64,000 nucleotides of DNA, from the NCBI RefSeq assembly GCF_920984675.1, contig NZ_CAKLBV010000008.1, positions 1-64,000 on the forward strand, read 5' to 3'. Below, one piece after another: positions 1 through 64,000 of this stretch. Numbering within the stretch: position 1 is the stretch's first letter; each line of letters begins with the position of its first letter. This stretch comes from Methylobacterium sp. Leaf118. Lineage in GTDB: Bacteria; Pseudomonadota; Alphaproteobacteria; Rhizobiales; Beijerinckiaceae. Below the pieces are notes generated by a model that saw nothing but the letters and a program-made list of their open reading frames with translations, did no database searches and was not told where the DNA came from. A program made the translations under genes and the position numbers.

Positions 1-169
1 GGCCGGCCGGACCCTGCGCCACCACGGGCTGCCGACGCTGGTGATCGACACCGGCGCCCGCCCCGACGGGGCGCGGGCCCTCGCCGAGGCGGCACAGGCG
101 CGCTACTGTCCCCTGCCTCGGGCGGATGCGGGCAGTCTCAGCGCCGCCGTGCGCGCCGCGACCGCATGA
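1..169 (+). CDS. bchD: Magnesium chelatase subunit D, C-terminal end (partial)
   Basis: The reading frame enters from the left edge and ends at TGA 167-169, giving the last 55 residues (frame begins at base 2). The segment LVIDTGARPDG followed by ALAEAAQARYCPLP resembles the last strand and helix of the von Willebrand A-type domain of BchD, the ATPase-associated subunit that with BchI and BchH inserts Mg2+ into protoporphyrin IX in bacteriochlorophyll synthesis. The stop overlaps the bchO start as ATGA, so the two are translationally coupled. Only the tail is visible, so the call rests heavily on the bchO neighbour. Confidence 0.8.
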   Translation, partial: AGRTLRHHGLPTLVIDTGARPDGARALAEAAQARYCPLPRADAGSLSAAVRAATA

Positions 170-1074
170 CGGCGGGAGCCTTCTTGCCCATCCTCAACGA
201 TGACCGCCCGGACTGGGAACGCGACGGCCGCGACTGGCCGCACCGGGAGGCCAGCCGCTTCGTCGAAGCCGCGGGCCTGCGCTGGCACATCCAGGAATTC
301 GGCGCGCCGGAGAAGCCCGGCCTCCTGCTGCTGCACGGCACCGGGGCGGCGACGCATTCCTGGCGCGGCCTCGCGCCGCAGCTGGCAGGCCAGTTCCGGG
401 TCGTCGCACCGGATCTGCCCGGGCACGGCTTCACCGATCCGCTGCCGCCCCGCCGCCTGTCGCTGCCCGGCATGGCCGACGCGGTCACCGGACTGGCACA
501 GCATCTCGGGCTCAATCCGACGGTCGCGGTCGGGCACTCGGCCGGGGCGGCGATCCTCGCGCGGATGTGCCTCGACCGACGCATCGCGCCGGGCCTGCTC
601 GTGGCGCTCAACGGCGCCCTGACGCCGTTCCCCGGGGCCGCCAGCTTCCTGTTCCCCAGCCTCGCGCGGGTCCTGTTCCTCAACCCGGTCACCCCCCGGA
701 TCTTCGCCTGGAGCGCCGATCGTCCGGCGGTGCGCCGTCTCATCGACGGGACCGGCTCGCGCCTCGACGCGCAGGGGCTCGACCTCTACCGTCGCCTGTT
801 CTGCCGCACCGGCCACGTCTCGGGCGCGCTCGGCATGATGGCGAACTGGGACCTCCCGGCGCTGGACCGCGACTTGTCGCGGCTCGACACCCGCACGCTC
901 CTCATCGTCGGCGGTGCCGACAAGGCGATTCGCCCCGACACCGCCTTCGTGCTCCGCGACCGGCTGCCGAACGCCCGGCTCGAGCTGCTGCGCGGCCTCG
1001 GCCATCTCGCCCACGAGGAGGCCCCGGAGCGGGTCGCGGAGATCATCCAGGCCGAGGCCGCTGCGATCGCGTGA
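166..1074 (+). CDS. bchO: Alpha/beta hydrolase, putative magnesium chelatase accessory protein BchO
   Basis: A 302-residue alpha/beta-hydrolase. It has an oxyanion-type LLLHGTGAATHSW near residues 54-66, a nucleophile elbow GHSAG with Ser125, and a C-terminal GHLAHEE supplying the likely catalytic His. This arrangement, and the position directly after bchD, fit BchO, a protein of bacteriochlorophyll clusters whose exact reaction is not settled. The start ATG overlaps the bchD TGA by ATGA. The 3' end is 44 bp upstream of crtI, so it may be the last gene of a bchI-bchD-bchO unit. Confidence 0.88.
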   Translation: MTAGAFLPILNDDRPDWERDGRDWPHREASRFVEAAGLRWHIQEFGAPEKPGLLLLHGTGAATHSWRGLAPQLAGQFRVVAPDLPGHGFTDPLPPRRLSLPGMADAVTGLAQHLGLNPTVAVGHSAGAAILARMCLDRRIAPGLLVALNGALTPFPGAASFLFPSLARVLFLNPVTPRIFAWSADRPAVRRLIDGTGSRLDAQGLDLYRRLFCRTGHVSGALGMMANWDLPALDRDLSRLDTRTLLIVGGADKAIRPDTAFVLRDRLPNARLELLRGLGHLAHEEAPERVAEIIQAEAAAIA

Positions 1075-1109
1075 AACGCCCCTTGCGTCGGCGGATTGTC
1101 CGGGGATAG

Positions 1110-1127
1110 TGTCAAGTTATGTTGACA
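1110..1127. promoter_or_regulatory. PpsR/CrtJ-type palindrome over the crtI start codon
   Basis: TGTCAA-GTTATG-TTGACA is a perfect 6-bp inverted repeat and fits the PpsR/CrtJ operator consensus TGT-N12-ACA. It lies in the bchO-crtI gap. The ATG assigned to crtI (1119) sits inside it. Family knowledge: PpsR represses bch and crt genes under oxygen and light. That it works here is inference. Confidence 0.72.
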
Positions 1128-2645
1128 CTCGCCGTCAAGCCGACTGACGTGACCGGGCCGGATCGCCGGCCCCACGCGGTCGTGATCGGGTCCGGTTTCG
1201 GCGGGCTGGCGGCGGCGGTGCGCCTCGGGGCGCGGGGCTACCGGGTCACGGTGCTGGAGCGGCTCGATCAACCGGGCGGGCGCGCCCGAGTGCATCGGCA
1301 GGATGGCTTCACCTTCGATGCCGGGCCGACCATCGTCACCGCGCCGTTCCTGTTCGAGGAGCTGTGGCGCTTGTGCGGGCGGGAGATGGCCGAGGACGTG
1401 GCCCTCGTGCCGATGCGCCCGTTCTACCGCATCCGCTTCAGCGACGGGACGAGCTTCGCCTACAGCGACGATCGCGCCGCCATGCGGGCGGAGGTCGCCC
1501 GCTTCTCGCCCGAGGATGTCGACGGGTACGAGCGCTTCATGGCCCATAGCGAGGCCGTGTGCCGGGTCGGCTTCGAGGAACTCGGCCACGTCCCGTTCGA
1601 CCGGTTCGGGCGGATGCTGCGCATCGCGCCCGACCTGTTGCGGCTCTCGGGCCATCGCAGCGTCTACGACGTGGTGGCCCGCTTCATCCGCGACGAGCGC
1701 CTGCGCACGATCTTCAGCTTTCATCCACTGCTCATCGGCGGCAACCCGTTCCGGGCGAGCGGCATCTACTGCCTGATCGCCCATCTGGAGCGGCGCTGGG
1801 GCGTCCATTTCGCCATGGGCGGCACGGGCCGCCTGGTCGAGGGGCTCGTCGGGTTGATCCGCGGGCAGGGCGGCACGGTCCGCTGCGGAGCCGACGTCGC
1901 GCGCATCCGCGTCGAAGGCGGGGCTGCGACCGGGGTGGAGCTTGCCGGCGGCGAGACGATCCCGGCCGCGATCGTGGTCTCGAACGCCGATTCGGCCTTC
2001 ACCTACCAGACGCTGCTCAGCGGACAGACCCGCCGCTGGAGCGCGCGCAAGCTCGCCCGCACCTCGTCGTCGATGGGTCTGTTCGTCTGGTATTTCGGTA
2101 CGAGCCGGAAATATCCGCAGGTCGACCATCACACGATCCTGATGGGGCCGCGCTACCGCGAGCTGCTCGGCGACATCTTCGACCGCAAGGTGCTGGCCGA
2201 GGATTTCAGCCTCTACCTGCACCGCCCGAGCGCGACCGATCCGCTGCTCGCCCCGCCGGGCTGCGATGCCTTCTACGTGCTCGCGCCGGTGCCCAATCTC
2301 GCCGGCGGCCAGGACTGGTCGCGTCTCGCCGAGCCCTATCGCCGGGCCATCGAACGCTCCCTCGAAGCGAGCGTGATGCCCGGCCTGTCGGAGGCGGTCG
2401 TCACCTCGCGGGTGACGACGCCGCAGGATTTCTCCGACGACTTCCTGAGCTTCCGCGGTTCCGGCTTCGGCCTGGAACCGGTGCTGACGCAATCCGCGTG
2501 GTTCCGTCCGCACAACCGCTCGGAAGACATCGCCAACCTCTTCCTCGTCGGAGCCGGGACCCATCCCGGCGCCGGCCTTCCGGGCGTGCTCTCCTCCGCG
2601 CGCGTCCTCGATGCCGTGGTGCCGGATGCGCGCGTTCCCGCCTGA
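1119..2645 (+). CDS. crtI: Phytoene desaturase CrtI
   Basis: A 508-residue FAD-dependent desaturase that dehydrogenates phytoene stepwise towards neurosporene/lycopene. The N-terminus carries the dinucleotide-binding fold VVIGSGFGGLAAA (GSGFGG at 24-29) followed by LERLDQPGGRA. The C-terminal FAD signature is FLVGAGTHPGAGLPGV. Length and both motifs are typical of bacterial CrtI. ATG 1119 lies inside the PpsR-like palindrome; an in-frame GTG at 1149 just upstream of the FAD motif is a credible alternative start. crtB begins 20 bp before this gene ends, so the two form one operon. Confidence 0.95.
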   Translation: MLTLAVKPTDVTGPDRRPHAVVIGSGFGGLAAAVRLGARGYRVTVLERLDQPGGRARVHRQDGFTFDAGPTIVTAPFLFEELWRLCGREMAEDVALVPMRPFYRIRFSDGTSFAYSDDRAAMRAEVARFSPEDVDGYERFMAHSEAVCRVGFEELGHVPFDRFGRMLRIAPDLLRLSGHRSVYDVVARFIRDERLRTIFSFHPLLIGGNPFRASGIYCLIAHLERRWGVHFAMGGTGRLVEGLVGLIRGQGGTVRCGADVARIRVEGGAATGVELAGGETIPAAIVVSNADSAFTYQTLLSGQTRRWSARKLARTSSSMGLFVWYFGTSRKYPQVDHHTILMGPRYRELLGDIFDRKVLAEDFSLYLHRPSATDPLLAPPGCDAFYVLAPVPNLAGGQDWSRLAEPYRRAIERSLEASVMPGLSEAVVTSRVTTPQDFSDDFLSFRGSGFGLEPVLTQSAWFRPHNRSEDIANLFLVGAGTHPGAGLPGVLSSARVLDAVVPDARVPA

Positions 2646-3690
2646 CCTTTTCCCGACCTCCGCCGAGGATCACGCCGCCTGCCGGGCGGCGATCCGGGCC
2701 GGCTCGAAGAGCTTCTTCGCAGCCTCCCTGCTGTTGCCCCCTGCGGTGCGGCGGCCGGCCTACGGGCTCTACGCCTTCTGCCGGCTGTCCGACGACGCCG
2801 TGGACGAGACCCGGGGCGACCGGGCCGCGGCGGTCGACGCGTTGCAGCGCCGTCTGACCCTGGCCTGCGCCGGAACCCCGAGGTCCCATCCCGCCGACCG
2901 GGCGCTGGCCGAGGTGCTCTCGGTCCATGCCATTCCCGAGGCGCTGCCGCGCGCCCTGCTCGAAGGGCTCGCCTGGGACGCGACCGGCCGGCGCTACGCG
3001 AGCCTGTCGGAGCTGACGGCCTATGCCGCCCGGGTCGCCGGGGGGGTCGGGGCGATGATGAGCCTCGTCATGGGGGTGCGCGACCCGGTCGCCCTCGCCC
3101 GCGCCTGCGACCTCGGCGTCGCGATGCAGTTCACCAACATCGCCCGCGACGTCGGCGAGGATGCCCGGGCCGGGCGCCTCTATCTGCCCCTCGACTGGCT
3201 CGAGGAAGCCGGCATCGACCCGGACGCCTTCCTGCGGGACCCGCGCCCGAGCCCCGGCCTTCGCCGGGTCGTGGCCCGGCTGCTGGCCGCGGCCGAGCGC
3301 CTCTATCAGCGCTCGGAGGCCGGGATCGCCCTGCTGCCCGCGAAGTGTCGCCCGGCGATCCGGGCCGCACGTCTGATCTATGCCGAGATCGGCCGCGCCG
3401 TGGAGGCGAACGGTCTCGATTCGGTCGGGTCCCGTGCCCGGGTCACCGGCGGCCGAAAGGCGGTGCTGCTCGCGGGCGCGGTCTGGCCCGTCGGGTCGCC
3501 GGCCGCAGCCGCGGCACCGCCCCTGCCCGAGACCGCCTATCTCGTCGAGGCGGTGGCCCGCCATCCGGCGCCGCAGCCGATGCACGGCCTCCCGCCGTGG
3601 TGGGACATCTCGGGTCAGGCGGTGCGGGTGCTCGATCTGATCGAGGCGCTGGAGCAGCGCGACGCCTTCCGCCGCTCGACCGCTTCGTGA
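2626..3690 (+). CDS. crtB: Phytoene synthase CrtB
   Basis: A 354-residue squalene/phytoene synthase that condenses two geranylgeranyl diphosphates to phytoene, the first committed carotenoid step. The two Asp-rich diphosphate-binding motifs are visible: DDAVD at 56-60 and RDVGED at 174-179, the latter after QFTNIA. The ATG at 2626 was chosen because homology begins at once (FPPDLFPTSAEDH); an ATG 15 bp upstream is also in frame. The gene overlaps crtI by 20 bp and its own TGA overlaps the GTG of the next small gene, so crtI-crtB-microproteins read as one coupled unit. Confidence 0.95.
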   Translation: MRAFPPDLFPTSAEDHAACRAAIRAGSKSFFAASLLLPPAVRRPAYGLYAFCRLSDDAVDETRGDRAAAVDALQRRLTLACAGTPRSHPADRALAEVLSVHAIPEALPRALLEGLAWDATGRRYASLSELTAYAARVAGGVGAMMSLVMGVRDPVALARACDLGVAMQFTNIARDVGEDARAGRLYLPLDWLEEAGIDPDAFLRDPRPSPGLRRVVARLLAAAERLYQRSEAGIALLPAKCRPAIRAARLIYAEIGRAVEANGLDSVGSRARVTGGRKAVLLAGAVWPVGSPAAAAAPPLPETAYLVEAVARHPAPQPMHGLPPWWDISGQAVRVLDLIEALEQRDAFRRSTAS

Positions 3691-3827
3691 GCGATCACGG
3701 TTTCGCCGCCCTCGATATCGGTCTCGCCTTCGGGCTCGTGCTCGGCCTGGCGATCTGGCAGCTCGTGCGGGTGAAACGCTCGATCCGCCGCGACCGCGAG
3801 GAGGCGCGCCGTCCGCCCAAACCATGA
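3687..3827 (+). CDS. Single-helix membrane microprotein A (46 aa)
   Basis: A GTG-started 46-codon frame overlapping the crtB stop (GTGA). It predicts a short hydrophobic helix, DIGLAFGLVLGLAIWQLV, followed by a strongly basic tail with RSIRRDREEAR. It is a paralogue of the next small gene: 14 of 20 aligned residues match across the end of the helix and the basic tail (WQLVR, RSIR and DRE shared). The duplication and coupling to crtB argue that it is real. It could assist the membrane placement of carotenoid enzymes or be a photosystem accessory; no function is known to me. Confidence 0.6.
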   Translation: MSDHGFAALDIGLAFGLVLGLAIWQLVRVKRSIRRDREEARRPPKP

Positions 3828-3955
3828 TCGCCGCGACCGCTCTCGAAGTGCTGCTGATCGGGTTGGCCGTGTGGCAACTCGTCAGACTGCGCCGGAGCAT
3901 CCGGGCCGACCGGGAGAGGGCCGCGCGGGATCGGGACGGGGCCGACGACGCGTAG
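3824..3955 (+). CDS. Single-helix membrane microprotein B (43 aa), paralogue of A
   Basis: ATG 3824 overlaps the TGA of microprotein A (ATGA). The 43-residue product has a hydrophobic stretch ALEVLLIGLAVWQLVR and a charged tail with RRSIRADRERA, then an acidic end DGADDA. Core WQLVR-RRSIR-DRE matches microprotein A, so the pair looks like a tandem duplication that kept its reading frame. The predicted topology is a short periplasmic N-terminus and a basic cytoplasmic tail. Function unknown. It is the last visible gene of the crt unit before a 232-bp gap. Confidence 0.6.
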   Translation: MIAATALEVLLIGLAVWQLVRLRRSIRADRERAARDRDGADDA

Positions 3956-4187
3956 GCCAACGCTCCGATGAGACGGGGCGAGGCGCGGACGGGAGAAGGA
4001 ATCTGCTCCGCCCGCACACGGACGCCTTGGGCGACCCGGTGCGGCGCATCCGCCCCGTCGGAGACGATTCTTCCCCTTCGCGTCGCCCGGCCTTGCCTCG
4101 AAGAGCGGCGGGGGCCACAGGATCGCCGATGCGGCACGCCCCTTCTGCGGGCCTCTCGCCCGACCCACCGGCACAGAGGCGTCGTTC

Positions 4188-4715
4188 ATGCCCACCTCCG
4201 ACCCCGCGCTCACCGCTCCGGCCTACCGCGAGGCGATGACGCGGGTCGCGAGCGCGGTGCATCTCGTCACCACGGATGGGCCCGGCGGTCGGGCCGGCTT
4301 CACCGCGACGGCGGTCTGCAGCGTCAGCGACGCGCCGCCGACGCTGCTGGTCTGCCTCAACCGCTCCGGCTCCGCCTATCCGGCCTTCCGGGACAATGAC
4401 GGCCTGTGCGTGAACACGCTGTCCGCCGAGCACGCGCCGCTCGCCGAGGCGTTCGGCGGCGGGCTGCCGCCGGGGGAGCGCTTCGCCGCCGCGCGCTGGG
4501 AGCGCCTCGTCACCGGGGCTCCGGTGCTGCCCGGGGCGCTCGCCGCCTTCGACTGCCGGATCGTCGGCCGGAACCGGGCCGGCACCCACGAGGTGCTGAT
4601 CTGCGAGGTTCTCGCCCTGACCCGGGCCGAGCCGGCCGACGGCCTGCTCTATGCCGGGCGACGCTACCGGGTCCTGCCGGAGCAAGACGCGGAAGCGCTC
4701 AGCCGAACAGCGTGA
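4188..4715 (+). CDS. rutF: Flavin reductase, RutF-like
   Basis: A 175-residue protein of the flavin reductase (split-barrel FMN-binding) family. [44 protein letters not shown] and RFAAARW follow the E. coli RutF sequence as I remember it. RutF supplies reduced flavin to the RutA uracil monooxygenase. No other rut gene is present, so it may serve a different oxygenase here. ATG 4188 is preceded by AGAGG. The gene converges with, and overlaps by 17 bp, the 8-oxoguanine deaminase, which suggests a nitrogen-from-nucleobase theme but proves nothing. Confidence 0.82.
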
Positions 4716-6057
4716 GGGCGAGGCGCGAGTGCTCCTCGCGCAGGCGCCCCGTATCGACGCCCGACGGCGCCCCGTCCACGACCCGCCAGCGCCCGGCCAC
4801 CATCACCCGGTCGGCCCGGTGGGCGCCGCACAGCACGAGGGCGGCGAGCGGGTCGTGCGCGCCGGAGAAGCGCAGTTCCTCGAGGGTGAAGAGGGCGAAA
4901 TCGGCCTCCCGGCCCGGCGCGATCCGGCCGATATCGTCGCGGCCGAGGCAGGCGGCGGATCCCTCCGTCGCCCAGCGCAGGGCATCGCGGTGGGTCACCG
5001 CCTCGGCGCCGTAGGTCAGGCGGTTCACCATCAGCGCGTGGCGCACGCCCTCCATCAGGTTGGAGGAATCGTTCGAGGACGCGCCGTCGACGCCGAGGCC
5101 GACCGGGCTGCCCGCCGCCTCCAGCTCGCAGGTCCGGCAGGCGCCCGAGGCCAGCACCATGTTCGAGGTCGGGCAGTGGCACACGCCGACGCCCGCCGCG
5201 CCGAGCCGGCGCACCTCGTCGTCGTTGAAGTGAATGCCGTGGGCGAGCCAGGTCCGCCGGTTCAGCCAGCCGACCTCCTCAAGATAATCCACCGGCCGCT
5301 GGCCGAACAAAGCGAGGCAATAGGCGTCCTCGTCGCGGGTCTCGCCGAGATGGGTGTGGAGCGGGCAATCGTGCGCCTCAGCGAGCCGGGCGCTCTCGCG
5401 CATCAGCCGCTTCGTCACCGCGAAGGGCGAGCAGGGGGCGAGCCCGATCTGCACCATGGCCCCGGGCGCCGAATCGTGGAACAGGCGCAGCACCCGCTCG
5501 CTGTCCTCCAGGATCACGTCGTCGTCCTGAACCAGGCTCGCGGGCGGCAGGCCTCCCTCCTTCTCCGACAGGCTCATGGAGCCGCGGGTGACGACGGCGC
5601 GGATGCCGAGGGCCCGGGCCTCCTCGACCTGGATGTCCACCGCCCGCTCAAGACCCTTCGGGTAGAGGTAATGGTGGTCGGCGGCCGTGGTGCAGCCGGA
5701 CATCAGGAGCTCGGTGTAGGCGAGCCGGGTGGCGAGGCGGAAGGCCTCCGGATCGAGCCGGGGCCACAGGCCGTAGAGCGCCTTGAGCCAGGGGAAGAGG
5801 GGCTTGTCGAGGGCGGCCGGATGGGCCCGGGTGAGGGTCTGGAAGAAGTGGTGATGCGTGTTGACGAGGCCCGGGATCACGACGTGGCGGCCGGCCGCGA
5901 AGGTCTCGTCCACGGGCACCGACGGCGCTCCGCCCGCGGGGACGAGTTCGGCGATGCGGCTGCCCTCGACCACCACGCCACCGCCCGCGCCCTCGGCGAG
6001 GATCGCGAGCGGATCGCGGATCCACAGGCGAGGGGCCGAGCTGTCATCCGCGCGCAT
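4699..6057 (-). CDS. 8-oxoguanine deaminase (amidohydrolase)
   Basis: A metal-dependent amidohydrolase of about 452 residues. Metal and substrate motifs are present: [19 protein letters not shown] near the N-terminus, [26 protein letters not shown] and [14 protein letters not shown]. The sequence resembles 8-oxoguanine deaminases, which release ammonia from 8-oxoguanine to give urate, rather than guanine or chloroatrazine hydrolases. ATG 6057 ([19 protein letters not shown]) is preferred; the frame remains open to ATG 6108. The 3' end overlaps the convergent rutF-like gene by 17 bp. A divergent secreted-protein gene begins 225 bp upstream. Confidence 0.85.
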
Positions 6058-6281
6058 CACGCCTCCGGGACGGTTTCCACGCTCCGGGCCTACTGGATGC
6101 CGGGTCATCGGTCGACCGTGCCGGGCGAGGGGCGAGGCGGGCGCCTGGACCCAAGCCGTCTTTCGTATGGACGGGGCAGCGGGGTAGGGTTAATTTTTGG
6201 TTTCGTGTCGCGGCGTGACCTTGGGCCCGATGGCGGGCGCGTGGACGGGCGTCGTCCTTCCCAATCGACAGGGCCCGTTCC

Positions 6282-6932
6282 ATGACCATCCGCCGGCGCC
6301 TTCCGCTTCTCCTCGCCCTCCTGCTGACCGGCGGACCGGGGCTCGCACAGGAACCGTCCGGCGGGAGCTGGACCGATCCCCCGGCGCGCGCGGTGCCCGA
6401 GACACCCGCGCCGAAGCCGGCCGAGACGCGCGCGGCGGCCCCCGAACCTCCCCGCACCGAACCCGCGACGCGCCGGGCGGAGGCGAAGGCGCGCCGCCCG
6501 GTCGAGGCCCGACGCGAAACCAGCCGCCGCGAGGCCATCCGCCGGGCCGCGCGCCGGGCCACGATCGAACGCCAGGCCGAGGCCTCCCGACCGGCCCCGC
6601 GTCCGAGCCGCCTCGTCGAACGCAGGATCTCGCCGCGCGCGGTGGTGCGCGAGCGGGTGGCGAGCCCGCGTCCCCGCTTCCGCGGACCGGTCTACGGATA
6701 CGCCGATCCGGAGCCGATGGCCTTCCCCCGCTACGGTCGCGTCTATGCCGCGGATCCGATGGGCGCACCGCCCGAAGCCTGGCACGAGGCCGCCGATGAG
6801 TTTCGCGCCCGCCGCATCGCCCGGGCACGGGCGGCGGGCTACCTCGTCATGCGCACGCGCAGCTACGCTTTTCCGGACGGAACGGTGGTGCGCCGCTACG
6901 CGCCGCTCGACGGCTTCGAGGCCGAGGATTGA
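6282..6932 (+). CDS. Secreted Pro/Arg-rich protein, unknown function
   Basis: A 216-residue protein with a clear signal peptide (MTIRRRLPLLLALLLTGGPGLAQEP, cleavage probably after GLA). A low-complexity Pro/Ala/Arg/Glu middle follows (about residues 25-125). The more ordered C-terminus is rich in Tyr, with VYGYADPEP and FPDGTVVRRYAPLDGF. Two long frames on the opposite strand are shadows of the biased middle. I do not recognise the family. The mature protein would be strongly basic and periplasmic, perhaps cell-wall or nucleic-acid contacting, which is inference from composition only. Confidence 0.7.
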   Translation: MTIRRRLPLLLALLLTGGPGLAQEPSGGSWTDPPARAVPETPAPKPAETRAAAPEPPRTEPATRRAEAKARRPVEARRETSRREAIRRAARRATIERQAEASRPAPRPSRLVERRISPRAVVRERVASPRPRFRGPVYGYADPEPMAFPRYGRVYAADPMGAPPEAWHEAADEFRARRIARARAAGYLVMRTRSYAFPDGTVVRRYAPLDGFEAED

Positions 6933-7004
6933 GGCCGGGCGAACACGGCTTGCCGCGCGGAGCCGGCCCTCCTAGAGGATCGCCCGGGTCTCCTGTCCGG
7001 GACG

Positions 7005-7023
7005 GTGCCCGGCGCTCGGGCAC
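7005..7023. terminator. Hairpin after the secreted-protein gene
   Basis: GTGCCCG-GCGCT-CGGGCAC is a perfect 7-bp stem with a 5-nt loop, 72 bp after the upstream stop and 47 bp before the likely ispE start. No U-tract follows. It would argue against the in-frame GTG at 7005 being the ispE start. Confidence 0.4.
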
Positions 7024-7070
7024 AGGCCCGAGGGGATGAATCCACCCGTGAGCGAAGGTTTGCGAGCCCC

Positions 7071-7946
7071 TTGTCCCGCCTCTCCACCCGCGCTCCGGCC
7101 AAGATCAACCTGACCCTGCACGTCCTCGGGCGGCGTCCGGACGACGGCTACCATGTGCTGGAAAGCCTCGTCGCCTTCGCGGGCGTCGCCGACACGCTCG
7201 CACTCGATCCGGGCGGCGACCTGTCGCTGGCGGTGTCGGGCCCGACCGCGGGGCCGGCGGGGCCCTTGGACGACAATCTGGTGCTGCGCGCCGCCCGGCA
7301 CCTCGCCGCCTCCGTTCCGGGGTTGAAGACGGGGGCATTCCACCTCGACAAGTGCCTGCCGGTGGCCGCCGGGATCGGCGGCGGCTCCTCGGATGCCGCG
7401 GCCGGCCTGCGCCTGCTCGCCGAGGCCAACGCCCTGCCCCTTGACCATCCGGCCGTCGTCGCCGCGGCCCGCGCGACGGGGGCGGACGTGCCGGTCTGCC
7501 TCGATCCGCGGGCGCGAATGATGCGGGGCGCCGGGGAGAGCCTCGGCCCGCCGCTCGGGCTCGCCCCGCTGCCGGCCCTGCTGGTCAATCCGGCCGTGCC
7601 GGTCGCCACCTCGCCGGTCTTCAAGGCTCTCGGCCTCGCCGTCGGGCAGCGGCTGCACGGCGCCGACCACCCCCCGGTCGCGGAGGGCCTGTCGGCGGAT
7701 GAGATCCTCGGGGTGATCGCGCCGGCTCGCAACGATCTGGAGCCGCCCGCGCTGACGGTGGCCCCGATCATCGGCGAGGCGCTGACACTCCTGCGCGCTC
7801 AGGCGGGTTGTCGCCTCGCCCGGATGTCCGGCTCAGGAGCGACCGTGTTCGCCCTCTTCGGAGACGACGGGCAGGCCGAGGCGGCGGCGCGCGTTCTCCG
7901 CGCCGCCCGGCCGGGCTGGTGGGTCGAGCCGACCCGGCTGGCGTGA
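7071..7946 (+). CDS. ispE: 4-diphosphocytidyl-2-C-methyl-D-erythritol kinase
   Basis: GHMP-family kinase of the non-mevalonate isoprenoid pathway; it phosphorylates CDP-ME at the 2-hydroxyl. Motifs: [21 protein letters not shown] at the N-terminus, the ATP loop [17 protein letters not shown], and [12 protein letters not shown] near the C-terminus. Conserved sequence starts at [13 protein letters not shown], so TTG 7071 is chosen (291 residues). The frame continues to a GTG at 7005 lying inside a hairpin, making 313 residues. A 25-codon frame, ATG 7036 to TGA 7113, overlaps the start out of frame after GAGGGG and could be a leader peptide. IspE supplies precursors used by the carotenoid genes of this window. 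Confidence 0.93.
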
Positions 7947-7960
7947 GGTCAGGCCCTAAA

Positions 7961-8060
7961 GCCGTGCCCCATCCCGGTGAACCGTGAGCACGGCGCCCGG
8001 TCTCGGTGTTGTCGCGCTCTGTCGAGCCGAACCGGCCTCCATTTCGGCGGAGAGCGCGTT
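7961..8060. repeat. Two-armed palindromic repeat, copy 1
   Basis: About 100 bp, matching a second copy at 37420-37520. Arm A is nested: GCCGTGC (7961-7967) pairs with GCACGGC (7988-7994), enclosing TCCCGGT-GA-ACCGTGA. Arm B pairs CGCGCTCT (8013-8020) with AGAGCGCG (8051-8058) and GCCGAA (8026-8031) with TTCGGC (8043-8048). It fills the gap between ispE (plus) and a small minus-strand gene whose stop codon TTA is at 8059-8061. A REP-like bidirectional terminator is the simplest reading. Confidence 0.75.
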
Positions 8061-8235
8061 AGTGATCCGTGCCCGGCCGGTTCGGTCGGGGCGCCTCGCC
8101 ATGAACCTGGGTGAAGCTGGAACGCTGCGGATCGCCTTTCGACTGCGCGACCCGGCCCCGCTGCCAGATGGCGAAGCCCGCGACCGCCACGATGGTGAAG
8201 ATCGCGAGCAGCGGTATGAGCACGTCGTTCGACAC
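8059..8235 (-). CDS. Single-helix membrane protein, 58 aa
   Basis: A GTG-started frame with a strong ribosome-binding site, GGAGGAAAC, four bases upstream. The protein is short: SNDVLIPLLAIFTIVAVAGF forms one transmembrane helix near the N-terminus, followed by IWQRGRVAQSKGD and a polar tail ending RPGTDH. Codon use and the Shine-Dalgarno argue that it is real. Family unknown. The TAA stop abuts the structured repeat that separates it from the convergent ispE. Confidence 0.6.
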   Translation of the reverse strand: MSNDVLIPLLAIFTIVAVAGFAIWQRGRVAQSKGDPQRSSFTQVHGEAPRPNRPGTDH

Positions 8236-8466
8236 GGCCGTTTCCTCCGATGATGGTGTTCGGTGGCAAGCGGTCGCGTAAACGAAAGTTCCGGCTCGTT
8301 TTGTCTCAGGCCAGGCCGCGGCTGATCAGAACTCCGTGCCTGACCCGGCCGGTTTTTCTTGCCGGCATCGACCGACGTGGTCAGTCGAGCCTTGGGCTTT
8401 GTCGCGGATATCGTATCTGAGGCGATTCTCTAAGCTCCTGTGTCGCATCGGCATTTTCCGAGAACC

Positions 8467-8491
8467 GGCGCCCCGGTCTCGGACCGGCGCG
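8467..8491. terminator. Hairpin after the flagellar operon
   Basis: CCGGTC (8473-8478), loop TCG, GACCGG (8482-8487), extended by GCG/CGC pairs. It starts two bases beyond the stop codon of the minus-strand flagellar gene that ends at 8493. No U-tract. Confidence 0.5.
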
Positions 8492-8492
8492 C

Positions 8493-8981
8493 TTACAGAC
8501 TTCGCGAAAACACCAGCGGACCGCTGCCGGAACTGCGTCCGTAGGGCGACGGGGCATGCGACGGACGGCCATAGACCAGGGGGGTGCGGGCCTTGCCGAT
8601 CTCGTCGGCGAGCGCCTTGATGAGGCCCTCCGAGACCGTGCGGGCGGTCGCCAGCACCTGCTGGTTGGTCTCGACGATGGCGGCGAAGCGCTTCTGCGCG
8701 GCTTTGAGGGCCTCCAGCCCCTCCGGGGCGAAGCGGGCCAGGGCGATGGCGTTGGCCTTCGCCGCCTCCAGCCCGGTCATGTAGGCGGCGGCGAGGTCCG
8801 CCTTGCCGGCGGCGCCCTGCATCGCCTCGGCGATGCGCCCGGCGCGCACGCCCTCGCTCTCGCGGGCGAGCACGGTTTCCAACGCCCCCATGGCGGCAAG
8901 CAGATCCCGCACGAAGGCCTTCGCCGCGGCGGGATCGGCGAGACGGATCGGCCCCTGACTCTTCGCGTTATCGGCCGCCAC
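8493..8981 (-). CDS. FlbY/FlgN-like flagellar protein (putative)
   Basis: A 162-residue, mostly helical, Ala-rich protein with no signal peptide or membrane segment. Position as third gene after flgI and the rod-binding protein matches the place of flbY or a FlgN-type export chaperone in alphaproteobacterial flagellar operons. The helical pattern (AKAFVRDLLAAMGALETVLARE, then repeated Ala-rich helices) fits such a chaperone, but sequence conservation is weak and the name is mainly from context. The start overlaps the end of the rod-binding gene by 14 bp. A hairpin follows the stop. Confidence 0.6.
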   Translation of the reverse strand: MAADNAKSQGPIRLADPAAAKAFVRDLLAAMGALETVLARESEGVRAGRIAEAMQGAAGKADLAAAYMTGLEAAKANAIALARFAPEGLEALKAAQKRFAAIVETNQQVLATARTVSEGLIKALADEIGKARTPLVYGRPSHAPSPYGRSSGSGPLVFSRSL

Positions 8982-9327
8982 GACCCGCCTCCTGCATCCG
9001 CATCATCTCGGAAAACACCTGGTTGCTGATGCCGACGCCGCCGCTTTTCATGATGGCACCGGCATATTCCTTGGTCAGCATCGAGCGCCACACGCCGCCG
9101 CCGGAGCCGTTCTCGCCGAGGGGCCCCTCGGTGCCGTCGCTCTTCGTCATCCGCTCCAGGCTGTCCTCGAGGAACATCTTCTCGAACTCGTCGGCGGTCT
9201 TGCGGGCCTTGGCGGTGGATTTCGACGTATCCATCGTGTCGGTGTCGGTCTTCGACAGCGATTGCAGAAGGTTCTTGCCGACGCCGGCGGCAGCCGAGGC
9301 GGCAAAGGTCGCGAGGGGCAGCATCAC
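8968..9327 (-). CDS. flgJ: Flagellar rod-binding protein (FlgJ N-terminal domain type)
   Basis: A 119-residue protein corresponding to the rod-binding domain of FlgJ, without the muramidase domain, as is usual in alphaproteobacteria. The diagnostic stretch runs from ADEFEKMFLEDSLERMTK through GGGVWRSMLTKEYA to a C-terminal VFSEMMRMQ. It caps the growing rod in the periplasm. It lies 25 bp downstream of flgI and overlaps the next gene by 14 bp, so flgI-flgJ-flbY-like form one minus-strand operon. Confidence 0.85.
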   Translation of the reverse strand: MMLPLATFAASAAAGVGKNLLQSLSKTDTDTMDTSKSTAKARKTADEFEKMFLEDSLERMTKSDGTEGPLGENGSGGGVWRSMLTKEYAGAIMKSGGVGISNQVFSEMMRMQEAGRGGR

Positions 9328-9352
9328 GGTCGTCTCCGATCTCTGGGAGAAA

Positions 9353-10477
9353 TCACATCAGCTCGATATCGGCCTGGAGCGCCCCGGCCGTCTTGATCGC
9401 TTGGAGGATCGAGATCAGGTCGCGGGGGCCGACGCCGAGGGCGTTGAGGCCGTCGACGAGTTCGCGCAGGGTCACGCCCTCCTTCACGAGCGCCAGCTTG
9501 TTGCCGTCGCCGGTGTCGACCTTCACGCCGGTGCGCGGGACCACCACGGTCTGGCCGTTGGAGAGCGGGCTGGGCTGGCTCACCATCGGCTGCTCGGTGA
9601 TCGTCACCGTGAGGTTGCCCTGGGCGATGGCCACCGTGGACACCCGCACGTCGCGGCCCATCACGATGATGCCGGAGCGCTCGTCCACGACGACGCGGGC
9701 GGTCTGGTCGGGCTCGACCTTCAGCTGCTCCACCTCGGTGATGAGGCGGATCATGTTGCCGCGGTATTTCGGCGGGATCTGCAGGGTGATGGTGGCCGGA
9801 TCGATCGGCTCGGCGGTGTCGGCGCCCATGAAGTCGTTGATCGCGGCGGCGATCCGCTTCGAGGTGGTGAAGTCCGGGTTGCGCAGCGACAGGCGCAGGG
9901 AGCGCGCCTCGTTGAGCTTGAACGCCATCTCGCGCTCGATCAGGGCCCCGTTGGCGATGCGCCCGTTGGTCGGCACGCCGCGGGTGATCTTGGCGGCCTC
10001 GCCTTCGGCCGCGAAGCCCGCGATGGCCACGGAGCCCTGCGCCAGGGCGTAGACCTCGCCGTCGGCGCCGAGCAGGGGCGTGACGAGGAGCGTGCCGCCC
10101 TGGAGCGACTTGGCGTCGCCGAGGGAGGAGACGGTCACGTCGATATGCGTGCCCTGGGTCGCGAAGGGGGGGAGGTTCGCCGTCACCATCACGGCGGCGA
10201 GGTTCTGCGTGCGCATGGTGGCGCCGCGGGTGTTGACCCCGAGCCGCTCCAGCATCGCCTGGAGCGACTGCTTGGTGAAGGGGATGTTGTTGAGCGTGTC
10301 GCCGGTGCCGTTGAGGCCGACCACGATGCCGTAGCCGACGAGCTGGTTCGAGCGCACGCCCTCGATCGAGGCGAGGTCCTTGACCCGCGACAGGGCGGCG
10401 GCCGGGCCCGGGATCGCCAGGATCAGGCAGGCGAACACCGCGGCGAGGCGGAGGGGCAGGCGGGTGGGGAAGGGCAT
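9353..10477 (-). CDS. flgI: Flagellar P-ring protein FlgI
   Basis: A 374-residue P-ring subunit that forms the peptidoglycan-level bushing of the flagellar basal body. The signal peptide is PFPTRLPLRLAAVFACLILA with cleavage near PAAA. Family motifs include RVKDLASIEGVRSNQLVGYG, VVGLNGTGDTLNN, GTLLVTPL and VVVDERSGIIVMG. ATG 10477 is chosen because it gives a normal signal peptide; the frame is open 63 bp further upstream. It is transcribed divergently from fliX, 236 bp away, the arrangement known from Caulobacter. Confidence 0.96.
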   Translation of the reverse strand: MPFPTRLPLRLAAVFACLILAIPGPAAALSRVKDLASIEGVRSNQLVGYGIVVGLNGTGDTLNNIPFTKQSLQAMLERLGVNTRGATMRTQNLAAVMVTANLPPFATQGTHIDVTVSSLGDAKSLQGGTLLVTPLLGADGEVYALAQGSVAIAGFAAEGEAAKITRGVPTNGRIANGALIEREMAFKLNEARSLRLSLRNPDFTTSKRIAAAINDFMGADTAEPIDPATITLQIPPKYRGNMIRLITEVEQLKVEPDQTARVVVDERSGIIVMGRDVRVSTVAIAQGNLTVTITEQPMVSQPSPLSNGQTVVVPRTGVKVDTGDGNKLALVKEGVTLRELVDGLNALGVGPRDLISILQAIKTAGALQADIELM

Positions 10478-10654
10478 CGGCGTGTCCGGGACCGGCTCGG
10501 CGTCTTGCACCGGACGGACCCGTTGCGAGCCCCATGCCAAGCGGCCGAGAAACGTAAGTCACTGTCGTAGAGATGGTTTTTTCGGGGAGGCGATGGCCGG
10601 CGCGAGCCGGATGCCGGGCCGGTTCCTGCCGGGCCGGCAGGTTCTGCCGGGTCG

Positions 10655-10669
10655 TTTACCGGTGCTTAA
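10655..10669. promoter_or_regulatory. CtrA-like box in the fliX-flgI intergenic region
   Basis: TTTA-CCGGTGC-TTAA differs by one base from the CtrA full-site consensus TTAA-N7-TTAA. It ends 44 bp before the fliX ATG. In Caulobacter, fliX is a CtrA-controlled class II flagellar gene, so position and sequence agree. Binding is not shown. Confidence 0.6.
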
Positions 10670-10713
10670 CCATACCGGCCGATCCTCCGGCTTCGCCGAG
10701 GATGCGGGAGCCC

Positions 10714-11148
10714 ATGCGCATCGATCCACGTTTCGCCGCCGCCGCCGCTGGCTCGACCACCGGTCGGCGCCGCGGCACCGCCCCGGGCGCCTTCTCCGCG
10801 GAGGGCGCCGCGCCGCAGCGCGCCTCCACCGCGGGCACGGCCCAGACCGGCATGCTCGCAGGCCTCGACTCCCTCCTCGCGCTCCAGGGGCAGGACCGCG
10901 CCGACACGCCCGCCGAGCGCCGCCGCCGCTCCGTGCAGCGCGGGCACGATCTGCTCGACGGGCTCGACCGCCTGAAGGCCGCCCTGGTCGGCGGGCGGGT
11001 CGCCAGCGGGGACCTCAGGGCCATTGCCGGGCGCCTTGCCGAGCGGATGCCGGAGAGCGGCGACCCGCGCCTCGACGCCCTCGTCGCGGAGATCGAGTTG
11101 CGCGCGGCGGTCGAACTCGCCAAGCTCGACGCCGCACGGGCCGCCTGA
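10714..11148 (+). CDS. fliX: Flagellar assembly regulator FliX
   Basis: A 144-residue protein with the FliX signature: low-complexity N-terminus, TGMLAGLDSLLALQG, RRRRSVQRGHDLLDGLDRLK, and the C-terminal RLDALVAEIELRAAVELAKLD. In Caulobacter FliX couples assembly of the early basal body to sigma-54 activator FlbD. ATG 10714 (MRIDPRF) is used; an upstream in-frame extension is low-complexity and crosses the CtrA-like box. Its divergence from flgI supports the call. Confidence 0.92.
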   Translation: MRIDPRFAAAAAGSTTGRRRGTAPGAFSAEGAAPQRASTAGTAQTGMLAGLDSLLALQGQDRADTPAERRRRSVQRGHDLLDGLDRLKAALVGGRVASGDLRAIAGRLAERMPESGDPRLDALVAEIELRAAVELAKLDAARAA

Positions 11149-11305
11149 ACGGCGCGAAATGTGCTCGTCAGCTGTGGATGGTCACCGAATGGTGCTCTTC
11201 TCCACTTGGAACGGGCGCGTCACCGCTTAGTTGTTGCTCCTCAGCGCCCCGGAACCCCCGGGCACGCGGCAGATTTGCTGACGGACCGTAGAACGGAGGG
11301 AAGCC

Positions 11306-11650
11306 ATGGCCACCAAGACGACGGAGAAGAAGGCCTCCGCCCCCAAGAAGACCACCGAGAAGACGGCCGAGAAGGCCACCGCGACCAAGGCCGCCTCCGG
11401 CGCGAAGCCGAACGCCCTCCAGCAGCCGCTGAAGCCGTCGGCCGACCTCGCGGCCATCGTCGGCGACAAGCCGCTGCCACGCGGCGAAGTGGTCAGCAAG
11501 GTGTGGGAGCACATCAAGAAGCACAATCTCCAGAACCCGGAGAACAAGCGCGAAATCGTTGCCGACGAGAAGCTCAAGAAGATCTTCGGCAAGGACAAGT
11601 GCTCGATGTTCGAGATGAACAAGCACCTCGCCGCCCACCTGAAGAGCTGA
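11306..11650 (+). CDS. SWIB/MDM2-domain protein
   Basis: A 114-residue protein. Residues 1-35 are Lys/Ala/Thr-rich and resemble a histone-H1-type tail. Residues about 40-112 are a SWIB domain with GDKPLPRGEVVSKVWEHIKK, NLQNPENKREIVADEKLKKIFG and FEMNKHLAAHL. Such stand-alone SWIB proteins occur in alphaproteobacteria and chlamydiae and are thought to act on the nucleoid or topology, though their job is not established. A perfect hairpin 7 bp after the stop separates it from the convergent SDR gene. Confidence 0.9.
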   Translation: MATKTTEKKASAPKKTTEKTAEKATATKAASGAKPNALQQPLKPSADLAAIVGDKPLPRGEVVSKVWEHIKKHNLQNPENKREIVADEKLKKIFGKDKCSMFEMNKHLAAHLKS

Positions 11651-11657
11651 TGCCGTT

Positions 11658-11678
11658 CGGGCCGGCCAAGCCGGCCCG
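11658..11678. terminator. Hairpin between convergent SWIB and SDR genes
   Basis: CGGGCCGGC-CAA-GCCGGCCCG is a perfect 9-bp stem with a 3-nt loop, in a 40-bp gap between two converging genes. It has no U-tract on either strand and could act in both directions. Confidence 0.6.
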
Positions 11679-11690
11679 CGGCGCCCTCCG

Positions 11691-12482
11691 TCAGACGATG
11701 CTGCGCAGCACGCCCCCATCGACCCTCAGGGCCGCGCCCGTCGTGGCACTGGCGGCGGGCGTGCAGAGATAGGCGACCATACTGGCGACCTCTTCCGGTC
11801 GAGCCAGGCGCTTCAGGAGCGAGGTCGGCCGGTTCTCGGCGATGAAGGCGCGGCCCTTGGCGTCGAGGTCGCCCTCGCCCCCGCCCATGGATTCCAGAAA
11901 ATCGGCGACGCCTTCGGTGAGGGTCGGCCCCGGTAACACGCTGTTGACCGTCACGCCGCTGCCGCCGACCGTCTCGGCCAGCCCGCGGGACACGGCGAGC
12001 TGCGCCGTCTTCGTCATGCCGTAATGGACCATCTCCACGGGAATGTTGACCCCGGATTCGCTGGCGATGAAGACGATCCGCCCCCAGCCGCGCTCGACCA
12101 TGCCGGGACCGTAGGCGCGGGCGAGGCGAATGCCGCTCATCACGTTGACCTCGAAGAACCGGCGCCATTCCGTGTCCGGGATCTCGAAGAACGGCTTCGG
12201 CTCGAAGATGCCGGCATTGTTGATCAGGATGTCGACCGTCGGCAGGGCGGCGACCAGATCCGCCGCGCCCTCTTCCGTGCCGACATCGCCGATGCCAGCG
12301 ATGAATTCGGCGCCCGGCACCTCCTGGCGCAGCCGCGCGATGGCCGCGTTCACCCGCTCGCCCGTGCGCCCGTTGATCGCGACCGAAGCCCCGAGGCCGC
12401 CGAGCGCCGCGGCGATCGCGTAGCCGATGCCGCCGGTGGAGCCGGTGACGAGGGCGCTGCGCCCCTTCAGATCGATATCCAT
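11691..12482 (-). CDS. Short-chain dehydrogenase/reductase
   Basis: A 263-residue classical SDR. Cofactor motif TGSTGGIG lies near residue 14, NNAG in DILINNAGIF, the catalytic Ser in VFIASESG, and the YxxxK pair in VHYGMTKTAQ. The C-terminus VDGGVLRSIV is a usual ending. Substrate cannot be told; NAD(P)-dependent alcohol/ketone interconversion is expected. ATG 12482 (MDIDLKGRSALVTG) is the natural start. The frame runs open far upstream but overlaps the MFS gene. It lies 68 bp downstream of the MFS exporter on the same strand and may be co-transcribed. Confidence 0.9.
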   Translation of the reverse strand: MDIDLKGRSALVTGSTGGIGYAIAAALGGLGASVAINGRTGERVNAAIARLRQEVPGAEFIAGIGDVGTEEGAADLVAALPTVDILINNAGIFEPKPFFEIPDTEWRRFFEVNVMSGIRLARAYGPGMVERGWGRIVFIASESGVNIPVEMVHYGMTKTAQLAVSRGLAETVGGSGVTVNSVLPGPTLTEGVADFLESMGGGEGDLDAKGRAFIAENRPTSLLKRLARPEEVASMVAYLCTPAASATTGAALRVDGGVLRSIV

Positions 12483-12550
12483 GGTCGTCCCGTCGTGCTG
12501 TTGCCGCCTCGCCCGGACAACGCGCCAATCCGCCTTCGGGTGCGAGGCGC

Positions 12551-13933
12551 TCAGGCCCGCGTCCGGCGCAGGCCACTCGCGGCCGCGCCGACGAAGGCCA
12601 GCGCCCCGGCGGTCCACAGGATCGGTCCCAGGGCCCCGGCCGGGCCGCCCGCGGAGAGGCCGAACAACACGGCCACCAGAGCCGCCCCGAGGGATTGGCC
12701 GACGAGCCGGGCGCTCGACTGCATCCCGCTGGCGCTGCCGGTCCGGTCCCGCGGCGCGCTCGTGACGATGATCTTGTTGTTGGGCGATTGGAACAGCCCG
12801 AAGCCCAACCCCGAAAGGGTCAGACGCCAGGCGATGTCGAGATGCGACGGCGCGGGCGGCAGGAGGGCCAGGGCAGCGATGCCGGCGGCCAGCAGGAGAA
12901 GGCCGAGGGCGCCGAGGAGGCCCGGCGGGTAGCGGTCGGCGAGCCGCCCCGACAGGGGCGCGGCGACCGCGATGGCGAGGGGCCAGGGCGTCATCAGGAG
13001 GCCCGTCTGCGCCACCGTCAGGCCGAGCCCGTCGTGGAAGTAGAAGGGCAAGGCAATGTAGGCGGCCATCTGCGAGGAGAACGCGCAGACCGAGGCCACC
13101 ATCGAGAGCGCGAAGGCCGGGATGCGCAGGAGATCGAGCGGCAGGAGCGGCCGGCTCCGGTTGATCTGGCTGCGCACGAAGACGGCCCCAACGAGCAAGG
13201 CCGCGCCGATCTCGGCCAGGGCCCGGCCATGCTTGGCCGGATCGGCGAGGTCGTCGATGCCGACGATCAGGAGGCCGAAGGTCAGGGCGTTGAGGGTGGC
13301 GCCGAGGATGTCGAACCGCCGCGCCGAACGGGGCGTGTCCGGCAGGGTGCGCGAGCCGACCGCCAGGGCCGCGAGGCCGACCGGCAGGTTGACGAGGAAC
13401 AGCCACGGCCACTCCGCAACCGAGAGGATCGCAGCGCCGAGCGTTGGCCCGGCGGCGGAGGCCACCGCGATGACGAGGGCGACGTTGCCGACGCCCCGTC
13501 CGATCAGGCGCAGCGGGTAAATGAAGCGCACCAGCGCCGTGTTGACGCTCATGATCCCGGCGGCGCCAAGGCCCTGCGCCACCCGCGCGGCGACGAGTGT
13601 CGGCAGGTCGGGCGCGACCGCACAGGCGAGGGAGGCGACCGTGAACAGGGCCAGCCCGGCGAGGTAGACCCGCCGATAGCCCAGACTCTCGCCGAGGGCG
13701 GCCAGGGGCAGCAGCGTGGCGGTGACGGCGATCTGGTAGGCGTTGACGACGAAGATGGCGTCGGCGGGCGACACGGAGAGGTCGCGGGCGATCACCGGCA
13801 GCGCCACGTTGACGATGGCCCCGTCGAGCACCGCCATGGTCATGGCGAGGGCGACGGCGACGAAGGCCAGGACGCGGTCCCGCGGCGGCAGCCCGTCCGG
13901 CAGGGTGGTCCCGGCCCGCGGCCCGTCGGTCAT
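12551..13933 (-). CDS. MFS transporter, DHA2-like drug exporter
   Basis: A 460-residue integral membrane protein of the major facilitator superfamily. Helix 1 has the motif MAVLDGAIVNVALPVIARDL typical of the DHA2 (14-helix) exporters, followed by ESLGYRRVY (loop 2-3 motif A) and a motif-C-like VASAAGPTLGAAI in helix 5. Likely proton-driven efflux of small toxic compounds; substrate unknown. No regulator gene sits beside it. It is followed by the SDR gene on the same strand. Confidence 0.88.
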   Translation of the reverse strand: MTDGPRAGTTLPDGLPPRDRVLAFVAVALAMTMAVLDGAIVNVALPVIARDLSVSPADAIFVVNAYQIAVTATLLPLAALGESLGYRRVYLAGLALFTVASLACAVAPDLPTLVAARVAQGLGAAGIMSVNTALVRFIYPLRLIGRGVGNVALVIAVASAAGPTLGAAILSVAEWPWLFLVNLPVGLAALAVGSRTLPDTPRSARRFDILGATLNALTFGLLIVGIDDLADPAKHGRALAEIGAALLVGAVFVRSQINRSRPLLPLDLLRIPAFALSMVASVCAFSSQMAAYIALPFYFHDGLGLTVAQTGLLMTPWPLAIAVAAPLSGRLADRYPPGLLGALGLLLLAAGIAALALLPPAPSHLDIAWRLTLSGLGFGLFQSPNNKIIVTSAPRDRTGSASGMQSSARLVGQSLGAALVAVLFGLSAGGPAGALGPILWTAGALAFVGAAASGLRRTRA

Positions 13934-14006
13934 CGGCGGATCGGGCCCTGCCCGACGCCGCGCCGCGGCCTCGGGATGAGGCCGAAGGGATCGGGCGTGG
14001 CCCGTC

Positions 14007-14282
14007 TCACATCTTCTTCTCGAGAGCCGCCTTGACCTGCATCAGCTGGTCCCAGACCACGCCGGGGCTGGTCCCCATGGCGTCGAGACCGGCCGTGACG
14101 GCCCAGTAGAGGCCGAACAGGATCACCGGCACGAGGATCCAGCCCAAAATCTCCTCGCCCCGATGACGCGACCGGCGGCGGCGGCGGCGCTGTTCGCGGG
14201 CCGAGAGCGGCTTCGGCTTGGCCGGCGGGGAGGGCGGCGTCGCGACCGGCCTGAGGGGCTCCTCCTGCGCGTCGCTCGTCAT
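14007..14282 (-). CDS. Small membrane protein, unknown (91 aa)
   Basis: A 91-residue protein with a Pro-rich cytoplasmic N-terminus, a run of Arg (REQRRRRRRSRH), one transmembrane helix (ILGWILVPVILFGLYWAV) and a short C-terminal tail ending VKAALEKKM. No family recognised. It lies between clpA and the MFS gene on the same strand but is separated from clpA by a long perfect hairpin, so it probably has its own promoter. Confidence 0.6.
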   Translation of the reverse strand: MTSDAQEEPLRPVATPPSPPAKPKPLSAREQRRRRRRSRHRGEEILGWILVPVILFGLYWAVTAGLDAMGTSPGVVWDQLMQVKAALEKKM

Positions 14283-14381
14283 CGATCCCCCATCTCTACT
14301 CGCCGCGTCGGCCCGACAGGCCCGCGACGCCGCTCATATCCGCAAGGCGGCGCGGGAACGCAACCCGCCCCGGCCGCCAAG

Positions 14382-14411
14382 CCGCGCCCGATTCAGCAAA
14401 ATCGGGCGCGG
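14382..14411 (-). terminator. Strong hairpin terminator after clpA
   Basis: CCGCGCCCGATT-CAGCAA-AATCGGGCGCGG is a perfect 12-bp stem with a 6-nt loop, beginning 8 bp after the clpA stop. There is no run of U, so termination would rely on the stem or on Rho. Confidence 0.65.
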
Positions 14412-14419
14412 GTCAGGGA

Positions 14420-16924
14420 TCAGACCTTGAGCGGCACCTTCGGCACGGTGCGGACGCTGCCGCCACCCGACGACCCGCCGGACGGACCGCCATCGCCCTT
14501 GCCGCTCTTCTTGCGCGGGGCCGAGCGGGGCTTCGAGCGCTTGTGGCGCTTGGCGGCGTTGGTGACGTCCTTCTCGGGCTTGGGCGTGACCGGCCCGGCC
14601 GGGAACTCGAAGCCGAGGGAGCCCTTGCCCTTCGCCGGCTCCTTCGCGGCCTTGCCGTCCTCGTCCTCCGCCGGCTTCAGCACGACCTTGACGGCACCGC
14701 CGTCCTTCAGGCGGCCGAACAGAACCTCGTCGGCGAGCGGCGTCTTGATCGTGGACTGGATCAGGCGGGCCATGGGCCGGGCGCCCATCGCGTCGTCGTA
14801 GCCGTTCTCCACGAGCCAGTCGCGGGCCTCGTCCGAGAGCTCGATCGTGACGTTGCGGTCGGCGAGCTGGGCCTCGAGCTGGAGGACGAACTTGTCGACC
14901 ACCTTGGCGACGACCTCCTTGGGCAAGTGGCCAAAGGAAATGATCGCATCGAGGCGGTTGCGGAATTCTGGGGCGAACAGCCGGTTGATCGCCTCGACAT
15001 CGTCGCCCGTGCGCTTCGACTGCGTAAAGCCGTAGGCCGACTTCGCGAGGTCGGAGGCGCCCGCATTCGACGTCATGATGATGATGACGTTGCGGAAATC
15101 GACCTGCTTGCCGTTGTGGTCGGTCAGCTTGCCGTGGTCCATGACCTGCAACAGGATGTTGAACAGGTCCGGATGCGCCTTCTCGATCTCGTCGAGCAGG
15201 AGCACGCAATGCGGATGCTGGTCGATCCCGTCGGTCAGAAGACCGCCCTGGTCGAAGCCGACATAGCCGGGCGGCGCACCGATCAGGCGCGAGACCGTGT
15301 GGCGCTCCATGTATTCCGACATGTCGAAGCGCAGCATCTCGACGCCGAGCGAGGCGGCGAGCTGCTTGGCGGCCTCGGTCTTGCCGACGCCGGTGGGGCC
15401 CGCGAACAGGTAGGAGCCGATCGGCTTGTCGGGATCGCGCAGGCCGGCCCGGGCCAGCTTGATCGCCGAGGTCAGCGCCTCGATCGCGTTCGACTGGCCG
15501 TAGACGACGCGCTTCAGGTTCTCGGTCAGGTTCTTGAGCACCACCGCGTCGTCCTTCGACACGGTCTTCGGCGGGATCCGGGCCATCGTGGCGATGGTCG
15601 CCTCGATCTCCTTGACCCCGATGGTGCGCTTGCGGCGCGCCTCCGGCACCAGCATCTGCGAGGCGCCGGTCTCGTCGATCACGTCGATCGCCTTGTCGGG
15701 CAGCTTGCGGTCGTTGATGTAACGCGCGGATAGCTCGACGGCGGCTTTGACTGCGTCGGTCGTGTACTTGAGCTTATGGAATTCTTCGAAATAGGGCTTC
15801 AGGCCCTTGAGGATCTCGATCGTGTCCGGGATCGACGGCTCGTTGACGTCGATCTTCTGGAACCGGCGCACCAGCGCCCGATCCTTCTCGAAGTACTGGC
15901 GGTACTCCTTGTAGGTGGTCGAGCCGATGCAGCGCAGGCTCCCGGAGGCAAGGGCCGGCTTGAGCAGGTTCGAGGCGTCCATCGCGCCGCCCGAGGTGGC
16001 GCCCGCACCGATCACGGTGTGGATCTCGTCGATGAACATGATCGCGTTGGGATGCGCCTCGATCTCCTTCATCACCTGCTTGAGGCGCTCCTCGAAATCG
16101 CCGCGATAGCGGGTTCCGGCGAGCAGCGTGCCCATGTCGAGGGAGAAGACGGTAGCGTCGGCCAGAACCTCCGGCACCTCGTGCTGGATGATCTTGCGGG
16201 CGAGGCCTTCGGCGATGGCGGTCTTGCCGACGCCGGGATCGCCGACCAGCAGCGGGTTGTTCTTCTGGCGGCGGCACAGCACCTGGATCGTGCGCTCGAC
16301 CTCCGAATGGCGGCCGATCAGCGGATCGATCTTGCCGTCGCGCGCCTTCTTGTTGAGGTTGACGCAGTAGGCCTCCAGCGCGTCGCCCTTCTTCTTGGGC
16401 CGCGCCTCGCCGTCCTCGCCGCTCGGGCGTTCGACGGGACCCTCCTCGTCGGCGCCGCGCACGGGCTTGGGCTCGGAGGCGCCCGGGCGCTTGGCGATGC
16501 CGTGACTGATGTAGTTCACCGCATCGTAGCGCGTCATGTCCTGCTCCTGCAGGAAGTACGCGGCGTGGCTCTCGCGCTCGGCGAAGATCGCGACCAGCAC
16601 GTTGGCGCCGGTCACCTCCTCGCGGCCCGAGGACTGGACATGGATCAAGGCGCGCTGGATGACGCGCTGGAAGCCGGCGGTGGGCTTGGCATCCTGGCGC
16701 CCGTCGCCGGTCAGGTTCGACAGCTCGGTGTCGACATACTCGACGAGATTGCGGCGCAGGGCGTCGAGCTCGACATTGCAGGCCCGCATCACCGCGGCGG
16801 CATCCTGATCGTCGACGAGGGCGAGCAGAAGATGCTCGAGGGTCGCGTATTCGTGGCGGCGCTCTCCGGCCAGGGCCAGGGCGCGGTGGAGGGCTTGCTC
16901 GAGGCTGCGTGAGAAGCTGGGCAA
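14420..16924 (-). CDS. clpA: ATP-dependent Clp protease ATP-binding subunit ClpA
   Basis: An 834-residue AAA+ unfoldase that feeds substrates to ClpP. An N-terminal double Clp repeat ([25 protein letters not shown]) binds the adaptor ClpS. Two ATPase domains follow, with Walker A GDPGVGKT near residue 228 and GPTGVGKT near residue 511; Walker B motifs IMFIDEIHT and [11 protein letters not shown] are intact. The C-terminal 70 residues form a Lys/Gly/Ser-rich extension ([19 protein letters not shown]) not needed by the core. clpS lies 22 bp upstream, an N-end-rule degradation operon. Confidence 0.97.
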
Positions 16925-16946
16925 TGCTCTGGCCTTCGCTGGATGC

Positions 16947-17345
16947 CTATTTCTTTTCCATAACGCACTGGAGGGGATGTTGGTGCTTGCGGGCGAAATC
17001 CATCACCTGCGTCACCTTCGTCTCCGCCACTTCGTAAGTGAACACGCCACACTCCCCCACCCCGTTGTGGTGGACGTGCATCATGATCTGGTAGGCGTCT
17101 TCCTTGCTCTTGTTGAAGAAGCGCTCGACCACATGCACGACGAATTCCATCGGCGTGTAGTCGTCGTTGAGCAGGAGCACGCGATACAGGCTCGGCCGTT
17201 TCGCCCGCGGCTTGGTGCGGGTGATGATCGCGGTGCCGGACCGGTCGTCGTCGCCCGGGCTACGGGGAGTCGAGGCTGCAACGACGGGCCGGAGCCCCCG
17301 CTCCGCCCGCGATGCCGCACCCTCCTGGATCGACGTAAGAGTCAT
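16947..17345 (-). CDS. clpS: ATP-dependent Clp protease adaptor ClpS
   Basis: A 132-residue adaptor that delivers N-degron substrates to ClpA. After a variable 50-residue N-terminus the core reads [20 protein letters not shown], then [21 protein letters not shown] and a final [10 protein letters not shown]. The [11 protein letters not shown] and HHNG elements form the N-degron pocket. The start MTLTSIQEG at 17345 is the last Met before the core that gives a normal length. The open frame continues upstream over the divergent toxin gene and is not coding there. Confidence 0.95.
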
Positions 17346-17564
17346 CTGAATCGTAGCGACCTTCTTGGCGGTCTTTTCGTGCCCACCCCCGACGGGAGCG
17401 ACGCCCTTGCGAGGCAATCTATAGGCCGGAAAACGAGTGCGCCAGTGAGGTGCGTGAAACTGTCCATCACGCGCGTAGCGCAGTTGACGAACGGGTTCTC
17501 GAGGACGTCGCGTGTCGTGGCTGTCGGCGCTTGACGACAACACCCCGTATGCGCGTCCGATGGA

Positions 17565-17867
17565 GTGAGAGCGGAGCGCGTCGTCCGTCGACGTGCGGTG
17601 TTCGGCGAGCGGGACTTTGCCGAGCGGGTGATGTGGCGCGTGCCGGTCCCGGTGCCGCCCACCTCCCACGGCTTCGAGGACCGGCCCGTCTCCATCGTGG
17701 ATGGCGCGCGGGTGGTCGGCGTCGACAACGAGCGTGGCAAGGGCGACCATCGTCACGTCGGCGCGGACGAGTGGCCGTCTCGCTTCACGGAGATCGATCG
17801 CCGGCTCGGCGACTTCGTCGAGGCGGTGGAGGCCTGGAGGAGAGATTATGGCAAAGGCGACGACTGA
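17565..17867 (+). CDS. TumE-like toxin (DUF6516 family)
   Basis: A 100-residue protein started by GTG (no ATG in frame). It carries the hallmark [11 protein letters not shown] of the DUF6516/TumE toxins, preceded by [20 protein letters not shown] and followed by [19 protein letters not shown]. It overlaps the ATG of the antitoxin-like gene by 20 bp, as in typical TumE-TumA loci. The toxin frame is open, but the [12 protein letters not shown] stretch looks diverged from the usual SxHxYKYRL pattern, so activity is uncertain. The locus sits between clpS and dacA, and looks like a transferred small island. Confidence 0.7.
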
Positions 17868-18212
17868 GATCGAAATCGGTCGCGATCTGCGCGCTGCGGC
17901 CGGGGACGTCGCCGGGGCCTGAAGGCGGCGCAGGAGGGCCACGCGGTCGCGGGTGACGATCGAATCGTCTTCCGGGATTGGGCCGCACGCTATGCCGTCA
18001 TGACCCCGAAGCGCTCCGAACTGCTGCGCCATCTCCGGCACACGCCCGCGGGCGGCGTGCGCGCGCTCGCCCGGGCTCTCGGCTGCGACGTACGGCGGTT
18101 GCATGAAAATGTGACGGCGCTCGCCGAACTCGGCCTCGTCCTACGCGGCGAGGACGGGCGCCTGTCGAGCGAGATCGATGCGATCACCTCGACCATCCTG
18201 ATCGCGGCCTGA
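17848..18212 (+). pseudogene. TumA-like antitoxin, frameshifted
   Basis: ATG 17848 opens a 24-codon frame ([16 protein letters not shown]) that stops at 17920-17922. The expected remainder continues in another frame: [21 protein letters not shown], then [27 protein letters not shown], a winged helix-turn-helix matching TumA/HVO_A0114-type antitoxins, ending at TGA 18210-18212. Adding one G to the GGGG run at 17914-17917 would restore a single frame of about 120 residues. The HTH part alone could start at ATG 18000 (70 aa). A sequencing error or slippage is possible. Confidence 0.65.
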
Positions 18213-18629
18213 AGGCGACCGTCGCCGCGCCATCCGTGTCGCGATCACGAGGACGGTCCCCCGGCGCCTGCGCCACAACGATGACGCGGCTGAGGGACGA
18301 CGGGGCGATCCCCAGGCGGAGAATGCCGGCCGCAAGCCTATGGAGAGGGATCAGGAGGACGGACGCCTGCTCGGCCAGAATGTTCGAGCGCCGCCTGCGC
18401 CAGCGGCGCATCTGGGCGATCGGCGATCCGCCAAAACTCCTTCACACCCGCTTAACCCCTGAGGCGAAACGACGATCTCCGTTCCATGTTGCACAGCATT
18501 AACGCCCGCGTAACCGCGTCGCGCCTAACCTGACATTCAGAGAGTGCGGAATGCGGCCAGTCCGGCCCTTCCGCGAACGACTGGTGCGAACCGGACCGTG
18601 CGTCCGGTGGTCGAGGCGAAGGTTTCGAG
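18213..18629. other. Intergenic region tumA to dacA
   Basis: 417 bp without a convincing gene. A 75-codon minus-strand frame (18184-18411) has a hydrophobic stretch but no ribosome-binding site or recognisable family. The right half holds a CtrA-like site at 18499-18513 and is the likely dacA promoter region. Confidence 0.5.
18499..18513. promoter_or_regulatory. CtrA-like site upstream of dacA
   Basis: TTAA-CGCCCGC-GTAA is one base off TTAA-N7-TTAA and lies 117 bp upstream of the dacA ATG in the only AT-containing part of the gap. Cell-cycle control of a wall enzyme would make sense, but a single near-match is weak evidence. Confidence 0.35.
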
Positions 18630-20123
18630 ATGCGTCGCGTACAAGGCCGGACCACGGGGTCCCGTGCTGCCGCCGTCGTGCTCCTGACGGCGGGTGTCCT
18701 CACCGCGGCGGTGGCGCCGGCCGAGGCGCGCAAGCGCGGGGGGCACAAGCCCGCGGGGGGCGGCTACAACCCCCCCTTCGCCGCCATGGTCTACGACGTG
18801 AAGTCGGGCCGGACGCTGCACGCGGTCAACGAGGACGCCCTGCGCCATCCGGCCTCGATCACCAAGGTGATGACCCTCTACATGCTGTTCGAGCAGCTCG
18901 AAAAGGGTCGCTACGACCTCGATTCGGAGCTGTCGATCTCGGCCAACGCCGCCAAGCAGCCCCCGTCCAAATTGGGCGTGCGCCCCGGCTCGACCGTCAC
19001 CGTCGAGGAGGCGATCAAGGCCCTCGTCACCAAGTCGGCCAACGACGTGGCCTGCGCCATCGGCGAGAACATCGCCGGCTCCGAGCCGCGCTTTGCCGAG
19101 ATGATGACCCGCAAGGCCCGGTCGCTCGGGATGAGCCGCACCAACTACGCCAATGCCTCGGGTCTCCCCGACCCGGACCAGATCACCACCGCCCGCGACC
19201 TGACGATCCTGGCCCGCGCCATCCAGGACCGCTTCCCGCGCTACTACCGCTATTTCCAGACCCGCTCCTTCGCCTTCCGCGGCCGGACCATCGGCAACCA
19301 CAACCGCCTGCTCGGGACCGTCGAGGGCGTGGACGGCATCAAGACCGGCTACACCCGCGATTCCGGCTTCAACCTGATGACCGCGGCCCGGCTCGGCGAC
19401 CGGCAGATCGTGGCGATCGTGCTCGGCGGAAAATCCGGGGCGAGCCGCGACCGGATCATGGCCGACCTCGTCCGCTCCAGCCTGCCCCGGGCCTATGCCG
19501 GCGCCCGCCAGACCGCCCCGGTGACGGAGGTCGCCGAGCGCGGCCGCCCCGCCGTCATCGCCGAGGCCGGATCGCGCACCCGCACCGAGGTCGCCTCGGC
19601 CGAAGAGGATGATGTGGAGGTCACCTCCTCGACCTCGACCGGCCCGCTCGATATCCGCCCGGCGGCCGCCACGACGACGCCCGGCATGGTCCGCCGTCCC
19701 GGCGCCCAGGCGCTGCCCGGCGCCGCCCAGGCCTATGCCGGCTCCGCGGCCCAGGCGCCGTTCCCGAGTGCGGGCGGGGCGAAGTCGACGGCCCGGCTCC
19801 CCGCCGTCGAAGGCGTCGCCTCCCGCACCGAGGCCCCGCCGAAGGACGCTCGCGCCGAGGGCGCCCGGCCCGTCACGCCGACCCCCTGGGTGATCCAGCT
19901 CGGCGCCATGGACGACGAGGACAAGGCGCGGTCGATCCTCTCCGACGCCCGCAGCCGCACCGGCGCGCTGGCCAAGGCCGCCCCCTACACGGTGCGGGTG
20001 ACCCATGGCGGCACCACCCTCTTCCGGGCCCGCTTCTCGGGCTTTACCGAGCAGGGCGCCGCGCAGGATGCCTGCGCCGCACTGAAGAAGAACGGCTTCA
20101 CCTGCTTCGCGACCCGGAGCTGA
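18630..20123 (+). CDS. D-alanyl-D-alanine carboxypeptidase with SPOR domain
   Basis: A 497-residue periplasmic serine DD-carboxypeptidase (S11, PBP5/6 type) that trims pentapeptide stems. Signal peptide covers residues 1-33. Active-site motifs are SITK (76-79), SAN (136-138) and KTG (238-240). A Pro/Ala-rich linker of about 130 residues leads to a C-terminal SPOR domain (TPWVIQLGAMDDEDKA to the end), which binds denuded septal glycan and should bring the enzyme to the division site. The linker replaces the amphipathic anchor helix of E. coli DacA. A perfect hairpin follows the stop. Confidence 0.92.
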   Translation: MRRVQGRTTGSRAAAVVLLTAGVLTAAVAPAEARKRGGHKPAGGGYNPPFAAMVYDVKSGRTLHAVNEDALRHPASITKVMTLYMLFEQLEKGRYDLDSELSISANAAKQPPSKLGVRPGSTVTVEEAIKALVTKSANDVACAIGENIAGSEPRFAEMMTRKARSLGMSRTNYANASGLPDPDQITTARDLTILARAIQDRFPRYYRYFQTRSFAFRGRTIGNHNRLLGTVEGVDGIKTGYTRDSGFNLMTAARLGDRQIVAIVLGGKSGASRDRIMADLVRSSLPRAYAGARQTAPVTEVAERGRPAVIAEAGSRTRTEVASAEEDDVEVTSSTSTGPLDIRPAAATTTPGMVRRPGAQALPGAAQAYAGSAAQAPFPSAGGAKSTARLPAVEGVASRTEAPPKDARAEGARPVTPTPWVIQLGAMDDEDKARSILSDARSRTGALAKAAPYTVRVTHGGTTLFRARFSGFTEQGAAQDACAALKKNGFTCFATRS

Positions 20124-20142
20124 CCGCTTCCGCCACACGGAT

Positions 20143-20163
20143 CCGGCCCTCGTTCAGGGCCGG
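20143..20163 (+). terminator. Hairpin after dacA
   Basis: CCGGCCCT-CGTTC-AGGGCCGG, a perfect 8-bp stem with a 5-nt loop, 20 bp after the stop codon; no U-tract. Confidence 0.6.
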
Positions 20164-20302
20164 GTGTCACGGCCTCCCCTCGTCCCGGCCGATGCCGTGA
20201 CAGGGGCCGCTCTCCGCGATGCGGGGAGGGGCGACGCGCACGCGCGACCGGGCCGACCAATCCCAAACCCGACTGCCCTCGTCTGACAACGCGCGTGGAG
20301 TT

Positions 20303-20998
20303 CTAGCGATGTCGGTTCACAAGCCTGTCCCGCGCCGCGTTGACGCGCGCGGCCCCCTCGACGCTGCCGCCCTGATCGGGGTGAGCCCGCTTCATCAGCG
20401 ACCGATGAGCCGCGCGGACCTCCTCCAGGGACGCCCCGCGCTGAAGCCCCAGGACCTGATAGGCCTCCTGCTCCGTCATCGCCCCTGGCTTCGCCGGGCG
20501 TCCCGGCCCCGGGTCCGCGTCGCGATCTCGGTCTATACGCCAGCCGGGCTGCCGGCGGTCGAGATACGCCTCTAGCAGGCGCGCGCCCTCCGGATCGCCC
20601 GCGGCGAGCAGCAGCGCCATCTCGGCCAGATCGGCCGGCGGAACCTCCGAAAGGCACCGGCCCGCATAGGCCCCGACGAACAGGCTGCCGTCGGCGGGCG
20701 TGCCGTCGGACAGGAGTTCGAGTTCGACCGAGGCCGTGCGCAGCCTTTGCGGCTGCGGCGCTCCCCGCAATCCCGGAATCCGGCGGAACACGCCGTCGCG
20801 CCCCTCGTGCAGCCAGACGCCGGCCAAGCCGACGACGCCCGCGAGCACGAAGCTGCCCCGCAGGGACAGCAGGAAGGCGGCCGCCAGGGCGGCATAGCCG
20901 GCGAGGCGGCGGGGGGTGAGCCCGAACGGCAGGCGCCCGCCGCGACGGCCGAGCCACCAGAACCCGATGAGCGCGAGGCAGCCGAGGGCGAGGAGCAT
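20303..20998 (-). CDS. Membrane-anchored J-domain protein
   Basis: A 231-residue protein with two or three N-terminal transmembrane helices (LLALGCLALIGFWWL; LAGYAALAAAFLLSL; FVLAGVVGLAGVWL), a central region with ADLAEMALLLAAGDPEGARLLEAYLD, and a C-terminal J domain (about 173-231) containing the HPD triad in MKRAHPDQGG. The order membrane-then-J resembles the mitochondrial Pam18/Tim14 and bacterial DjlC-like proteins. It should stimulate DnaK at the inner membrane; the client is unknown. It lies 57 bp downstream of the HtrA protease on the same strand, a plausible envelope quality-control pair. Confidence 0.85.
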   Translation of the reverse strand: MLLALGCLALIGFWWLGRRGGRLPFGLTPRRLAGYAALAAAFLLSLRGSFVLAGVVGLAGVWLHEGRDGVFRRIPGLRGAPQPQRLRTASVELELLSDGTPADGSLFVGAYAGRCLSEVPPADLAEMALLLAAGDPEGARLLEAYLDRRQPGWRIDRDRDADPGPGRPAKPGAMTEQEAYQVLGLQRGASLEEVRAAHRSLMKRAHPDQGGSVEGAARVNAARDRLVNRHR

Positions 20999-21055
20999 GC
21001 TGCCTCATCGGCTGGTTCGGCCCGCGGGTAAAGCGGGTCTGGGGATCGTGCGTCG

Positions 21056-22276
<1,221 letters not shown>

Positions 22277-22677
22277 GACATCCGCCCGCCGCCGGGCTCG
22301 GCCTTAGCTGTGTCCGGTGTGGCGTCCCGTCAACGAATCCCCGCTTTCCAGAGGCCGGAGCGCTCGTGCGACAGCGCACCGTCGCCGGGAGACATCCCAG
22401 GTAACCAGTTAGTCACTGATTCACACGCAGTGTCGAACGACTGATGAAAAGGCATCGGTGGGCGGGCGTGATCCAATCCTTGGCCAAATCAAGGCAAGGT
22501 TCACGCGAGGAACTGCGACGAAACGGTGACCGTTTGGCCACGAGCACCCGATTTCATCGCAAAACTGCCCCAGAGATGCTTCGATCACACTGGAAGCTCT
22601 CCGCCCTCCGGCCCGCCGACCTTGTTCGTCGGGGCGGACTTCTGCGGACGGATACGGTTCGGAAGGAAGAACAAGAG
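22277..22677. other. Intergenic region with a 15-bp palindrome
   Basis: 401 bp between the divergent protease gene and a small plus-strand gene. No gene is supported. A plus-strand frame runs through the right half, but only its last part (from 22678) has a ribosome-binding site. The palindrome at 22521-22535 is the only clear element. Confidence 0.5.
22521..22535. promoter_or_regulatory. Palindrome, candidate operator
   Basis: AAACGGT-G-ACCGTTT is a perfect 7-bp inverted repeat around one base, 142 bp upstream of the 71-residue gene. It has operator-like symmetry, but I cannot assign a regulator. Confidence 0.4.
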
Positions 22678-22893
22678 ATGGAAACCGAAGCTCTCGAACG
22701 ACCGGCAGACCTCACCATCTGGCGCACCCTGCCGGCCTCGTCGCCGCTGGCGCAGCCCGAGCGTTACGGCACCTTGCGCGAAGCGCTCGCCGCCGCGCGC
22801 GGCGCCCTGCACGATCCGGCCCAGCAGCCCTGGATCATCACGGAGGAGGGCGAGATCCTCTCCCCGAACTGGATCCGCACCTACCTGAATTGA
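22678..22893 (+). CDS. Small protein of unknown function (71 aa)
   Basis: A 71-residue soluble protein preceded by a good ribosome-binding site (GGAAGGAAG, 9 bases from the ATG). It begins METEALERPADLTIWRTLP, has a helix with TLREALAAARGAL, and ends PWIITEEGEILSPNWIRTYLN. The start at 22678 is chosen over longer in-frame options because of this site. No family recognised. The C-terminal pattern resembles small stress-type proteins seen in multiple copies in Methylobacterium genomes, but that is an impression. It converges with the DUF817 gene 4 bp away. Confidence 0.65.
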   Translation: METEALERPADLTIWRTLPASSPLAQPERYGTLREALAAARGALHDPAQQPWIITEEGEILSPNWIRTYLN

Positions 22894-22897
22894 TCGG

Positions 22898-23827
22898 CTA
22901 CGGCGCGACGCGCAGCTTGCCCGCCTCCGGTGCCGGGGCGGCCTCCGGCACCGGCTCCGGCCGGTTGACCAGGGTGACGAGCACGTAGGACACGATCATC
23001 AGCAGGAACCACGAGCCGAGCTTGGCCGCCGAGACCGGCGACCAGCCGGCCGCCTGGTTCGGGTAGAGCCAGACCCGGGCGCCCGTGCCGATGTTCTCGG
23101 CGAACCAGATGAACAGCGAGACCAGCCCGAAGCCGAGGAGAAGCGGCATCGAGCGGTGCACGTGCCAGACCTTGAAGTGGACGACCGTGCGCCCGAACAG
23201 CAGCGCGATGGCCACGAACAGCACCCCGCGCAGGTCGGCCACGTAATGGTGGCTGAAGAAGTTGAGATAGATCGCGCCCGCCAGCGGCAGGGTGAGGGTC
23301 AGCGGCGGGTGCCGGGTGAACCGGAAATCGAACAGCCGCCACACGCGGGCGATGTAGGAGCCGACGCTGGCATACATGAAGCCGGTGAAGAGCGGCACGC
23401 CCGCGATCCGTAAAAGGCTCGCCTCCGGGTAGATCCACGAGCCGGCCGCGGTCTTGAACAGCTCCATCGCCGTCCCGACGAGATGGTAGAGCGCGATGAC
23501 CTTCGCCTCCTCCCAGGTCTCCATGCCGAGGGCCAGGAGCGCGACCTGGATCGCGACGGCCGCCAGCGTCAGGAAGTCGTAGCGCGTCAGCGCCGCGTCC
23601 GTCGGATAGACCAGATAGGTTCCGATCAGGAGCGCGCAGATCAAGCCGGCGAACAGGCAGGCCCAGCCCTGCTTGATCCCGAAGCGCAAGAACTCGTAGG
23701 CGAAGGCCGCCAGCCGTCCCCGCGCCTGCGCCCGCGCGCCGAGCCGCTGCTCCGCCGCGACGAAACCCGCCAGGAACGGCCATGTCCGCGCCGCGCTCGG
23801 GCGCCTCCCTGCTCTCGAAATTCTCAT
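22898..23827 (-). CDS. DUF817 family integral membrane protein
   Basis: A 309-residue protein with seven or eight transmembrane helices. Recognisable DUF817 features are EFLRFGIKQGWACLFAGLI, METWEEAKVIALYHLVGTAMELFK, SWIYPE, FTGFMYASVGSYIARVWRLF and a C-terminal WFAENIGTGARVWLYPNQ. Function of the family is unknown. It is a compact, widely spread family of about 260 residues; the extra N-terminal residues here are Arg/Ala-rich and the true start may lie downstream of ATG 23827. No operon partner: the next plus-strand gene is divergent. Confidence 0.85.
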   Translation of the reverse strand: MRISRAGRRPSAARTWPFLAGFVAAEQRLGARAQARGRLAAFAYEFLRFGIKQGWACLFAGLICALLIGTYLVYPTDAALTRYDFLTLAAVAIQVALLALGMETWEEAKVIALYHLVGTAMELFKTAAGSWIYPEASLLRIAGVPLFTGFMYASVGSYIARVWRLFDFRFTRHPPLTLTLPLAGAIYLNFFSHHYVADLRGVLFVAIALLFGRTVVHFKVWHVHRSMPLLLGFGLVSLFIWFAENIGTGARVWLYPNQAAGWSPVSAAKLGSWFLLMIVSYVLVTLVNRPEPVPEAAPAPEAGKLRVAP

Positions 23828-23965
23828 GCCACGTCGCTCCGCGTGCGCCCGGTCACGCTTCGCCGGCCACCGGAATGGACGAATACGGCGGTTTGGCGTT
23901 GGCTGGGGCCCGAACCGCACCGCAGGCCGTGGGCGGGCGTCGCTCGGGGGAGGGCGGGGGCGGAA

Positions 23966-24466
23966 ATGCGGGCAGGCGAGGGAGAGGATCGGGGCCAGGC
24001 GGTGCGACGCATCGAGCGCGAGCTCGTCCGCCTCGACGGGCTGATCGCGCGGGCCCGGTTCACGCGACACCTGTGGCGCACCCTGCGCGGCGGGGCCGGG
24101 GCCGGGGCGACGCTGCTGGTGCTGCTCAAGGCCAAGATCGCGGCCTCGCTCGGGCTGAAACTCGCCATCGCGGTCGCGGTCGGGCTTGGGCTCGCATGGC
24201 CCGTCGCCGTGCTGGCGCTCGTGTTCCTGATCGGCGCCGGTCTCGCGATCGTGAGCCTCGTCACGGGAGACGGCGACACCAGCGCCAGCGACTTCGATGG
24301 CGCGTGGGAGTGCGGGGGCCAGCGCGAGCGGATGAAGCGGCTCAAGGGCTTGATCGCGCAACGCCGGGCTTGGCTCGCCGCCCCCTCCGGACCGGCGCCG
24401 AGCCCGCGCCGGGACGCGGCCGGGCGCCGTCGCCCCACAGGGGGCCGGCGCCGAAACCGCGGATGA
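23966..24466 (+). CDS. Membrane protein, unknown (166 aa)
   Basis: A 166-residue protein. An N-terminal charged helix (RRIERELVRLDGLIARARFTRHL) precedes two or three hydrophobic helices (GAGATLLVLLKAKIAASLGLK; AIAVAVGLGLAWPVAVLALVF; GAGLAIVSLV). It then has DTSASDFDGAWE, a second charged helix with RMKRLKGLIAQRRAWL, and a basic tail. Repeated RL-xx-LIA-R helices at both ends suggest a coiled-coil or self-association. GTG 24002 is an alternative start. No family recognised; a promoter-like element for the next gene lies 25 bp after the stop. Confidence 0.55.
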   Translation: MRAGEGEDRGQAVRRIERELVRLDGLIARARFTRHLWRTLRGGAGAGATLLVLLKAKIAASLGLKLAIAVAVGLGLAWPVAVLALVFLIGAGLAIVSLVTGDGDTSASDFDGAWECGGQRERMKRLKGLIAQRRAWLAAPSGPAPSPRRDAAGRRRPTGGRRRNRG

Positions 24467-24491
24467 CAGCCGCCTTATGGACAGTAGCCGC

Positions 24492-24519
24492 GTTTGGTGG
24501 CTTGCCTATAATGCCAAAC
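24492..24519 (+). promoter_or_regulatory. TATAAT within an inverted repeat upstream of mcmA
   Basis: GTTTGG (24492-24497) and CCAAAC (24514-24519) form a 6-bp inverted repeat whose 16-bp spacer contains a perfect -10 hexamer TATAAT (24507-24512), 44 bp before the mcmA ATG. No good -35 hexamer is seen at 16-18 bp, which suggests an activated or repressed promoter. Confidence 0.5.
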
Positions 24520-24556
24520 AAAATTTTGCCGTCCTCCGAGACCCCGAGACCGCCGC

Positions 24557-26722
24557 ATGAGCTCCCGGATCCCCGACTTCACCTCGCTCGCCTTCTCGGC
24601 CGATGGGTTCAAGGCGCCGCCCCCGCCGGTGGGCGAGCCCTGGATGACGCCCGAGGGCATCCCGGTGAAGGGATTCTACGGCCCCGAGGATCGCGAGGGG
24701 CTTGAGGGCATCGACTCGTTTCCCGGCCTGCCGCCCTATCTGCGCGGCCCCTATCCGGCGATGTACGTCACCCAGCCCTGGACCATCCGGCAATATGCCG
24801 GCTTCTCCACCGCCGAGGATTCGAACGCCTTCTACCGGCGCAATCTCGCGGCGGGCCAGAAGGGCCTCTCGGTCGCCTTCGATCTCGCGACCCACCGCGG
24901 CTACGATTCGGATCACCCGCGCGTCTCGGGCGATGTCGGCATGGCGGGTGTCGCGATCGATTCGATCTACGACATGCGCACGCTGTTCTCCGGCATCCCG
25001 CTCGACGAGATGACGGTGTCGATGACGATGAATGGCGCGGTGCTGCCGGTGCTCGCGCTCTACATCGTCGCGGCCGAGGAGCAGGGCGTGCCGCCGGAGA
25101 AGCTCGCCGGCACGATCCAGAACGACATTTTGAAAGAGTTCATGGTCCGCAACACCTACATCTATCCCCCCAAGGGATCGATGCGGATCATTTCGGATAT
25201 CTTTGGATATACTTCCAAGAACATGCCGAAGTTCAATTCGATCTCGATCTCCGGCTACCACATGCAGGAGGCCGGGGCGACGCAGGATCTCGAACTCGCC
25301 TACACGCTCGCCGACGGGGTCGAGTACATCAAGGCGGGTCTCGCCGCCGGGCTCACCATCGACCAGTTCGCTCCACGTCTGTCGTTCTTCTGGGCGATCG
25401 GGATGAACTTCTTCATGGAGATCGCCAAGATGCGGGCCGCGCGCCTGATCTGGGCCAAGCTCGTCAAGGAGTTCGATCCGAAATCCGACAAGTCGCTGCC
25501 GCTGCGCACCCACTCGCAGACGAGCGGCTGGTCGCTGACGGCGCAGGACGTGTTCAACAACGTCACCCGCACCTGCATCGAGGCGATGGCGGCGACGCAG
25601 GGCGGGACGCAGTCGCTCCACACCAACGCGCTGGACGAGGCGCTGGCGCTGCCGACCGATTTCTCGGCCCGGATCGCGCGCAACACCCAGCTCTTCCTGC
25701 AGCAGGAGAGCGGCACGACCCGGATCATCGACCCCTGGGGCGGCTCCTACTACGTCGAGCGGCTGACCCACGACATCGCCGCGCGGGCCTGGGAGCATAT
25801 CCGCGAGGTCGAGAGCCTCGGCGGCATGGCGAAGGCCATCGAGGCCGGCATCCCGAAGCTGCGCATCGAGGAGGCGGCGGCCCGCGCCCAGGCGCGGATC
25901 GATTCCGGCCGCCAGACCATCGTCGGCATCAACAAGTACAAGCCCGACGACGAGATGAAGATCGAGCTGTTGCGGGTCGACAACCACAACGTCCGCACGA
26001 TGCAGATCGACAAGCTCAAGCGCCTGCGCGCCGAGCGCAGCCAGGCCGATGTGGATGCAGCGCTCGCGGCGCTCACCCAGGCGGTCGACACGCAGGAGAA
26101 CCTGCTCGAACTGGCGGTCAACGCCGCGCGGGCCAAGGCCACGGTCGGCGAGATCTCGGAGGCGCTGGAGAAGGCCTGGGGCCGCCATCGCGCCGAGATC
26201 CGCTCGATCTCGGGCGTCTACAAGCGGGAGGTGGGCGGCATGTCGCCGGTGGTGGAGAAGGTCCGCGGCCTCGTCGAGGCCTTCGAGGAGAATGACGGGC
26301 GCCGGCCGCGCATCCTGGTCGCCAAGATGGGCCAGGACGGGCATGACCGCGGCCAGAAGGTGATCGCCTCGGCCTTCGCCGATCTCGGCTTCGACGTGGA
26401 TATCGGGCCGCTCTTCGCGACCCCGGCGGAAGCCGCGCGTCAGGCCGTGGAGAACGACGTGCACATCGTCGGCGTCTCCTCGCTGGCGGCCGGCCATCTG
26501 ACGCTCGTGCCGGAGCTGAAGACGGCGCTGACGGAAGAGGGCCGCGACGATGTGATGATCGTGATCGGCGGCGTGATCCCGCCGGGCGATTACGACGCGC
26601 TCTACGCCGCCGGCGCCTCGGCGATCTTCCCGCCGGGCACCGTCATCGCCGAGGCCGCGGTGAAGCTTCTGGGCGAGCTCAACGAGCGCCTCGGCTACGG
26701 CGAGCGGCAGGCGGCGGAATAG
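24557..26722 (+). CDS. mcmA: Methylmalonyl-CoA mutase, large subunit
   Basis: A 721-residue adenosylcobalamin-dependent mutase interconverting (R)-methylmalonyl-CoA and succinyl-CoA. The substrate TIM barrel includes [35 protein letters not shown] and the [11 protein letters not shown] loop. The C-terminal B12 domain has the DxHxxG element DGHDRG with His596, followed by SSLAAGH and [23 protein letters not shown] and length separate it from ethylmalonyl-CoA mutase (about 690 aa). In methylobacteria it serves the ethylmalonyl-CoA pathway, regenerating glyoxylate during C1 and C2 growth. The small subunit is not in this window. Confidence 0.95.
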
Positions 26723-27003
26723 CCGTCCGGCGCCGTCGGGGTCCCCCGGGCCGCCCTTAAGACTAACATCGGTTGTCCGCTCCCGGGGCCCCGCCCGGGC
26801 CCGAATCCGATAGTGCGGCGCGGCCCCTTCGGCTAAGACTTTCAGCATCGACGGCCCTGCCGTCGCCCATCCTCCGGTTGCACCGGGGGCGGGCGGCCCG
26901 TGGCCGCGGAGGCTCGGCTCGACGCCTCGATTTCGCTTCCCGCCCGCCGCGCCGCGGCGGAAGCGCGGTCCGGCGCGGCCGACGGGGCGAGAGGGGTGGC
27001 GCG

Positions 27004-28431
27004 ATGTCCGACGGGGGCCGGATTCTCCCTGTGATCCTGTGCGGCGGCGCGGGGACACGGCTGTGGCCGGCCTCCCGCGAGAGCATGCCCAAGCAGTTCA
27101 CGCCCCTGGTCGACCCGAACGCCTCGACCTTCCAAGCCACCGCCCGCCGCGTCGCCGACGCCGCGGTCTTCGGTCGGCCCACGGTGATCGCCTCGAGCGA
27201 GGCCCGCTTCATCGTCGCCGAGCAGCTCGCCCAGGCCGGCATCGCCGCGGACATCCTGCTGGAGCCGGCCCGGCGCGACTCCGCCGCCGCGGTCGCGGTC
27301 GCCGCGCTGCACGCCGCCCGGCAGGGCCCCGACACGGTGGTGCTGGTCCTGGCCGCCGACCACGTCATCGAGGATGCTGCCGCCTTCACCGAGGCGGCGC
27401 GCCGTGCCGCCGCCGGAGCCCGGCTCGGCCAGATCATGACGCTCGGCATCGCGCCGACCCGGCCCGCCACCGATTACGGCTATATCCGCCCCGGCGCGCC
27501 GGTGCCGGACGCGCCGGGCGTGCACCGGGTCGAGCGCTTCGTCGAGAAGCCCGACGCGGCCGGCGCCGAGCGCCTGATCGCCGAGGGCGCCCTGTGGAAC
27601 TCAGGCTACTTCCTGTTCCGCGCCGACGTGATGATCGCCGAACTCGAAGCCTACGCCCCTGCGATCCTGGAGGCGGCCCGCGGCGCGCTGGAGGGATCGA
27701 GCACCGATCTCGACTTCGTGCGCCTCGATGCCGAGGCCTTCGCCCGGGCCCCCCGGACCTCGATCGATTACGCCGTGATGGAGCGGACGGAGCGGGCGGG
27801 CGTGCTCAGCGTCGCCTTCGCGTGGTCGGATGTCGGCACCTGGGACGCCGTCTGGCAGGTGCTCCCGCACGACGCCCGCGGCAACGCCATCCGCGGGCGG
27901 GTCGAGCTCGTGGAGACCACGGGCAGCCTCGTCCACAGCGAGAGCGAGGGCCTCACCACCGTGGTCGGGCTCGACGACGTGGTGGTGGTGGCGACCCCCG
28001 ACGCGGTGCTGGTCTCGTCCAAGGCGCGGTCCGGTCAGGTCAAGGACCTCGTCGGCCTGCTGCGGGAGAAGGCCCATCCGGAGGCTGATAGCCATCGCCG
28101 CATGTACCGGCCCTGGGGCTGGTATCAGCGCATCGACATCGGTGAGCGCTTCCAGGTGAAGCGGATCATGGTGACGCCGGGCGGACGGCTGTCCCTGCAG
28201 AAGCATTTCCACCGGGCCGAGCATTGGGTCGTCGTGAAGGGCACCGCCGAGGTGACGCTGAACGATCAGGTGATCCTCGTCCACGAGAACGAAGCGGTCT
28301 ACCTGCCGATCGGCTCGCTGCACCGGCTCACCAATCCCGGAAAAATCCCCCTGGAGCTGATCGAGGTCCAGGTCGGCTCCTATACCGGCGAGGACGACAT
28401 CATCCGCGTCGAGGATGTCTACGGGCGCTGA
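27004..28431 (+). CDS. manC: Mannose-1-phosphate guanylyltransferase/mannose-6-phosphate isomerase
   Basis: A 475-residue bifunctional enzyme making GDP-mannose. The nucleotidyltransferase domain begins with ILCGGAGTRLWPASRESMPKQF and includes FVEKPDA and WNSGYFLFR. The C-terminal cupin isomerase domain has RPWGWYQRID, SLQKHFHRAEHWVVVKGTA and VYLPIGSLHRLTNPG. ATG 27004 follows GAGAGGGGTGGCG. GDP-mannose feeds exopolysaccharide or O-antigen. A flippase, a glycosyltransferase and a methyltransferase lie 4-8 kb to the right on the other strand. It converges on glpD with a 15-bp gap. Confidence 0.94.
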   Translation: MSDGGRILPVILCGGAGTRLWPASRESMPKQFTPLVDPNASTFQATARRVADAAVFGRPTVIASSEARFIVAEQLAQAGIAADILLEPARRDSAAAVAVAALHAARQGPDTVVLVLAADHVIEDAAAFTEAARRAAAGARLGQIMTLGIAPTRPATDYGYIRPGAPVPDAPGVHRVERFVEKPDAAGAERLIAEGALWNSGYFLFRADVMIAELEAYAPAILEAARGALEGSSTDLDFVRLDAEAFARAPRTSIDYAVMERTERAGVLSVAFAWSDVGTWDAVWQVLPHDARGNAIRGRVELVETTGSLVHSESEGLTTVVGLDDVVVVATPDAVLVSSKARSGQVKDLVGLLREKAHPEADSHRRMYRPWGWYQRIDIGERFQVKRIMVTPGGRLSLQKHFHRAEHWVVVKGTAEVTLNDQVILVHENEAVYLPIGSLHRLTNPGKIPLELIEVQVGSYTGEDDIIRVEDVYGR

Positions 28432-28446
28432 CGCCTCCGCCCGCCT

Positions 28447-29955
28447 TCAAGGCGCGGCGGCCATCTCCGTGGCGAGATGGCGGGCGAGACGGGCGACGCC
28501 CTCGCGGCCGGTGCGCAGACCGAGCTTCGAGCGGCGCCAGAGGATGTCGTCGGGGGAGCGCGCCCATTCCGCGCGCACGAGGTAGGCCACCTCGCGGGCG
28601 GTGAGTCCGCCCTCAAAAGGCTCGCCGAGATCCGCCAGGGTCCGGGCATCGCCGAGAAGCCGATCGACGCGGGTGCCGTAGGCCCGGGCGAGGCGGCGGG
28701 CGAGCCCCTCGGGCAGGAACGGGCGCCGCGCCGACAGGTCTCGGAGGAACGCCTCGAAATCCCCGCCCGCCACGTCGCCGCCGGGCAGAGCGGCGTCGGC
28801 GGTCCAGGCACGCGCGAGGCCGGGCAGGTGCGGGTGCAGCCGTTCCAGGGCGTGCTCGGCGAGCCGCCGATAGGTCGTGATCTTGCCGCCAAACACCGAG
28901 AGTACGGGGGGCCCGTCCGCGTCGAGGTCGAGCACGTAGTCGCGGGTCACCGCGGACGCGCTCTGCGCCGCATCGTCGTAGAGCGGGCGCACGCCCGAAT
29001 AGCTCCAGACCACGTCGTCCGGGCCGATCGCCCGCGCGAAGGAGCGGTTGATGCAGGCGCAAAGGTAGCGGGTCTCCTCCGCCGAGATGGAGACCGGGCC
29101 CGGTCCGCCGTCATGGGGGACGTCGGTGGTGCCGATCAGGGTGAAGTCGCGCTCGTAGGGAATCGCGAAGACGATGCGCCGATCGGGCTGCTGCAGGATG
29201 TAGGCATGATCGCCCGCGTAGAGGCGGCGGGTGACGATGTGGCTTCCCTTGACGAGCCGCACCTGCGGACGGGCCTCGATGGAGAGCGCCCGGGACAAGG
29301 TCTGGGCGACCCAGGGGCCGGCGGCGTTGACGATGATCCGGGCCCGCACGCGCTCGCGCCGGCCGGTCTCGCCATCGTGTAGGGTCGCCGTCCAGGCGCC
29401 CCCCTCGCGCCGGGCCGCCTCGACCGCCGTGCGGGTACGGATCCGGGCCCCGCGCTCGGCGGCGTCGAGGGCGTTGAGGACGACGAGGCGGCTGTCCTCG
29501 ACCCAGCAATCCGAATAGGCGAAGCCGCGGGTCAGGCGCGGCTGGAGCGGGGCCCCGAGGCCGTCGGGTGTCAGGCGCAGGGCCTGCGAACCCGGCAGCG
29601 CCCGCAGCCGGGTGAGATGATCGTAAAGGAACAGGCCGAGCCGCAGCATCCAGGCCGGGCGCAGGCCGGAATCGTGGGGCAGCACGAAGCGCAACGGCCA
29701 GATGATGTGGGGGGCGAGTCGCATCAGGCGCTCGCGCTCGGCGAGGGCCTCGCGCACGAGCCGGAACTCGTAGCGTTCGAGGTAGCGCAGGCCTCCATGG
29801 ATCAGCTTGGTCGAGGCGGAGGAGGTGTGTTCGGCCAAGTCGCCGCGCTCGCACAGGAGCACCTTGAGGCCGCGCCCGGCCGCGTCCCGGGCGATGCCCG
29901 CCCCATTGATGCCCCCGCCGATGACCAGGAGATCGTAGGGGTCGGGCGCGCTCAT
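28447..29955 (-). CDS. glpD: Glycerol-3-phosphate dehydrogenase (respiratory, FAD)
   Basis: A 502-residue flavoprotein that oxidises glycerol-3-phosphate to dihydroxyacetone phosphate and passes electrons to quinone at the inner membrane. The FAD fold is VIGGGINGAGIARDAAGRG, followed by SSASTKLIHGGLRYLE. GLRPAWMLRLGLFLYDHL, WSYSGVRPLYDD and FGGKITTYRRLAE are standard GlpD elements. ATG 29955 overlaps the TGA of a small membrane protein (ATGA), so it is the last gene of an unusual minus-strand group glcE, three small membrane proteins, glpD. No glpK or glpF is nearby. Confidence 0.95.
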   Translation of the reverse strand: MSAPDPYDLLVIGGGINGAGIARDAAGRGLKVLLCERGDLAEHTSSASTKLIHGGLRYLERYEFRLVREALAERERLMRLAPHIIWPLRFVLPHDSGLRPAWMLRLGLFLYDHLTRLRALPGSQALRLTPDGLGAPLQPRLTRGFAYSDCWVEDSRLVVLNALDAAERGARIRTRTAVEAARREGGAWTATLHDGETGRRERVRARIIVNAAGPWVAQTLSRALSIEARPQVRLVKGSHIVTRRLYAGDHAYILQQPDRRIVFAIPYERDFTLIGTTDVPHDGGPGPVSISAEETRYLCACINRSFARAIGPDDVVWSYSGVRPLYDDAAQSASAVTRDYVLDLDADGPPVLSVFGGKITTYRRLAEHALERLHPHLPGLARAWTADAALPGGDVAGGDFEAFLRDLSARRPFLPEGLARRLARAYGTRVDRLLGDARTLADLGEPFEGGLTAREVAYLVRAEWARSPDDILWRRSKLGLRTGREGVARLARHLATEMAAAP

Positions 29956-30269
29956 GAGCGCACCACGAAGCTCAGGACGAGACCGATCAGGACCGCCGCC
30001 CCGAGGACGCGCCGCCACGGATTGACGCCGCGCAGCATCTCGTCGACCGCCCAGTAGGCGAGGGCGCCGAGCGCGGCGAGGCGCAGGCCGGCGAAGAGCC
30101 AGGGCGGCAAGCCCGGAGCCACCGCACCGAGGACGACCTCCGCGAGCGAGGCCGCCGCGAAGATCCAGAGCGGCGCGTTCGGCCATTGGCCGATCACGAT
30201 CGCGCCGGTGCGCCGATCACGGAAGAACCAGTCGATGAAACGGCGCAACGGAGTCTCAGGTCGGTTCAC
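29952..30269 (-). CDS. Small membrane protein coupled to glpD (105 aa)
   Basis: GTG-started protein with an N-terminal RPETPLRRFIDWFFRDRRTG segment and three hydrophobic helices (APLWIFAAASLAEVVLGAVA; WLFAGLRLAALGALAYWAVDEM; VLGAAVLIGLVLSFVV). Its stop overlaps the glpD ATG by ATGA and its start overlaps the preceding small gene by 14 bp, a tight coupling that supports a real gene. No family recognised; a role in membrane docking of GlpD is guesswork. Confidence 0.65.
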   Translation of the reverse strand: MNRPETPLRRFIDWFFRDRRTGAIVIGQWPNAPLWIFAAASLAEVVLGAVAPGLPPWLFAGLRLAALGALAYWAVDEMLRGVNPWRRVLGAAVLIGLVLSFVVRS

Positions 30270-30453
30270 TGCCCTTGCCGCCGCCCTTGGCGGCGCGGAG
30301 CGGCCCACAGATCTGCGGGCTGATCTTGTCCAGATGCGGGCAGGCATTGGTCTCGTACCAGCTGCGCAGTTCGGGCTGGTTCGGGGCGACGTACATCGCG
30401 GTCAGCACGAAACCGCCCGCGAGGAGAACGACGAGGATGAGGAGACTGCGCAC
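30256..30453 (-). CDS. Small exported/membrane protein with two Cys (65 aa)
   Basis: A 65-residue product from a GTG start: RSLLILVVLLAGGFVLTAMY is a signal anchor or helix, then YVAPNQPELRSWYETNACPHLDKI and SPQICGPLR, with Cys38 and Cys49, and a Lys/Gly-rich tail. No clear ribosome-binding site precedes the GTG, so the start is uncertain. Overlap with the next gene and hydrophobic pattern suggest it is real. Unknown family; the two Cys could form a periplasmic disulfide. Confidence 0.5.
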   Translation of the reverse strand: MRSLLILVVLLAGGFVLTAMYVAPNQPELRSWYETNACPHLDKISPQICGPLRAAKGGGKGSEPT

Positions 30454-30542
30454 GGGAGGATTCCGGTCCAGGTCGGCGCGGCGGGACGCCGCTCTCTTCG
30501 CGGCAGACGCGCCAGTGCCGCAGAGGTTCCCTGGGGCCGCCC

Positions 30543-30752
30543 TCAGCGCAGCGGTTCCTGGAGGGTGTGCGGCCGCCGATCGGCCAGGGGGCCCTGCGTG
30601 CCGGGCAGGAGGCCCATGGCCTGCATCCAGATCAAGAGCAGGCCTCCGGCGAGCAGGCTCGCCAGCGTCATGAGGAGCGTAAGTTGGCGCTGCCACACCA
30701 CCATCCCGACCAGGACGGCGAGCAGCCCGGCGGCGAGGGCGAGGGTCAGCAT
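30543..30752 (-). CDS. Small two-helix membrane protein (69 aa)
   Basis: A 69-residue product with two transmembrane helices (LTLALAAGLLAVLVGMVVW; LTLLMTLASLLAGGLLLIWM) and a polar tail ending HTLQEPLR. The ATG is 12 bp downstream of the glcE stop. An 89-bp gap follows before the 65-residue gene. No family recognised. Confidence 0.6.
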   Translation of the reverse strand: MLTLALAAGLLAVLVGMVVWQRQLTLLMTLASLLAGGLLLIWMQAMGLLPGTQGPLADRRPHTLQEPLR

Positions 30753-30764
30753 CGACGCCCTCCG

Positions 30765-31955
30765 TCAGAGGCCGGCATACATCCGCCCCGGATTGAAGAT
30801 GCCGGCGGGGTCGTGGGCCGCCTTGATGCCCGCCGTCATCCGCATGAGGGCCTCGGGCAGGGGCTCGAAGACCGGCACAGCGGCCCGCAGGGTCTCCGGC
30901 CCGCGCACCAGCGTGGCATGCCCGCTCCCGGAGGCCCGGACAGCGGCGCGGATCGCGGCGGCGCCGCCATCCTCGGAGGCGTCGGTGGCGAGCCAGATCA
31001 GGCCGCCGCCCCAATCGTAGAACCAGCGCGCGGCGCGCGCCTGCGCCACCGCGGCGGTCACCGCGGGGCCGCAGGCCGGGACGGTGGAGATGCGCCAGAC
31101 CGCCGTCCCGGCGGGCTGCGCGAGGCACGAGGCGTCGCGGACCGTGCGCCACAGGGCAGCGCCCTCCTCGCCCTCAAGGATCCCCGCCTCGCCGCGGCGG
31201 CGGAGCAGGCGGCGCAGCTCGCCCAGGCGGTAATCGATGGATTTCGAGAAGCCCTCGATCCGCAGCAGCGTGCGCGCCTCCGACCCGGCGAGGCCGGCCG
31301 GGAGATGGGCGGCCCCGGTCAATTCGAAGGGCGAGCCGAGCGCCTCGGACAAGGCCGCCACGGCCGCCGCGTCGGAGAGGCCGGGCAGGACGAGGGTCGC
31401 GACCCGCTCGGGCACGGGCAGGACCTTGAAGGTCACCTCGGTCAGCAATCCGAGCGTGCCCCAGGAGCCCGCCATCAGCTTCACGAGGTCGAGGCCGGTG
31501 ACGTTCTTCATCACCCGCCCACCGGACTTGATCGGCTGACCGCGGCCGTTGACGAAGCGCACGCCGATCAAGCTGTCGCGGGCCGCGCCCGCATTGATCC
31601 GGCGCGGCCCGGAATTGTTGGCCGCCGCCACGGCGCCGAAGGTCGGCGCGCCGGTGGAGGCAAGCAGCGTGCGGTGGTCGGCGGGCTCGAACGGCAGCAT
31701 CTGGCCACGCCCGGCGAGCAAGGCCTCGACCTCGGCGAGCGGCGTGCCGGCGCGGGCCGCCACCACCATCTCGGCGGGCTCGTAGAGGGTGATGCCGGTC
31801 ATGCCGGTGCTCGCCAGGGTCGCCTCGTCCTGGGGCGGGCGGCCGAGCGCGGCCTTGGTGTTCCCGCCGACGAGGCGCAGCCGCTCGGATCGTCCGGCGG
31901 CCTGCGCGACGATCGCCGCCGCCTCCGCCTCGCTCGCCGGCGCGTATGTGGTCAT
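30765..31955 (-). CDS. glcE: Glycolate oxidase FAD-binding subunit GlcE (lone copy)
   Basis: A 396-residue FAD-binding type 4 protein like GlcE of the GlcDEF glycolate dehydrogenase, which oxidises glycolate to glyoxylate. Features are LRLVGGNTKAALGRP, EPAEMVVAARAGTPLAEVE, GAPTFGAVAAANNSGPRRI, the long VMKNVTGLDLVKLMAGSWGTLG stretch and a C-terminal HDPAGIFNPGRMYAGL. GlcD and GlcF normally flank it, but here the neighbours are small membrane proteins and a flippase. Either the partners are elsewhere or this GlcE works with another dehydrogenase. A fold shared with other FAD oxidases leaves some doubt. Confidence 0.85.
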   Translation of the reverse strand: MTTYAPASEAEAAAIVAQAAGRSERLRLVGGNTKAALGRPPQDEATLASTGMTGITLYEPAEMVVAARAGTPLAEVEALLAGRGQMLPFEPADHRTLLASTGAPTFGAVAAANNSGPRRINAGAARDSLIGVRFVNGRGQPIKSGGRVMKNVTGLDLVKLMAGSWGTLGLLTEVTFKVLPVPERVATLVLPGLSDAAAVAALSEALGSPFELTGAAHLPAGLAGSEARTLLRIEGFSKSIDYRLGELRRLLRRRGEAGILEGEEGAALWRTVRDASCLAQPAGTAVWRISTVPACGPAVTAAVAQARAARWFYDWGGGLIWLATDASEDGGAAAIRAAVRASGSGHATLVRGPETLRAAVPVFEPLPEALMRMTAGIKAAHDPAGIFNPGRMYAGL

Positions 31956-32042
31956 GCTGCGCGTTTCCGTCCCGGACGGGCCTTGTTCGGCGGCCCCTGT
32001 CCGGGACTAAAAGCCCGGATCGGGCCCGGGTTGCAAGCGGGG

Positions 32043-33479
32043 CTACTCCGCCGCCGCGGGCAGGTTCGGGCGAACCCGCTCGAGGATCGCGCTGCGCAAA
32101 CCGGCGATGTCGAGGAGCCAGACGAACCCGCCATAGATCGTCACCCCCGACCCGATGCAGGCGGAGAGGGCGAGCCAGGGCGGGAGCCCGCGCAGGGGCC
32201 ACACCACCGCGAGCATCGCGAGGGTGGCGAGCGTGGCCGCCGCGAGGTCGCGCCAGGGGAGGTGCAGCCGCCCGGGACCGGACAGCGCGCGCAGGGCGAG
32301 GAAGCCGAAGGCCGCGAGGAAGCCCAGGGTCTGCGCCACCGCGATCCCGACGGGGCCGAGCGGCGTGGCGAGCGCCAGCAGCGCGACGAGGTTGACCGCG
32401 GCACCGAGCAAGGCGGCGGCGATCACCGGAACGGTGCGGCGGCGGATCTGGAAGATCGGGTTGAGGGCGTAGTTCATGGCGGCGAAGGCGACGAGGCCCG
32501 GCAGCATCGGCAGCAGATAGGCGCCGAAATGGCCGCGGAACGCCTCGGGCACCGCGATGGCCTCGACCGCGGGCAGCACCGCCCAGAAGCCGGCGGCGCT
32601 CGGCAGGATCAGGGCCGCCACCACCGCGACGTTGCGGGCGACCTGGCGTTCGCCCTCGGCCCGGCCGCCTTCCTCCTCCGCCCGCACCGCGAGCTGGAAC
32701 AGGAGCACGTCGAGGGCGGCCCCGAGGGTGCCGAAGATGCGGGTGCCGATGTCGGAGGCGAGCGAGAAGTAGCCGGATTCGGCGAAGCCGCCGACCGCCG
32801 CGATGGCGCTGCGATTGGCGAAGGGCATGAGCTGATAGACGACGTTGGCAGCGATCAGCGGCAGGCCATAGGCCACGAAGGTCCGCAGCCAGGCCCGCCC
32901 GTGCTCGGCGGCCGGACGATGGCGCGGATCGGTCAATCCGCGATGGATGAGAAGTGCGGCGAGGAACTGGCTCACTCCCGCTGCGGCGATCACGGCGGTG
33001 GCGTCGCCTGTCACCCAGGCGGTCGCGACCGTGAAGACGAGGGCGAAGCCGCTCTTCACGAGGATGAGCTTGAGATAGAGGTGGCCGATGAAGCGGGCGC
33101 GGGCCAACGTCGTCTGGTAGTCGAACAGGCCGATCCCGACGGCGGTCGCGACGGCGGCCGCGGCCAAGGTCGCGGGCGGGCCGGCGAGCGGCCGCCCGGC
33201 GAGGCAGAGCAGGGCCGCCGCGACGAGGCACAGGGCCGTGGTCGCGTAGGCGCGATCGAGCACGGCGCGGATCCACGGCTCCTCACCCCGCACGCGCTCC
33301 GAGTAGAACCGCGTCGCCGAGAGGCGCAGCCACTCGAAGAACAGGGTCGTCAGCACGACCGAGCCGGCGAGGCCGAGGGCGAAGCGACCGAAATCCGCCG
33401 GCCCGAGGATCTGCGCCAGCAACAGCCCGAGCGCGAGGTTCAGGACCGCGTTGACCACGTAGGCTGCGATGACCGCCAT
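32043..33479 (-). CDS. Polysaccharide flippase (Wzx/MOP superfamily)
   Basis: A 478-residue membrane protein with about twelve to fourteen helices. The N-terminus VNAVLNLALGLLLAQILGPADFGRFAL is typical of oligosaccharide flippases (polysaccharide biosynthesis family, MOP superfamily), and the second half has MNYALNPIFQIRRRTVPVI and LLGAAVNLVALLAL. It probably translocates a lipid-linked repeat unit to the periplasm. Upstream on the same strand lie a glycosyltransferase and a methyltransferase, but a perfect hairpin after the glycosyltransferase suggests a separate transcript. Confidence 0.88.
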   Translation of the reverse strand: MAVIAAYVVNAVLNLALGLLLAQILGPADFGRFALGLAGSVVLTTLFFEWLRLSATRFYSERVRGEEPWIRAVLDRAYATTALCLVAAALLCLAGRPLAGPPATLAAAAVATAVGIGLFDYQTTLARARFIGHLYLKLILVKSGFALVFTVATAWVTGDATAVIAAAGVSQFLAALLIHRGLTDPRHRPAAEHGRAWLRTFVAYGLPLIAANVVYQLMPFANRSAIAAVGGFAESGYFSLASDIGTRIFGTLGAALDVLLFQLAVRAEEEGGRAEGERQVARNVAVVAALILPSAAGFWAVLPAVEAIAVPEAFRGHFGAYLLPMLPGLVAFAAMNYALNPIFQIRRRTVPVIAAALLGAAVNLVALLALATPLGPVGIAVAQTLGFLAAFGFLALRALSGPGRLHLPWRDLAAATLATLAMLAVVWPLRGLPPWLALSACIGSGVTIYGGFVWLLDIAGLRSAILERVRPNLPAAAE

Positions 33480-33655
33480 GGGTGAGGTGCTCGCGGGGCT
33501 CGGCGTTCGGGGAGTTGCGGCTGCGGGGTCTTGAGGGCGTCTTGAACCCGGAGATTGGTTTTGATGGGGCGATCGCCGGGTGCGCGATCTCCGCTCGCCC
33601 TTACGCGTCGGGGCGACCGTTCCCGGCCCACCATGAGGGGCGCTGGGCGGGCTCC

Positions 33656-33681
33656 GGATCGCGGGATCGCCCCCGCGATCC
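33656..33681 (-). terminator. Hairpin after the glycosyltransferase gene
   Basis: GGATCGCGGG-ATCGCC-CCCGCGATCC is a perfect 10-bp stem with a 6-nt loop, two bases beyond the stop of the glycosyltransferase gene. No U-tract follows on either strand. Confidence 0.65.
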
Positions 33682-33683
33682 CC

Positions 33684-34952
33684 TCAATGCTGCATCGCCG
33701 CCCGGTCGAGCCGCGCGCCCTCCGCCGCGGTACCGGCGATGCTCCGGGCCGCCACGTCCCGGTAGACACCCTCCAGGCGGTCGAGATGCCGGTCGAGAGT
33801 CAGGGGATCGGCCCAGAACCGATCGTAGGCGGCCCGGCTCATGGCGCGGGCGGTGGCATCGTCGCAGAGCCGCGTCATCGCCGCAGCGAGGGAGGCCGCA
33901 TCGCCGGAGCGGAACCACAGTCCGCTGACGCCGTCCGCCACGGCCTCCCGGCCGGCGCAGATGTCGCTGACGATCACCGGCGTGCCCATGGCGAGGGATT
34001 CGAGCACCGTGAGGGGCTGACCCTCGTACCAGACGGAGGGGAAGACGAGGGCGCGGGCGGCGCGCAGCGCGCTCTTGACCCCCGCCGGATCGTGCCAGCC
34101 GAGGAAGGCGGCCTCCGGATAGGCGGCTTCCAGCTCGGCCCGCTGCGGCCCGTCGCCGACGAAGACCGCGCGCTGGCCCGCGCGCCGGGCCGCCGCGGCG
34201 AACAGGCCGGCCCCCTTTTCCGCCGAGAGCCGCCCGACGAAGACGAAGGCCCCCGATGCGCCGTCGGGCTTGGGCCCGAGCGGCTCGGCGTCGATCGGGT
34301 TCGACAGGTCGTACCAGCGGGTGTCGGCGGGCATGTGCGGGCTCAGCGCCTCGCGCTGCAGTTGGCTGATGGTGATGACCGCCGCGAGGTTGTCGATCAT
34401 CCCGGTGTTGCGCATCAGCACGTGGCGGCCGACCCGCATGAGCTTGCGGGCGTAGCCGCGGGAATCGCAATTGTGCGCGAGGCAGGCCATCGAGACCGGG
34501 GCTCGGTGGCAGGCGGCCGAGACCGGGTAGTCGTAAAACCCGCCATTGGGGCAGGCGAGGTAGTATTCGTGCATCGTGAACACGACCGGCGCGCGGCTCG
34601 CGGCGAGCACCGGGCCGATCGAGGGCGAGAGCGCCTTGGCCCAGGCATGGACGTGGACGATCGTGTCGGCGGGATCGTGCCGCTCCAGGAGTTCGCCGAG
34701 GGCGGCCGCGGCGCGCTGGTTCCACAGCCACTGTACCCCGAACCGGGCCAGCGAGGACGTGAGCGTCACGTCGGTCTGCCCGAGGACCACCGTCTCGACG
34801 CCGGCTTGCGCCAGCCGGGGATCGGCGGGTCCGACGGCGGCGAGGAAGATCACCGTGCGCCCCCGCGCCGCGAGGCCGAGCGCGCTTTCGATGGCGACCT
34901 TGGCCTGGCCGCCGTTGATGTGGGCGTGGTCCGCCACGACGATGATGGGCAT
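33684..34952 (-). CDS. Glycosyltransferase family 4
   Basis: A 422-residue GT-B glycosyltransferase. The N-terminal half opens MPIIVVADHAHINGGQAKVA and includes FTMHEYYLACPNGGFYDYP with several Cys (CPNGG, CHRAPVSMACLAHNCDS) that may bind a metal. The C-terminal half has FVFVGRLSAEKGAGLFAAA, FVGDGP and FPSVWYEGQPLTVLESLAMGTPVIVSD with the conserved EGxPxxxLE-type donor site. Donor and acceptor are unknown; surface polysaccharide assembly is likely. It starts 11 bp downstream of the methyltransferase, so both form one operon. Confidence 0.9.
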   Translation of the reverse strand: MPIIVVADHAHINGGQAKVAIESALGLAARGRTVIFLAAVGPADPRLAQAGVETVVLGQTDVTLTSSLARFGVQWLWNQRAAAALGELLERHDPADTIVHVHAWAKALSPSIGPVLAASRAPVVFTMHEYYLACPNGGFYDYPVSAACHRAPVSMACLAHNCDSRGYARKLMRVGRHVLMRNTGMIDNLAAVITISQLQREALSPHMPADTRWYDLSNPIDAEPLGPKPDGASGAFVFVGRLSAEKGAGLFAAAARRAGQRAVFVGDGPQRAELEAAYPEAAFLGWHDPAGVKSALRAARALVFPSVWYEGQPLTVLESLAMGTPVIVSDICAGREAVADGVSGLWFRSGDAASLAAAMTRLCDDATARAMSRAAYDRFWADPLTLDRHLDRLEGVYRDVAARSIAGTAAEGARLDRAAMQH

Positions 34953-34963
34953 CGGGCGGCAGC

Positions 34964-35764
34964 CTATTTGCGGGCGATGACGTAGGCGAAGCTCGTGAAG
35001 GTGCGCCAGTCGCGCGCCCGGGCCAGCCGGGTGAAGGCGGCATCGACCTGCTTCAGGCCCGGGATCTTCCAGAAGTAGCTGTAGCCGTAGAACGGCAGCA
35101 CCACGACCTCGCGGAAACCGATCTCCCGCAGCACCGGGGCGATCACCGTCTCGCTGCCGCGGCAGAGATTGTAGTGGGCGGGAAATTTCGGGTTGTCGCC
35201 ATCGTCGCTCCGGTCGGGGAACAGCCGGTGCAGCACCGCCCGCGAGAGGTGCTCGGGCATGATCTGGTTGGCGGCGAAAGGGGGCGCGAACAGGGTCGGG
35301 AAGAAGCTGAGCGCGACGCCGCCGGGCGTCAGGAGGGCGTGGACGTTGCGCCACATCTGCGTCACGTCCGGCACGTGCTCCATCACCATCCGGCAATAGG
35401 CGAAGTCGAAGCGCTCGCGGCCGGTGGCGAGGACCGTGTCGGTCGCGGCGATGTCGCAGCAGAGCTTGGCGAAGCCGGGCGGCGCGAGGTCGAGCTCGCG
35501 CTGGGACAGGTCGTTGATCGTCACCGCGATGCGGTGCTCGGCGAGTTCCGCGGGGCTGAAGACCGGATCGCGCCCGCCGCCGATCTCGAGATGCTGGCGC
35601 AGGCCGTGTTCCCGGGCCAGCGCCAGGATCATCGGCTTGTAGTTCTCCCAGCTCCAGTTCCAGTCGGGCGAGTAGCCGAGATCGTCGGCGATCGCCTTGA
35701 GCCCGCGGGGCACGGCGAAGCCCGGGAGCGGCTGCGCGCCGTCGAAGTGAGGCCGAACGGTCAT
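34964..35764 (-). CDS. SAM-dependent methyltransferase (class I)
   Basis: A 266-residue methyltransferase. SAM-binding motif I is HLEIGGGRDPVF, an acidic TINDLSQRELDLA forms motif II, and FDFAYCRMVMEHVPDV with NVHALLTPGGVAL form motifs III and IV. The C-terminus contains YGYSYFWKIPGLK, seen in sugar or lipid-linked methyltransferases of polysaccharide clusters. ATG 35764 (MTVRPHF) is chosen; upstream Met codons are also in frame. The acceptor is unknown. It is first in an operon with the glycosyltransferase. Confidence 0.85.
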   Translation of the reverse strand: MTVRPHFDGAQPLPGFAVPRGLKAIADDLGYSPDWNWSWENYKPMILALAREHGLRQHLEIGGGRDPVFSPAELAEHRIAVTINDLSQRELDLAPPGFAKLCCDIAATDTVLATGRERFDFAYCRMVMEHVPDVTQMWRNVHALLTPGGVALSFFPTLFAPPFAANQIMPEHLSRAVLHRLFPDRSDDGDNPKFPAHYNLCRGSETVIAPVLREIGFREVVVLPFYGYSYFWKIPGLKQVDAAFTRLARARDWRTFTSFAYVIARK

Positions 35765-35834
35765 CGGGCACATCCCCATCTGGCCCGCATCACGATCAAG
35801 GCGGGATCGCGGGGCAAGGCTCGACGATGTGACC

Positions 35835-35909
35835 GGCCGATTGCGAAACAATTAAATCGGCCACCGCCTTCCGGGCGGCGGCGGCGGCATCGCGGGGGAT
35901 GCTTTTTTT
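35835..35909 (+). ncRNA. Stacked hairpins ending in a U-tract, candidate small RNA
   Basis: Three inverted repeats follow each other: GGCCGATT/AATCGGCC (35835-35842, 35855-35862), CCGCC/GGCGG (35864-35868, 35874-35878), and GCATC/GATGC (35887-35891, 35898-35902) followed by seven T (35903-35909). The T run is on the plus strand, but both flanking genes lie on the minus strand and no plus-strand gene precedes it. It may be the end of an antisense or small RNA. No promoter was recognised, so confidence is modest. Confidence 0.35.
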
Positions 35910-36021
35910 GGGGTTAAGCGGACCGCCTCGATCCGCGTGCGGCACTGGGGATCGCGGCCCCGAACGCGAACCCGCGCCTTGGTTCGGATCACGCTTGGGT
36001 GTCCTCACCCCCGGGAAGTGG

Positions 36022-36276
36022 TCACCCCTGGAACTGGGCGCCGATCATCTCGTCACCGCGCCAGACGACGTGGCACACCGTGGCCGCGTCGAGGCAGGGC
36101 GCCGTCAGCACGAAGATCTCGGGAATCGCGGCCGCATCCGGCAGCGTGATGCGCACCCCCGTCGCGGACAGGTCGTGCACGAGGCAGCCGAGGGAGGTGT
36201 GCTCGTCGATGGCCACCGCACCGGTCTCGCCGATCCGCTGACGCGGTGCGGTCCGCCGCTCACCCAAATCCGACAT
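36022..36276 (-). CDS. PilZ-domain protein
   Basis: An 84-residue stand-alone PilZ domain. The c-di-GMP binding elements are RRTAPRQR at the N-terminus (RxxxR) and DLSATGVRI ((D/N)xSxxG), with a final CHVVWRGDEMIGAQFQ strand. It is a small receptor for c-di-GMP; target unknown. A diguanylate cyclase lies 5 kb away in this window, but a functional link is not implied. It lies 257 bp upstream of the methyltransferase on the same strand. Confidence 0.88.
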   Translation of the reverse strand: MSDLGERRTAPRQRIGETGAVAIDEHTSLGCLVHDLSATGVRITLPDAAAIPEIFVLTAPCLDAATVCHVVWRGDEMIGAQFQG

Positions 36277-36366
36277 CTGAAACCATCCTTGGACCCTCCC
36301 GAGGATGGCAGGCGCTTGCGAAGAGGAGACTGACGGCGCCGCTAAAATTGCGCGGTTCGGGCGATT

Positions 36367-36948
36367 TCAGGGTGCATCGATGGTCCGCTTCTGGACGCCG
36401 CCCCGGGCCATCTGCGGCTTCTTGGCCGAGAGGATGCGGGAGTTCACGCCGGTCCAGCCGATCTCGCCCGACAGGCGCCCGTACTCGATTTTCGGACAGC
36501 GGTTCATGATGACGGTCAGGCCCGCGGCTTCCGCCCGCGCGGCCGCCGCGTCGTCGCGCACGCCGAGCTGCATCCAGATGATCTTGGGCGGCACCGGCAG
36601 CGCCAGCGCCTCGTCGACCAGCGGCCCGGCGGCGGCGGAATTGCGGAAGATCTCGACCATGTCGACCGGGCCGGGCAGGTCCGCGAGGCGGGCGACCACC
36701 GGGCGGCCGAGCAGGCTCTGGCCACTGAGCCCGGGATTGACCGCCGTGACCGTGTAGCCGCGCTCGGACAGGTACTTGAAGACGATGAAGCTCGGGCGGG
36801 CGGGATTGGCGGAGGCGCCCACAATCGCGACCGAGCGCGCGCCCCTCAGGATCTCCCGGATCTGCGCGTCCGGGTAGCGGTCGTGCCGGGTGGCGATGCC
36901 CTCGGGGGCGCCGTCGAGGGTGGGGATCATGAAGCCCTTGTCCGCCAT
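36367..36948 (-). CDS. CoA-binding domain protein (YccU family)
   Basis: A 193-residue protein with a Rossmann-type CoA-binding domain: SVAIVGASANPARPSFIVFKYL, YTVTAVNPGLSGQ, VDMVEIFRNSAAAGPLVDEAL and PPKIIWMQLGV, ending with MNRCPKIEYGRL. This is the YccU/CoA_binding_2 family, whose substrate is unclear. ATG 36948 (MADKGFMIP) is chosen since upstream starts (ATG 36975, GTG 36984) overlap the divergent thioesterase gene. The C-terminal tail beyond residue 165 is basic. Confidence 0.88.
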   Translation of the reverse strand: MADKGFMIPTLDGAPEGIATRHDRYPDAQIREILRGARSVAIVGASANPARPSFIVFKYLSERGYTVTAVNPGLSGQSLLGRPVVARLADLPGPVDMVEIFRNSAAAGPLVDEALALPVPPKIIWMQLGVRDDAAAARAEAAGLTVIMNRCPKIEYGRLSGEIGWTGVNSRILSAKKPQMARGGVQKRTIDAP

Positions 36949-36973
36949 GCCGGCCCGTGCTGCAAGACGTCCC

Positions 36974-37405
36974 ATGAGCGACACCGCGATGACCCTCGAG
37001 GCGACGATCGCCTTCCTCGATCGCGACTTCCCGCAGATGCATGCGGGCGGGCGCAGCTACCACTTGGAGGCGGTCGGACCGCTCTCGGCCCGGATGCGTC
37101 TCGACGGCCACGAGCGCCACCTGCGCCCGGGCGGCACGGTCTCGGGCCCGGCCATGATGGCCCTGGCGGATTACGCGCTCTACGCCGCGATCCTGGCCAA
37201 TCTCGGTCCCGTGGCGCTCGCCGTGACGACGAACCTCGCGTTCAACTTCCTGCGTCGGCCCGGCCCCGGCACCCTCGTGGCCGAGTGCCGCCTGTTCAAG
37301 CTCGGGCGGCGGCTCGCCGTCGGCGAGGTGGCGATCCGGAGCCTCGGGTCCGAGGACATCGTCTGCCACGCCACCGGCACCTATTCGATCCCGCCGGAGC
37401 GCTGA
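36974..37405 (+). CDS. Hotdog-fold thioesterase (PaaI family)
   Basis: A 143-residue hotdog protein of the PaaI/YdiI type that hydrolyses acyl-CoA thioesters. Signature pieces: LRPGGTVSGPAMMALADYALYAAI (helix with the catalytic Asp), VTTNLAFNFLRRPGPGTLVAECRLFK and a final VCHATGTYSIP. ATG 36974 (MSDTAMTLEATIAFLD) lies 25 bp from the divergent CoA-binding gene, so they share a promoter region; both act on CoA-type ligands, perhaps a meaningful pairing. The structured repeat follows 14 bp after the stop. Confidence 0.88.
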   Translation: MSDTAMTLEATIAFLDRDFPQMHAGGRSYHLEAVGPLSARMRLDGHERHLRPGGTVSGPAMMALADYALYAAILANLGPVALAVTTNLAFNFLRRPGPGTLVAECRLFKLGRRLAVGEVAIRSLGSEDIVCHATGTYSIPPER

Positions 37406-37419
37406 GCTTCCCCCTTCGA

Positions 37420-37520
37420 GCCGTGCCCCATCACGGTGAACCGTGAGCACGGCTCTCAGCCTCTCCTTTTGTCGCGCGCTTCTGAGCCGAACCGGCATCC
37501 CCTTCGGCGGAGCGCGCTTT
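37420..37520. repeat. Two-armed palindromic repeat, copy 2
   Basis: Matches copy 1 at 7961-8060; the first 34 bases differ at one position. Arm A is GCCGTGC...GCACGGC enclosing a perfect TCACGGT-GA-ACCGTGA. Arm B pairs GCGCGCT with AGCGCGC and GCCGAA with TTCGGC. The middle 18 bases differ from copy 1. It again fills the gap between convergent genes and ends at the stop codon TTA (37519-37521) of the minus-strand gene. Confidence 0.75.
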
Positions 37521-38442
37521 AGCCGAGCGAGATCAGGAGGATGCCCACGCCCATCAGCCCGGCGCCGGCGAGCCGCGCCGGACCGGCCCGGACCTGGCGC
37601 ATCCCCAGCCAGCCGAAATGGTCGAGGGCGATCGAGGTCAGGAGGTTGGCGGTGATCAGAAGCCCGTTGAAGGCCCCCGCCCCGACCGTGTCGACGAACA
37701 GGAGCCCGGCAAAGACCGCCACCGCCCCGGTCAGACCGGCGAGCGGCATCCACCAGCGCATCCGGGCGAGGTCGCCCCGCTCCGGCAGCGGGCTTGGCCG
37801 CAGCAGGACGAGCAGGGTGAAGGCGAAGACGACGGGCAGGAACGAGACCAGGGCGGCGAGCCAGGGGTTCACGAGCGCGCCGCGCAGCTGCGCGTTCCAC
37901 ACCACGCCGATCGCCTGGAGGGCGCCCGCGCCGAGGATGAAGGGATAGAGCAGCCGCGGGTTGAGGCCGTGGTCGCGGTCCGCGCTCTCGCCGGGACTCG
38001 CGCGGGCGATCAGGACGATGCCGGCCAGCATCAGCCCGCCGCCCAGCCAGGGCAGCGGCTTGAACCCCGCCGCCTGGAGCCCGAACAGGCCGAACGCGTC
38101 GAGCGCCAGCGAGGTCAGGATGTTGGCCGTGATGACGAGCCCGTTGAACGGGCCGGCCCCGACCTTGTCGACGAAGGCGAGGCCGCCGAACACCGCGACC
38201 GCCCCGGCCACGCCGCCGAGGGGGGCGTACCACGGCATCGCCGCGAGGGATTCGGCCGTCGGCAGCGGCGTCGGCATCACGAGGAACAGCGTCGCGAAGA
38301 CCAGGGTGATCGGCACGAAGGAGACGGTCGCGGCGAGCCACGGATTGACCAGAGCGCCGCGCAGCTGCGCATTCATCGAGTTGCCGAGGGCCTGGAGCAC
38401 GCCCGCGACAAGGATGAAGGGATAGAGCAGGGCGGGGTTCAC
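37519..38442 (-). CDS. YdcZ/DUF606-type transporter, tandem-duplicated
   Basis: A 307-residue membrane protein made of two copies of the five-helix DUF606/YdcZ unit (about 1-145 and 160-307). Paired motifs are NPALLYPFILVAGVLQALG / NPRLLYPFILGAGALQAIG, NAQLRGALVNPWLAA in both, and GAGPFNGLVITANILTSLALD / GAGAFNGLLITANLLTSIALD. The family belongs to the drug/metabolite transporter clan; substrate unknown. Start GTG 38442 was chosen from the homology. It begins 11 bp downstream of the ArsB-type permease on the same strand. Confidence 0.85.
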   Translation of the reverse strand: MNPALLYPFILVAGVLQALGNSMNAQLRGALVNPWLAATVSFVPITLVFATLFLVMPTPLPTAESLAAMPWYAPLGGVAGAVAVFGGLAFVDKVGAGPFNGLVITANILTSLALDAFGLFGLQAAGFKPLPWLGGGLMLAGIVLIARASPGESADRDHGLNPRLLYPFILGAGALQAIGVVWNAQLRGALVNPWLAALVSFLPVVFAFTLLVLLRPSPLPERGDLARMRWWMPLAGLTGAVAVFAGLLFVDTVGAGAFNGLLITANLLTSIALDHFGWLGMRQVRAGPARLAGAGLMGVGILLISLG

Positions 38443-38453
38443 GGACGCGGCCT

Positions 38454-39737
38454 TCAATGCACGAGGAGGAGGCCGGCGAGCGCTAGCCCCAGAGCCGGCG
38501 GCATCACGACGAGGCCGAGCCGCAGGAAGCGCCAGAAGCCGACATCCTGGCCCTCGCGGCGGATCGCGGTGAGCCAGAGGATCGTGGCCAGGGAGCCCGT
38601 GACCGAGAGGTTCGGCCCGAGATCGACGCCGATCAGCACCGCGCCCGCCACCGTGTCGGGCAGGGTGCCGGCCCCTTGCGCCGCCTGCACCGCCGCCCCC
38701 GCGATCAGCCCGGCCGGCAGGTTGTTCACGAGGTTGCAGGCGAGCGCGATCAGGGTCCCGGCGCCCCAGGCGGTCTCGGTCGGCGCCGCGGCGGCGGCCC
38801 GCGCCAGCGTCCCGGCGATGAGGGCGAGCACGCCGGTCTTCTCCAGGGCCTCGACCAACACGAACAAACCGGCGACGAGGGGCAGGACGCTCCACGACAC
38901 GTCCCGGACGACCTCGACCGCGCCGCCGCGCTTCAGCGCCAGAACGAGGAGGGTCGTGGCGAGGCCCGCGACGAAGGTCGGCAAGCCGAGATCGCGCCCG
39001 AAGCTCGACGCGCCGATCAGGACGAGCGCCGTCGCGACGATGCCGAAGCCCGCGACCGCGCCGGTTCGGGACAGGGCGGCCGGCGCCACGTCGGTCGCCA
39101 CGGTCTCCGCGTCGAGGGTCCGCCGCTGGGTCGCCCACAGCACCGCATAGGTCGCGAGAATCGCCAGCGCGGAGGGCAGGGCGAACATCGCCAGCCAGCG
39201 CGTCAGCGGCGGCATGTGCTCGGCGAAGACGACGAGGTTGGCCGGGTTCGAGATCGGCAGCACGAAGCTCGCCGCATTGGCGATGAAGGCGCAGACGAAG
39301 AGGTAGGGCAGGGGATCCCTCACCCGCGCCGCCCGGGCCGCGGCGTAGACGGCCGGTGTCAGCACCACCGCGCAGGCGTCGTTCGACAGGAACACCGTCA
39401 CCAGCGTGCCCACGGCGTAGATGAGGGTGAACAAGCGGTGGGACGAACCCCGCGCGGCCCGGACGGCGCGGCTCGCCAGCCAGTCGAACAGGCCTTCCTT
39501 CCGGGCGACCTCCGACATCAGCATCATGCCGACGAGGAACAGGTAGACGTCGAGCCCCTTGAGCACGCCCTCCCAGGCGGTGCTCGGCGAGAGGAGGCCG
39601 AGGGCCACGAGGGCGCCGGCGCCCAGCACGGCCCAGACCGCCTCGGGCCAGCCCATCGGCCGGACGATGACGCCCAGCGTCGCGAGCGCCGCGATCGTCC
39701 AGGTGGCGAGGTTGGGGCTCAGGGTCAGGGCACCCAT
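38454..39737 (-). CDS. ArsB/NhaD-type permease
   Basis: A 427-residue membrane protein with about eleven helices. Family motifs are LFLVGMMLMSEVARKEGLFDWLA, TVFLSNDACAVVLTPAVYA, SFVLPISNPANLVVF, ACNLVNNLPAGLIAG and IGVDLGPNLSVTGSLATILWL, all as in ArsB arsenite efflux permeases. No arsC, arsR or arsA is adjacent, so the true substrate could be another oxyanion. It likely shares a transcript with the downstream YdcZ-type gene. Confidence 0.88.
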   Translation of the reverse strand: MGALTLSPNLATWTIAALATLGVIVRPMGWPEAVWAVLGAGALVALGLLSPSTAWEGVLKGLDVYLFLVGMMLMSEVARKEGLFDWLASRAVRAARGSSHRLFTLIYAVGTLVTVFLSNDACAVVLTPAVYAAARAARVRDPLPYLFVCAFIANAASFVLPISNPANLVVFAEHMPPLTRWLAMFALPSALAILATYAVLWATQRRTLDAETVATDVAPAALSRTGAVAGFGIVATALVLIGASSFGRDLGLPTFVAGLATTLLVLALKRGGAVEVVRDVSWSVLPLVAGLFVLVEALEKTGVLALIAGTLARAAAAAPTETAWGAGTLIALACNLVNNLPAGLIAGAAVQAAQGAGTLPDTVAGAVLIGVDLGPNLSVTGSLATILWLTAIRREGQDVGFWRFLRLGLVVMPPALGLALAGLLLVH

Positions 39738-39898
39738 CGGCGTCGTGTCTCCCGGACGGGGTCAAAACCGGTGCATCGACCATCCCGGCGTCGCGCGCGG
39801 GCGTCATCCACGCGCGAATCCTGGGCGAAGCGCTCGCGGGTCATGGGTCGGATCGCGATCGCCCGGGAGCCGGCCTCCGCCGCCCGGGGGACGAGGCT

Positions 39899-41212
39899 CT
39901 ACTCCGCCGGCACCGCCAGCGGCGCGTTGGGCGGGGTGTCGGCCCGGCGCGGTTCGTAGCCGTAGGTCTCCGGCATGAACAAGAGGTACAGGACAAACCC
40001 GGCCGCAGCGACCGCCGCCAGGGTGAGGAAGGCCGCCGAGTAGCCCGCGCCGACGATGATGATACCGGCGAGCGTCGCGCTGAAGGCCGCGCCGAGCCCC
40101 TGGGCGGTCGCCACCGCGCCCTGGGCGACGTTGAAGCGTCCGGTGCCGCGGGTGAGATCGGCCACGACGATGGGGAAGAGGGCCCCGAAGATGCCGGCGC
40201 CGATGCCGTCGAGGCACTGCACCGCCACGAGGTAATAGGGGTTGTCCGAGACGGTGTAGAGCACGCCGCGCAGGGCCAGCACGCCGAAGGCAACGAGGAA
40301 GATCGGCTTGCGCCCGATCGTGTCGGCCTTGGCGCCGACGAACATCGCCACCGGGACCATCACGCATTGCGCGGCCACGATGCAGACGGCGATGAGCGAG
40401 GTCGCGTAATCCTTGCCGATCACCTTCGTGAGAAGCTGGCCGACGGAGGGCAGCATCGCCGCGTTGGCGAGGTGGAAGGCGGCGCAGAGCACAGCGAACA
40501 GAAGGAGATGGCGGTTGCGCAGGAGCAGGCTCACGCCGGACGGCTGGTCGCAATCCTGGGTCTCGGCGCAGTCCAGGCCGCGGGCGAGATCGTCGTCGAT
40601 CTCCTCGGCCGGCACCAACAGCATGGCGCCGATGGAGAGCGCGGCGAGCAGGCCCATCAGCCAGAACACGACGACCGGCCCGAACAGGTAGGCGAGGCCG
40701 CCGGCGAGCATGGCCGAGACGGCGTTGCCGGCATGGTTGAAGCCCTCGTTGCGGCCGACCCGCTTCGAGAACAGCTTCGGCCCGACGATACCCAGCGTGA
40801 TCCCGGTCAGGGCGGGCGCGAAGATCGAGCCGGCGACCGCCGCCAGGGCCTGGGTGCCGGTGACGAGGAAGAAGTTCGCGATGAAGGGGAGGGCGAGGCA
40901 GCTCACGGTGACGGCGATGGCCGCCGCGATGACGATGGCGCGCTTGTTCCGGCTGCGGTCGATCAGGGCGCCCGCGGGCGTCTGGGCGATGAGGCCGGCG
41001 ACGCCCGCGATGGTCATGACGTAACCGATGGTGGCCTCGTTCCAGCCTTGCTCCGGGCCGCGCACGGCCAGAAGGTAGATGGCGAGGTAGGGACCGAGCC
41101 CGTCGCGGACATCGGCGAGGGTGAAGTTCAACACGTCGAGGCCGCGCAGCGCCTTCAGGGACGGGGTGCGGGTCGGGGCCACCTCGGCAGGGGCGCGCGT
41201 ATCGGCAATCAT
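39899..41212 (-). CDS. MFS transporter
   Basis: A 437-residue protein with 12 predicted helices. After a cytoplasmic N-terminus (MIADTRAPAEVAPTRTPSLK) come LNFTLADVRDGLGPYLAIYLL, GALIDRSRNKRAIVI (motif A) and, between helices 6 and 7, an acidic loop with VPAEEIDDDLARGLD and two Cys. The DGLGPYLAIYLL and GFNHAGNAVSAMLAGG elements occur in a group of alphaproteobacterial MFS proteins of unknown substrate. The start codon lies across two tandem copies of ATCGGCAATC. Confidence 0.85.
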   Translation of the reverse strand: MIADTRAPAEVAPTRTPSLKALRGLDVLNFTLADVRDGLGPYLAIYLLAVRGPEQGWNEATIGYVMTIAGVAGLIAQTPAGALIDRSRNKRAIVIAAAIAVTVSCLALPFIANFFLVTGTQALAAVAGSIFAPALTGITLGIVGPKLFSKRVGRNEGFNHAGNAVSAMLAGGLAYLFGPVVVFWLMGLLAALSIGAMLLVPAEEIDDDLARGLDCAETQDCDQPSGVSLLLRNRHLLLFAVLCAAFHLANAAMLPSVGQLLTKVIGKDYATSLIAVCIVAAQCVMVPVAMFVGAKADTIGRKPIFLVAFGVLALRGVLYTVSDNPYYLVAVQCLDGIGAGIFGALFPIVVADLTRGTGRFNVAQGAVATAQGLGAAFSATLAGIIIVGAGYSAAFLTLAAVAAAGFVLYLLFMPETYGYEPRRADTPPNAPLAVPAE

Positions 41213-41483
41213 CGGCAATCTCGCGGCAAGATGGCGGGTCCGGCGTCGGTGAGAGAACTTGAAGTGGGGCCCATCGAATCCGGAAACGGACCGCGTAGCC
41301 GAGCAGTAAGCAGTTTTCGTCCGGCCAGTTCCGCGGCCGCCGCCACGTAATCCTGACGCCGCCATCACGTTCTCGTGCGGCGCACCACACACAGCCCTAG
41401 ATTGCATTCTCCATGTGAGTACGGGGGATGACCCGGGTCGGCGCGGCGCGGGGACAAGCCCTTGTTAAGGGGCGCCGACGACA

Positions 41484-43058
41484 GTGCGACCCGTCGATAC
41501 AACCGGAGCCGCCATCGCGATGTCCCCGCCGCTCCGCCTCGCGCGGTGGCTCCGCTCCTCCCGAACCTGGATCATCCTCGGTATCCTGGCGCCGCTGGGC
41601 ATGCTCGCGCTCTCCGCGCTGATGCTGCTCGAGCTGCGGCACGACGCCTGGGAGAAGGCGGAGCGGTCCGCCGGCAGCCTGCTTCAGGTGGTCGAGGGGG
41701 ACATCGCCCGCAACGTCGAAATCATCGACCTCTCGCTGCGCGCCGTGGTCGACAACCTCAAGGCGCCGGGGCTCTCGACGCTCAGTCCGGAGCTGCGCCA
41801 GCTCCTCCTGTTCGACCGCGCCGTCACCGCGCGGGAGATGGGCGTGGTCCTGGTGCTCGACGAGACGGGGAACGTCGTCATCGACGCCGGTGCCCTGCCG
41901 CCGCGCCAGCTCAACAACGCGGACCGGGACTACTTCCAGGCCCACAAGCGGCGGTCCGATCTCGGGTTGTACGTGAGTCGGCCGGTCGTCTCGCGGCTGC
42001 TGGGCGTGCCGGTGGTCGTGGTGAGTCGCCGCATCGACAAGCCGGACGGCTCGTTCGGCGGGATCGTTCTGGGCAGCCTCAAGCTCTCGTATTTCAGCCG
42101 GCTGTTCGAGCGCGTCCGCCTCGGGCCCGGAAGCGCGATCAATCTGTACCTGCGCGACGGTACGCGGCTCATGCGCCACCCGGCGATCGAGGGCGACATC
42201 GGCGGCAGCATCGTCGAGACCCCGTCCTACGGACATTTCCGCGACCGACGCAGCGGGCATTTCCGCGGGGCGTCGGTGCGCGACGGCGTGGATCGCTACA
42301 ACGCCTTCACCCAGGTCGCCGACCTGCCCCTCGTCCTGAACGTCGCGGTCGCGATCCACGAGATCGAGGCCGAGTGGCGCAACAAGGCGGTGGTGATCGG
42401 GCTTTCGGTCCTGATCCTGTGCGGCCTCACGATCGCGCTGTCCGTCCTGTTCGGGGGAGAGTTACGCCGCAGCGCCGCGATGCAGGCCGAGCTCGCCCGA
42501 CTGTCCCGGACCGACAGCCTGACCGGACTGGCCAACCGCCGGCGGTTCGACGAGGCGTTCGCGCGGGCCAGCAACGCGGCGCGGCGCAGCAGCCGGCCGC
42601 TGACGCTGCTCCTGATCGATGCGGACCATTTCAAGCGCATCAACGATCACCACGGCCATGCGGTGGGCGACGCGGTGCTGCGGAAGCTCGCCGGCAGTCT
42701 GCGGGCCGGCGCGCACCGGCCGGAGGATCTCGCCTGCCGAGTCGGCGGCGAGGAATTCGCGATCCTTCTCCCGGACACCGACCTGGATGGCGCCGTGCCC
42801 GTGGCCGAGCGGGTGCACCGGGCCGTCTCGGCCCTGTCGATCCCGCGGGCCGGGATCGACGCCGGTTCGGTCACGGTGAGCATTGGGATCGCGAGCGGGC
42901 TCGACGGCGGCGAGGACACGGCCGAGCGGCTCTACCGGAGGGCGGATGCGGCCCTCTATGCGGCGAAAAAAGCCGGGCGCAATCAGACCTGCACCGCCCC
43001 GTCGGCCCAGCAGGCCGATGTCGCGCCTGAGGAGAAGCTCCGGCTGCAGACGGCCTGA
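41484..43058 (+). CDS. Diguanylate cyclase with periplasmic sensor domain
   Basis: A membrane-bound GGDEF protein (524 residues from GTG 41484; 512 from ATG 41520). TM1 is WIILGILAPLGMLALSALMLL, TM2 about residues 306-327, enclosing a roughly 250-residue sensor of the Cache/PAS type. The catalytic domain has DSLTGLANRRRFDE and the active site GGEEF (421-425). An inhibitory I-site RPED lies exactly five residues before it, so product feedback is expected. No EAL domain. It makes c-di-GMP in response to an extracytoplasmic signal. Confidence 0.93.
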   Translation: MRPVDTTGAAIAMSPPLRLARWLRSSRTWIILGILAPLGMLALSALMLLELRHDAWEKAERSAGSLLQVVEGDIARNVEIIDLSLRAVVDNLKAPGLSTLSPELRQLLLFDRAVTAREMGVVLVLDETGNVVIDAGALPPRQLNNADRDYFQAHKRRSDLGLYVSRPVVSRLLGVPVVVVSRRIDKPDGSFGGIVLGSLKLSYFSRLFERVRLGPGSAINLYLRDGTRLMRHPAIEGDIGGSIVETPSYGHFRDRRSGHFRGASVRDGVDRYNAFTQVADLPLVLNVAVAIHEIEAEWRNKAVVIGLSVLILCGLTIALSVLFGGELRRSAAMQAELARLSRTDSLTGLANRRRFDEAFARASNAARRSSRPLTLLLIDADHFKRINDHHGHAVGDAVLRKLAGSLRAGAHRPEDLACRVGGEEFAILLPDTDLDGAVPVAERVHRAVSALSIPRAGIDAGSVTVSIGIASGLDGGEDTAERLYRRADAALYAAKKAGRNQTCTAPSAQQADVAPEEKLRLQTA

Positions 43059-43098
43059 GCCTCACGGGTCGGAGCCCCGGGTGTCTGGGCCGCCCGGG

Positions 43099-43425
43099 TC
43101 AGAGTCCCTTGCAGCGGCTGCGCAGCAGGCCGGAGAACTCCTTCTCCTGGGTCTGAACCTGCGCGAGGCGCTCGGTGCGCTCCGGTCCGGACAGGCAGCG
43201 TCCGTAGACGCCGGCGATCCGGCGCATGGTATCGACGTGACGGCGCCAGACCCGGCAGCGGCTCGCATCGTCATCGCCCGCCGTCTCGAGCTGGTCGATG
43301 GCTTGGCGTTGCATCGAGGTCGCGACCAGCACGTCGCGGGCGCAGGTCGCGTCGCTTTGGGCGACCGCGAGCGTGGGGAAAAGGCTCGCCCCAAGGGCGA
43401 GGACGGCGCGGACGGACGGACGCAT
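43099..43425 (-). CDS. Secreted protein, unknown (108 aa)
   Basis: A 108-residue protein with a signal peptide (RPSVRAVLALGASLFPTLAVAQ). The mature part is about 85 residues, helical and charged, with four Cys (CARDV, SRCRVW, GRCLSG, RCKGL) that could form two disulfides. The ATG is one base downstream of the ptsN stop, so it is co-expressed with ptsN. No known family. Confidence 0.7.
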   Translation of the reverse strand: MRPSVRAVLALGASLFPTLAVAQSDATCARDVLVATSMQRQAIDQLETAGDDDASRCRVWRRHVDTMRRIAGVYGRCLSGPERTERLAQVQTQEKEFSGLLRSRCKGL

Positions 43426-43426
43426 G

Positions 43427-43894
43427 TCAGGCCGCCTTCGTCGCCTGACCATGGGCGAGCAGGGCGTAGAGCGCCGTTCCGTCCCGGGCGCTGCGGACGC
43501 GCTCCAGCATTCCGGGCTCACGCAGCAGGCGCGCCACCTGGGCAAGCGCCTTGAGGTGAACCGCCCCGGCATCCTCGGGGGCGAGCAGCAGGAACGCCAC
43601 GTCCACAGGCTGGCCGTCGAGGGCATCGAAATCCACCGGCTTCTCCAGCCGGGCGACCAGTCCGAACAGCCGGTCGAGCTGCACCAGCTTGCCGTGCGGG
43701 ATCGCCACCCCGTCGCCGATGCCGGTGGAGCCGAGCCGCTCACGCTGGATCAAGGTCTCGAGAACCTCGCGCTCGGTCAGGTCAGGCCGATGCCGGGCGG
43801 CATGGGCGGCCAGTTCCTGAAGCACGTGCTTCTTGTCCCGCGCGCGCAGCGCCGGGACCACGGCGTCCGGACTTAGAAAATCCAAGATCGGCAT
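43427..43894 (-). CDS. ptsN: Nitrogen-regulatory PTS IIA protein PtsN
   Basis: A 155-residue EIIA-Ntr. The phospho-acceptor His67 is in DGVAIPHGKL; ERLGSTGIG before it and VDFDALDGQPVDVAFLLLAP after it are family hallmarks. It is the end of the nitrogen phosphotransfer chain and modulates potassium uptake, stress signalling and sigma-54-linked functions. It lies in the usual rpoN-hpf-ptsN order, 120 bp downstream of hpf. A small secreted protein gene follows. Confidence 0.95.
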   Translation of the reverse strand: MPILDFLSPDAVVPALRARDKKHVLQELAAHAARHRPDLTEREVLETLIQRERLGSTGIGDGVAIPHGKLVQLDRLFGLVARLEKPVDFDALDGQPVDVAFLLLAPEDAGAVHLKALAQVARLLREPGMLERVRSARDGTALYALLAHGQATKAA

Positions 43895-44014
43895 GAAGAC
43901 AAAACGCCCTGTCGGCGGGATTCATCCCTGGAACCCGCGCTTTCCGGGCACGGCCACCGCGACCGGTGGCGGGCCCGCTCCCCCCGATTCGGGCGCTTCG
44001 ATACCGGTCGCGCC

Positions 44015-44620
44015 TCAGGGGCGGTCGTCCGGAGGATCGACCCAACCGATCGCGCCATCGCTGCGCCGATATACGACGTTGATGCGCCCGGTGCCAGCGT
44101 GAACGAAAACGACCACCGGGGCGCCGGTCATGTCGAGGGCGGTCACCGCCTCGCTGACGGATTGGCGCCGCAGGGTGCGGGTGCTCTCGGCGACGACCGG
44201 AGGATGGGTGCCTTCCTCCTCCTCGATCTCCGGCTCCTCGTCCACATCGTCGACGGGGGAGGCGAGGACGGCGTAGGCCGCCTCGATCTCGGCCCCGTTC
44301 TGGCTCGCGGCACCGTGATCCTTGAGCTTGTGCTTGTAGCGGCGCAGGCGTTTCTCCAGCCGGTCCGCCGTCTGCTCGAAGCTCGCATGGGGATCGTGGG
44401 CGTTGCCGGAGGCCTCGAGCGTCAGCCCGGTGGCGAGATGGACCACGCAATCGGTCCGGTAGGCGGTCCCGTCCCGGCGGAGGGTGACATGGCCGGTGCA
44501 GGTCGAGTTCATGTGCGGGTCGAGATACTTGGAGAGAGTTGCCGCCATCCGGTCTTCGACCCGGCCTCGCAGGGCCGACCCGAGATCGAGGCCGTGCCCC
44601 GTGACCCGCAAACCTGCCAT
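44015..44620 (-). CDS. hpf: Ribosome hibernation-promoting factor, long form
   Basis: A 201-residue long HPF/RaiA. The N-terminal ribosome-binding domain begins MAGLRVTGHGLDLGSALRGRVEDRM and includes ASFEQTADRLEKRLRRYKHKLKDH. An acidic linker (VDDVDEEPEIEEEEG) leads to the C-terminal dimerisation domain (VSEAVTALDMTGAPVVVFVHA, INVVYRRSDGAIGWVDP). Long HPF makes 100S ribosome dimers in stationary phase. It lies between rpoN and ptsN, as in many proteobacteria. Confidence 0.95.
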   Translation of the reverse strand: MAGLRVTGHGLDLGSALRGRVEDRMAATLSKYLDPHMNSTCTGHVTLRRDGTAYRTDCVVHLATGLTLEASGNAHDPHASFEQTADRLEKRLRRYKHKLKDHGAASQNGAEIEAAYAVLASPVDDVDEEPEIEEEEGTHPPVVAESTRTLRRQSVSEAVTALDMTGAPVVVFVHAGTGRINVVYRRSDGAIGWVDPPDDRP

Positions 44621-44825
44621 CGACGTCTCCGATCATCCCCGAGGCATTCAGAGTTAGAAAGGGGGTCGGGGCAAGTCAACGCGAACCGGGAGTCGCCACG
44701 GGGCCATCGCTTGACGCGATCGGCCGATCTTTACCCGCGCCGCCACGGCCGGGCTCGGGGCTTCGCTCAGACTGAAGGCGCGGATTCGACGCCGACCGGC
44801 GCACCGATCTCCGGGACGGGATCCC

Positions 44826-46361
44826 TTAGCGGCCGACCTGGGCGGCCCGTGAGCGCCGCCGCTCGATCGAGGATGGAATCCGCAGCGACTCCCGATACTT
44901 CGCCACCGTGCGGCGAGCGATGTCGACCCCCTCGTCGCGCAACCGCTGCACCAGGGCGTCGTCGGACAGCACGTCGGAGGCTTCCGCATCGACGAGTTGT
45001 TTGATGCGGTGCCGGACGGCCTCGGAGGAATGGGAGGCCGCCCCCGCCGCGCCGGGGATCGCGGCAGTGAAGAAGTACTTCATCTCGAGGGTGCCGCGGC
45101 TGGTGCCGATCGACTTGTTGGAGGTCACCCGCGAGACGGTCGATTCATGCATGCCGATCGCCTCGGCGACGGTCTTGAGGTTGAGCGGGCGCAGATGAGC
45201 GACGCCGTGCAGGAAGAAGGCGTCCTGCTGGCGCACGATCTCGGTGGCGACCTTGAGGATGGTGCGGGCGCGCTGCTCCAGGCTGCGGGTGAGCCAGTTC
45301 GCGGTCTGCAGGCATTCCGAGAGGAAGGCCTTGTCGCCGTCGGCCGCCGCGCCCTTGGCGACGCGGGCATAGTAGGTCTGGTTCACCAGAACCCGCGGCA
45401 GCGCCTCGGAATTCAGCTCCACCAGCCAGGAGCCGTCGGGGGCCGCGCGCACGAAGACGTCCGGGACCAGCACTTCGACGGCGTGGGTCCCGAAGGCGCG
45501 GCCGGGCTTCGGATCGAGGCGGCGGATCTCCGAGAGCATCTCGACGAGGTCTTCGTCGTCCACCCCGCACAAGCGCCGGAGCGCGGGGAAATCGCGCTTG
45601 GCCACGAGGTCGAGGCGCGAGATCAGCGCCTGCATCGCCGGGTCGAACCGGTCCTGCTCGCGCAGCTGGATCGCCAGGCACTCGGCGAGGTCGCGGGCGG
45701 CCACGCCCGGCGGGTCGAAGGTCTGGACGAGCCGCAGGACCCGGGCCACGTCGTCGAGCCGGGCGCCGAGCCGCTCGGCCACGGCGTCGACCGACTCGCG
45801 CAGATAACCGGCATCGTCCACGGCATCGATCAGGAAGCTGCCGATGAGCCGATCGAAGGGCGAGGCGGTGGCGAGGTCGAGCTGCGCCGCCAGATGATCG
45901 CGCAGGGAGGTCTCGGCGGTGAGGCTCGCCTCGAAATCGGGTAGCTCCCCGTCGAAGCTGCCGCCGGTATTGCCGTAGGGCGCCGGGGTCAGCGAGAGCA
46001 TGTCGCCGCTGCCCTGGTCGCGGGGCGTCGGGTTCTCGTCGGAGAAGACGTTGTCGAGGCGCGTATCGAGGTCGCCCTCGATCTCGCTGCGGCTTCCCGT
46101 CATCTCTTGGTTGAGCCACGCCTCCGGCTCCGGGGCCTCGCCGCCGTCGTACTCGGCCTCGCCCGCAGGCTCCGGCGCCTCCCGCTCGGGCCCGGTCTCG
46201 CCCTCGGCCCGCTCCAGGAGCGGATTGCGCTCCAGCTCGGCATCCACATAGGCTGCCAGATCGAGTTGGGAGAATTGCAGGAGCTTGATCGCCTGCAGAA
46301 GCTGCGGCGTCATCACCAGGGCTTGACCCTGGCGCATCTCCAGCCGTTGCAGCAGACTCAT
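44826..46361 (-). CDS. rpoN: RNA polymerase sigma-54 factor RpoN
   Basis: A 511-residue sigma-54. Region I begins RLEMRQGQALVMTPQLLQAIKLLQ. An acidic region II follows (ERAEGETGPEREAPEP). The core-binding domain includes FDPPGVAARDLAECLAIQL. The DNA-binding part contains HESTVSRVTSNK and the invariant RpoN box ARRTVAKYRE (482-491), followed by an Arg-rich end. It directs transcription from -24/-12 promoters for nitrogen and flagellar functions; fliX in this window belongs to that network in relatives. A perfect hairpin lies 34 bp upstream of the ATG. Confidence 0.97.
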   Translation of the reverse strand: MSLLQRLEMRQGQALVMTPQLLQAIKLLQFSQLDLAAYVDAELERNPLLERAEGETGPEREAPEPAGEAEYDGGEAPEPEAWLNQEMTGSRSEIEGDLDTRLDNVFSDENPTPRDQGSGDMLSLTPAPYGNTGGSFDGELPDFEASLTAETSLRDHLAAQLDLATASPFDRLIGSFLIDAVDDAGYLRESVDAVAERLGARLDDVARVLRLVQTFDPPGVAARDLAECLAIQLREQDRFDPAMQALISRLDLVAKRDFPALRRLCGVDDEDLVEMLSEIRRLDPKPGRAFGTHAVEVLVPDVFVRAAPDGSWLVELNSEALPRVLVNQTYYARVAKGAAADGDKAFLSECLQTANWLTRSLEQRARTILKVATEIVRQQDAFFLHGVAHLRPLNLKTVAEAIGMHESTVSRVTSNKSIGTSRGTLEMKYFFTAAIPGAAGAASHSSEAVRHRIKQLVDAEASDVLSDDALVQRLRDEGVDIARRTVAKYRESLRIPSSIERRRSRAAQVGR

Positions 46362-46861
46362 GGGGACGCCTAACCCTCGGAGAGCGTGTGATAATCACGG
46401 CTCGTGCGAGAGCCGTGTCTCGTTCGGCACAATCCTTGCTTCTCTTCTGAGAGGTCTAACGTCAAGCGGTTCGCACGTCAAAGCCTGTTTCCCGGGCTCC
46501 CCTGCGAAACCCGCGCACCGCGGCGGCAACGCCACAGGGCCTCCCACTCGAACGGACCTTGGGGGGCATGACTGCCCGACGGGCGCGAAGAAAGTCTTTC
46601 GCCCCTTCCCATCGCCGTCAAGCGTGGTTCAGCAGAGGTTACCGGGCATCCTCAGCTGTCGTTCTGGACGATCACTGAGATCGCACGTGGCGAGATCTGA
46701 CTTCGTCCGCGCCGCCGGACCGGGAGGGCGGCCGTCATCGTGCGGGGATCGAACCGGTCGCGCGACGCGGTCCGCGATCGCATCGACGGCGATGCCCGAG
46801 GAAGCGTTTCGGGGCGGGACGCGCCGATCGTCGTCGCCCCTCTCTCCGACCGAGGCCCCAG
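46362..46861. other. Long intergenic region upstream of rpoN
   Basis: 500 bp with no supportable gene on either strand. It has lower coding bias than its surroundings. The part next to rpoN holds a perfect hairpin; the far end joins the rplS terminator. It probably contains the rpoN promoter, but I see no convincing hexamers. Confidence 0.5.
46396..46417. promoter_or_regulatory. Perfect hairpin upstream of rpoN
   Basis: CACGGCTC-GTGCGA-GAGCCGTG is an 8-bp stem with a 6-nt loop, 34 bp before the rpoN start. It could be a leader structure or an operator. No U-tract is present. Confidence 0.4.
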
Positions 46862-46893
46862 AAAAAAACCCGCCCCGGGCCATCCGGGACGGG
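46862..46893 (-). terminator. Rho-independent terminator of rplS
   Basis: On the minus strand, CCCGTCCCGG (from 46893 down) pairs with CCGGGGCGGG across a short loop, with one G-U pair in ten, followed by seven U (46868-46862). It is a textbook intrinsic terminator, 49 bp after the rplS stop. Confidence 0.85.
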
Positions 46894-46942
46894 CTTGATT
46901 GAGGGGCGCTGCCGCCCGAGGCGGGCGCGTCGTCCGACGCGA

Positions 46943-47353
46943 TCACTCGGCGGCGGCGGGGGCCTTGGCAGGAGCTTTGGCGGCCTTGGCCTTATCGGAG
47001 CGATCGGTGCGCTCGACGATACGGGCCGACTTCCCGCGGCGATCGCGCAGGTAGTAGAGCTTGGCGCGGCGGACCTTGCCGCGGCGGACCACCTTGATCG
47101 AATCGATCATCGGCGAATGCACCGGGAAGACGCGCTCCACGCCCTCACCGTACGAGATCTTCCGGACGGTGAAGTTTTCGTTGAGGCTGCCGCCGGCGCG
47201 GGCGATGCAGACGCCCTCATAGGCCTGGACGCGGGTGCGCTCGCCTTCCTTCACGCGGACGTTGACGATCACGGTGTCGCCCGGCTCGAAATCCGGGATG
47301 GTCTTGTTGAGGCGGGCGATCTCTTCCCGCTCGAGCTGCTCGATGACGTTCAT
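46943..47353 (-). CDS. rplS: 50S ribosomal protein L19
   Basis: A 136-residue L19, located at the 30S-50S interface. Signature: [62 protein letters not shown] and [15 protein letters not shown]. The C-terminus carries a 20-residue Lys/Ala extension ([16 protein letters not shown]) common in alphaproteobacteria. rpsP, rimM and trmD, its usual partners, are not next to it; the neighbour is the divergent nfu gene. Confidence 0.97.
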
Positions 47354-47707
47354 GTGAAAAGCTCCGGCCGTCGCGCCCGTCCGGCAAGGGCCGGGCGTCA
47401 GGATTTCGGCATCCTGTTGTGAGTTGGCGGGCCGTCTAGCCGAAGTCGGCGGTCTTGTCGATGGGCTCGCGACCGGGGCGGCCGAACGCCGTCGCGGATC
47501 GGCGCGGCCTGGTGCCGGACCGAGAGGGCAGGGGCCCCGGGCCGAGCGCCCCACGCGCCCGTCCGAGCCCGCGTCACCGCCCGGCCTTCGACGGTCGCGG
47601 TTGAGAATCCGTTCCCGTCGGTCCACATGAAGACCGGCGGCGGGCCCAAGGGTCCTCCGCCGTTCCCGGCCGGCCTTGAACCGGCGCCAGCGGACACGAG
47701 GATTCCG
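47354..47707. other. Divergent promoter region rplS-nfu
   Basis: 354 bp between two divergent genes. No gene is supported: reading frames here are short extensions of nfu or shadows. I see no clear promoter hexamers or conserved leader. Confidence 0.5.
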
Positions 47708-48274
47708 ATGTTCATCCAGACCGAAGCGACCCCGAACCCCGCCACGCTCAAGTTCCTGCCCGGCCGCGTGGTGCTGCCCGAGGGCACCTTCGAGGCCCGC
47801 GATGCCACGGGGGCCGAGCGCTCGCCGCTCGCCTCCGCGCTCTTCGCGGTGCCCGGGGTGTCCGGGGTCTATTTCGGGCACGACTTCATCTCGGTCACCA
47901 AGGCCGACGGCGTGAACGAGTGGCCGCAGGTGAAGCCGGCGGTGCTCGGGGCGATCATGGACCACTTCCAGTCCGGCCGCCCGGTTCTCGATGCCAACGC
48001 GGTGTTGGAGGAGGACGATACGGAAGAGTTCTACGACGAGGCCGACCACGACACGGTCGCGACCATCAAGGACCTGCTGGAGACGCGGGTGCGTCCGGCG
48101 GTGGCGGGCGACGGCGGCGACATCACCTTCCGCGGCTACCGCGATGGGATCGTCTATCTGGAGATGAAGGGCGCCTGCTCGGGCTGCCCGTCCTCCACCG
48201 CGACCCTGCGCCAGGGCGTGCAGAACCTGTTCCGCCACTTCCTGCCCGCCGTGCGCGAGGTCCAGGCGATCTGA
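47708..48274 (+). CDS. NifU-family Fe-S cluster scaffold (Nfu type)
   Basis: A 188-residue Nfu protein. The N-terminal Nfu_N domain begins [19 protein letters not shown] and includes [18 protein letters not shown]. The C-terminal NifU-like domain has [16 protein letters not shown] and the cluster-binding CxxC in [11 protein letters not shown]. It carries and delivers 4Fe-4S clusters to target enzymes, for example lipoate synthase and MiaB-type radical-SAM proteins such as the one in this window. ATG 47708 fits the Nfu_N start; a hairpin directly follows the stop. Confidence 0.93.
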
Positions 48275-48277
48275 TCC

Positions 48278-48293
48278 GGGGCCGTCCGGCCCC
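48278..48293 (+). terminator. Hairpin after nfu
   Basis: GGGGCC-GTCC-GGCCCC, a perfect 6-bp stem with a tetraloop, three bases after the stop codon; no U-tract. Confidence 0.5.
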
Positions 48294-48433
48294 AGCCGGG
48301 CTGGCCTCCCTGCAACACCCGCGCGGCTTCCTGGGGAGGCCGGCGGGCCCGGCGCTGACGAGGCCGCCGTTTCGGCTTAGAACTCTGTCCGAAGGGTGGG
48401 CATCGCGGCCCGCCACCGAAGGATGGGGACGGT

Positions 48434-49114
48434 TTGCGGATCCTAGCGATCGATACGGCGCTCGAAGCCTGCGCCGCCTGCGTGGCCACCGATGCCAGCG
48501 ACGATCTCCTCGCCGAGGAATCGATGGCGCTCTCGCGCGGCCATGCCGAGGCCCTGCTGCCGCTGATCGAGCGGGTGATGGCGCGGGTCGAGGGCGGGTT
48601 CGGGAGCCTGTCGCGGGTCGCCGTCACCGTCGGCCCGGGCAGCTATACCGGTCTCAGGGTCGGGCTCTCCGCGGCACGGGCGATCGGGCTGGCCACCCAC
48701 ATTCCGGTCGTCGGCGTCACGACGCTCTCGGCTCTGCTCGCGCCGCAGCTCGCCCTCAACGGCGAGGCGCTGATCGTGGCCGCGATCGATGCCCGCCACG
48801 GTGCCGTCTATCTCCAGGCGATGAGCGTCGGCGAGGGCGTGGTGATTCCCCCGCGCCATCTGCCCATCGAGGAGGCGGCCCGGCTGCTCGGCGCCCGCAG
48901 GGTGATCCTGACGGGCTCGGGCGCCGCGGTGCTGGCTCCGGCGGCCACGGCGGCGGGCGCCTCGGTCGAGATTGCCGGGACCGGCGCGCCCCAGATCGCC
49001 TGGGTCGCCTCCCTCGGTCTCGTGGCCGATCCCGGGCAGGCCCTGCCGCGCCCCCTCTATCTGCGCGGGCCCGATGCCCGGCCGCAGGATCACGCCAGGA
49101 TCGCGCGGGCATGA
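48434..49114 (+). CDS. tsaB: tRNA t6A biosynthesis protein TsaB
   Basis: A 226-residue TsaB, partner of TsaD and TsaE in forming threonylcarbamoyl-adenosine at A37 of ANN-decoding tRNAs. Start TTG 48434 reads into RILAIDTALEACAACV; VAVTVGPGSYTGLRVGLSAARAIGLA and IDARHGAVYLQ are diagnostic. TsaB lacks the metal site of TsaD and acts as scaffold. Its TGA overlaps the rimI ATG (ATGA), the standard tsaB-rimI pairing. Confidence 0.94.
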   Translation: MRILAIDTALEACAACVATDASDDLLAEESMALSRGHAEALLPLIERVMARVEGGFGSLSRVAVTVGPGSYTGLRVGLSAARAIGLATHIPVVGVTTLSALLAPQLALNGEALIVAAIDARHGAVYLQAMSVGEGVVIPPRHLPIEEAARLLGARRVILTGSGAAVLAPAATAAGASVEIAGTGAPQIAWVASLGLVADPGQALPRPLYLRGPDARPQDHARIARA

Positions 49115-49632
49115 ACCGGCCGCTCTCTCCCTTCTGGGCCCTCGACTGGTGGTCGGCGTGGTGGGACGCCTGGGGCGCCACGCCCTTCGTCGCCCCTCTG
49201 CGCGATGCCGGCCAGGCCCGCGCCCTGGAGAAGCTGCACGCCACCGCCTTCGCACGGCCCTGGGCCGCCCACGAGTTCGAGCGGTTGCTCTGCGAGCGCT
49301 CCACGGAGGCGCATGCCCTGTGGCGCGGCGGCTCGATGCTCGGCTTCGTGCTCTCCCGCAAGGCCGTGGACGAGGCGGAGATCCTCACCATCGTCCTGGC
49401 GCCCTCGGCCCGGGGCGGCGGCCACAGCACCCGCCTGCTGCGCGACCACCTGACCGCCTTGGCCTTCGGGGGCGTGCGCACGGTCCATCTCGAGGTGGAC
49501 GAGGGCAACGCGCCCGCGCTCAAGCTCTATCAGCGGGCGGGTTTCGTGCGGGTCGGCGAGCGCAAGGGCTACTATCCCCTTCCCGACGGGAGCCGGGCCA
49601 CGGCGCTGACCATGAGCGCGACGCTCTCGTGA
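49111..49632 (+). CDS. rimI: Ribosomal protein alanine N-acetyltransferase RimI
   Basis: A 173-residue GNAT acetyltransferase. The N-terminus is longer than E. coli RimI (PFWALDWWSAWWDAWGATP). The GNAT core has LEKLHATAFARPWAAHEFERLL, VDEAEILTIVLAP, GGGHSTRLLRDHL (acetyl-CoA loop) and VHLEVDEGNAPALKLYQRAGF. It acetylates the N-terminus of ribosomal protein S18 in E. coli. Coupled to tsaB by ATGA and followed 19 bp later by an acyltransferase gene. Confidence 0.92.
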   Translation: MNRPLSPFWALDWWSAWWDAWGATPFVAPLRDAGQARALEKLHATAFARPWAAHEFERLLCERSTEAHALWRGGSMLGFVLSRKAVDEAEILTIVLAPSARGGGHSTRLLRDHLTALAFGGVRTVHLEVDEGNAPALKLYQRAGFVRVGERKGYYPLPDGSRATALTMSATLS

Positions 49633-49651
49633 GCGGCACGACCGGCGCGTG

Positions 49652-50539
49652 ATGACCCGCCTCGGCAACGGCCTGCGTCTGGCCCTCCAGGCACTAGCCT
49701 TCCTGATCCTGGCCGGCCCGCAATGGATGAGCTTGCGCTTCGGGAGCGGTCGGCTCGCCGGGCGCCTGCCGGTGTGGTTCCACCGCCTGTTCCTGCGGCT
49801 GTTCTCCGTTCGGGTGACCCAGACCGGCACGCCGCCGCCCCGCGGCGAGCCGGCCCTCGTGCTCGCCAACCACGTCTCCTGGCTCGACATCGTGGTGCTG
49901 GGCTCGTTGCGCCCGCTCTCCTTCGTGGCGAAGTCCGAGATCGCGGGCTGGCCGGTGATCGGCAGCCTCGCGCGGCTCCAGCGCACGGTCTTCATCGAGC
50001 GGTCCAAGCGGGCGGCCACCGCCAGCGTCAACGCCACGGTCGGCGAGCGGCTCGCCAATGGCGACCTGATCGTGCTGTTCGCGGAGGGAACCACGGGCGA
50101 CGGCCTGTATCTCCTGCCGTTCCGCTCATCCCTCGTCGGCGCCGCCCGCACGGCCCTCGCCGCCGAGGCCGGCGGTCTCGCCCATATCCGGCTGCAGCCC
50201 CTGGCGCTCAGCTATCTCCGCCGCAACGGCCTGCCGATCACCCGGGCCGAGCGGCCGGAGGTGGCCTGGTACGGCGACATGGAGCTGGCACCGCACCTCG
50301 CCTTGTTCGCGACCCGCGGCCCCATCGACGTGCAGGTCGCCTGGGGGGCGCCGATCGCCTTCGAGGCCGCCACCGACCGCAAGCGCGCGACCGCCCAGGC
50401 CGAGGCGACCGTGCGGCAGGCGCTCCGGGCGACCCGGGGCGGCCCGTCGACCACCCTGCCGGCTGCGCCCGGCCGCGCGCCGGCGGGGCGGATGTCCGAG
50501 GACGTAGACGTCTCGGCACCGGACGTGGCGGCGGTGTGA
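49652..50539 (+). CDS. 1-acyl-sn-glycerol-3-phosphate acyltransferase family (PlsC-like)
   Basis: A 295-residue membrane-associated acyltransferase. The N-terminal helix is LALQALAFLILAGPQW. Catalytic motif I is NHVSWLD (NHxxxxD), with motif III in LIVLFAEGTTGDG and AKSEIAGWPVIGSLA between. It fits lysophospholipid acyltransferases such as PlsC or the OlsA ornithine-lipid enzyme; I cannot tell which. ATG 49652 is preferred over a GTG three bases earlier. It is third in a tsaB-rimI-acyltransferase unit and converges on the MEKHLA gene. Confidence 0.88.
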   Translation: MTRLGNGLRLALQALAFLILAGPQWMSLRFGSGRLAGRLPVWFHRLFLRLFSVRVTQTGTPPPRGEPALVLANHVSWLDIVVLGSLRPLSFVAKSEIAGWPVIGSLARLQRTVFIERSKRAATASVNATVGERLANGDLIVLFAEGTTGDGLYLLPFRSSLVGAARTALAAEAGGLAHIRLQPLALSYLRRNGLPITRAERPEVAWYGDMELAPHLALFATRGPIDVQVAWGAPIAFEAATDRKRATAQAEATVRQALRATRGGPSTTLPAAPGRAPAGRMSEDVDVSAPDVAAV

Positions 50540-50542
50540 GGT

Positions 50543-51058
50543 TCAGCCCGGGAGCGGGAAATGGGCGGCCTGCCCGCGATGAGCGCCGGCCTCGTCGATG
50601 AGTTGCCACACCACGCCGTCGGCGATCGGAAAGCGTCGGCCCGCCTTGTCGATGCGCAGGCCGGCATAGTGCGCGACGAAGCCGTCGCGGGCCACCGCCT
50701 CGAGCAAACGCTGGCGCTCGGCCCGCTCCGGCGCCTCCGCCGAGAGCCGCGAGGGCATCCCGACGATCTCCTCCCAGGCATAGCCAAAGGCCCGCTGCGC
50801 CGCCCGGTTGGCGTAGACGAAGCATGGATCCTCGGCGGTGTCGTGCGCCAGAACGGCGAAGGGCGCCTGCGCGTAGAGCCAGTCCGGCCCGAGGCCGGGC
50901 TCCGGCAGGAGCGGGCGGCCGACGAGGCGCCGGTGGCTTCCGGTGAGCAGGGCGAAGAACGCCGCATCGTTGCGCAGGTCCAAAGTGGGCCTCTCCGATT
51001 CCCGAACAGGTCGTTCTTCCGGCGGAAGCGTGCTAGAGGGCCCAACAGCCGGAAACAT
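50543..51058 (-). CDS. MEKHLA-domain protein
   Basis: A 171-residue protein with a MEKHLA (PAS-like) domain. Conserved blocks are [79 protein letters not shown] and [27 protein letters not shown]. Bacterial single-domain members are of unknown function, possibly small-ligand or redox sensing. The first 30 residues are not conserved, and a start near GTG 51007 is possible. It is divergent from miaB with a 47-bp gap. Confidence 0.87.
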
Positions 51059-51105
51059 TTCGTTTCGACGAAGCGCACCGCCTGCGGGCGGCAGGGTTTG
51101 CGATC

Positions 51106-52446
51106 TTGAAGAAAGCCTACGTCAAGTCCTACGGCTGCCAGATGAACGCCTACGACGCCGGCCGCATGGCCGACGTTCTGGCCGCGGAGGGCTACAGCGC
51201 CACCGAGGCGGTGGAGGAGGCCGACATCGTCGTCCTCAACACCTGCCACATCCGCGAGAAGGCGGCCGAGAAGGTCTATTCGGAGCTCGGGCGCCTGCGC
51301 GTCCTCAAGGGCGAGCGGGCGGAGGCCGGGCAGGACACCCGCATCGTCGTGGCGGGCTGCGTCGCGCAGGCCGAGGGTCGGGAAATTCTCGCGCGCGCGC
51401 CGGCTGTCGACGTGGTGGTGGGCCCGCAGAGCTACCACCGCCTGCCGGACCTGCTGCGCCGCTCCCGCGAGGGCCGCGTCGTCGACACCGAGTTCCCGCT
51501 GGAGGACAAGTTCGATCACCTGCCCGCGCGGCGCAACCGCGGCGTCACCGGCTTCCTCACCGTTCAGGAAGGCTGCGACAAGTTCTGCGCCTTCTGCGTG
51601 GTGCCCTATACCCGCGGCGCCGAAGTCTCGCGCTCGGTCGCGGCGGTGGTCGAGGAGGCGCGCCGCCTCGTCGCGGACGGGGTGCGCGAGATCACCCTGA
51701 TCGGCCAGAACGTGAACGCCTATCACGGCGACGGGCCGGACGGGACGCCGGCCAGCCTCGGCCATCTGATGGACGCGCTCCGTGCGGTGCCGGGCCTCCT
51801 GCGCCTGCGCTACACGACGAGCCACCCGAACGACTTCACGGACGACCTGATCGCCGCGCACGAAAACAATCCGCTCGTGATGCCCTACCTGCACCTGCCG
51901 GTGCAGTCGGGCTCGGACCGCATCCTGCACGCCATGAACCGCCGGCACACCGGTGACACCTATCGCCGGCTGATCGAGCGCATCCGCCGCGCCCGGCCCG
52001 ACATCGCCCTGTCCTCCGACTTCATCGTCGGCTTCCCCGGCGAGACCGACGCGGATTTCGCTGACACGATGCGGCTCGTCTCCGAGATCGGCTTCGCCGC
52101 GGCGTTCTCGTTCAAGTACAGCCCCCGGGCCGGCACGCCCGCGGCCGAACGGGACGACGCGGTGCCCGAGGCGGTGAAGTCCGAGCGGCTGGCCGCCCTT
52201 CAGCAGAGCCTCGATGCGCAGCGCCACGCCTTCAACGAGGCCGCCGTCGGGACGGTGACGGAAATCCTGGTCGAGAAGTCCGGCCGGCATCCGGGCCAGG
52301 TCGCAGGCAAGACGCCCCATCTCCAGGCGGTGCAGTTCGACGCGCCCACCGCGACCATCGGCACCCTGGTGCCGGTCAGGATCGTCCGCGCGGGCTCGAA
52401 CAGCCTGTTCGGCGAGATCGTGGGCGATGCGGCGGCGGCCGCGTGA
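51106..52446 (+). CDS. miaB: tRNA-2-methylthio-N6-dimethylallyladenosine synthase MiaB
   Basis: A 446-residue radical-SAM methylthiotransferase modifying A37 of tRNAs reading UNN codons. The N-terminal domain has three cluster Cys in SYGCQMN, NTCHIRE and VAGCVAQ. The radical-SAM cluster is CDKFCAFC, and a C-terminal TRAM domain follows ([19 protein letters not shown]). The start codon is TTG 51106. phoH follows 27 bp downstream, the usual miaB-phoH(-ybeY) arrangement. Two 4Fe-4S clusters are needed, so the Nfu protein of this window is a likely helper. Confidence 0.97.
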
Positions 52447-52473
52447 CCTATATGCGCATCATGACTGAGCAGG

Positions 52474-53586
52474 GTGAGAAGCGTGCCGATTGACGTTGCG
52501 TCCGCCCGCGGTCCTTCGGGGAAGGGCCGCGCCCCGACGCCGCGCCCCGGCCTCGCCGAGACCGTCGAGGTCTCGCTCACCTTCGACGACAACCGCCTCG
52601 CCAGCCTCGTCTTCGGCCAGTACGACCAGAACGTCGCCCATATCGAGCGGCGCCTCGGCATCACCGGGACGGCGCTCGGCAACCATCTCGTCGTCAAGGG
52701 CGCGCCCGACGCCGCCGAGAAGGCCCGGCGGGTGTTCGAGCGGCTCTATGCCCGCGTCCAGAAGGGCGGCACCGCGCTCAACCTCGGCGACGTGGACGGG
52801 GTGATCCAGGAGGTCACCGTCCAGGGCAACCTGTTCCCCTCCGCCGAGATCGCCGCCGATCCGGGTCGGGAGCCGTTCGACCAGATCGCCACCCGCAAGC
52901 GCGGCGCCGTGCGCGCCCGCAACGCGGCGCAGAGCGACTACATCAAGCTGCTGCGCGCCAACGAACTCGTCTTCGCGGAAGGGCCGGCCGGCACCGGCAA
53001 GACCTGGCTCGCCGTGGGCCACGCGGTCTCGCTGCTGGAGCAGGGACATGCCGAGCGGCTGATCCTGTCGCGGCCTGCGGTCGAGGCCGGCGAGCGGCTC
53101 GGCTTTCTGCCCGGCGACATGCGCGAGAAGGTCGATCCGTATCTGCGCCCGATCTACGACGCGCTCTACGATTTCATGGAGGCCCGCCATGTCGATCGTG
53201 GCCTCCAGACCGGCATCATCGAGATCGCCCCGCTCGCCTTCATGCGCGGGCGCACGCTGACCAACGCCGTGGTCCTGCTCGACGAGGCGCAGAACACCAC
53301 CTCGATGCAGATGAAGATGTTTCTGACGCGGCTCGGCGAGAACTCGCGCATGATCGTCACCGGCGATCCGAGCCAGATCGACCTGCCGCCGGGCCAGAAA
53401 TCGGGCCTCGTCGAGGCGGTCAACGTGCTCGACGGCGTCGAGGGCATCGGCCGGGTCCGCTTCCGCGACGTGGACGTGGTGCGCCACGACCTCGTGCGCC
53501 GCATCGTCACCGCCTACGAATCCGCCGCCCATGGCGAGCAGGAGGCCGACCGCAACCCCAACCCGCGGCGCCGGCCGCTGGCGTGA
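52474..53586 (+). CDS. PhoH-family ATPase (YbeZ type)
   Basis: A 370-residue ATPase. After an N-terminal KH-like domain (about 35-110) comes the NTPase core, with AQSDYIKLLRANELVFAEGPAGTGKTWLA containing Walker A GPAGTGKT, VVLLDEAQNTT (Walker B), and VTGDPSQIDLP. YbeZ works with YbeY in rRNA maturation and quality control; ybeY is not in the next frame here. Start GTG 52474 (alternative GTG 52483). The gene ends in a two-part hairpin. Confidence 0.94.
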   Translation: MRSVPIDVASARGPSGKGRAPTPRPGLAETVEVSLTFDDNRLASLVFGQYDQNVAHIERRLGITGTALGNHLVVKGAPDAAEKARRVFERLYARVQKGGTALNLGDVDGVIQEVTVQGNLFPSAEIAADPGREPFDQIATRKRGAVRARNAAQSDYIKLLRANELVFAEGPAGTGKTWLAVGHAVSLLEQGHAERLILSRPAVEAGERLGFLPGDMREKVDPYLRPIYDALYDFMEARHVDRGLQTGIIEIAPLAFMRGRTLTNAVVLLDEAQNTTSMQMKMFLTRLGENSRMIVTGDPSQIDLPPGQKSGLVEAVNVLDGVEGIGRVRFRDVDVVRHDLVRRIVTAYESAAHGEQEADRNPNPRRRPLA

Positions 53587-53612
53587 GGCCGAGCCCGGTC
53601 TCGGCGCCAGCG
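53576..53612 (+). terminator. Two-part hairpin at the end of phoH
   Basis: Inner stem GCCGAG-CCCGGT-CTCGGC (53588-53605), flanked by an outer stem CGCTGGC (53576-53582) with GCCAGCG (53606-53612) that encloses the stop codon. Likely terminator; no U-tract. Confidence 0.55.
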
Positions 53613-53710
53613 TCGTCCGCCTCACCCGCTGAGGGCGCGCGCGCCAGACGCGGGTCGAGCGGGCCTATAGCGGACGGCGCGGCCCGAACCGGGCGGCCGC
53701 GGACCGATCC

Positions 53711-54058
53711 TCAGCGCAGCGGCGGCGAGCGGTAGGCGGGCGCTAGCATGTAGGTCTCGGACTGGCGGCGCGGGCCGCGTTCCGTCAAAACCGTCATCTG
53801 GTCGTAGTAGTCGTTGCCGGTCACGCCGAAGCTGCCGCCGTTCATCACCGTCGGCACCGGCACGGCGCCGATAGCGCGCAGGTCCCGGCCATCCGTCGAG
53901 ATCGGCGGACCGGGGAAGCGGCCGGTATCGGGATCGATCTCCAGCACCTGCGGCCCGCGCGCGCCGCCATAGGGGCGGTCGCCCAGGCCCTGGGCCAGGG
54001 CCGCGTCAGCGACGGTCAGCCCGAGCAGGGCGGCGAGGACGATGCGGATCTGGACCAC
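53711..54058 (-). CDS. Exported protein, unknown (115 aa)
   Basis: A 115-residue protein with signal peptide IRIVLAALLGLTVADAALAQ (GTG 54058 start) and a short mature domain including LEIDPDTGRFPGPPIS, VMNGGSFGVTGNDYYDQMTVLTE and SETYMLAPAYRSPPLR. The last 40 residues look folded. No known family. It is downstream of a small lipoprotein gene on the same strand, 118 bp away. Confidence 0.65.
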   Translation of the reverse strand: MVQIRIVLAALLGLTVADAALAQGLGDRPYGGARGPQVLEIDPDTGRFPGPPISTDGRDLRAIGAVPVPTVMNGGSFGVTGNDYYDQMTVLTERGPRRQSETYMLAPAYRSPPLR

Positions 54059-54176
54059 GGGCGGGCTCCGTTCCTGTCGGGCTCGGCAACCCCGCGGCGA
54101 CCAGCGGTCGCGGCAGGGACGGCAGTGTCGAGGGTGATCAAGCCTGAAACGTGACAACGAAGGCTTGACGGGCGAC

Positions 54177-54392
54177 TCAGCCCTTGGAGTGCAGAACGGG
54201 ACGCTGCTCGCGCAGGCGCGGCTCGCAGCCGACCCGGTAGGCGTTGAGGACCAACGGGGCGGTGGAGCAATCATAGGCCTCGTCGGGCGACGGGGCGGGC
54301 ACCGGGTCGCGGGCCACGATGGGGTGGGGGGCGCAGGCTCCGACGGCGGCACCGGCGAGCGCCAGAGCGGCGAAGAGCTTCAGGCGGCGCAT
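54177..54392 (-). CDS. Small lipoprotein, unknown (71 aa)
   Basis: A 71-residue protein. The signal peptide RRLKLFAALALAGAAVGAC ends in a lipobox (AVGAC) that makes it a lipoprotein. The mature part contains PIVARDPVPAPSPDEAYDCSTAPLVLNAYRV and GCEPRLREQ, with two further Cys. Unknown family. Likely anchored in the outer membrane because the residue after Cys is Ala. Confidence 0.65.
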   Translation of the reverse strand: MRRLKLFAALALAGAAVGACAPHPIVARDPVPAPSPDEAYDCSTAPLVLNAYRVGCEPRLREQRPVLHSKG

Positions 54393-54566
54393 GCGAATCC
54401 TCGGAACGCGACCGGCCGCCGAGCCGGGCCCGGCGGCGGAACGGGAGGAGACCCTGCGGACGGACGGCGCGGCTGACAAGCGTCGCCGTGCCGTCCTGGG
54501 GGATGGGGGGCGCGAATGCCGGTCCCTGTCGCCCCGCCGCAACATCCCGCGGCGGGGCAAGCGCGG

Positions 54567-55787
54567 CTACACCGCCTTCTGCATCGGCACGACGTTGTGG
54601 AGCGTGCGGTCGGAATTGTCGAAGAAGCGGCGGATGTTGCGCGCCGCCTGCCGGATGCGCTGCTCGTTCTCGACCAGCGCGATGCGCACGTAGTCGTCGC
54701 CGTGCTCGCCGAAGCCGATGCCGGGAGCCACCGCCACGTCGGACTTCTCCAGCAGCAGCTTCGAGAATTCGAGGCTGCCGAGCGGCCGGTACTTTTCCGG
54801 GATCGGCACCCAGGCGAACATGGAGGCCTCGGGCACCGGCAGCTTCCAGCCGGCCTTGCCGAAGGATTCGATCAGCGCGTCGCGGCGCTTCTTATAGGTC
54901 GCGCGCATCTCCTTGATGCAGTCGTCGGGCCCGTTGAGCGCGGCGGTCGCGGCCACCTGGATCGGCGTGAAGGCGCCGTAATCGAGATAGGACTTCACGC
55001 GGGTCAGCGCGGCGAGCAGCCGCTCGTTGCCGACCGCGAACCCCATGCGCCAGCCGGCCATGGAGAAGGTCTTCGACAGGGAGGTGAACTCCACCGTCAC
55101 GTCGATGGCGCCCGGCACCTGCAGCACGGAGGGCGGCGGGTTGGCGTCGTCGAAATAGACCTCGGCATAGGCGAGATCGGACAGGAGAATGAGCTCGTGC
55201 TTCTTCGCGAAGGCGACGAGGTCCCGGTAGAAGTCGAGGCTCGCGACGTAGGCGGTCGGGTTCGAGGGATAGCAGACCACCAGGGCCACGGGCTTCGGGA
55301 TCGAATGGGCGACCGCCTTCTCCAGGGCCGGGAACATCGCCGGCGTCGGCTCGGCGGGCACGGAGCGGATCACGCCGCCGGCCATCAGGAAGCCGAAGGC
55401 GTGGATCGGGTAGCTCGGGTTGGGCACCAGCACGACGTCGCCCGGCGCGGTGATCGCCTGGGCCATGTTGGCGAAGCCTTCCTTCGAGCCGAGCGTCGCA
55501 ACCACCTGGGTGTCGGGGTTGAGGCTCACGCCGAAGCGGCGCTGGTAATAGCCGGCCTGGGCCCGGCGCAGGCCGGCGATGCCCTTCGAGGCGGAATAGC
55601 GGTCGGTGCGCGGGCGGCCCGCCGTCTCGACCAGCTTGGCGATGACGTGGCGCGGGGCATCGAGATCCGGATTGCCCATGCCGAGATCGATGATGTCGGC
55701 GCCCTCGGCGCGGGCGGCGGCCTTGATCCGGTTGACCTGCTCGAAGACGTAAGGCGGAAGGCGCTTGATGCGATGGAAATCGGTCAT
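54567..55787 (-). CDS. Class I/II pyridoxal-phosphate aminotransferase (AlaC/DapL-like)
   Basis: A 406-residue fold-type I aminotransferase. It begins DFHRIKRLPPYVFEQVNRIK, followed by IDLGMGNPDLDAP and RYSASKGIAGLRRA. The PLP-binding Lys is in FTSLSKTFSMAGWRMGF, and PNPSYPIHAFGF and VVCYPSNPTA are active-site loops. The pattern matches alanine/glutamate-pyruvate aminotransferases of the AlaC type, often annotated as LL-diaminopimelate aminotransferase. Substrate cannot be fixed from sequence. ATG 55787. It is not in an operon: a small lipoprotein gene lies 171 bp upstream. Confidence 0.9.
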   Translation of the reverse strand: MTDFHRIKRLPPYVFEQVNRIKAAARAEGADIIDLGMGNPDLDAPRHVIAKLVETAGRPRTDRYSASKGIAGLRRAQAGYYQRRFGVSLNPDTQVVATLGSKEGFANMAQAITAPGDVVLVPNPSYPIHAFGFLMAGGVIRSVPAEPTPAMFPALEKAVAHSIPKPVALVVCYPSNPTAYVASLDFYRDLVAFAKKHELILLSDLAYAEVYFDDANPPPSVLQVPGAIDVTVEFTSLSKTFSMAGWRMGFAVGNERLLAALTRVKSYLDYGAFTPIQVAATAALNGPDDCIKEMRATYKKRRDALIESFGKAGWKLPVPEASMFAWVPIPEKYRPLGSLEFSKLLLEKSDVAVAPGIGFGEHGDDYVRIALVENEQRIRQAARNIRRFFDNSDRTLHNVVPMQKAV

Positions 55788-55958
55788 GGCAGGGTCTGTC
55801 CGGTGTCGCGGAACGTTCCTCCCGCGCAGGCTTCGGCGGTGAGGAATCGCGCTGTTTACCATCGACGCGGGTCCGCGCCGACCGGTTTCTTGAACTTTGG
55901 ACGCGCCAGCGCGGTCCGATGGCGCCGGGGCGAGGCCTTACTGCGCGGGAACGAGGCC

Positions 55959-56306
55959 TTACTGCGCCGGGGCGAGTCCTTGGCCGGTCGCCTTGGCCGC
56001 CCCGTCGGCCGCCCGGCCCCGCGCCTCGTTGCGGCTGCGGGCGCCCTCGAGCTCCGCCTGGAGCGCCTTGAGCCCCTCGGAGTTACGGGCGCGGAAGGTT
56101 TTGGGCGCCGATTCGCCGACGGGCATGAAGCCGGCATCGGCCTTGCGCGAGCCGGCCACGAAATCCGGGGCCGCCGTCTCTTTCGGCCCGTAGCCCGCCG
56201 TGAGGAACGCGGCCTTCATCGGGTTCACGTCACTGGAGCAGCCGGCCACGGCAAGCGCCACCGGCAGAGCCAGGGCGACGACGCGGGCAAGGCGGCTCAC
56301 GAGCAT
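55959..56306 (-). CDS. Lipoprotein, unknown (115 aa)
   Basis: A 115-residue protein with signal peptide VSRLARVVALALPVALAVAGC and lipobox AVAGC. The mature part has VNPMKAAFLTAGYGPKETAAPDFV and a helical, Ala/Arg-rich tail with GLKALQAELEGARSRNEARG. ATG 56306 is chosen since it gives a proper signal peptide. It is divergent from phaC with 125 bp between. The sequence around the stop codon contains two adjacent copies of GAGGCCTTACTGCGC. Unknown function. Confidence 0.7.
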   Translation of the reverse strand: MLVSRLARVVALALPVALAVAGCSSDVNPMKAAFLTAGYGPKETAAPDFVAGSRKADAGFMPVGESAPKTFRARNSEGLKALQAELEGARSRNEARGRAADGAAKATGQGLAPAQ

Positions 56307-56431
56307 GACAAACGGTCTGGAAATGGGACTGGGTGCGGGCGACATGTGTGGCGTGGAGCGTTAATTTGTCGGAAACGAGGCCCGCGGCGCGCGCGAGTGC
56401 GAATGACGGGCCGCTTGGGAGGATGTGTCGC

Positions 56432-58234
56432 TTGGCTACGGAGCGGACCAGCCCGGCTTTGCCGGATTTCGAGTCGATCGCGCGCAATGCGAACCAGCTC
56501 GTCGAGAGCTTCCGGCATTCGGCGGGCGCTTCCCTGCAGCCTTTCGAGGCCATGCGCACCGGCGGCAAGTTTCAGGGCGCCGACGAGATCGATGAAATGA
56601 CCCGCACGCTCACCCGGGTGGCGGAGGCCTGGATGAGCGATCCCGAGAAGGCGCTGCGGGCGCAGACGCGGCTGACCGAGTCCTTCGCCGCCCTCTGGGC
56701 GGCGATGGCCCAGCGGATGCAGGGAGGGCCGCCGCGGCCCGTCGCCGAGCCGGAGGCGAAGGACCGGCGCTTCGCCCACGAGGATTGGACCAAGAACCCG
56801 GTCTACGACGTCATCAAGCAGAGCTACCTCATCCTCGGGCGCTGGGCCGAGGAGCTGGTCGAAAAGGCGGATGGGATCGACCCGCATACCCGCCACAAGG
56901 CGGAGTTCTATCTGCGCCAGCTACTCTCGGCCTATTCCCCCTCGAACTTCGTGATGACGAATCCCGAGCTGCTGCGCCAGACCCTGGAGGAGGGCGGCGC
57001 CAACTTGGTCCGCGGCATGAAGATGCTGCAGGAGGACATCGAGGCCGGGGGCGGGCAGTTGCGTGTGCGCCAGACCGACCTCACCGCCTTCACCTTCGGC
57101 AAGGACGTGGCGGTGACCCCGGGCGAGGTCATCTTCCGCAACGACCTGATGGAGCTGATCCAGTACGCCCCCAAGACCGAGACGGTGCTGAAGCGTCCGC
57201 TGCTGATCGTGCCGCCGTGGATCAACAAATACTACATCCTCGACCTCAACCCGCAGAAGAGCCTCATCGGCTGGATGGTCTCGCAGGGCATCACGGTGTT
57301 CGTGATCTCCTGGGTGAACCCGGACGAGCGCCACCGCGACAAGGATTTCGAATCCTACATGCGCGAGGGCATCGAGACCGCCATCGACATGATCGGCGTC
57401 GCCACCGGAGAGACCGAGGTGTCGGCGGCGGGCTACTGCGTCGGCGGCACGCTGCTCGCCGTCACGCTGGCCTACCAGGCCGCGACCGGCAATCGCCGCA
57501 TCAAGAACGCGACCTTCCTGACGACGCAGGTCGATTTCACCCATGCGGGCGATCTCAAGGTCTTCGCCGACGAGGGACAGATCAAGGGCATCGAGGAGCG
57601 GATGGCCGAGCGCGGCTATCTCGACGGCTCGCGCATGGCCAGCGCGTTCAACATGCTGCGGCCCAACGATCTGATCTGGTCCTACATCGTCAACAACTAC
57701 GTGAAGGGCAAGGCGCCGCAGGCCTTCGACCTGCTCTACTGGAACGCCGACGCCACGCGGATGCCGGCGGCCAACCACTCGTTCTACTTGCGCAACTGCT
57801 ACCTCAACAACACGCTCGCCAAGGGCCAGATGGTGCTCGGTAACGTGCGCCTCGATCTGAAGAAGGTGAAAGTACCGATCTTCAACCTCGCGACCCGCGA
57901 AGACCACATCGCCCCCGCGCTTTCCGTGTTCGAGGGTTCGGGCAAGTTCGGCGGCAAGGTCGATTACGTTCTGGCGGGTTCGGGCCACATCGCGGGCGTC
58001 GTCAACCCACCGGGCGGAAAGGCCAAATACGGCTTCCGCACCGGCGGCCCTGCCAAGGGCCGGTTCGAGGACTGGATGGAGAGCGCCACCGAGCACCCCG
58101 GCTCGTGGTGGCCCTACTGGTTCAAGTGGCTCGAAGAGCAGGCCCCGGAACGCGTGCCCGCGCGGATCCCCGGCGAAGGGGCGCTGCCCTCCCTCGCGCC
58201 CGCGCCGGGCACCTATGTGCGGATGAAGGCGTAG
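56432..58234 (+). CDS. phaC: Poly(3-hydroxyalkanoate) synthase, class I
   Basis: A 600-residue class I PHA synthase polymerising (R)-3-hydroxyacyl-CoA into storage granules. The catalytic triad is Cys336 in the lipase-like box GYCVGG, Asp491 in TREDHIAP and His519 in SGHIAGV. ALLIVPPWINKYYILDL-type segments and the C-terminus APGTYVRMKA match methylobacterial PhaC. Start TTG 56432 is chosen because GGGAGG lies nine bases upstream and the product then begins ATERTSPALPDFE as in relatives; ATG 56423 overlaps that site. No phaA, phaB or phasin gene is adjacent. Confidence 0.95.
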   Translation: MATERTSPALPDFESIARNANQLVESFRHSAGASLQPFEAMRTGGKFQGADEIDEMTRTLTRVAEAWMSDPEKALRAQTRLTESFAALWAAMAQRMQGGPPRPVAEPEAKDRRFAHEDWTKNPVYDVIKQSYLILGRWAEELVEKADGIDPHTRHKAEFYLRQLLSAYSPSNFVMTNPELLRQTLEEGGANLVRGMKMLQEDIEAGGGQLRVRQTDLTAFTFGKDVAVTPGEVIFRNDLMELIQYAPKTETVLKRPLLIVPPWINKYYILDLNPQKSLIGWMVSQGITVFVISWVNPDERHRDKDFESYMREGIETAIDMIGVATGETEVSAAGYCVGGTLLAVTLAYQAATGNRRIKNATFLTTQVDFTHAGDLKVFADEGQIKGIEERMAERGYLDGSRMASAFNMLRPNDLIWSYIVNNYVKGKAPQAFDLLYWNADATRMPAANHSFYLRNCYLNNTLAKGQMVLGNVRLDLKKVKVPIFNLATREDHIAPALSVFEGSGKFGGKVDYVLAGSGHIAGVVNPPGGKAKYGFRTGGPAKGRFEDWMESATEHPGSWWPYWFKWLEEQAPERVPARIPGEGALPSLAPAPGTYVRMKA

Positions 58235-58728
58235 CGCCGTCTTCGATCCGTTCGGAACGAGCGCGCGGCTTTCCATCACCGGTGTCGCGCTCTCATGCGC
58301 CGAATGGGCGACCGCCGTCGCGAACGGCCTGCCTCCTCGAAGGGGCGGGTCGCCCGGGGCGGCGGCGTCGTGCGGCAATCCTCGGCCTCAACCGGCACCG
58401 CCTGTACCCGCATCGAACGCGGGCGATGTTTTGACGGGGACGCCGCGAGCCGCCTCGATATCCTCAGGGCTCGACGGCTCAACCGTCCCCGGCCCCTCGG
58501 AAAGGCTCCGGTCTCGGGCCCCGCACGTCGTCCGGGTTCCGGTGCGTGCGAATCCGCGAAAAGCGCGCCCTCGACACCGATGGTCCCGCCCCTTCCGCCG
58601 CCTTCCGACGGGCGAGGGTGACGCCCGGCACGCGCCGTCTCCCCACCGCCAAACCAAGGCGGACAAAGGCCAAAAAATTGCTCTAAGGAACCCTGGGGCG
58701 GTCGGCGCCCCGCGGGAGCCCTTTCGCG
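58235..58728. other. Intergenic region phaC to Kef-type gene
   Basis: 494 bp. Frames on both strands are open only because of the high G+C; none has a ribosome-binding site or recognisable protein. The last 60 bases include AAAAAATTGCTCTAAGGA, the most AT-rich spot, and probably the promoter of the antiporter gene. Confidence 0.5.
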
Positions 58729-60543
58729 TTGCAGCACGCCACCGGACTCATCTCGATCATCGCGCTGGGATTGGTCTGCGCCTTCATCGGGGGCATGGCG
58801 GCCCAGCGGATGCGATTGCCGCCGCTCGTGGGTTACCTCGTGGCCGGCATCGCCATCGGGCCGTTCACGCCGGGCTTCGTCGGCGACATGGAGATCGCCG
58901 GACAGCTCGCCGAACTCGGCGTGATCCTGCTGATGTTCGGCGTGGGCCTGCATTTCTCGCTCAAGGACCTGATGGCGGTGCGCACCATCGCGCTGCCGGG
59001 GGCCGTGGTGCAGATCGCCGCCGCCACCGCCATGGGGGCGGGCCTCGCCGCCGCCTTCGGATGGGGGCTCGGGGCGGGCATCGTGTTCGGACTGGCCCTG
59101 TCGGTCGCCAGCACCGTCGTGCTGCTGCGCGCCCTGGAGGGGAGGGGCCTGCTCGACAGCGACAAGGGCCGGATCGCGGTCGGCTGGCTGATCGTCGAGG
59201 ATCTCGCCATGGTGCTGGCGCTGGTGCTGCTGCCGGCGCTCGCCCCGTCCCTCGGTGGGGTGGCGCCGCAGGGCGACGGCCATGGCGGCGCGGCCCTCGG
59301 CCTCTGGACGACGCTCGGGCTGACCCTCGCGAAGGTCGGGGTGTTCATCGCCGTGATGCTGATCGGCGGGCGGCGCCTCGTGCCCTACCTGCTCGGGCAG
59401 GCCGCGCGCACCGGCTCCCGCGAGCTGTTCACCCTCGCGGTGTTGGCCTCCGCGGTCGGCATCGCCTTCGCCTCCTCCGAACTGTTCGGCGTGTCCTTCG
59501 CCCTCGGCGCCTTCTTCGCCGGCATGGTACTCGCCGAATCCGACCTCAGCCATCAGGCCGCCGCCGATTCCCTGCCCCTGCAGGACGCCTTCGCGGTGCT
59601 GTTCTTCGTCTCGGTCGGGATGCTGTTCGATCCGGGCATCCTGATCCGCGAGCCGCTCTCGGTGCTCGGCGTCCTCGGCGTCATCGTCGTTGGCAAGTCG
59701 CTGGCGGCGGTCGCGATCGTGCTGGCCTTCGGCCATCCGGTCGGCACGGCCCTCACCATCGCGGCAAGCCTCGCGCAGATCGGCGAGTTCTCCTTCATCC
59801 TGGCCGGACTCGGCATCGCGCTGAAGCTGCTGCCGGAGCAGGGCCGCGACCTGATCCTCGGCGGCGCGCTGCTCTCGATCACGCTGAACCCGCTCTTCTT
59901 CGCCCTCGCCGAGCGGGCTGGGGCGTGGCTCGGCGAGCGGCCGGAGCTGCGCCGCCGCTTCGAGCGCCGGAGCGCGCTTCCGCTGCCGCTCAACCCGTCC
60001 GATCCGGGACTGAAGGGCCATGCGGTCATCGTCGGATACGGCCGGGTCGGCAGCGCCATCGGCAAGGCGCTGGCCGACTGGAACCTGCCCTATATCGTGG
60101 TGGACCGCGACCGCCGGCGCGTCGAGGAATTGCGGGCGGAGGGCGTGACGGCGGTGTTCGGCGACGCCGCCGCCGCGGGCATCCTGGAGGCCGCCGGCAT
60201 CGCCGCGGCGCATCTCCTCGTCGTCGCGACCCCGGATTCGCACCAGGGCCGCCGCCTGCTGGCGAAGGCGCGTTCGGCCAATCCGGGCATCGACAGCGTG
60301 GTACGGACCCACAGCGACGCGGAGCGCCGCCGGCTGGAGGAAGACGGCGTCGGCCTCGTGCTGATGGCCGAGCGGGAGCTCGCTCTCGGCATGATGACCT
60401 ACGCCTTGCGCAGCCTCGGGATCCGCGAGGGCGAGGCCCGCCTGTTCGTCGACACCAGTCGCACCGAAAGTCAGGTCGCCCCGTCGACCGAGCCGGACCT
60501 GCCGGTCCCGGAACTGCGCCAGCGCCGGGACGAGGCGGAATAG
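58729..60543 (+). CDS. Kef-type cation/proton antiporter with RCK domain (YbaL/CPA2 family)
   Basis: A 604-residue protein. About 12 helices of the Na+/H+ exchanger fold occupy residues 1-385 (MAAQRMRLPPLVGYLVAGIAIGP; LMFGVGLHFS; FGVSFALGAFFAGMVLAES). Then an RCK/TrkA-N domain carries GHAVIVGYGRVGSAIGKALADW (NAD-binding) and VVDRDRRRVEELRAEG. It fits the YbaL/KefB group; K+ efflux or pH control is likely. The start is TTG 58729 with GGGAG upstream. No separate KefF/G-like activator is adjacent. Confidence 0.92.
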   Translation: MQHATGLISIIALGLVCAFIGGMAAQRMRLPPLVGYLVAGIAIGPFTPGFVGDMEIAGQLAELGVILLMFGVGLHFSLKDLMAVRTIALPGAVVQIAAATAMGAGLAAAFGWGLGAGIVFGLALSVASTVVLLRALEGRGLLDSDKGRIAVGWLIVEDLAMVLALVLLPALAPSLGGVAPQGDGHGGAALGLWTTLGLTLAKVGVFIAVMLIGGRRLVPYLLGQAARTGSRELFTLAVLASAVGIAFASSELFGVSFALGAFFAGMVLAESDLSHQAAADSLPLQDAFAVLFFVSVGMLFDPGILIREPLSVLGVLGVIVVGKSLAAVAIVLAFGHPVGTALTIAASLAQIGEFSFILAGLGIALKLLPEQGRDLILGGALLSITLNPLFFALAERAGAWLGERPELRRRFERRSALPLPLNPSDPGLKGHAVIVGYGRVGSAIGKALADWNLPYIVVDRDRRRVEELRAEGVTAVFGDAAAAGILEAAGIAAAHLLVVATPDSHQGRRLLAKARSANPGIDSVVRTHSDAERRRLEEDGVGLVLMAERELALGMMTYALRSLGIREGEARLFVDTSRTESQVAPSTEPDLPVPELRQRRDEAE

Positions 60544-60828
60544 AGCGAGGCCCCGGCGGCGGGCGCCGGCTCTCGGACGGGCCCGACGCTCCAGGGTCAT
60601 GCCCCGTCGATCAGGGCGAGCGGCCGGTCATCGCGGTTGCGGCCTGGGTCACGCTGAGAGCCCGGCGGCGCGATGCGAGGGACACCGCCGGATCGTCCGA
60701 GGCAGCGGCGACCGCGCGCCGGAGCGTCGCCCCTCCGTTCCGCTCGGCCGAAAACGTCCCGCCGATGCAACGAATTGCCAGGCTCAAGACTTCCCTGCCG
60801 GTTTCCTTGGAAGGATCAGGCCCCCATC

Positions 60829-61080
60829 ATGTCGGTACGTCTCATGCTGTCCGCCGCTCTGCTCACGGGGCTCGCCCAGGCGGCGCTCGCCGCGCCCATG
60901 TCGGCCGACGACAAGGCGCTGCTGCAACAGCAATGCATGGGCGACTTCACGACCTTCTGCGCCGGCCTGCCCCCCGAGGACGGCCCCGAGACGCAGGCCT
61001 GTTTCGAGAAGAACATGGCGAAGCTCTCGCCCGGCTGCCAGAACGCGATCCAGAGCTTCAAGCAGGGCCGGAAGGGCTGA
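60829..61080 (+). CDS. Small exported Cys-containing protein (83 aa)
   Basis: An 83-residue protein with signal peptide SVRLMLSAALLTGLAQAALA. The mature domain of about 60 residues has four Cys in QQQCMGDFTTFCAGLPPEDG and TQACFEKNMAKLSPGCQNAI, the spacing of the Cys-rich repeat also found in Golgi apparatus protein 1 and many alphaproteobacterial periplasmic proteins. Two disulfides are likely; function unknown. ATG 60829 follows GGAAGGATCAGG. A perfect 10-bp hairpin lies 24 bp after the stop. Confidence 0.82.
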   Translation: MSVRLMLSAALLTGLAQAALAAPMSADDKALLQQQCMGDFTTFCAGLPPEDGPETQACFEKNMAKLSPGCQNAIQSFKQGRKG

Positions 61081-61104
61081 TCCCTCCGTCGCCCGTATTC
61101 ATCG

Positions 61105-61134
61105 CGAGGCGGAGCCCTCCAGGCCTCCGCCTCG
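61105..61134 (+). terminator. Hairpin after the Cys-containing protein gene
   Basis: CGAGGCGGAG (61105-61114) pairs perfectly with CTCCGCCTCG (61125-61134) over a 10-nt loop; no U-tract. Confidence 0.6.
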
Positions 61135-61348
61135 TAAGGGGAGCGCGCCGCCGGACGGCTTCACCCCCGCCCGTCGTGAAACACGGGTTCCGTTTCGGCT
61201 GCCGTTGGGGCCTGTCGCCTCGCCTGCGGTGCGAGGAGGCTTGGCGGCAACCAGGGAATCGGCCTGCGTTGCCTCGGTCGGTCGCCAACGCGGCCAGGAC
61301 CGACCATCGCTTCGACAGACTCCCGCCGAGCGGGAGCGATGGCCGCGC

Positions 61349-63439
61349 CTACCCCTCGATCCGCGAGAAGTCAGCGACTTCGCGGGTCGCCGCCCGCAGG
61401 GCGTTGAGGAGGAGGAGGCGGTTTTCCCGCAAGGCCGAGTCGTCGGCGTTGACCGTCACCCGCTCGAAGAAGGCATCGACCGGCGCCCGCAGCCGCGACA
61501 GCGCCCGCATCGCACCGGAAAAATCCTCGGCCGCGACCGCCGCCGAGGCCTCCGCCCGGGCCGCATCGAGGGCTTCGGCCAGCGCCCGCTCCTCGGGCTC
61601 GCCAGCGGCCGCACGGGCACCGTCGGGCGCGGCGTCATAGGCACGCCCGTCCTTCTTCTCCTCGATGCGCAGGATGTTCGCCGCGCGCTTGTAGCCCGCG
61701 AGCAGGTTCCTGCCGTCGTCGGTTCCGAGAAATTGGCCCAGAGCCTCGACCCGGCGGACCACCAGCAAGAGGTCGTCCTGGCCCGGCAGGGCGAAGACGG
61801 CGTCGATCAGGTCGTGGCGGGCGCCCTGGTCGCGGAGATAGACCTTGAGACGGTCGGCGAAGAAGGCGAGCAGGTCGGCCGTGCGCGCGGTCGCGTCGGT
61901 GGCGAAGCGCGGCTCCAGCAGCGAGGTCAGCGACACCCGCGCCGATCGCTCGATCACGGCTCGGATCACCCCCAACGCCGCCCGCCGCAAGGCGAACGGG
62001 TCCTTACTCCCGGTCGGCTTCTCGTCGATCGCCCAGAAGCCCGCCAGCGTGTCGAGCTTGTCGGCGAGCGCCACGGCGATGGAGACCGGCTCGGTCGGCA
62101 CGCGGTCCGTCGGGCCGAGGGGCTTGTAATGCTCCTCGATCGCCGCGGCGACGCTCTCGGGCTCGCCCTGCAGCGCGGCGTATTTGCGGCCCATCAAGCC
62201 CTGCAGTTCCGGGAACTCGCCGACCATCTCGGTGACGAGGTCGGCCTTGGCGAGCCGGGCCGCGCGCTCGGCGAGGGCCGGGTCGGCGCCGACCAGCGGA
62301 GCGATGTCTTTGGCCAATGCCGCGATGCGGGCGATCCGCTCGCCTTGCGTGCCGAGCTTTTCGTGGAAGACGATCGCATCGAGCTTCGGCAGGCGGGCCT
62401 CCAGGGACGTGCCCTTGTCGGTCTCCCAAAAGAATCTCGCGTCCGAGAGCCGGGCGCGCACCACCCGCTCGTTGCCCGCGGTGATCGCCGCGCCGCCGTC
62501 GGAGGCCATGAGGTTCGAGACGAGCAGGAAGGCCGGGGCCAGCGCCTCCGAGCCGGATTTGCGCAGCACGAAGCATTTCTGATTGGCGCGGATCGTCGCC
62601 CGGATGGCCTCGGCCGGGATCTCCAGGAAGCGTTCGTCGAACGAGCCCATCAGGACGACGGGCGTCTCGACGAGCCCGGCGACCTCCTCCAGGAGGCCGT
62701 CATCCTCGACGAGGTCGAGGCCGCGGGCGAAGGCGAGGTCGCGGGCGTCGTGCAGGATGATGTCCTTGCGCCGGTCGGTGTCGAGGATGACGTGGGCACG
62801 CTCCAGGGCCTGGACGTAATCGTCGAAGCGGCGCACCTCGATCGGGTCCGGCGCCAGGAAGCGGTGGCCGCGGGTCGTGGTGCCGGCGGCGATCCCGTCG
62901 ACCGCGAAGGGCACGATGTCCGGTGTCTCGGTCTCGGGGCCGAAGGTCGCCACGATCGATTGCAACGGGCGCACCCAGCGCAAGGCGCCGGGTTGGGCCG
63001 AGGCCGCGCCCCAGCGCATCGATTTCGGCCAGGGGAAGCTTTTGATGAGGCCGGGCAGGATCTCCGCCAGCACGTCCAGCGTCTCGCGGCCGGGCCGTTC
63101 GATCACCGCGAGGTAGAACTCGCCCTTCTTCGGGTCGGTGACGGTGGTCGCCTGGTCGAGGCGTTCCAGACCCGCGCCCCTCAAAAAGCCCTGGACGGCG
63201 GCCTCGGGGGCGCCGACCCGGGGACCGCGCCGCTCCTCCCGCACCGCCTCGCCGCGCACCGGCAGCCCGGCGACGTGCAGGGCCAGCCGCCGCGGGGTCG
63301 CGAAGGCCTTGGCGCCCTCGTAGAGGAAGCCGCGCTCCACCAGCGCATCGGTGACGAGCCGCTTCAGATCCTCGGCCGCGCGTCGCTGCATGCGTGCGGG
63401 GATCTCTTCGGAGAGGAGTTCGAGGAGGAGGTCAGGCAT
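61349..63439 (-). CDS. glyS: Glycine--tRNA ligase beta subunit
   Basis: A 696-residue beta chain of the alpha2-beta2 glycyl-tRNA synthetase. The N-terminus [20 protein letters not shown] is diagnostic, followed by the characteristic [80 protein letters not shown] and [31 protein letters not shown] are further landmarks. The C-terminal domain (about 560-696) is the anticodon-binding DALR fold. glyQ is not directly upstream: a PhoX-type gene ends 54 bp before the ATG, unlike the usual glyQ-glyS pair. Confidence 0.97.
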
Positions 63440-63493
63440 GGGCGCGGGAATAGCCGCCCGGCCCGACGCCGTCGAGACGGGAGATGCGAGGGT

Positions 63494-64000
63494 TCACCCG
63501 ATCCGTCCGCCGCCCTTGCGGGTCACCGCGACGACCGAGGGTCGCGGCGGCAGGCCGGGCGCGAAATCCGGCCAGCGGGTCGAGGGCGTCTCGTAGCGGG
63601 CCATCGCGCCCTCCTCGTCGGGCTCGCCCGGATGCTGGACGGCAACGAACAGGGTGGCGTCGTCGGGCGTGAAGCAGGGGCCGCACATCTCGGCGCCGAC
63701 CGGCACCCGCAGGAAATGGCGCGAGGTGCCCCGGCGCGGCCCCTCGGTCTCGAGGGCCCAGATGCCGTCGGCGCGGCCGGTGCCCCGGCGGCTGTTGCCG
63801 TCGGTGGCGATCCAGAGGCGGCCGCGGCCGTCGATGACGCAATTGTCCGGCATGCCGAACCAGCCGTCGGCGGTGGTGAGGGTCGAGAAGGTGGCTCCTA
63901 CGGCCTTTTTGGCGGGATCGCCGCAGGCCACCAGCACGTCCCAGCGGAAGCCGTCCGCCACGTGATCGCCTCCGTCGGGCTGGAGTTCGATGACGTGGCC
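63494..64000 (-). CDS. PhoX-like phosphatase, C-terminal part (partial)
   Basis: 169 codons visible, continuing past the right edge. It reads GHVIELQPDGGDHVADGFRWDVLVACGDP, then DGWFGMPDNCVIDGRGRLWIATDGNS, EMCGPCFTPDDATLFVAVQHPGE and an end RPSVVAVTRKGGGRIG. These are the final blades of DUF839/PhoX proteins, Ca2+- and Fe-dependent periplasmic alkaline phosphatases exported by Tat. CGPCFTPDDATLFVAVQHPG is the strongest match. Since only the end is present, the signal sequence and active-site residues cannot be checked. Confidence 0.85.
   Translation of the reverse strand, partial: GHVIELQPDGGDHVADGFRWDVLVACGDPAKKAVGATFSTLTTADGWFGMPDNCVIDGRGRLWIATDGNSRRGTGRADGIWALETEGPRRGTSRHFLRVPVGAEMCGPCFTPDDATLFVAVQHPGEPDEEGAMARYETPSTRWPDFAPGLPPRPSVVAVTRKGGGRIG

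Follow-up and report, generated by a model that had tools for sequence, protein, structure and literature searches.

The window, a stretch of 64,000 nucleotides of Methylobacterium DNA, contains two copies of a palindromic repeat of about 100 bp, each lying between convergent genes and ending where the minus-strand gene has its stop codon. The locus raises the question of what this element is and how it came to be placed on stop codons. The sequence-only reading, which had located both copies and their gene arrangement correctly, took them for a REP-like bidirectional terminator or 3'-end protector with a selected fold. We regard the element instead as a non-autonomous IS630-type transposon (MITE) and not as a dedicated terminator, and give this reading a probability of about 0.88; taken as a whole, the earlier interpretation is partly supported.

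Copy 1 (7959–8059, plus strand, about 101 bp; covariance model match C8:7954–8062, E 2.9e-17) begins with hairpin 1 (7961–7994, plus strand), the 5' strand of which corresponds to the terminal inverted repeat of IS630. Hairpin 2 (8013–8058, plus strand) follows, with an outer stem CGCGCTCT/AGAGCGCG and an inner stem GCCGAA/TTCGGC. The copy is enclosed by two TA dinucleotides, the target duplication: the left one (7957–7958), preceded by a C, is assigned from the sequence and from the rule derived from 137 copies, while the right one (8060–8061) forms part of the TTA at 8059–8061 that serves the minus-strand gene as its stop codon. On the left, a plus-strand gene with two GHMP kinase domains according to Pfam (7071–7946), which we take to be ispE, has its 3' end towards copy 1. 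On the right, a small minus-strand gene of 58 amino acids (8059–8235), for which a Pfam search gave no match, has its stop codon in the element junction.

Copy 2 (37418–37519, plus strand, about 102 bp; C8:37413–37522, E 1.9e-19) has the same orientation in the window. Its hairpin 1 (37418–37455, plus strand) was placed by folding, and its hairpin 2 (37474–37517, plus strand) has the outer stem GCGCGCT/AGCGCGC. The sequence of the left dinucleotide (37416–37417) is TC, a degraded TA; the right TA (37520–37521) is intact, and the minus-strand gene again stops here, with TTA at 37519–37521. The flanking genes, assigned by gene call and Pfam, are those of a hotdog thioesterase (4HBT; 36974–37405, plus strand) and of a YdcZ-type inner membrane exporter (DMT_YdcZ; 37519–38457, minus strand). 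All gene calls were made with a home-made hexamer gene finder.

In consensus letters, hairpin 1 of the element reads GAGCCGTGC...GCACGGCTC; a linker joins it to hairpin 2, which has GCGCTCTC...GAGAGCGC on the outside and GCCGAA...TTCGGC on the inside. At 101–102 bp, and coding for no gene, it falls within the limits of a MITE, which lacks a transposase gene and measures less than about 300 bp. The first arm, 34 bases long, differs at a single base between the two copies (33/34 identical), and a scan with it that allowed three mismatches returned only these two sites in the window and none in 100 dinucleotide shuffles. Few parts of the element are as conserved as the core of hairpin 2, CGAACCGGNNTCCACTTCG in genus and order copies (approximately 8028–8046 in the window); it is kept across the order and lies outside the IS630 ends.

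The expectation that the two copies belong to a structured family in the genus was borne out. Arm-specific patterns hit 10 and 18 sites in the genome, against none for the reversed control patterns, and a first covariance model, built from 16 own copies, detects 28 copies in the own genome at E ≤ 0.01, of which 24 have an E-value below 1e-5. Matches are present in 107 of 111 genomes of the genus, the own genome counted. A second model, built from 60 genus copies and applied with strict filters to the order, matches 116 of 297 genomes (six are genus members) and 58 of 122 genera. At most the best 34 matches per genome were scored in the genus search and at most the best 13 in the order search; since the genus and order copies were chosen from these best-scoring matches, several per genome, they are neither random nor independent. 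The copy numbers are minima, as many of the assemblies are drafts and seem to be interrupted at the repeat; copies are seen at contig ends (G008:C157:1-109, G108:C305:15-122 and G108:C88:43-150). No Rfam family matches the window at its gathering score, and copy 1 at a permissive threshold yields three chance-level matches, none of them near its gathering score. Among named records, an own-type copy occurs in Methylobacterium plasmids (5 records), two order-level copies occur in 477 and 463 records, mostly of Rhizobium and Sinorhizobium but also of Agrobacterium and Mesorhizobium, and for a third, four of eight records are of Bradyrhizobium. Near the same genes in relatives (L206 in G014, L236 in G040 and L256 in G038), a different repeat with two arms, GAGCATCGTCC... 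with ...TTTCCGAAAGCC..., was spotted by eye; it has TAGAGC/CTAG-type ends and looks like another MITE family.

When folded, copy 2 is far more stable than its shuffles (z −5.1 on the plus and −3.2 on the minus strand), while for copy 1 the difference is modest (z −1.9 and −2.0). Stable hairpins would suit a bidirectional terminator or 3'-end protector of messenger RNA selected at gene ends, an explanation that we consider unlikely. An intrinsic terminator, defined as a G+C-rich hairpin with an immediate U-tract, was found at neither of the window copies, nor were sigma-70 sites found at either. The compensatory change that had been noticed in the second arm amounts to one base pair, T-A in copy 1 and G-C in copy 2 (alignment columns 68/104); the remaining difference in hairpin 2 is a shifted GC repeat.

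Covariation differs between the own genome and the genus. For 16 own copies RNAalifold gave a poor consensus (covariation term +0.23), and covariation was scored on a hand-written structure in its place; the score was reached by 88 of 500 shuffles and the number of double-changed pairs by 209 of 500. The genus alignment, with 60 copies (59 distinct; 27 of 87 candidates were omitted), has double changes in 13 of 25 pairs and 56 compensated cells, compared to 10.8 ± 2.8 in shuffles and reached in 0 of 500, with the qualification that this shuffle control leaves relatedness in. The palindromes themselves differ in sequence between the copies of different species. The covariation across the genus is a point in favour of a terminator or protector; the own copies, which do no better than shuffles, are a point against one. 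From this combination of strong covariation between species and none above shuffles within the genome, we read the arms as being renewed in the transposing lineage, after which every insertion decays neutrally. The arms would then be kept by selection on transposition; single copies may nevertheless benefit the host.

The genomic context is likewise mixed. None of the 28 own copies lies within a predicted gene; 16 are between tandem, 11 between convergent and 1 between divergent genes. The sequence-only reading had named few copies, copies mostly inside genes and copies mostly between tandem genes as findings against it: the own copies are neither few nor gene-internal, and most of them are tandem. 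Of 137 copies (28 own and 109 from the genus), 70 are tandem, 36 convergent and 14 divergent, 11 are at a contig edge and 6 are called in genes, so that the ratio 36/70/14 refers to the 120 classifiable copies and omits the 17 contig-edge and gene-internal ones, as judged by the gene calls. As a null, noncoding YTAR sites were taken from the window and from 66 of 80 ispE loci (L057–L122), which is not a random sample; 109 of these 169 sites are tandem, 47 divergent and 13 convergent. Compared with this null, convergent regions are enriched (11/28 own copies and 36/120 of all, against 13/169) and divergent regions depleted, yet convergent placement is not the rule. The convergent enrichment, and the location of 27 of the 28 own copies downstream of at least one gene, are in keeping with a terminator or protector. 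Removal of harmful insertions also yields an excess at 3' ends, as argued for the pneumococcal RUP element (PMC3049150), and loss of harmful insertions is the probable source of the 3'-end bias seen here.

TA is kept at both ends in 62 of the 137 copies. When the target is read from the bases that adjoin the two TA dinucleotides on their outer sides, it conforms to YTAR in 60 of these 62 (24 CTAG, 20 CTAA, 13 TTAG and 3 TTAA); at the level of the order, 34 of 38 copies have a YTAR target. A gene stop codon is located at the element edge in 13/28, 12/29 and 33/80 copies of the three sets (13 rather than 12 in the second set with a looser gene-call cut-off). The 60 junction stops comprise 56 TAG, 2 TAA and 2 TGA, the two TGA being against the prediction of the target rule; the minus-strand stops at the two window copies are TAA. 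Since both strands of the element start with G, TA followed by this G restores a TAG stop, and with a YTAR target an in-frame TAG at the edge was a stop codon before the insertion. CTAG is rare, and stop codons make up 19 of the 51 noncoding CTAG sites. The coincidence with stop codons is therefore largely explained by the YTAR target.

An excess is left once the targets are taken into account, 28 stop junctions of 66 against 15.8 expected (binomial p 7e-4, with related copies that are not independent), equivalent to an enrichment that shrinks to 1.8-fold with the noncoding YTAR sites as null. This excess may stem from selection or from target choice; it is a point in favour of a terminator or protector. 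The junctions are on the hairpin-1 side in 26 cases and on the hairpin-2 side in 34, which shows no clear orientation preference and is not what a directional terminator would give. This split counts against a terminator, as does the U-tract search at the two window copies. At copies 1 and 2, relatives read TCA (stop codon TGA) where the own genome has TTA, so a change from TGA to TAA before the insertion has to be assumed at both.

Orthologous regions in relatives reveal empty sites, and the same gene pairs standing there with no element are a further argument against a terminator or protector. At the copy 2 locus, G065 (L239) has the same convergent gene pair and no model match, and no element was seen by eye in 150 bases at the junction of each of the other 16 relatives; the model scan at this locus covered L238, L241 and L239, and the remaining 14 relatives were inspected by eye. 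In L238 and L241, degraded copies lie at a somewhat greater distance from the gene (E 0.0015 and 3.7e-6). The 58-residue neighbour of copy 1 is retained in three of 80 named loci (L058, L059 and L062), and two of these, from M. suomiense and M. rhodinum (L058 and L059), keep it without the element. M. salsuginis (L062/L259) was dropped as an empty site, as a degraded copy on the opposite strand is present there (L062:3879-3989, E 1.5e-4), extending from the ispE stop codon; this would be a second insertion in the same gap in another species. The recurrence of degraded family copies in these two intergenic regions or close to them (L062, L238 and L241) is what can be said from these loci in favour of a terminator or protector.

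At a third site, L034, the gene ends in CTAG in the relatives G045 and G101 (L168 and L169), while the own genome reads CTA-element-(C)AG. In G086, the orthologue of the L034 gene has a copy (L194:1950-2056, E 6.5e-10) that starts within its stop codon and looks like an independent insertion. The clearest example is L275, a copy that sits inside an IS630 gene and has an exact TA duplication when compared with its uninterrupted relative L383: L383 reads cggccacG-TAG-gtgcgg and L275 cggccacA-TA-element-TAG-ggcgg. The site of this insertion, ATAG/CTAT, is one of the two exceptions to YTAR.

The MITE reading calls for a transposase that recognises the same ends. A relaxed search for TA plus GAGC-like ends succeeded in 18 of 30 genus IS630 loci found by PF13358, with the ends 1,030–1,065 bp apart and element lengths of 1,041–1,058 bp, and in 0 of 76 control stretches; in the other 12 IS630 loci no ends were found by this search, which demanded GAG/AAG-like starts. 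The 14 Methylobacterium IS630 loci have a GAGC start at both ends and are all flanked by YTAR, the search having demanded TA alone. In the own genome, the one IS630 element with clear ends (L381) is 1,041 bp long, is flanked by GCTA/TAGT and has both frames open (131 and 206 codons), which overlap, as expected for IS630 elements with frameshifting. Its start GAGCCGTGCCCGGTCACGTAGCAACG agrees with the hairpin-1 end of the element GAGCCGTGCCCGATCACGTTGAAACG at 23 of 26 bases; of 996 GAGC 26-mers in the window compared with the hairpin-1 consensus, the best also reaches 23, which is copy 2's own value, and the next reaches 17. In G083, element copies start GAGCCGTTCCC and its IS630 starts GAGCCGTTCCC (22/26). 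Element types and IS types do not correspond in every genome, however. The own copy nearest to the consensus (L029, G000:C35:23887-24230) lies just past a fragment of an IS630 transposase gene.

The ends were also compared with a profile of 28 IS630 ends, which leaves out L386, L390, L395 and L396 (repeated types) as well as L387, and in which positions 5–26 were scored, without the shared GAGC, against a null of 8,037 26-mers. The alignment and end statistics omit the nine weakest own copies (L048–L056); in the 128 that remain, the hairpin-1 start is readable in 121 and the hairpin-2 start in 114. Hairpin-1 ends exceed the 99% null level in 117 of 121 cases, and their own consensus beats all 8,037 null sequences, with the copy 1 end equalled by three and the copy 2 end by one of them. 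Hairpin-2 ends match weakly: 21 of 114 are above the 99% level (median 98.5th percentile), and of the 8,037 null sequences, 12 do as well as the own consensus, 87 as well as the copy 1 end and 1,068 as well as the copy 2 end. The hairpin-2 end may be an IS630 end too.

The target itself led us to consider an IS5/IS427-type transposase as the mover of the MITE. IS711 is placed in the IS5 family. In Brucella, IS711 is reported to duplicate TA at YTAR (PMC2266754), and Methylobacterium has IS5-family elements with TA duplication. A strict search gave ends in four of 30 IS5-type loci (GGTCGCG, GGGCCTG, GAGCGCC and GAGGCTG), and the relaxed GAGC-type search in one of 30, L358, which starts GAGCGCC and is a point in favour of this origin, compared with the 18 of 30 for IS630. 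The four ends resemble hairpin 1 by a few bases, while the IS630 ends match over 26, and both PF13340 matches in the own genome carry an in-frame stop. An IS5-type mobiliser was rejected on these ends and is quite improbable.

Being palindromic, extragenic and multi-copy, the element also recalls REP/BIME sequences moved by a RAYT (Y1) transposase, the class suggested by the sequence-only reading. REP sequences are palindromes of 20–40 bp, linked to RAYT and with no target duplication, whereas TA is duplicated here and the element has terminal inverted repeats; to our knowledge, neither is a feature of Y1 transposition. We consider this origin extremely improbable, and the TA duplication fits an IS630-type MITE.

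Outside Methylobacterium the mobiliser is less clear, and would rest on one IS630 element. Nine of 20 element-bearing genomes have no PF13358 match. Of 30 order-level IS630 loci, 24 were examined (the other six include five from G335), and GAG-type ends are found only in six copies of one element in G323. Good inverted repeats begin GTGG and GTAC in two loci of G280, and one locus of G302 begins GTGTCC; the others of the 24 have no ends or chance-like ends.

Together, these features suggest the following mechanism. The gene-less element would be recognised at its ends, GAGCCGTGCCC... and GAGCGCTCTCC..., by an IS630 transposase acting in trans, in the own genome presumably one of the L381 type. 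The transposase would insert it at the TA of YTAR, duplicating the TA. Insertion into a TAA or TAG stop codon would create TA plus G, that is, TAG, and the gene would be neither lengthened nor broken; this restoration of the stop would account for the position of both window copies, on a stop codon and at the 3' ends of genes. The hairpin arms would be renewed in the copies that transpose, and would then decay in place. A testable transposition mechanism thus takes the place of a guessed regulatory role, with the 1,041-bp IS630 in the same genome as candidate mobiliser, and it would account for the position of such repeats on stop codons. The case also cautions that palindromes at gene ends should not be taken for terminators. 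The element is ordinary in kind; it offers an answer to what moves one group of bacterial repeats that have been known since the 1990s.

The closest functional analogue, likened by description, is RUP of pneumococcus. RUP is described as a 107-bp element that has a TA target, resembles a resident IS630 at its ends and is found more often than expected between convergent genes; it is proposed to be moved by IS630-Spn1 (PMC3049150, PMC2229807). Its host belongs to another phylum and RUP is A+T-rich, whereas the Methylobacterium element has two hairpin arms and a linker; stop-codon junctions, present in our element, go unmentioned in the cited passages on RUP. Within the genus, M. extorquens is reported to have MiniMdi3, a MITE of about 400 bp related to ISMdi3, and 4 and 8 MITEs are counted in two strains (PMC2680597); MiniMdi3 is likewise a MITE, but much longer than the 101–102 bp of the element described here.

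Set beside CIR, RIME and Bru-RS by description, the element would belong, as one branch, to the two-armed repeats of the CIR/RIME-like kind. Intergenic palindromic repeats of the same order include RIME (Rhizobium-specific intergenic mosaic elements) and Bru-RS of Brucella. Plasmids of Rhizobium and Sinorhizobium carry many order-level relatives of our element, which are also present in those of Agrobacterium and Bradyrhizobium. In the titles and abstract openings of the open-access literature, no tie of RIME or CIR repeats to IS630 was found. CIR (CcrM-associated intergenic repeats, from Caulobacter, Brucella and others) are given in a review as intergenic, about 110 bp long, with two arms, a linker and TA termini, and with GANTC in the loop; their duplication is listed there as unknown and their mobility as unresolved (PMC2229807). 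The element shares this plan of two inverted-repeat arms and a linker in about 110 bp. GANTC is present anywhere in 10 of 128 Methylobacterium copies (about 0.15 expected per copy); because they mostly lack it, these copies were not filed as CIR.

At the level of the order, the hairpin-1 end has a GANTC that starts exactly at base 21 in 29 of 59 copies, and four more have it only elsewhere in the first 30 bases (five of 64 copies, whose start is not readable, are left out). Among IS630 elements, GANTC is at base 21 in 6 of 28 ends of 14 elements, or in 7 of 32 when the near-duplicates L387 and L443 are included. We put forward, tentatively and as a rather doubtful possibility drawn from these motif positions, that the GANTC of CIR, the CcrM methylation site to which these repeats owe their name, is the inner block of an IS630 transposon end. 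If the proposal is true, CIR/RIME-like repeats would be IS630 MITEs, and methylation by CcrM after replication could switch transposase binding and so couple transposition to the cell cycle, as Dam methylation does for IS10. The GANTC switch would then have been lost in the branch to which the Methylobacterium copies belong. The comparison bears in this way on the point left open by the review, how CIR move and why they contain GANTC.
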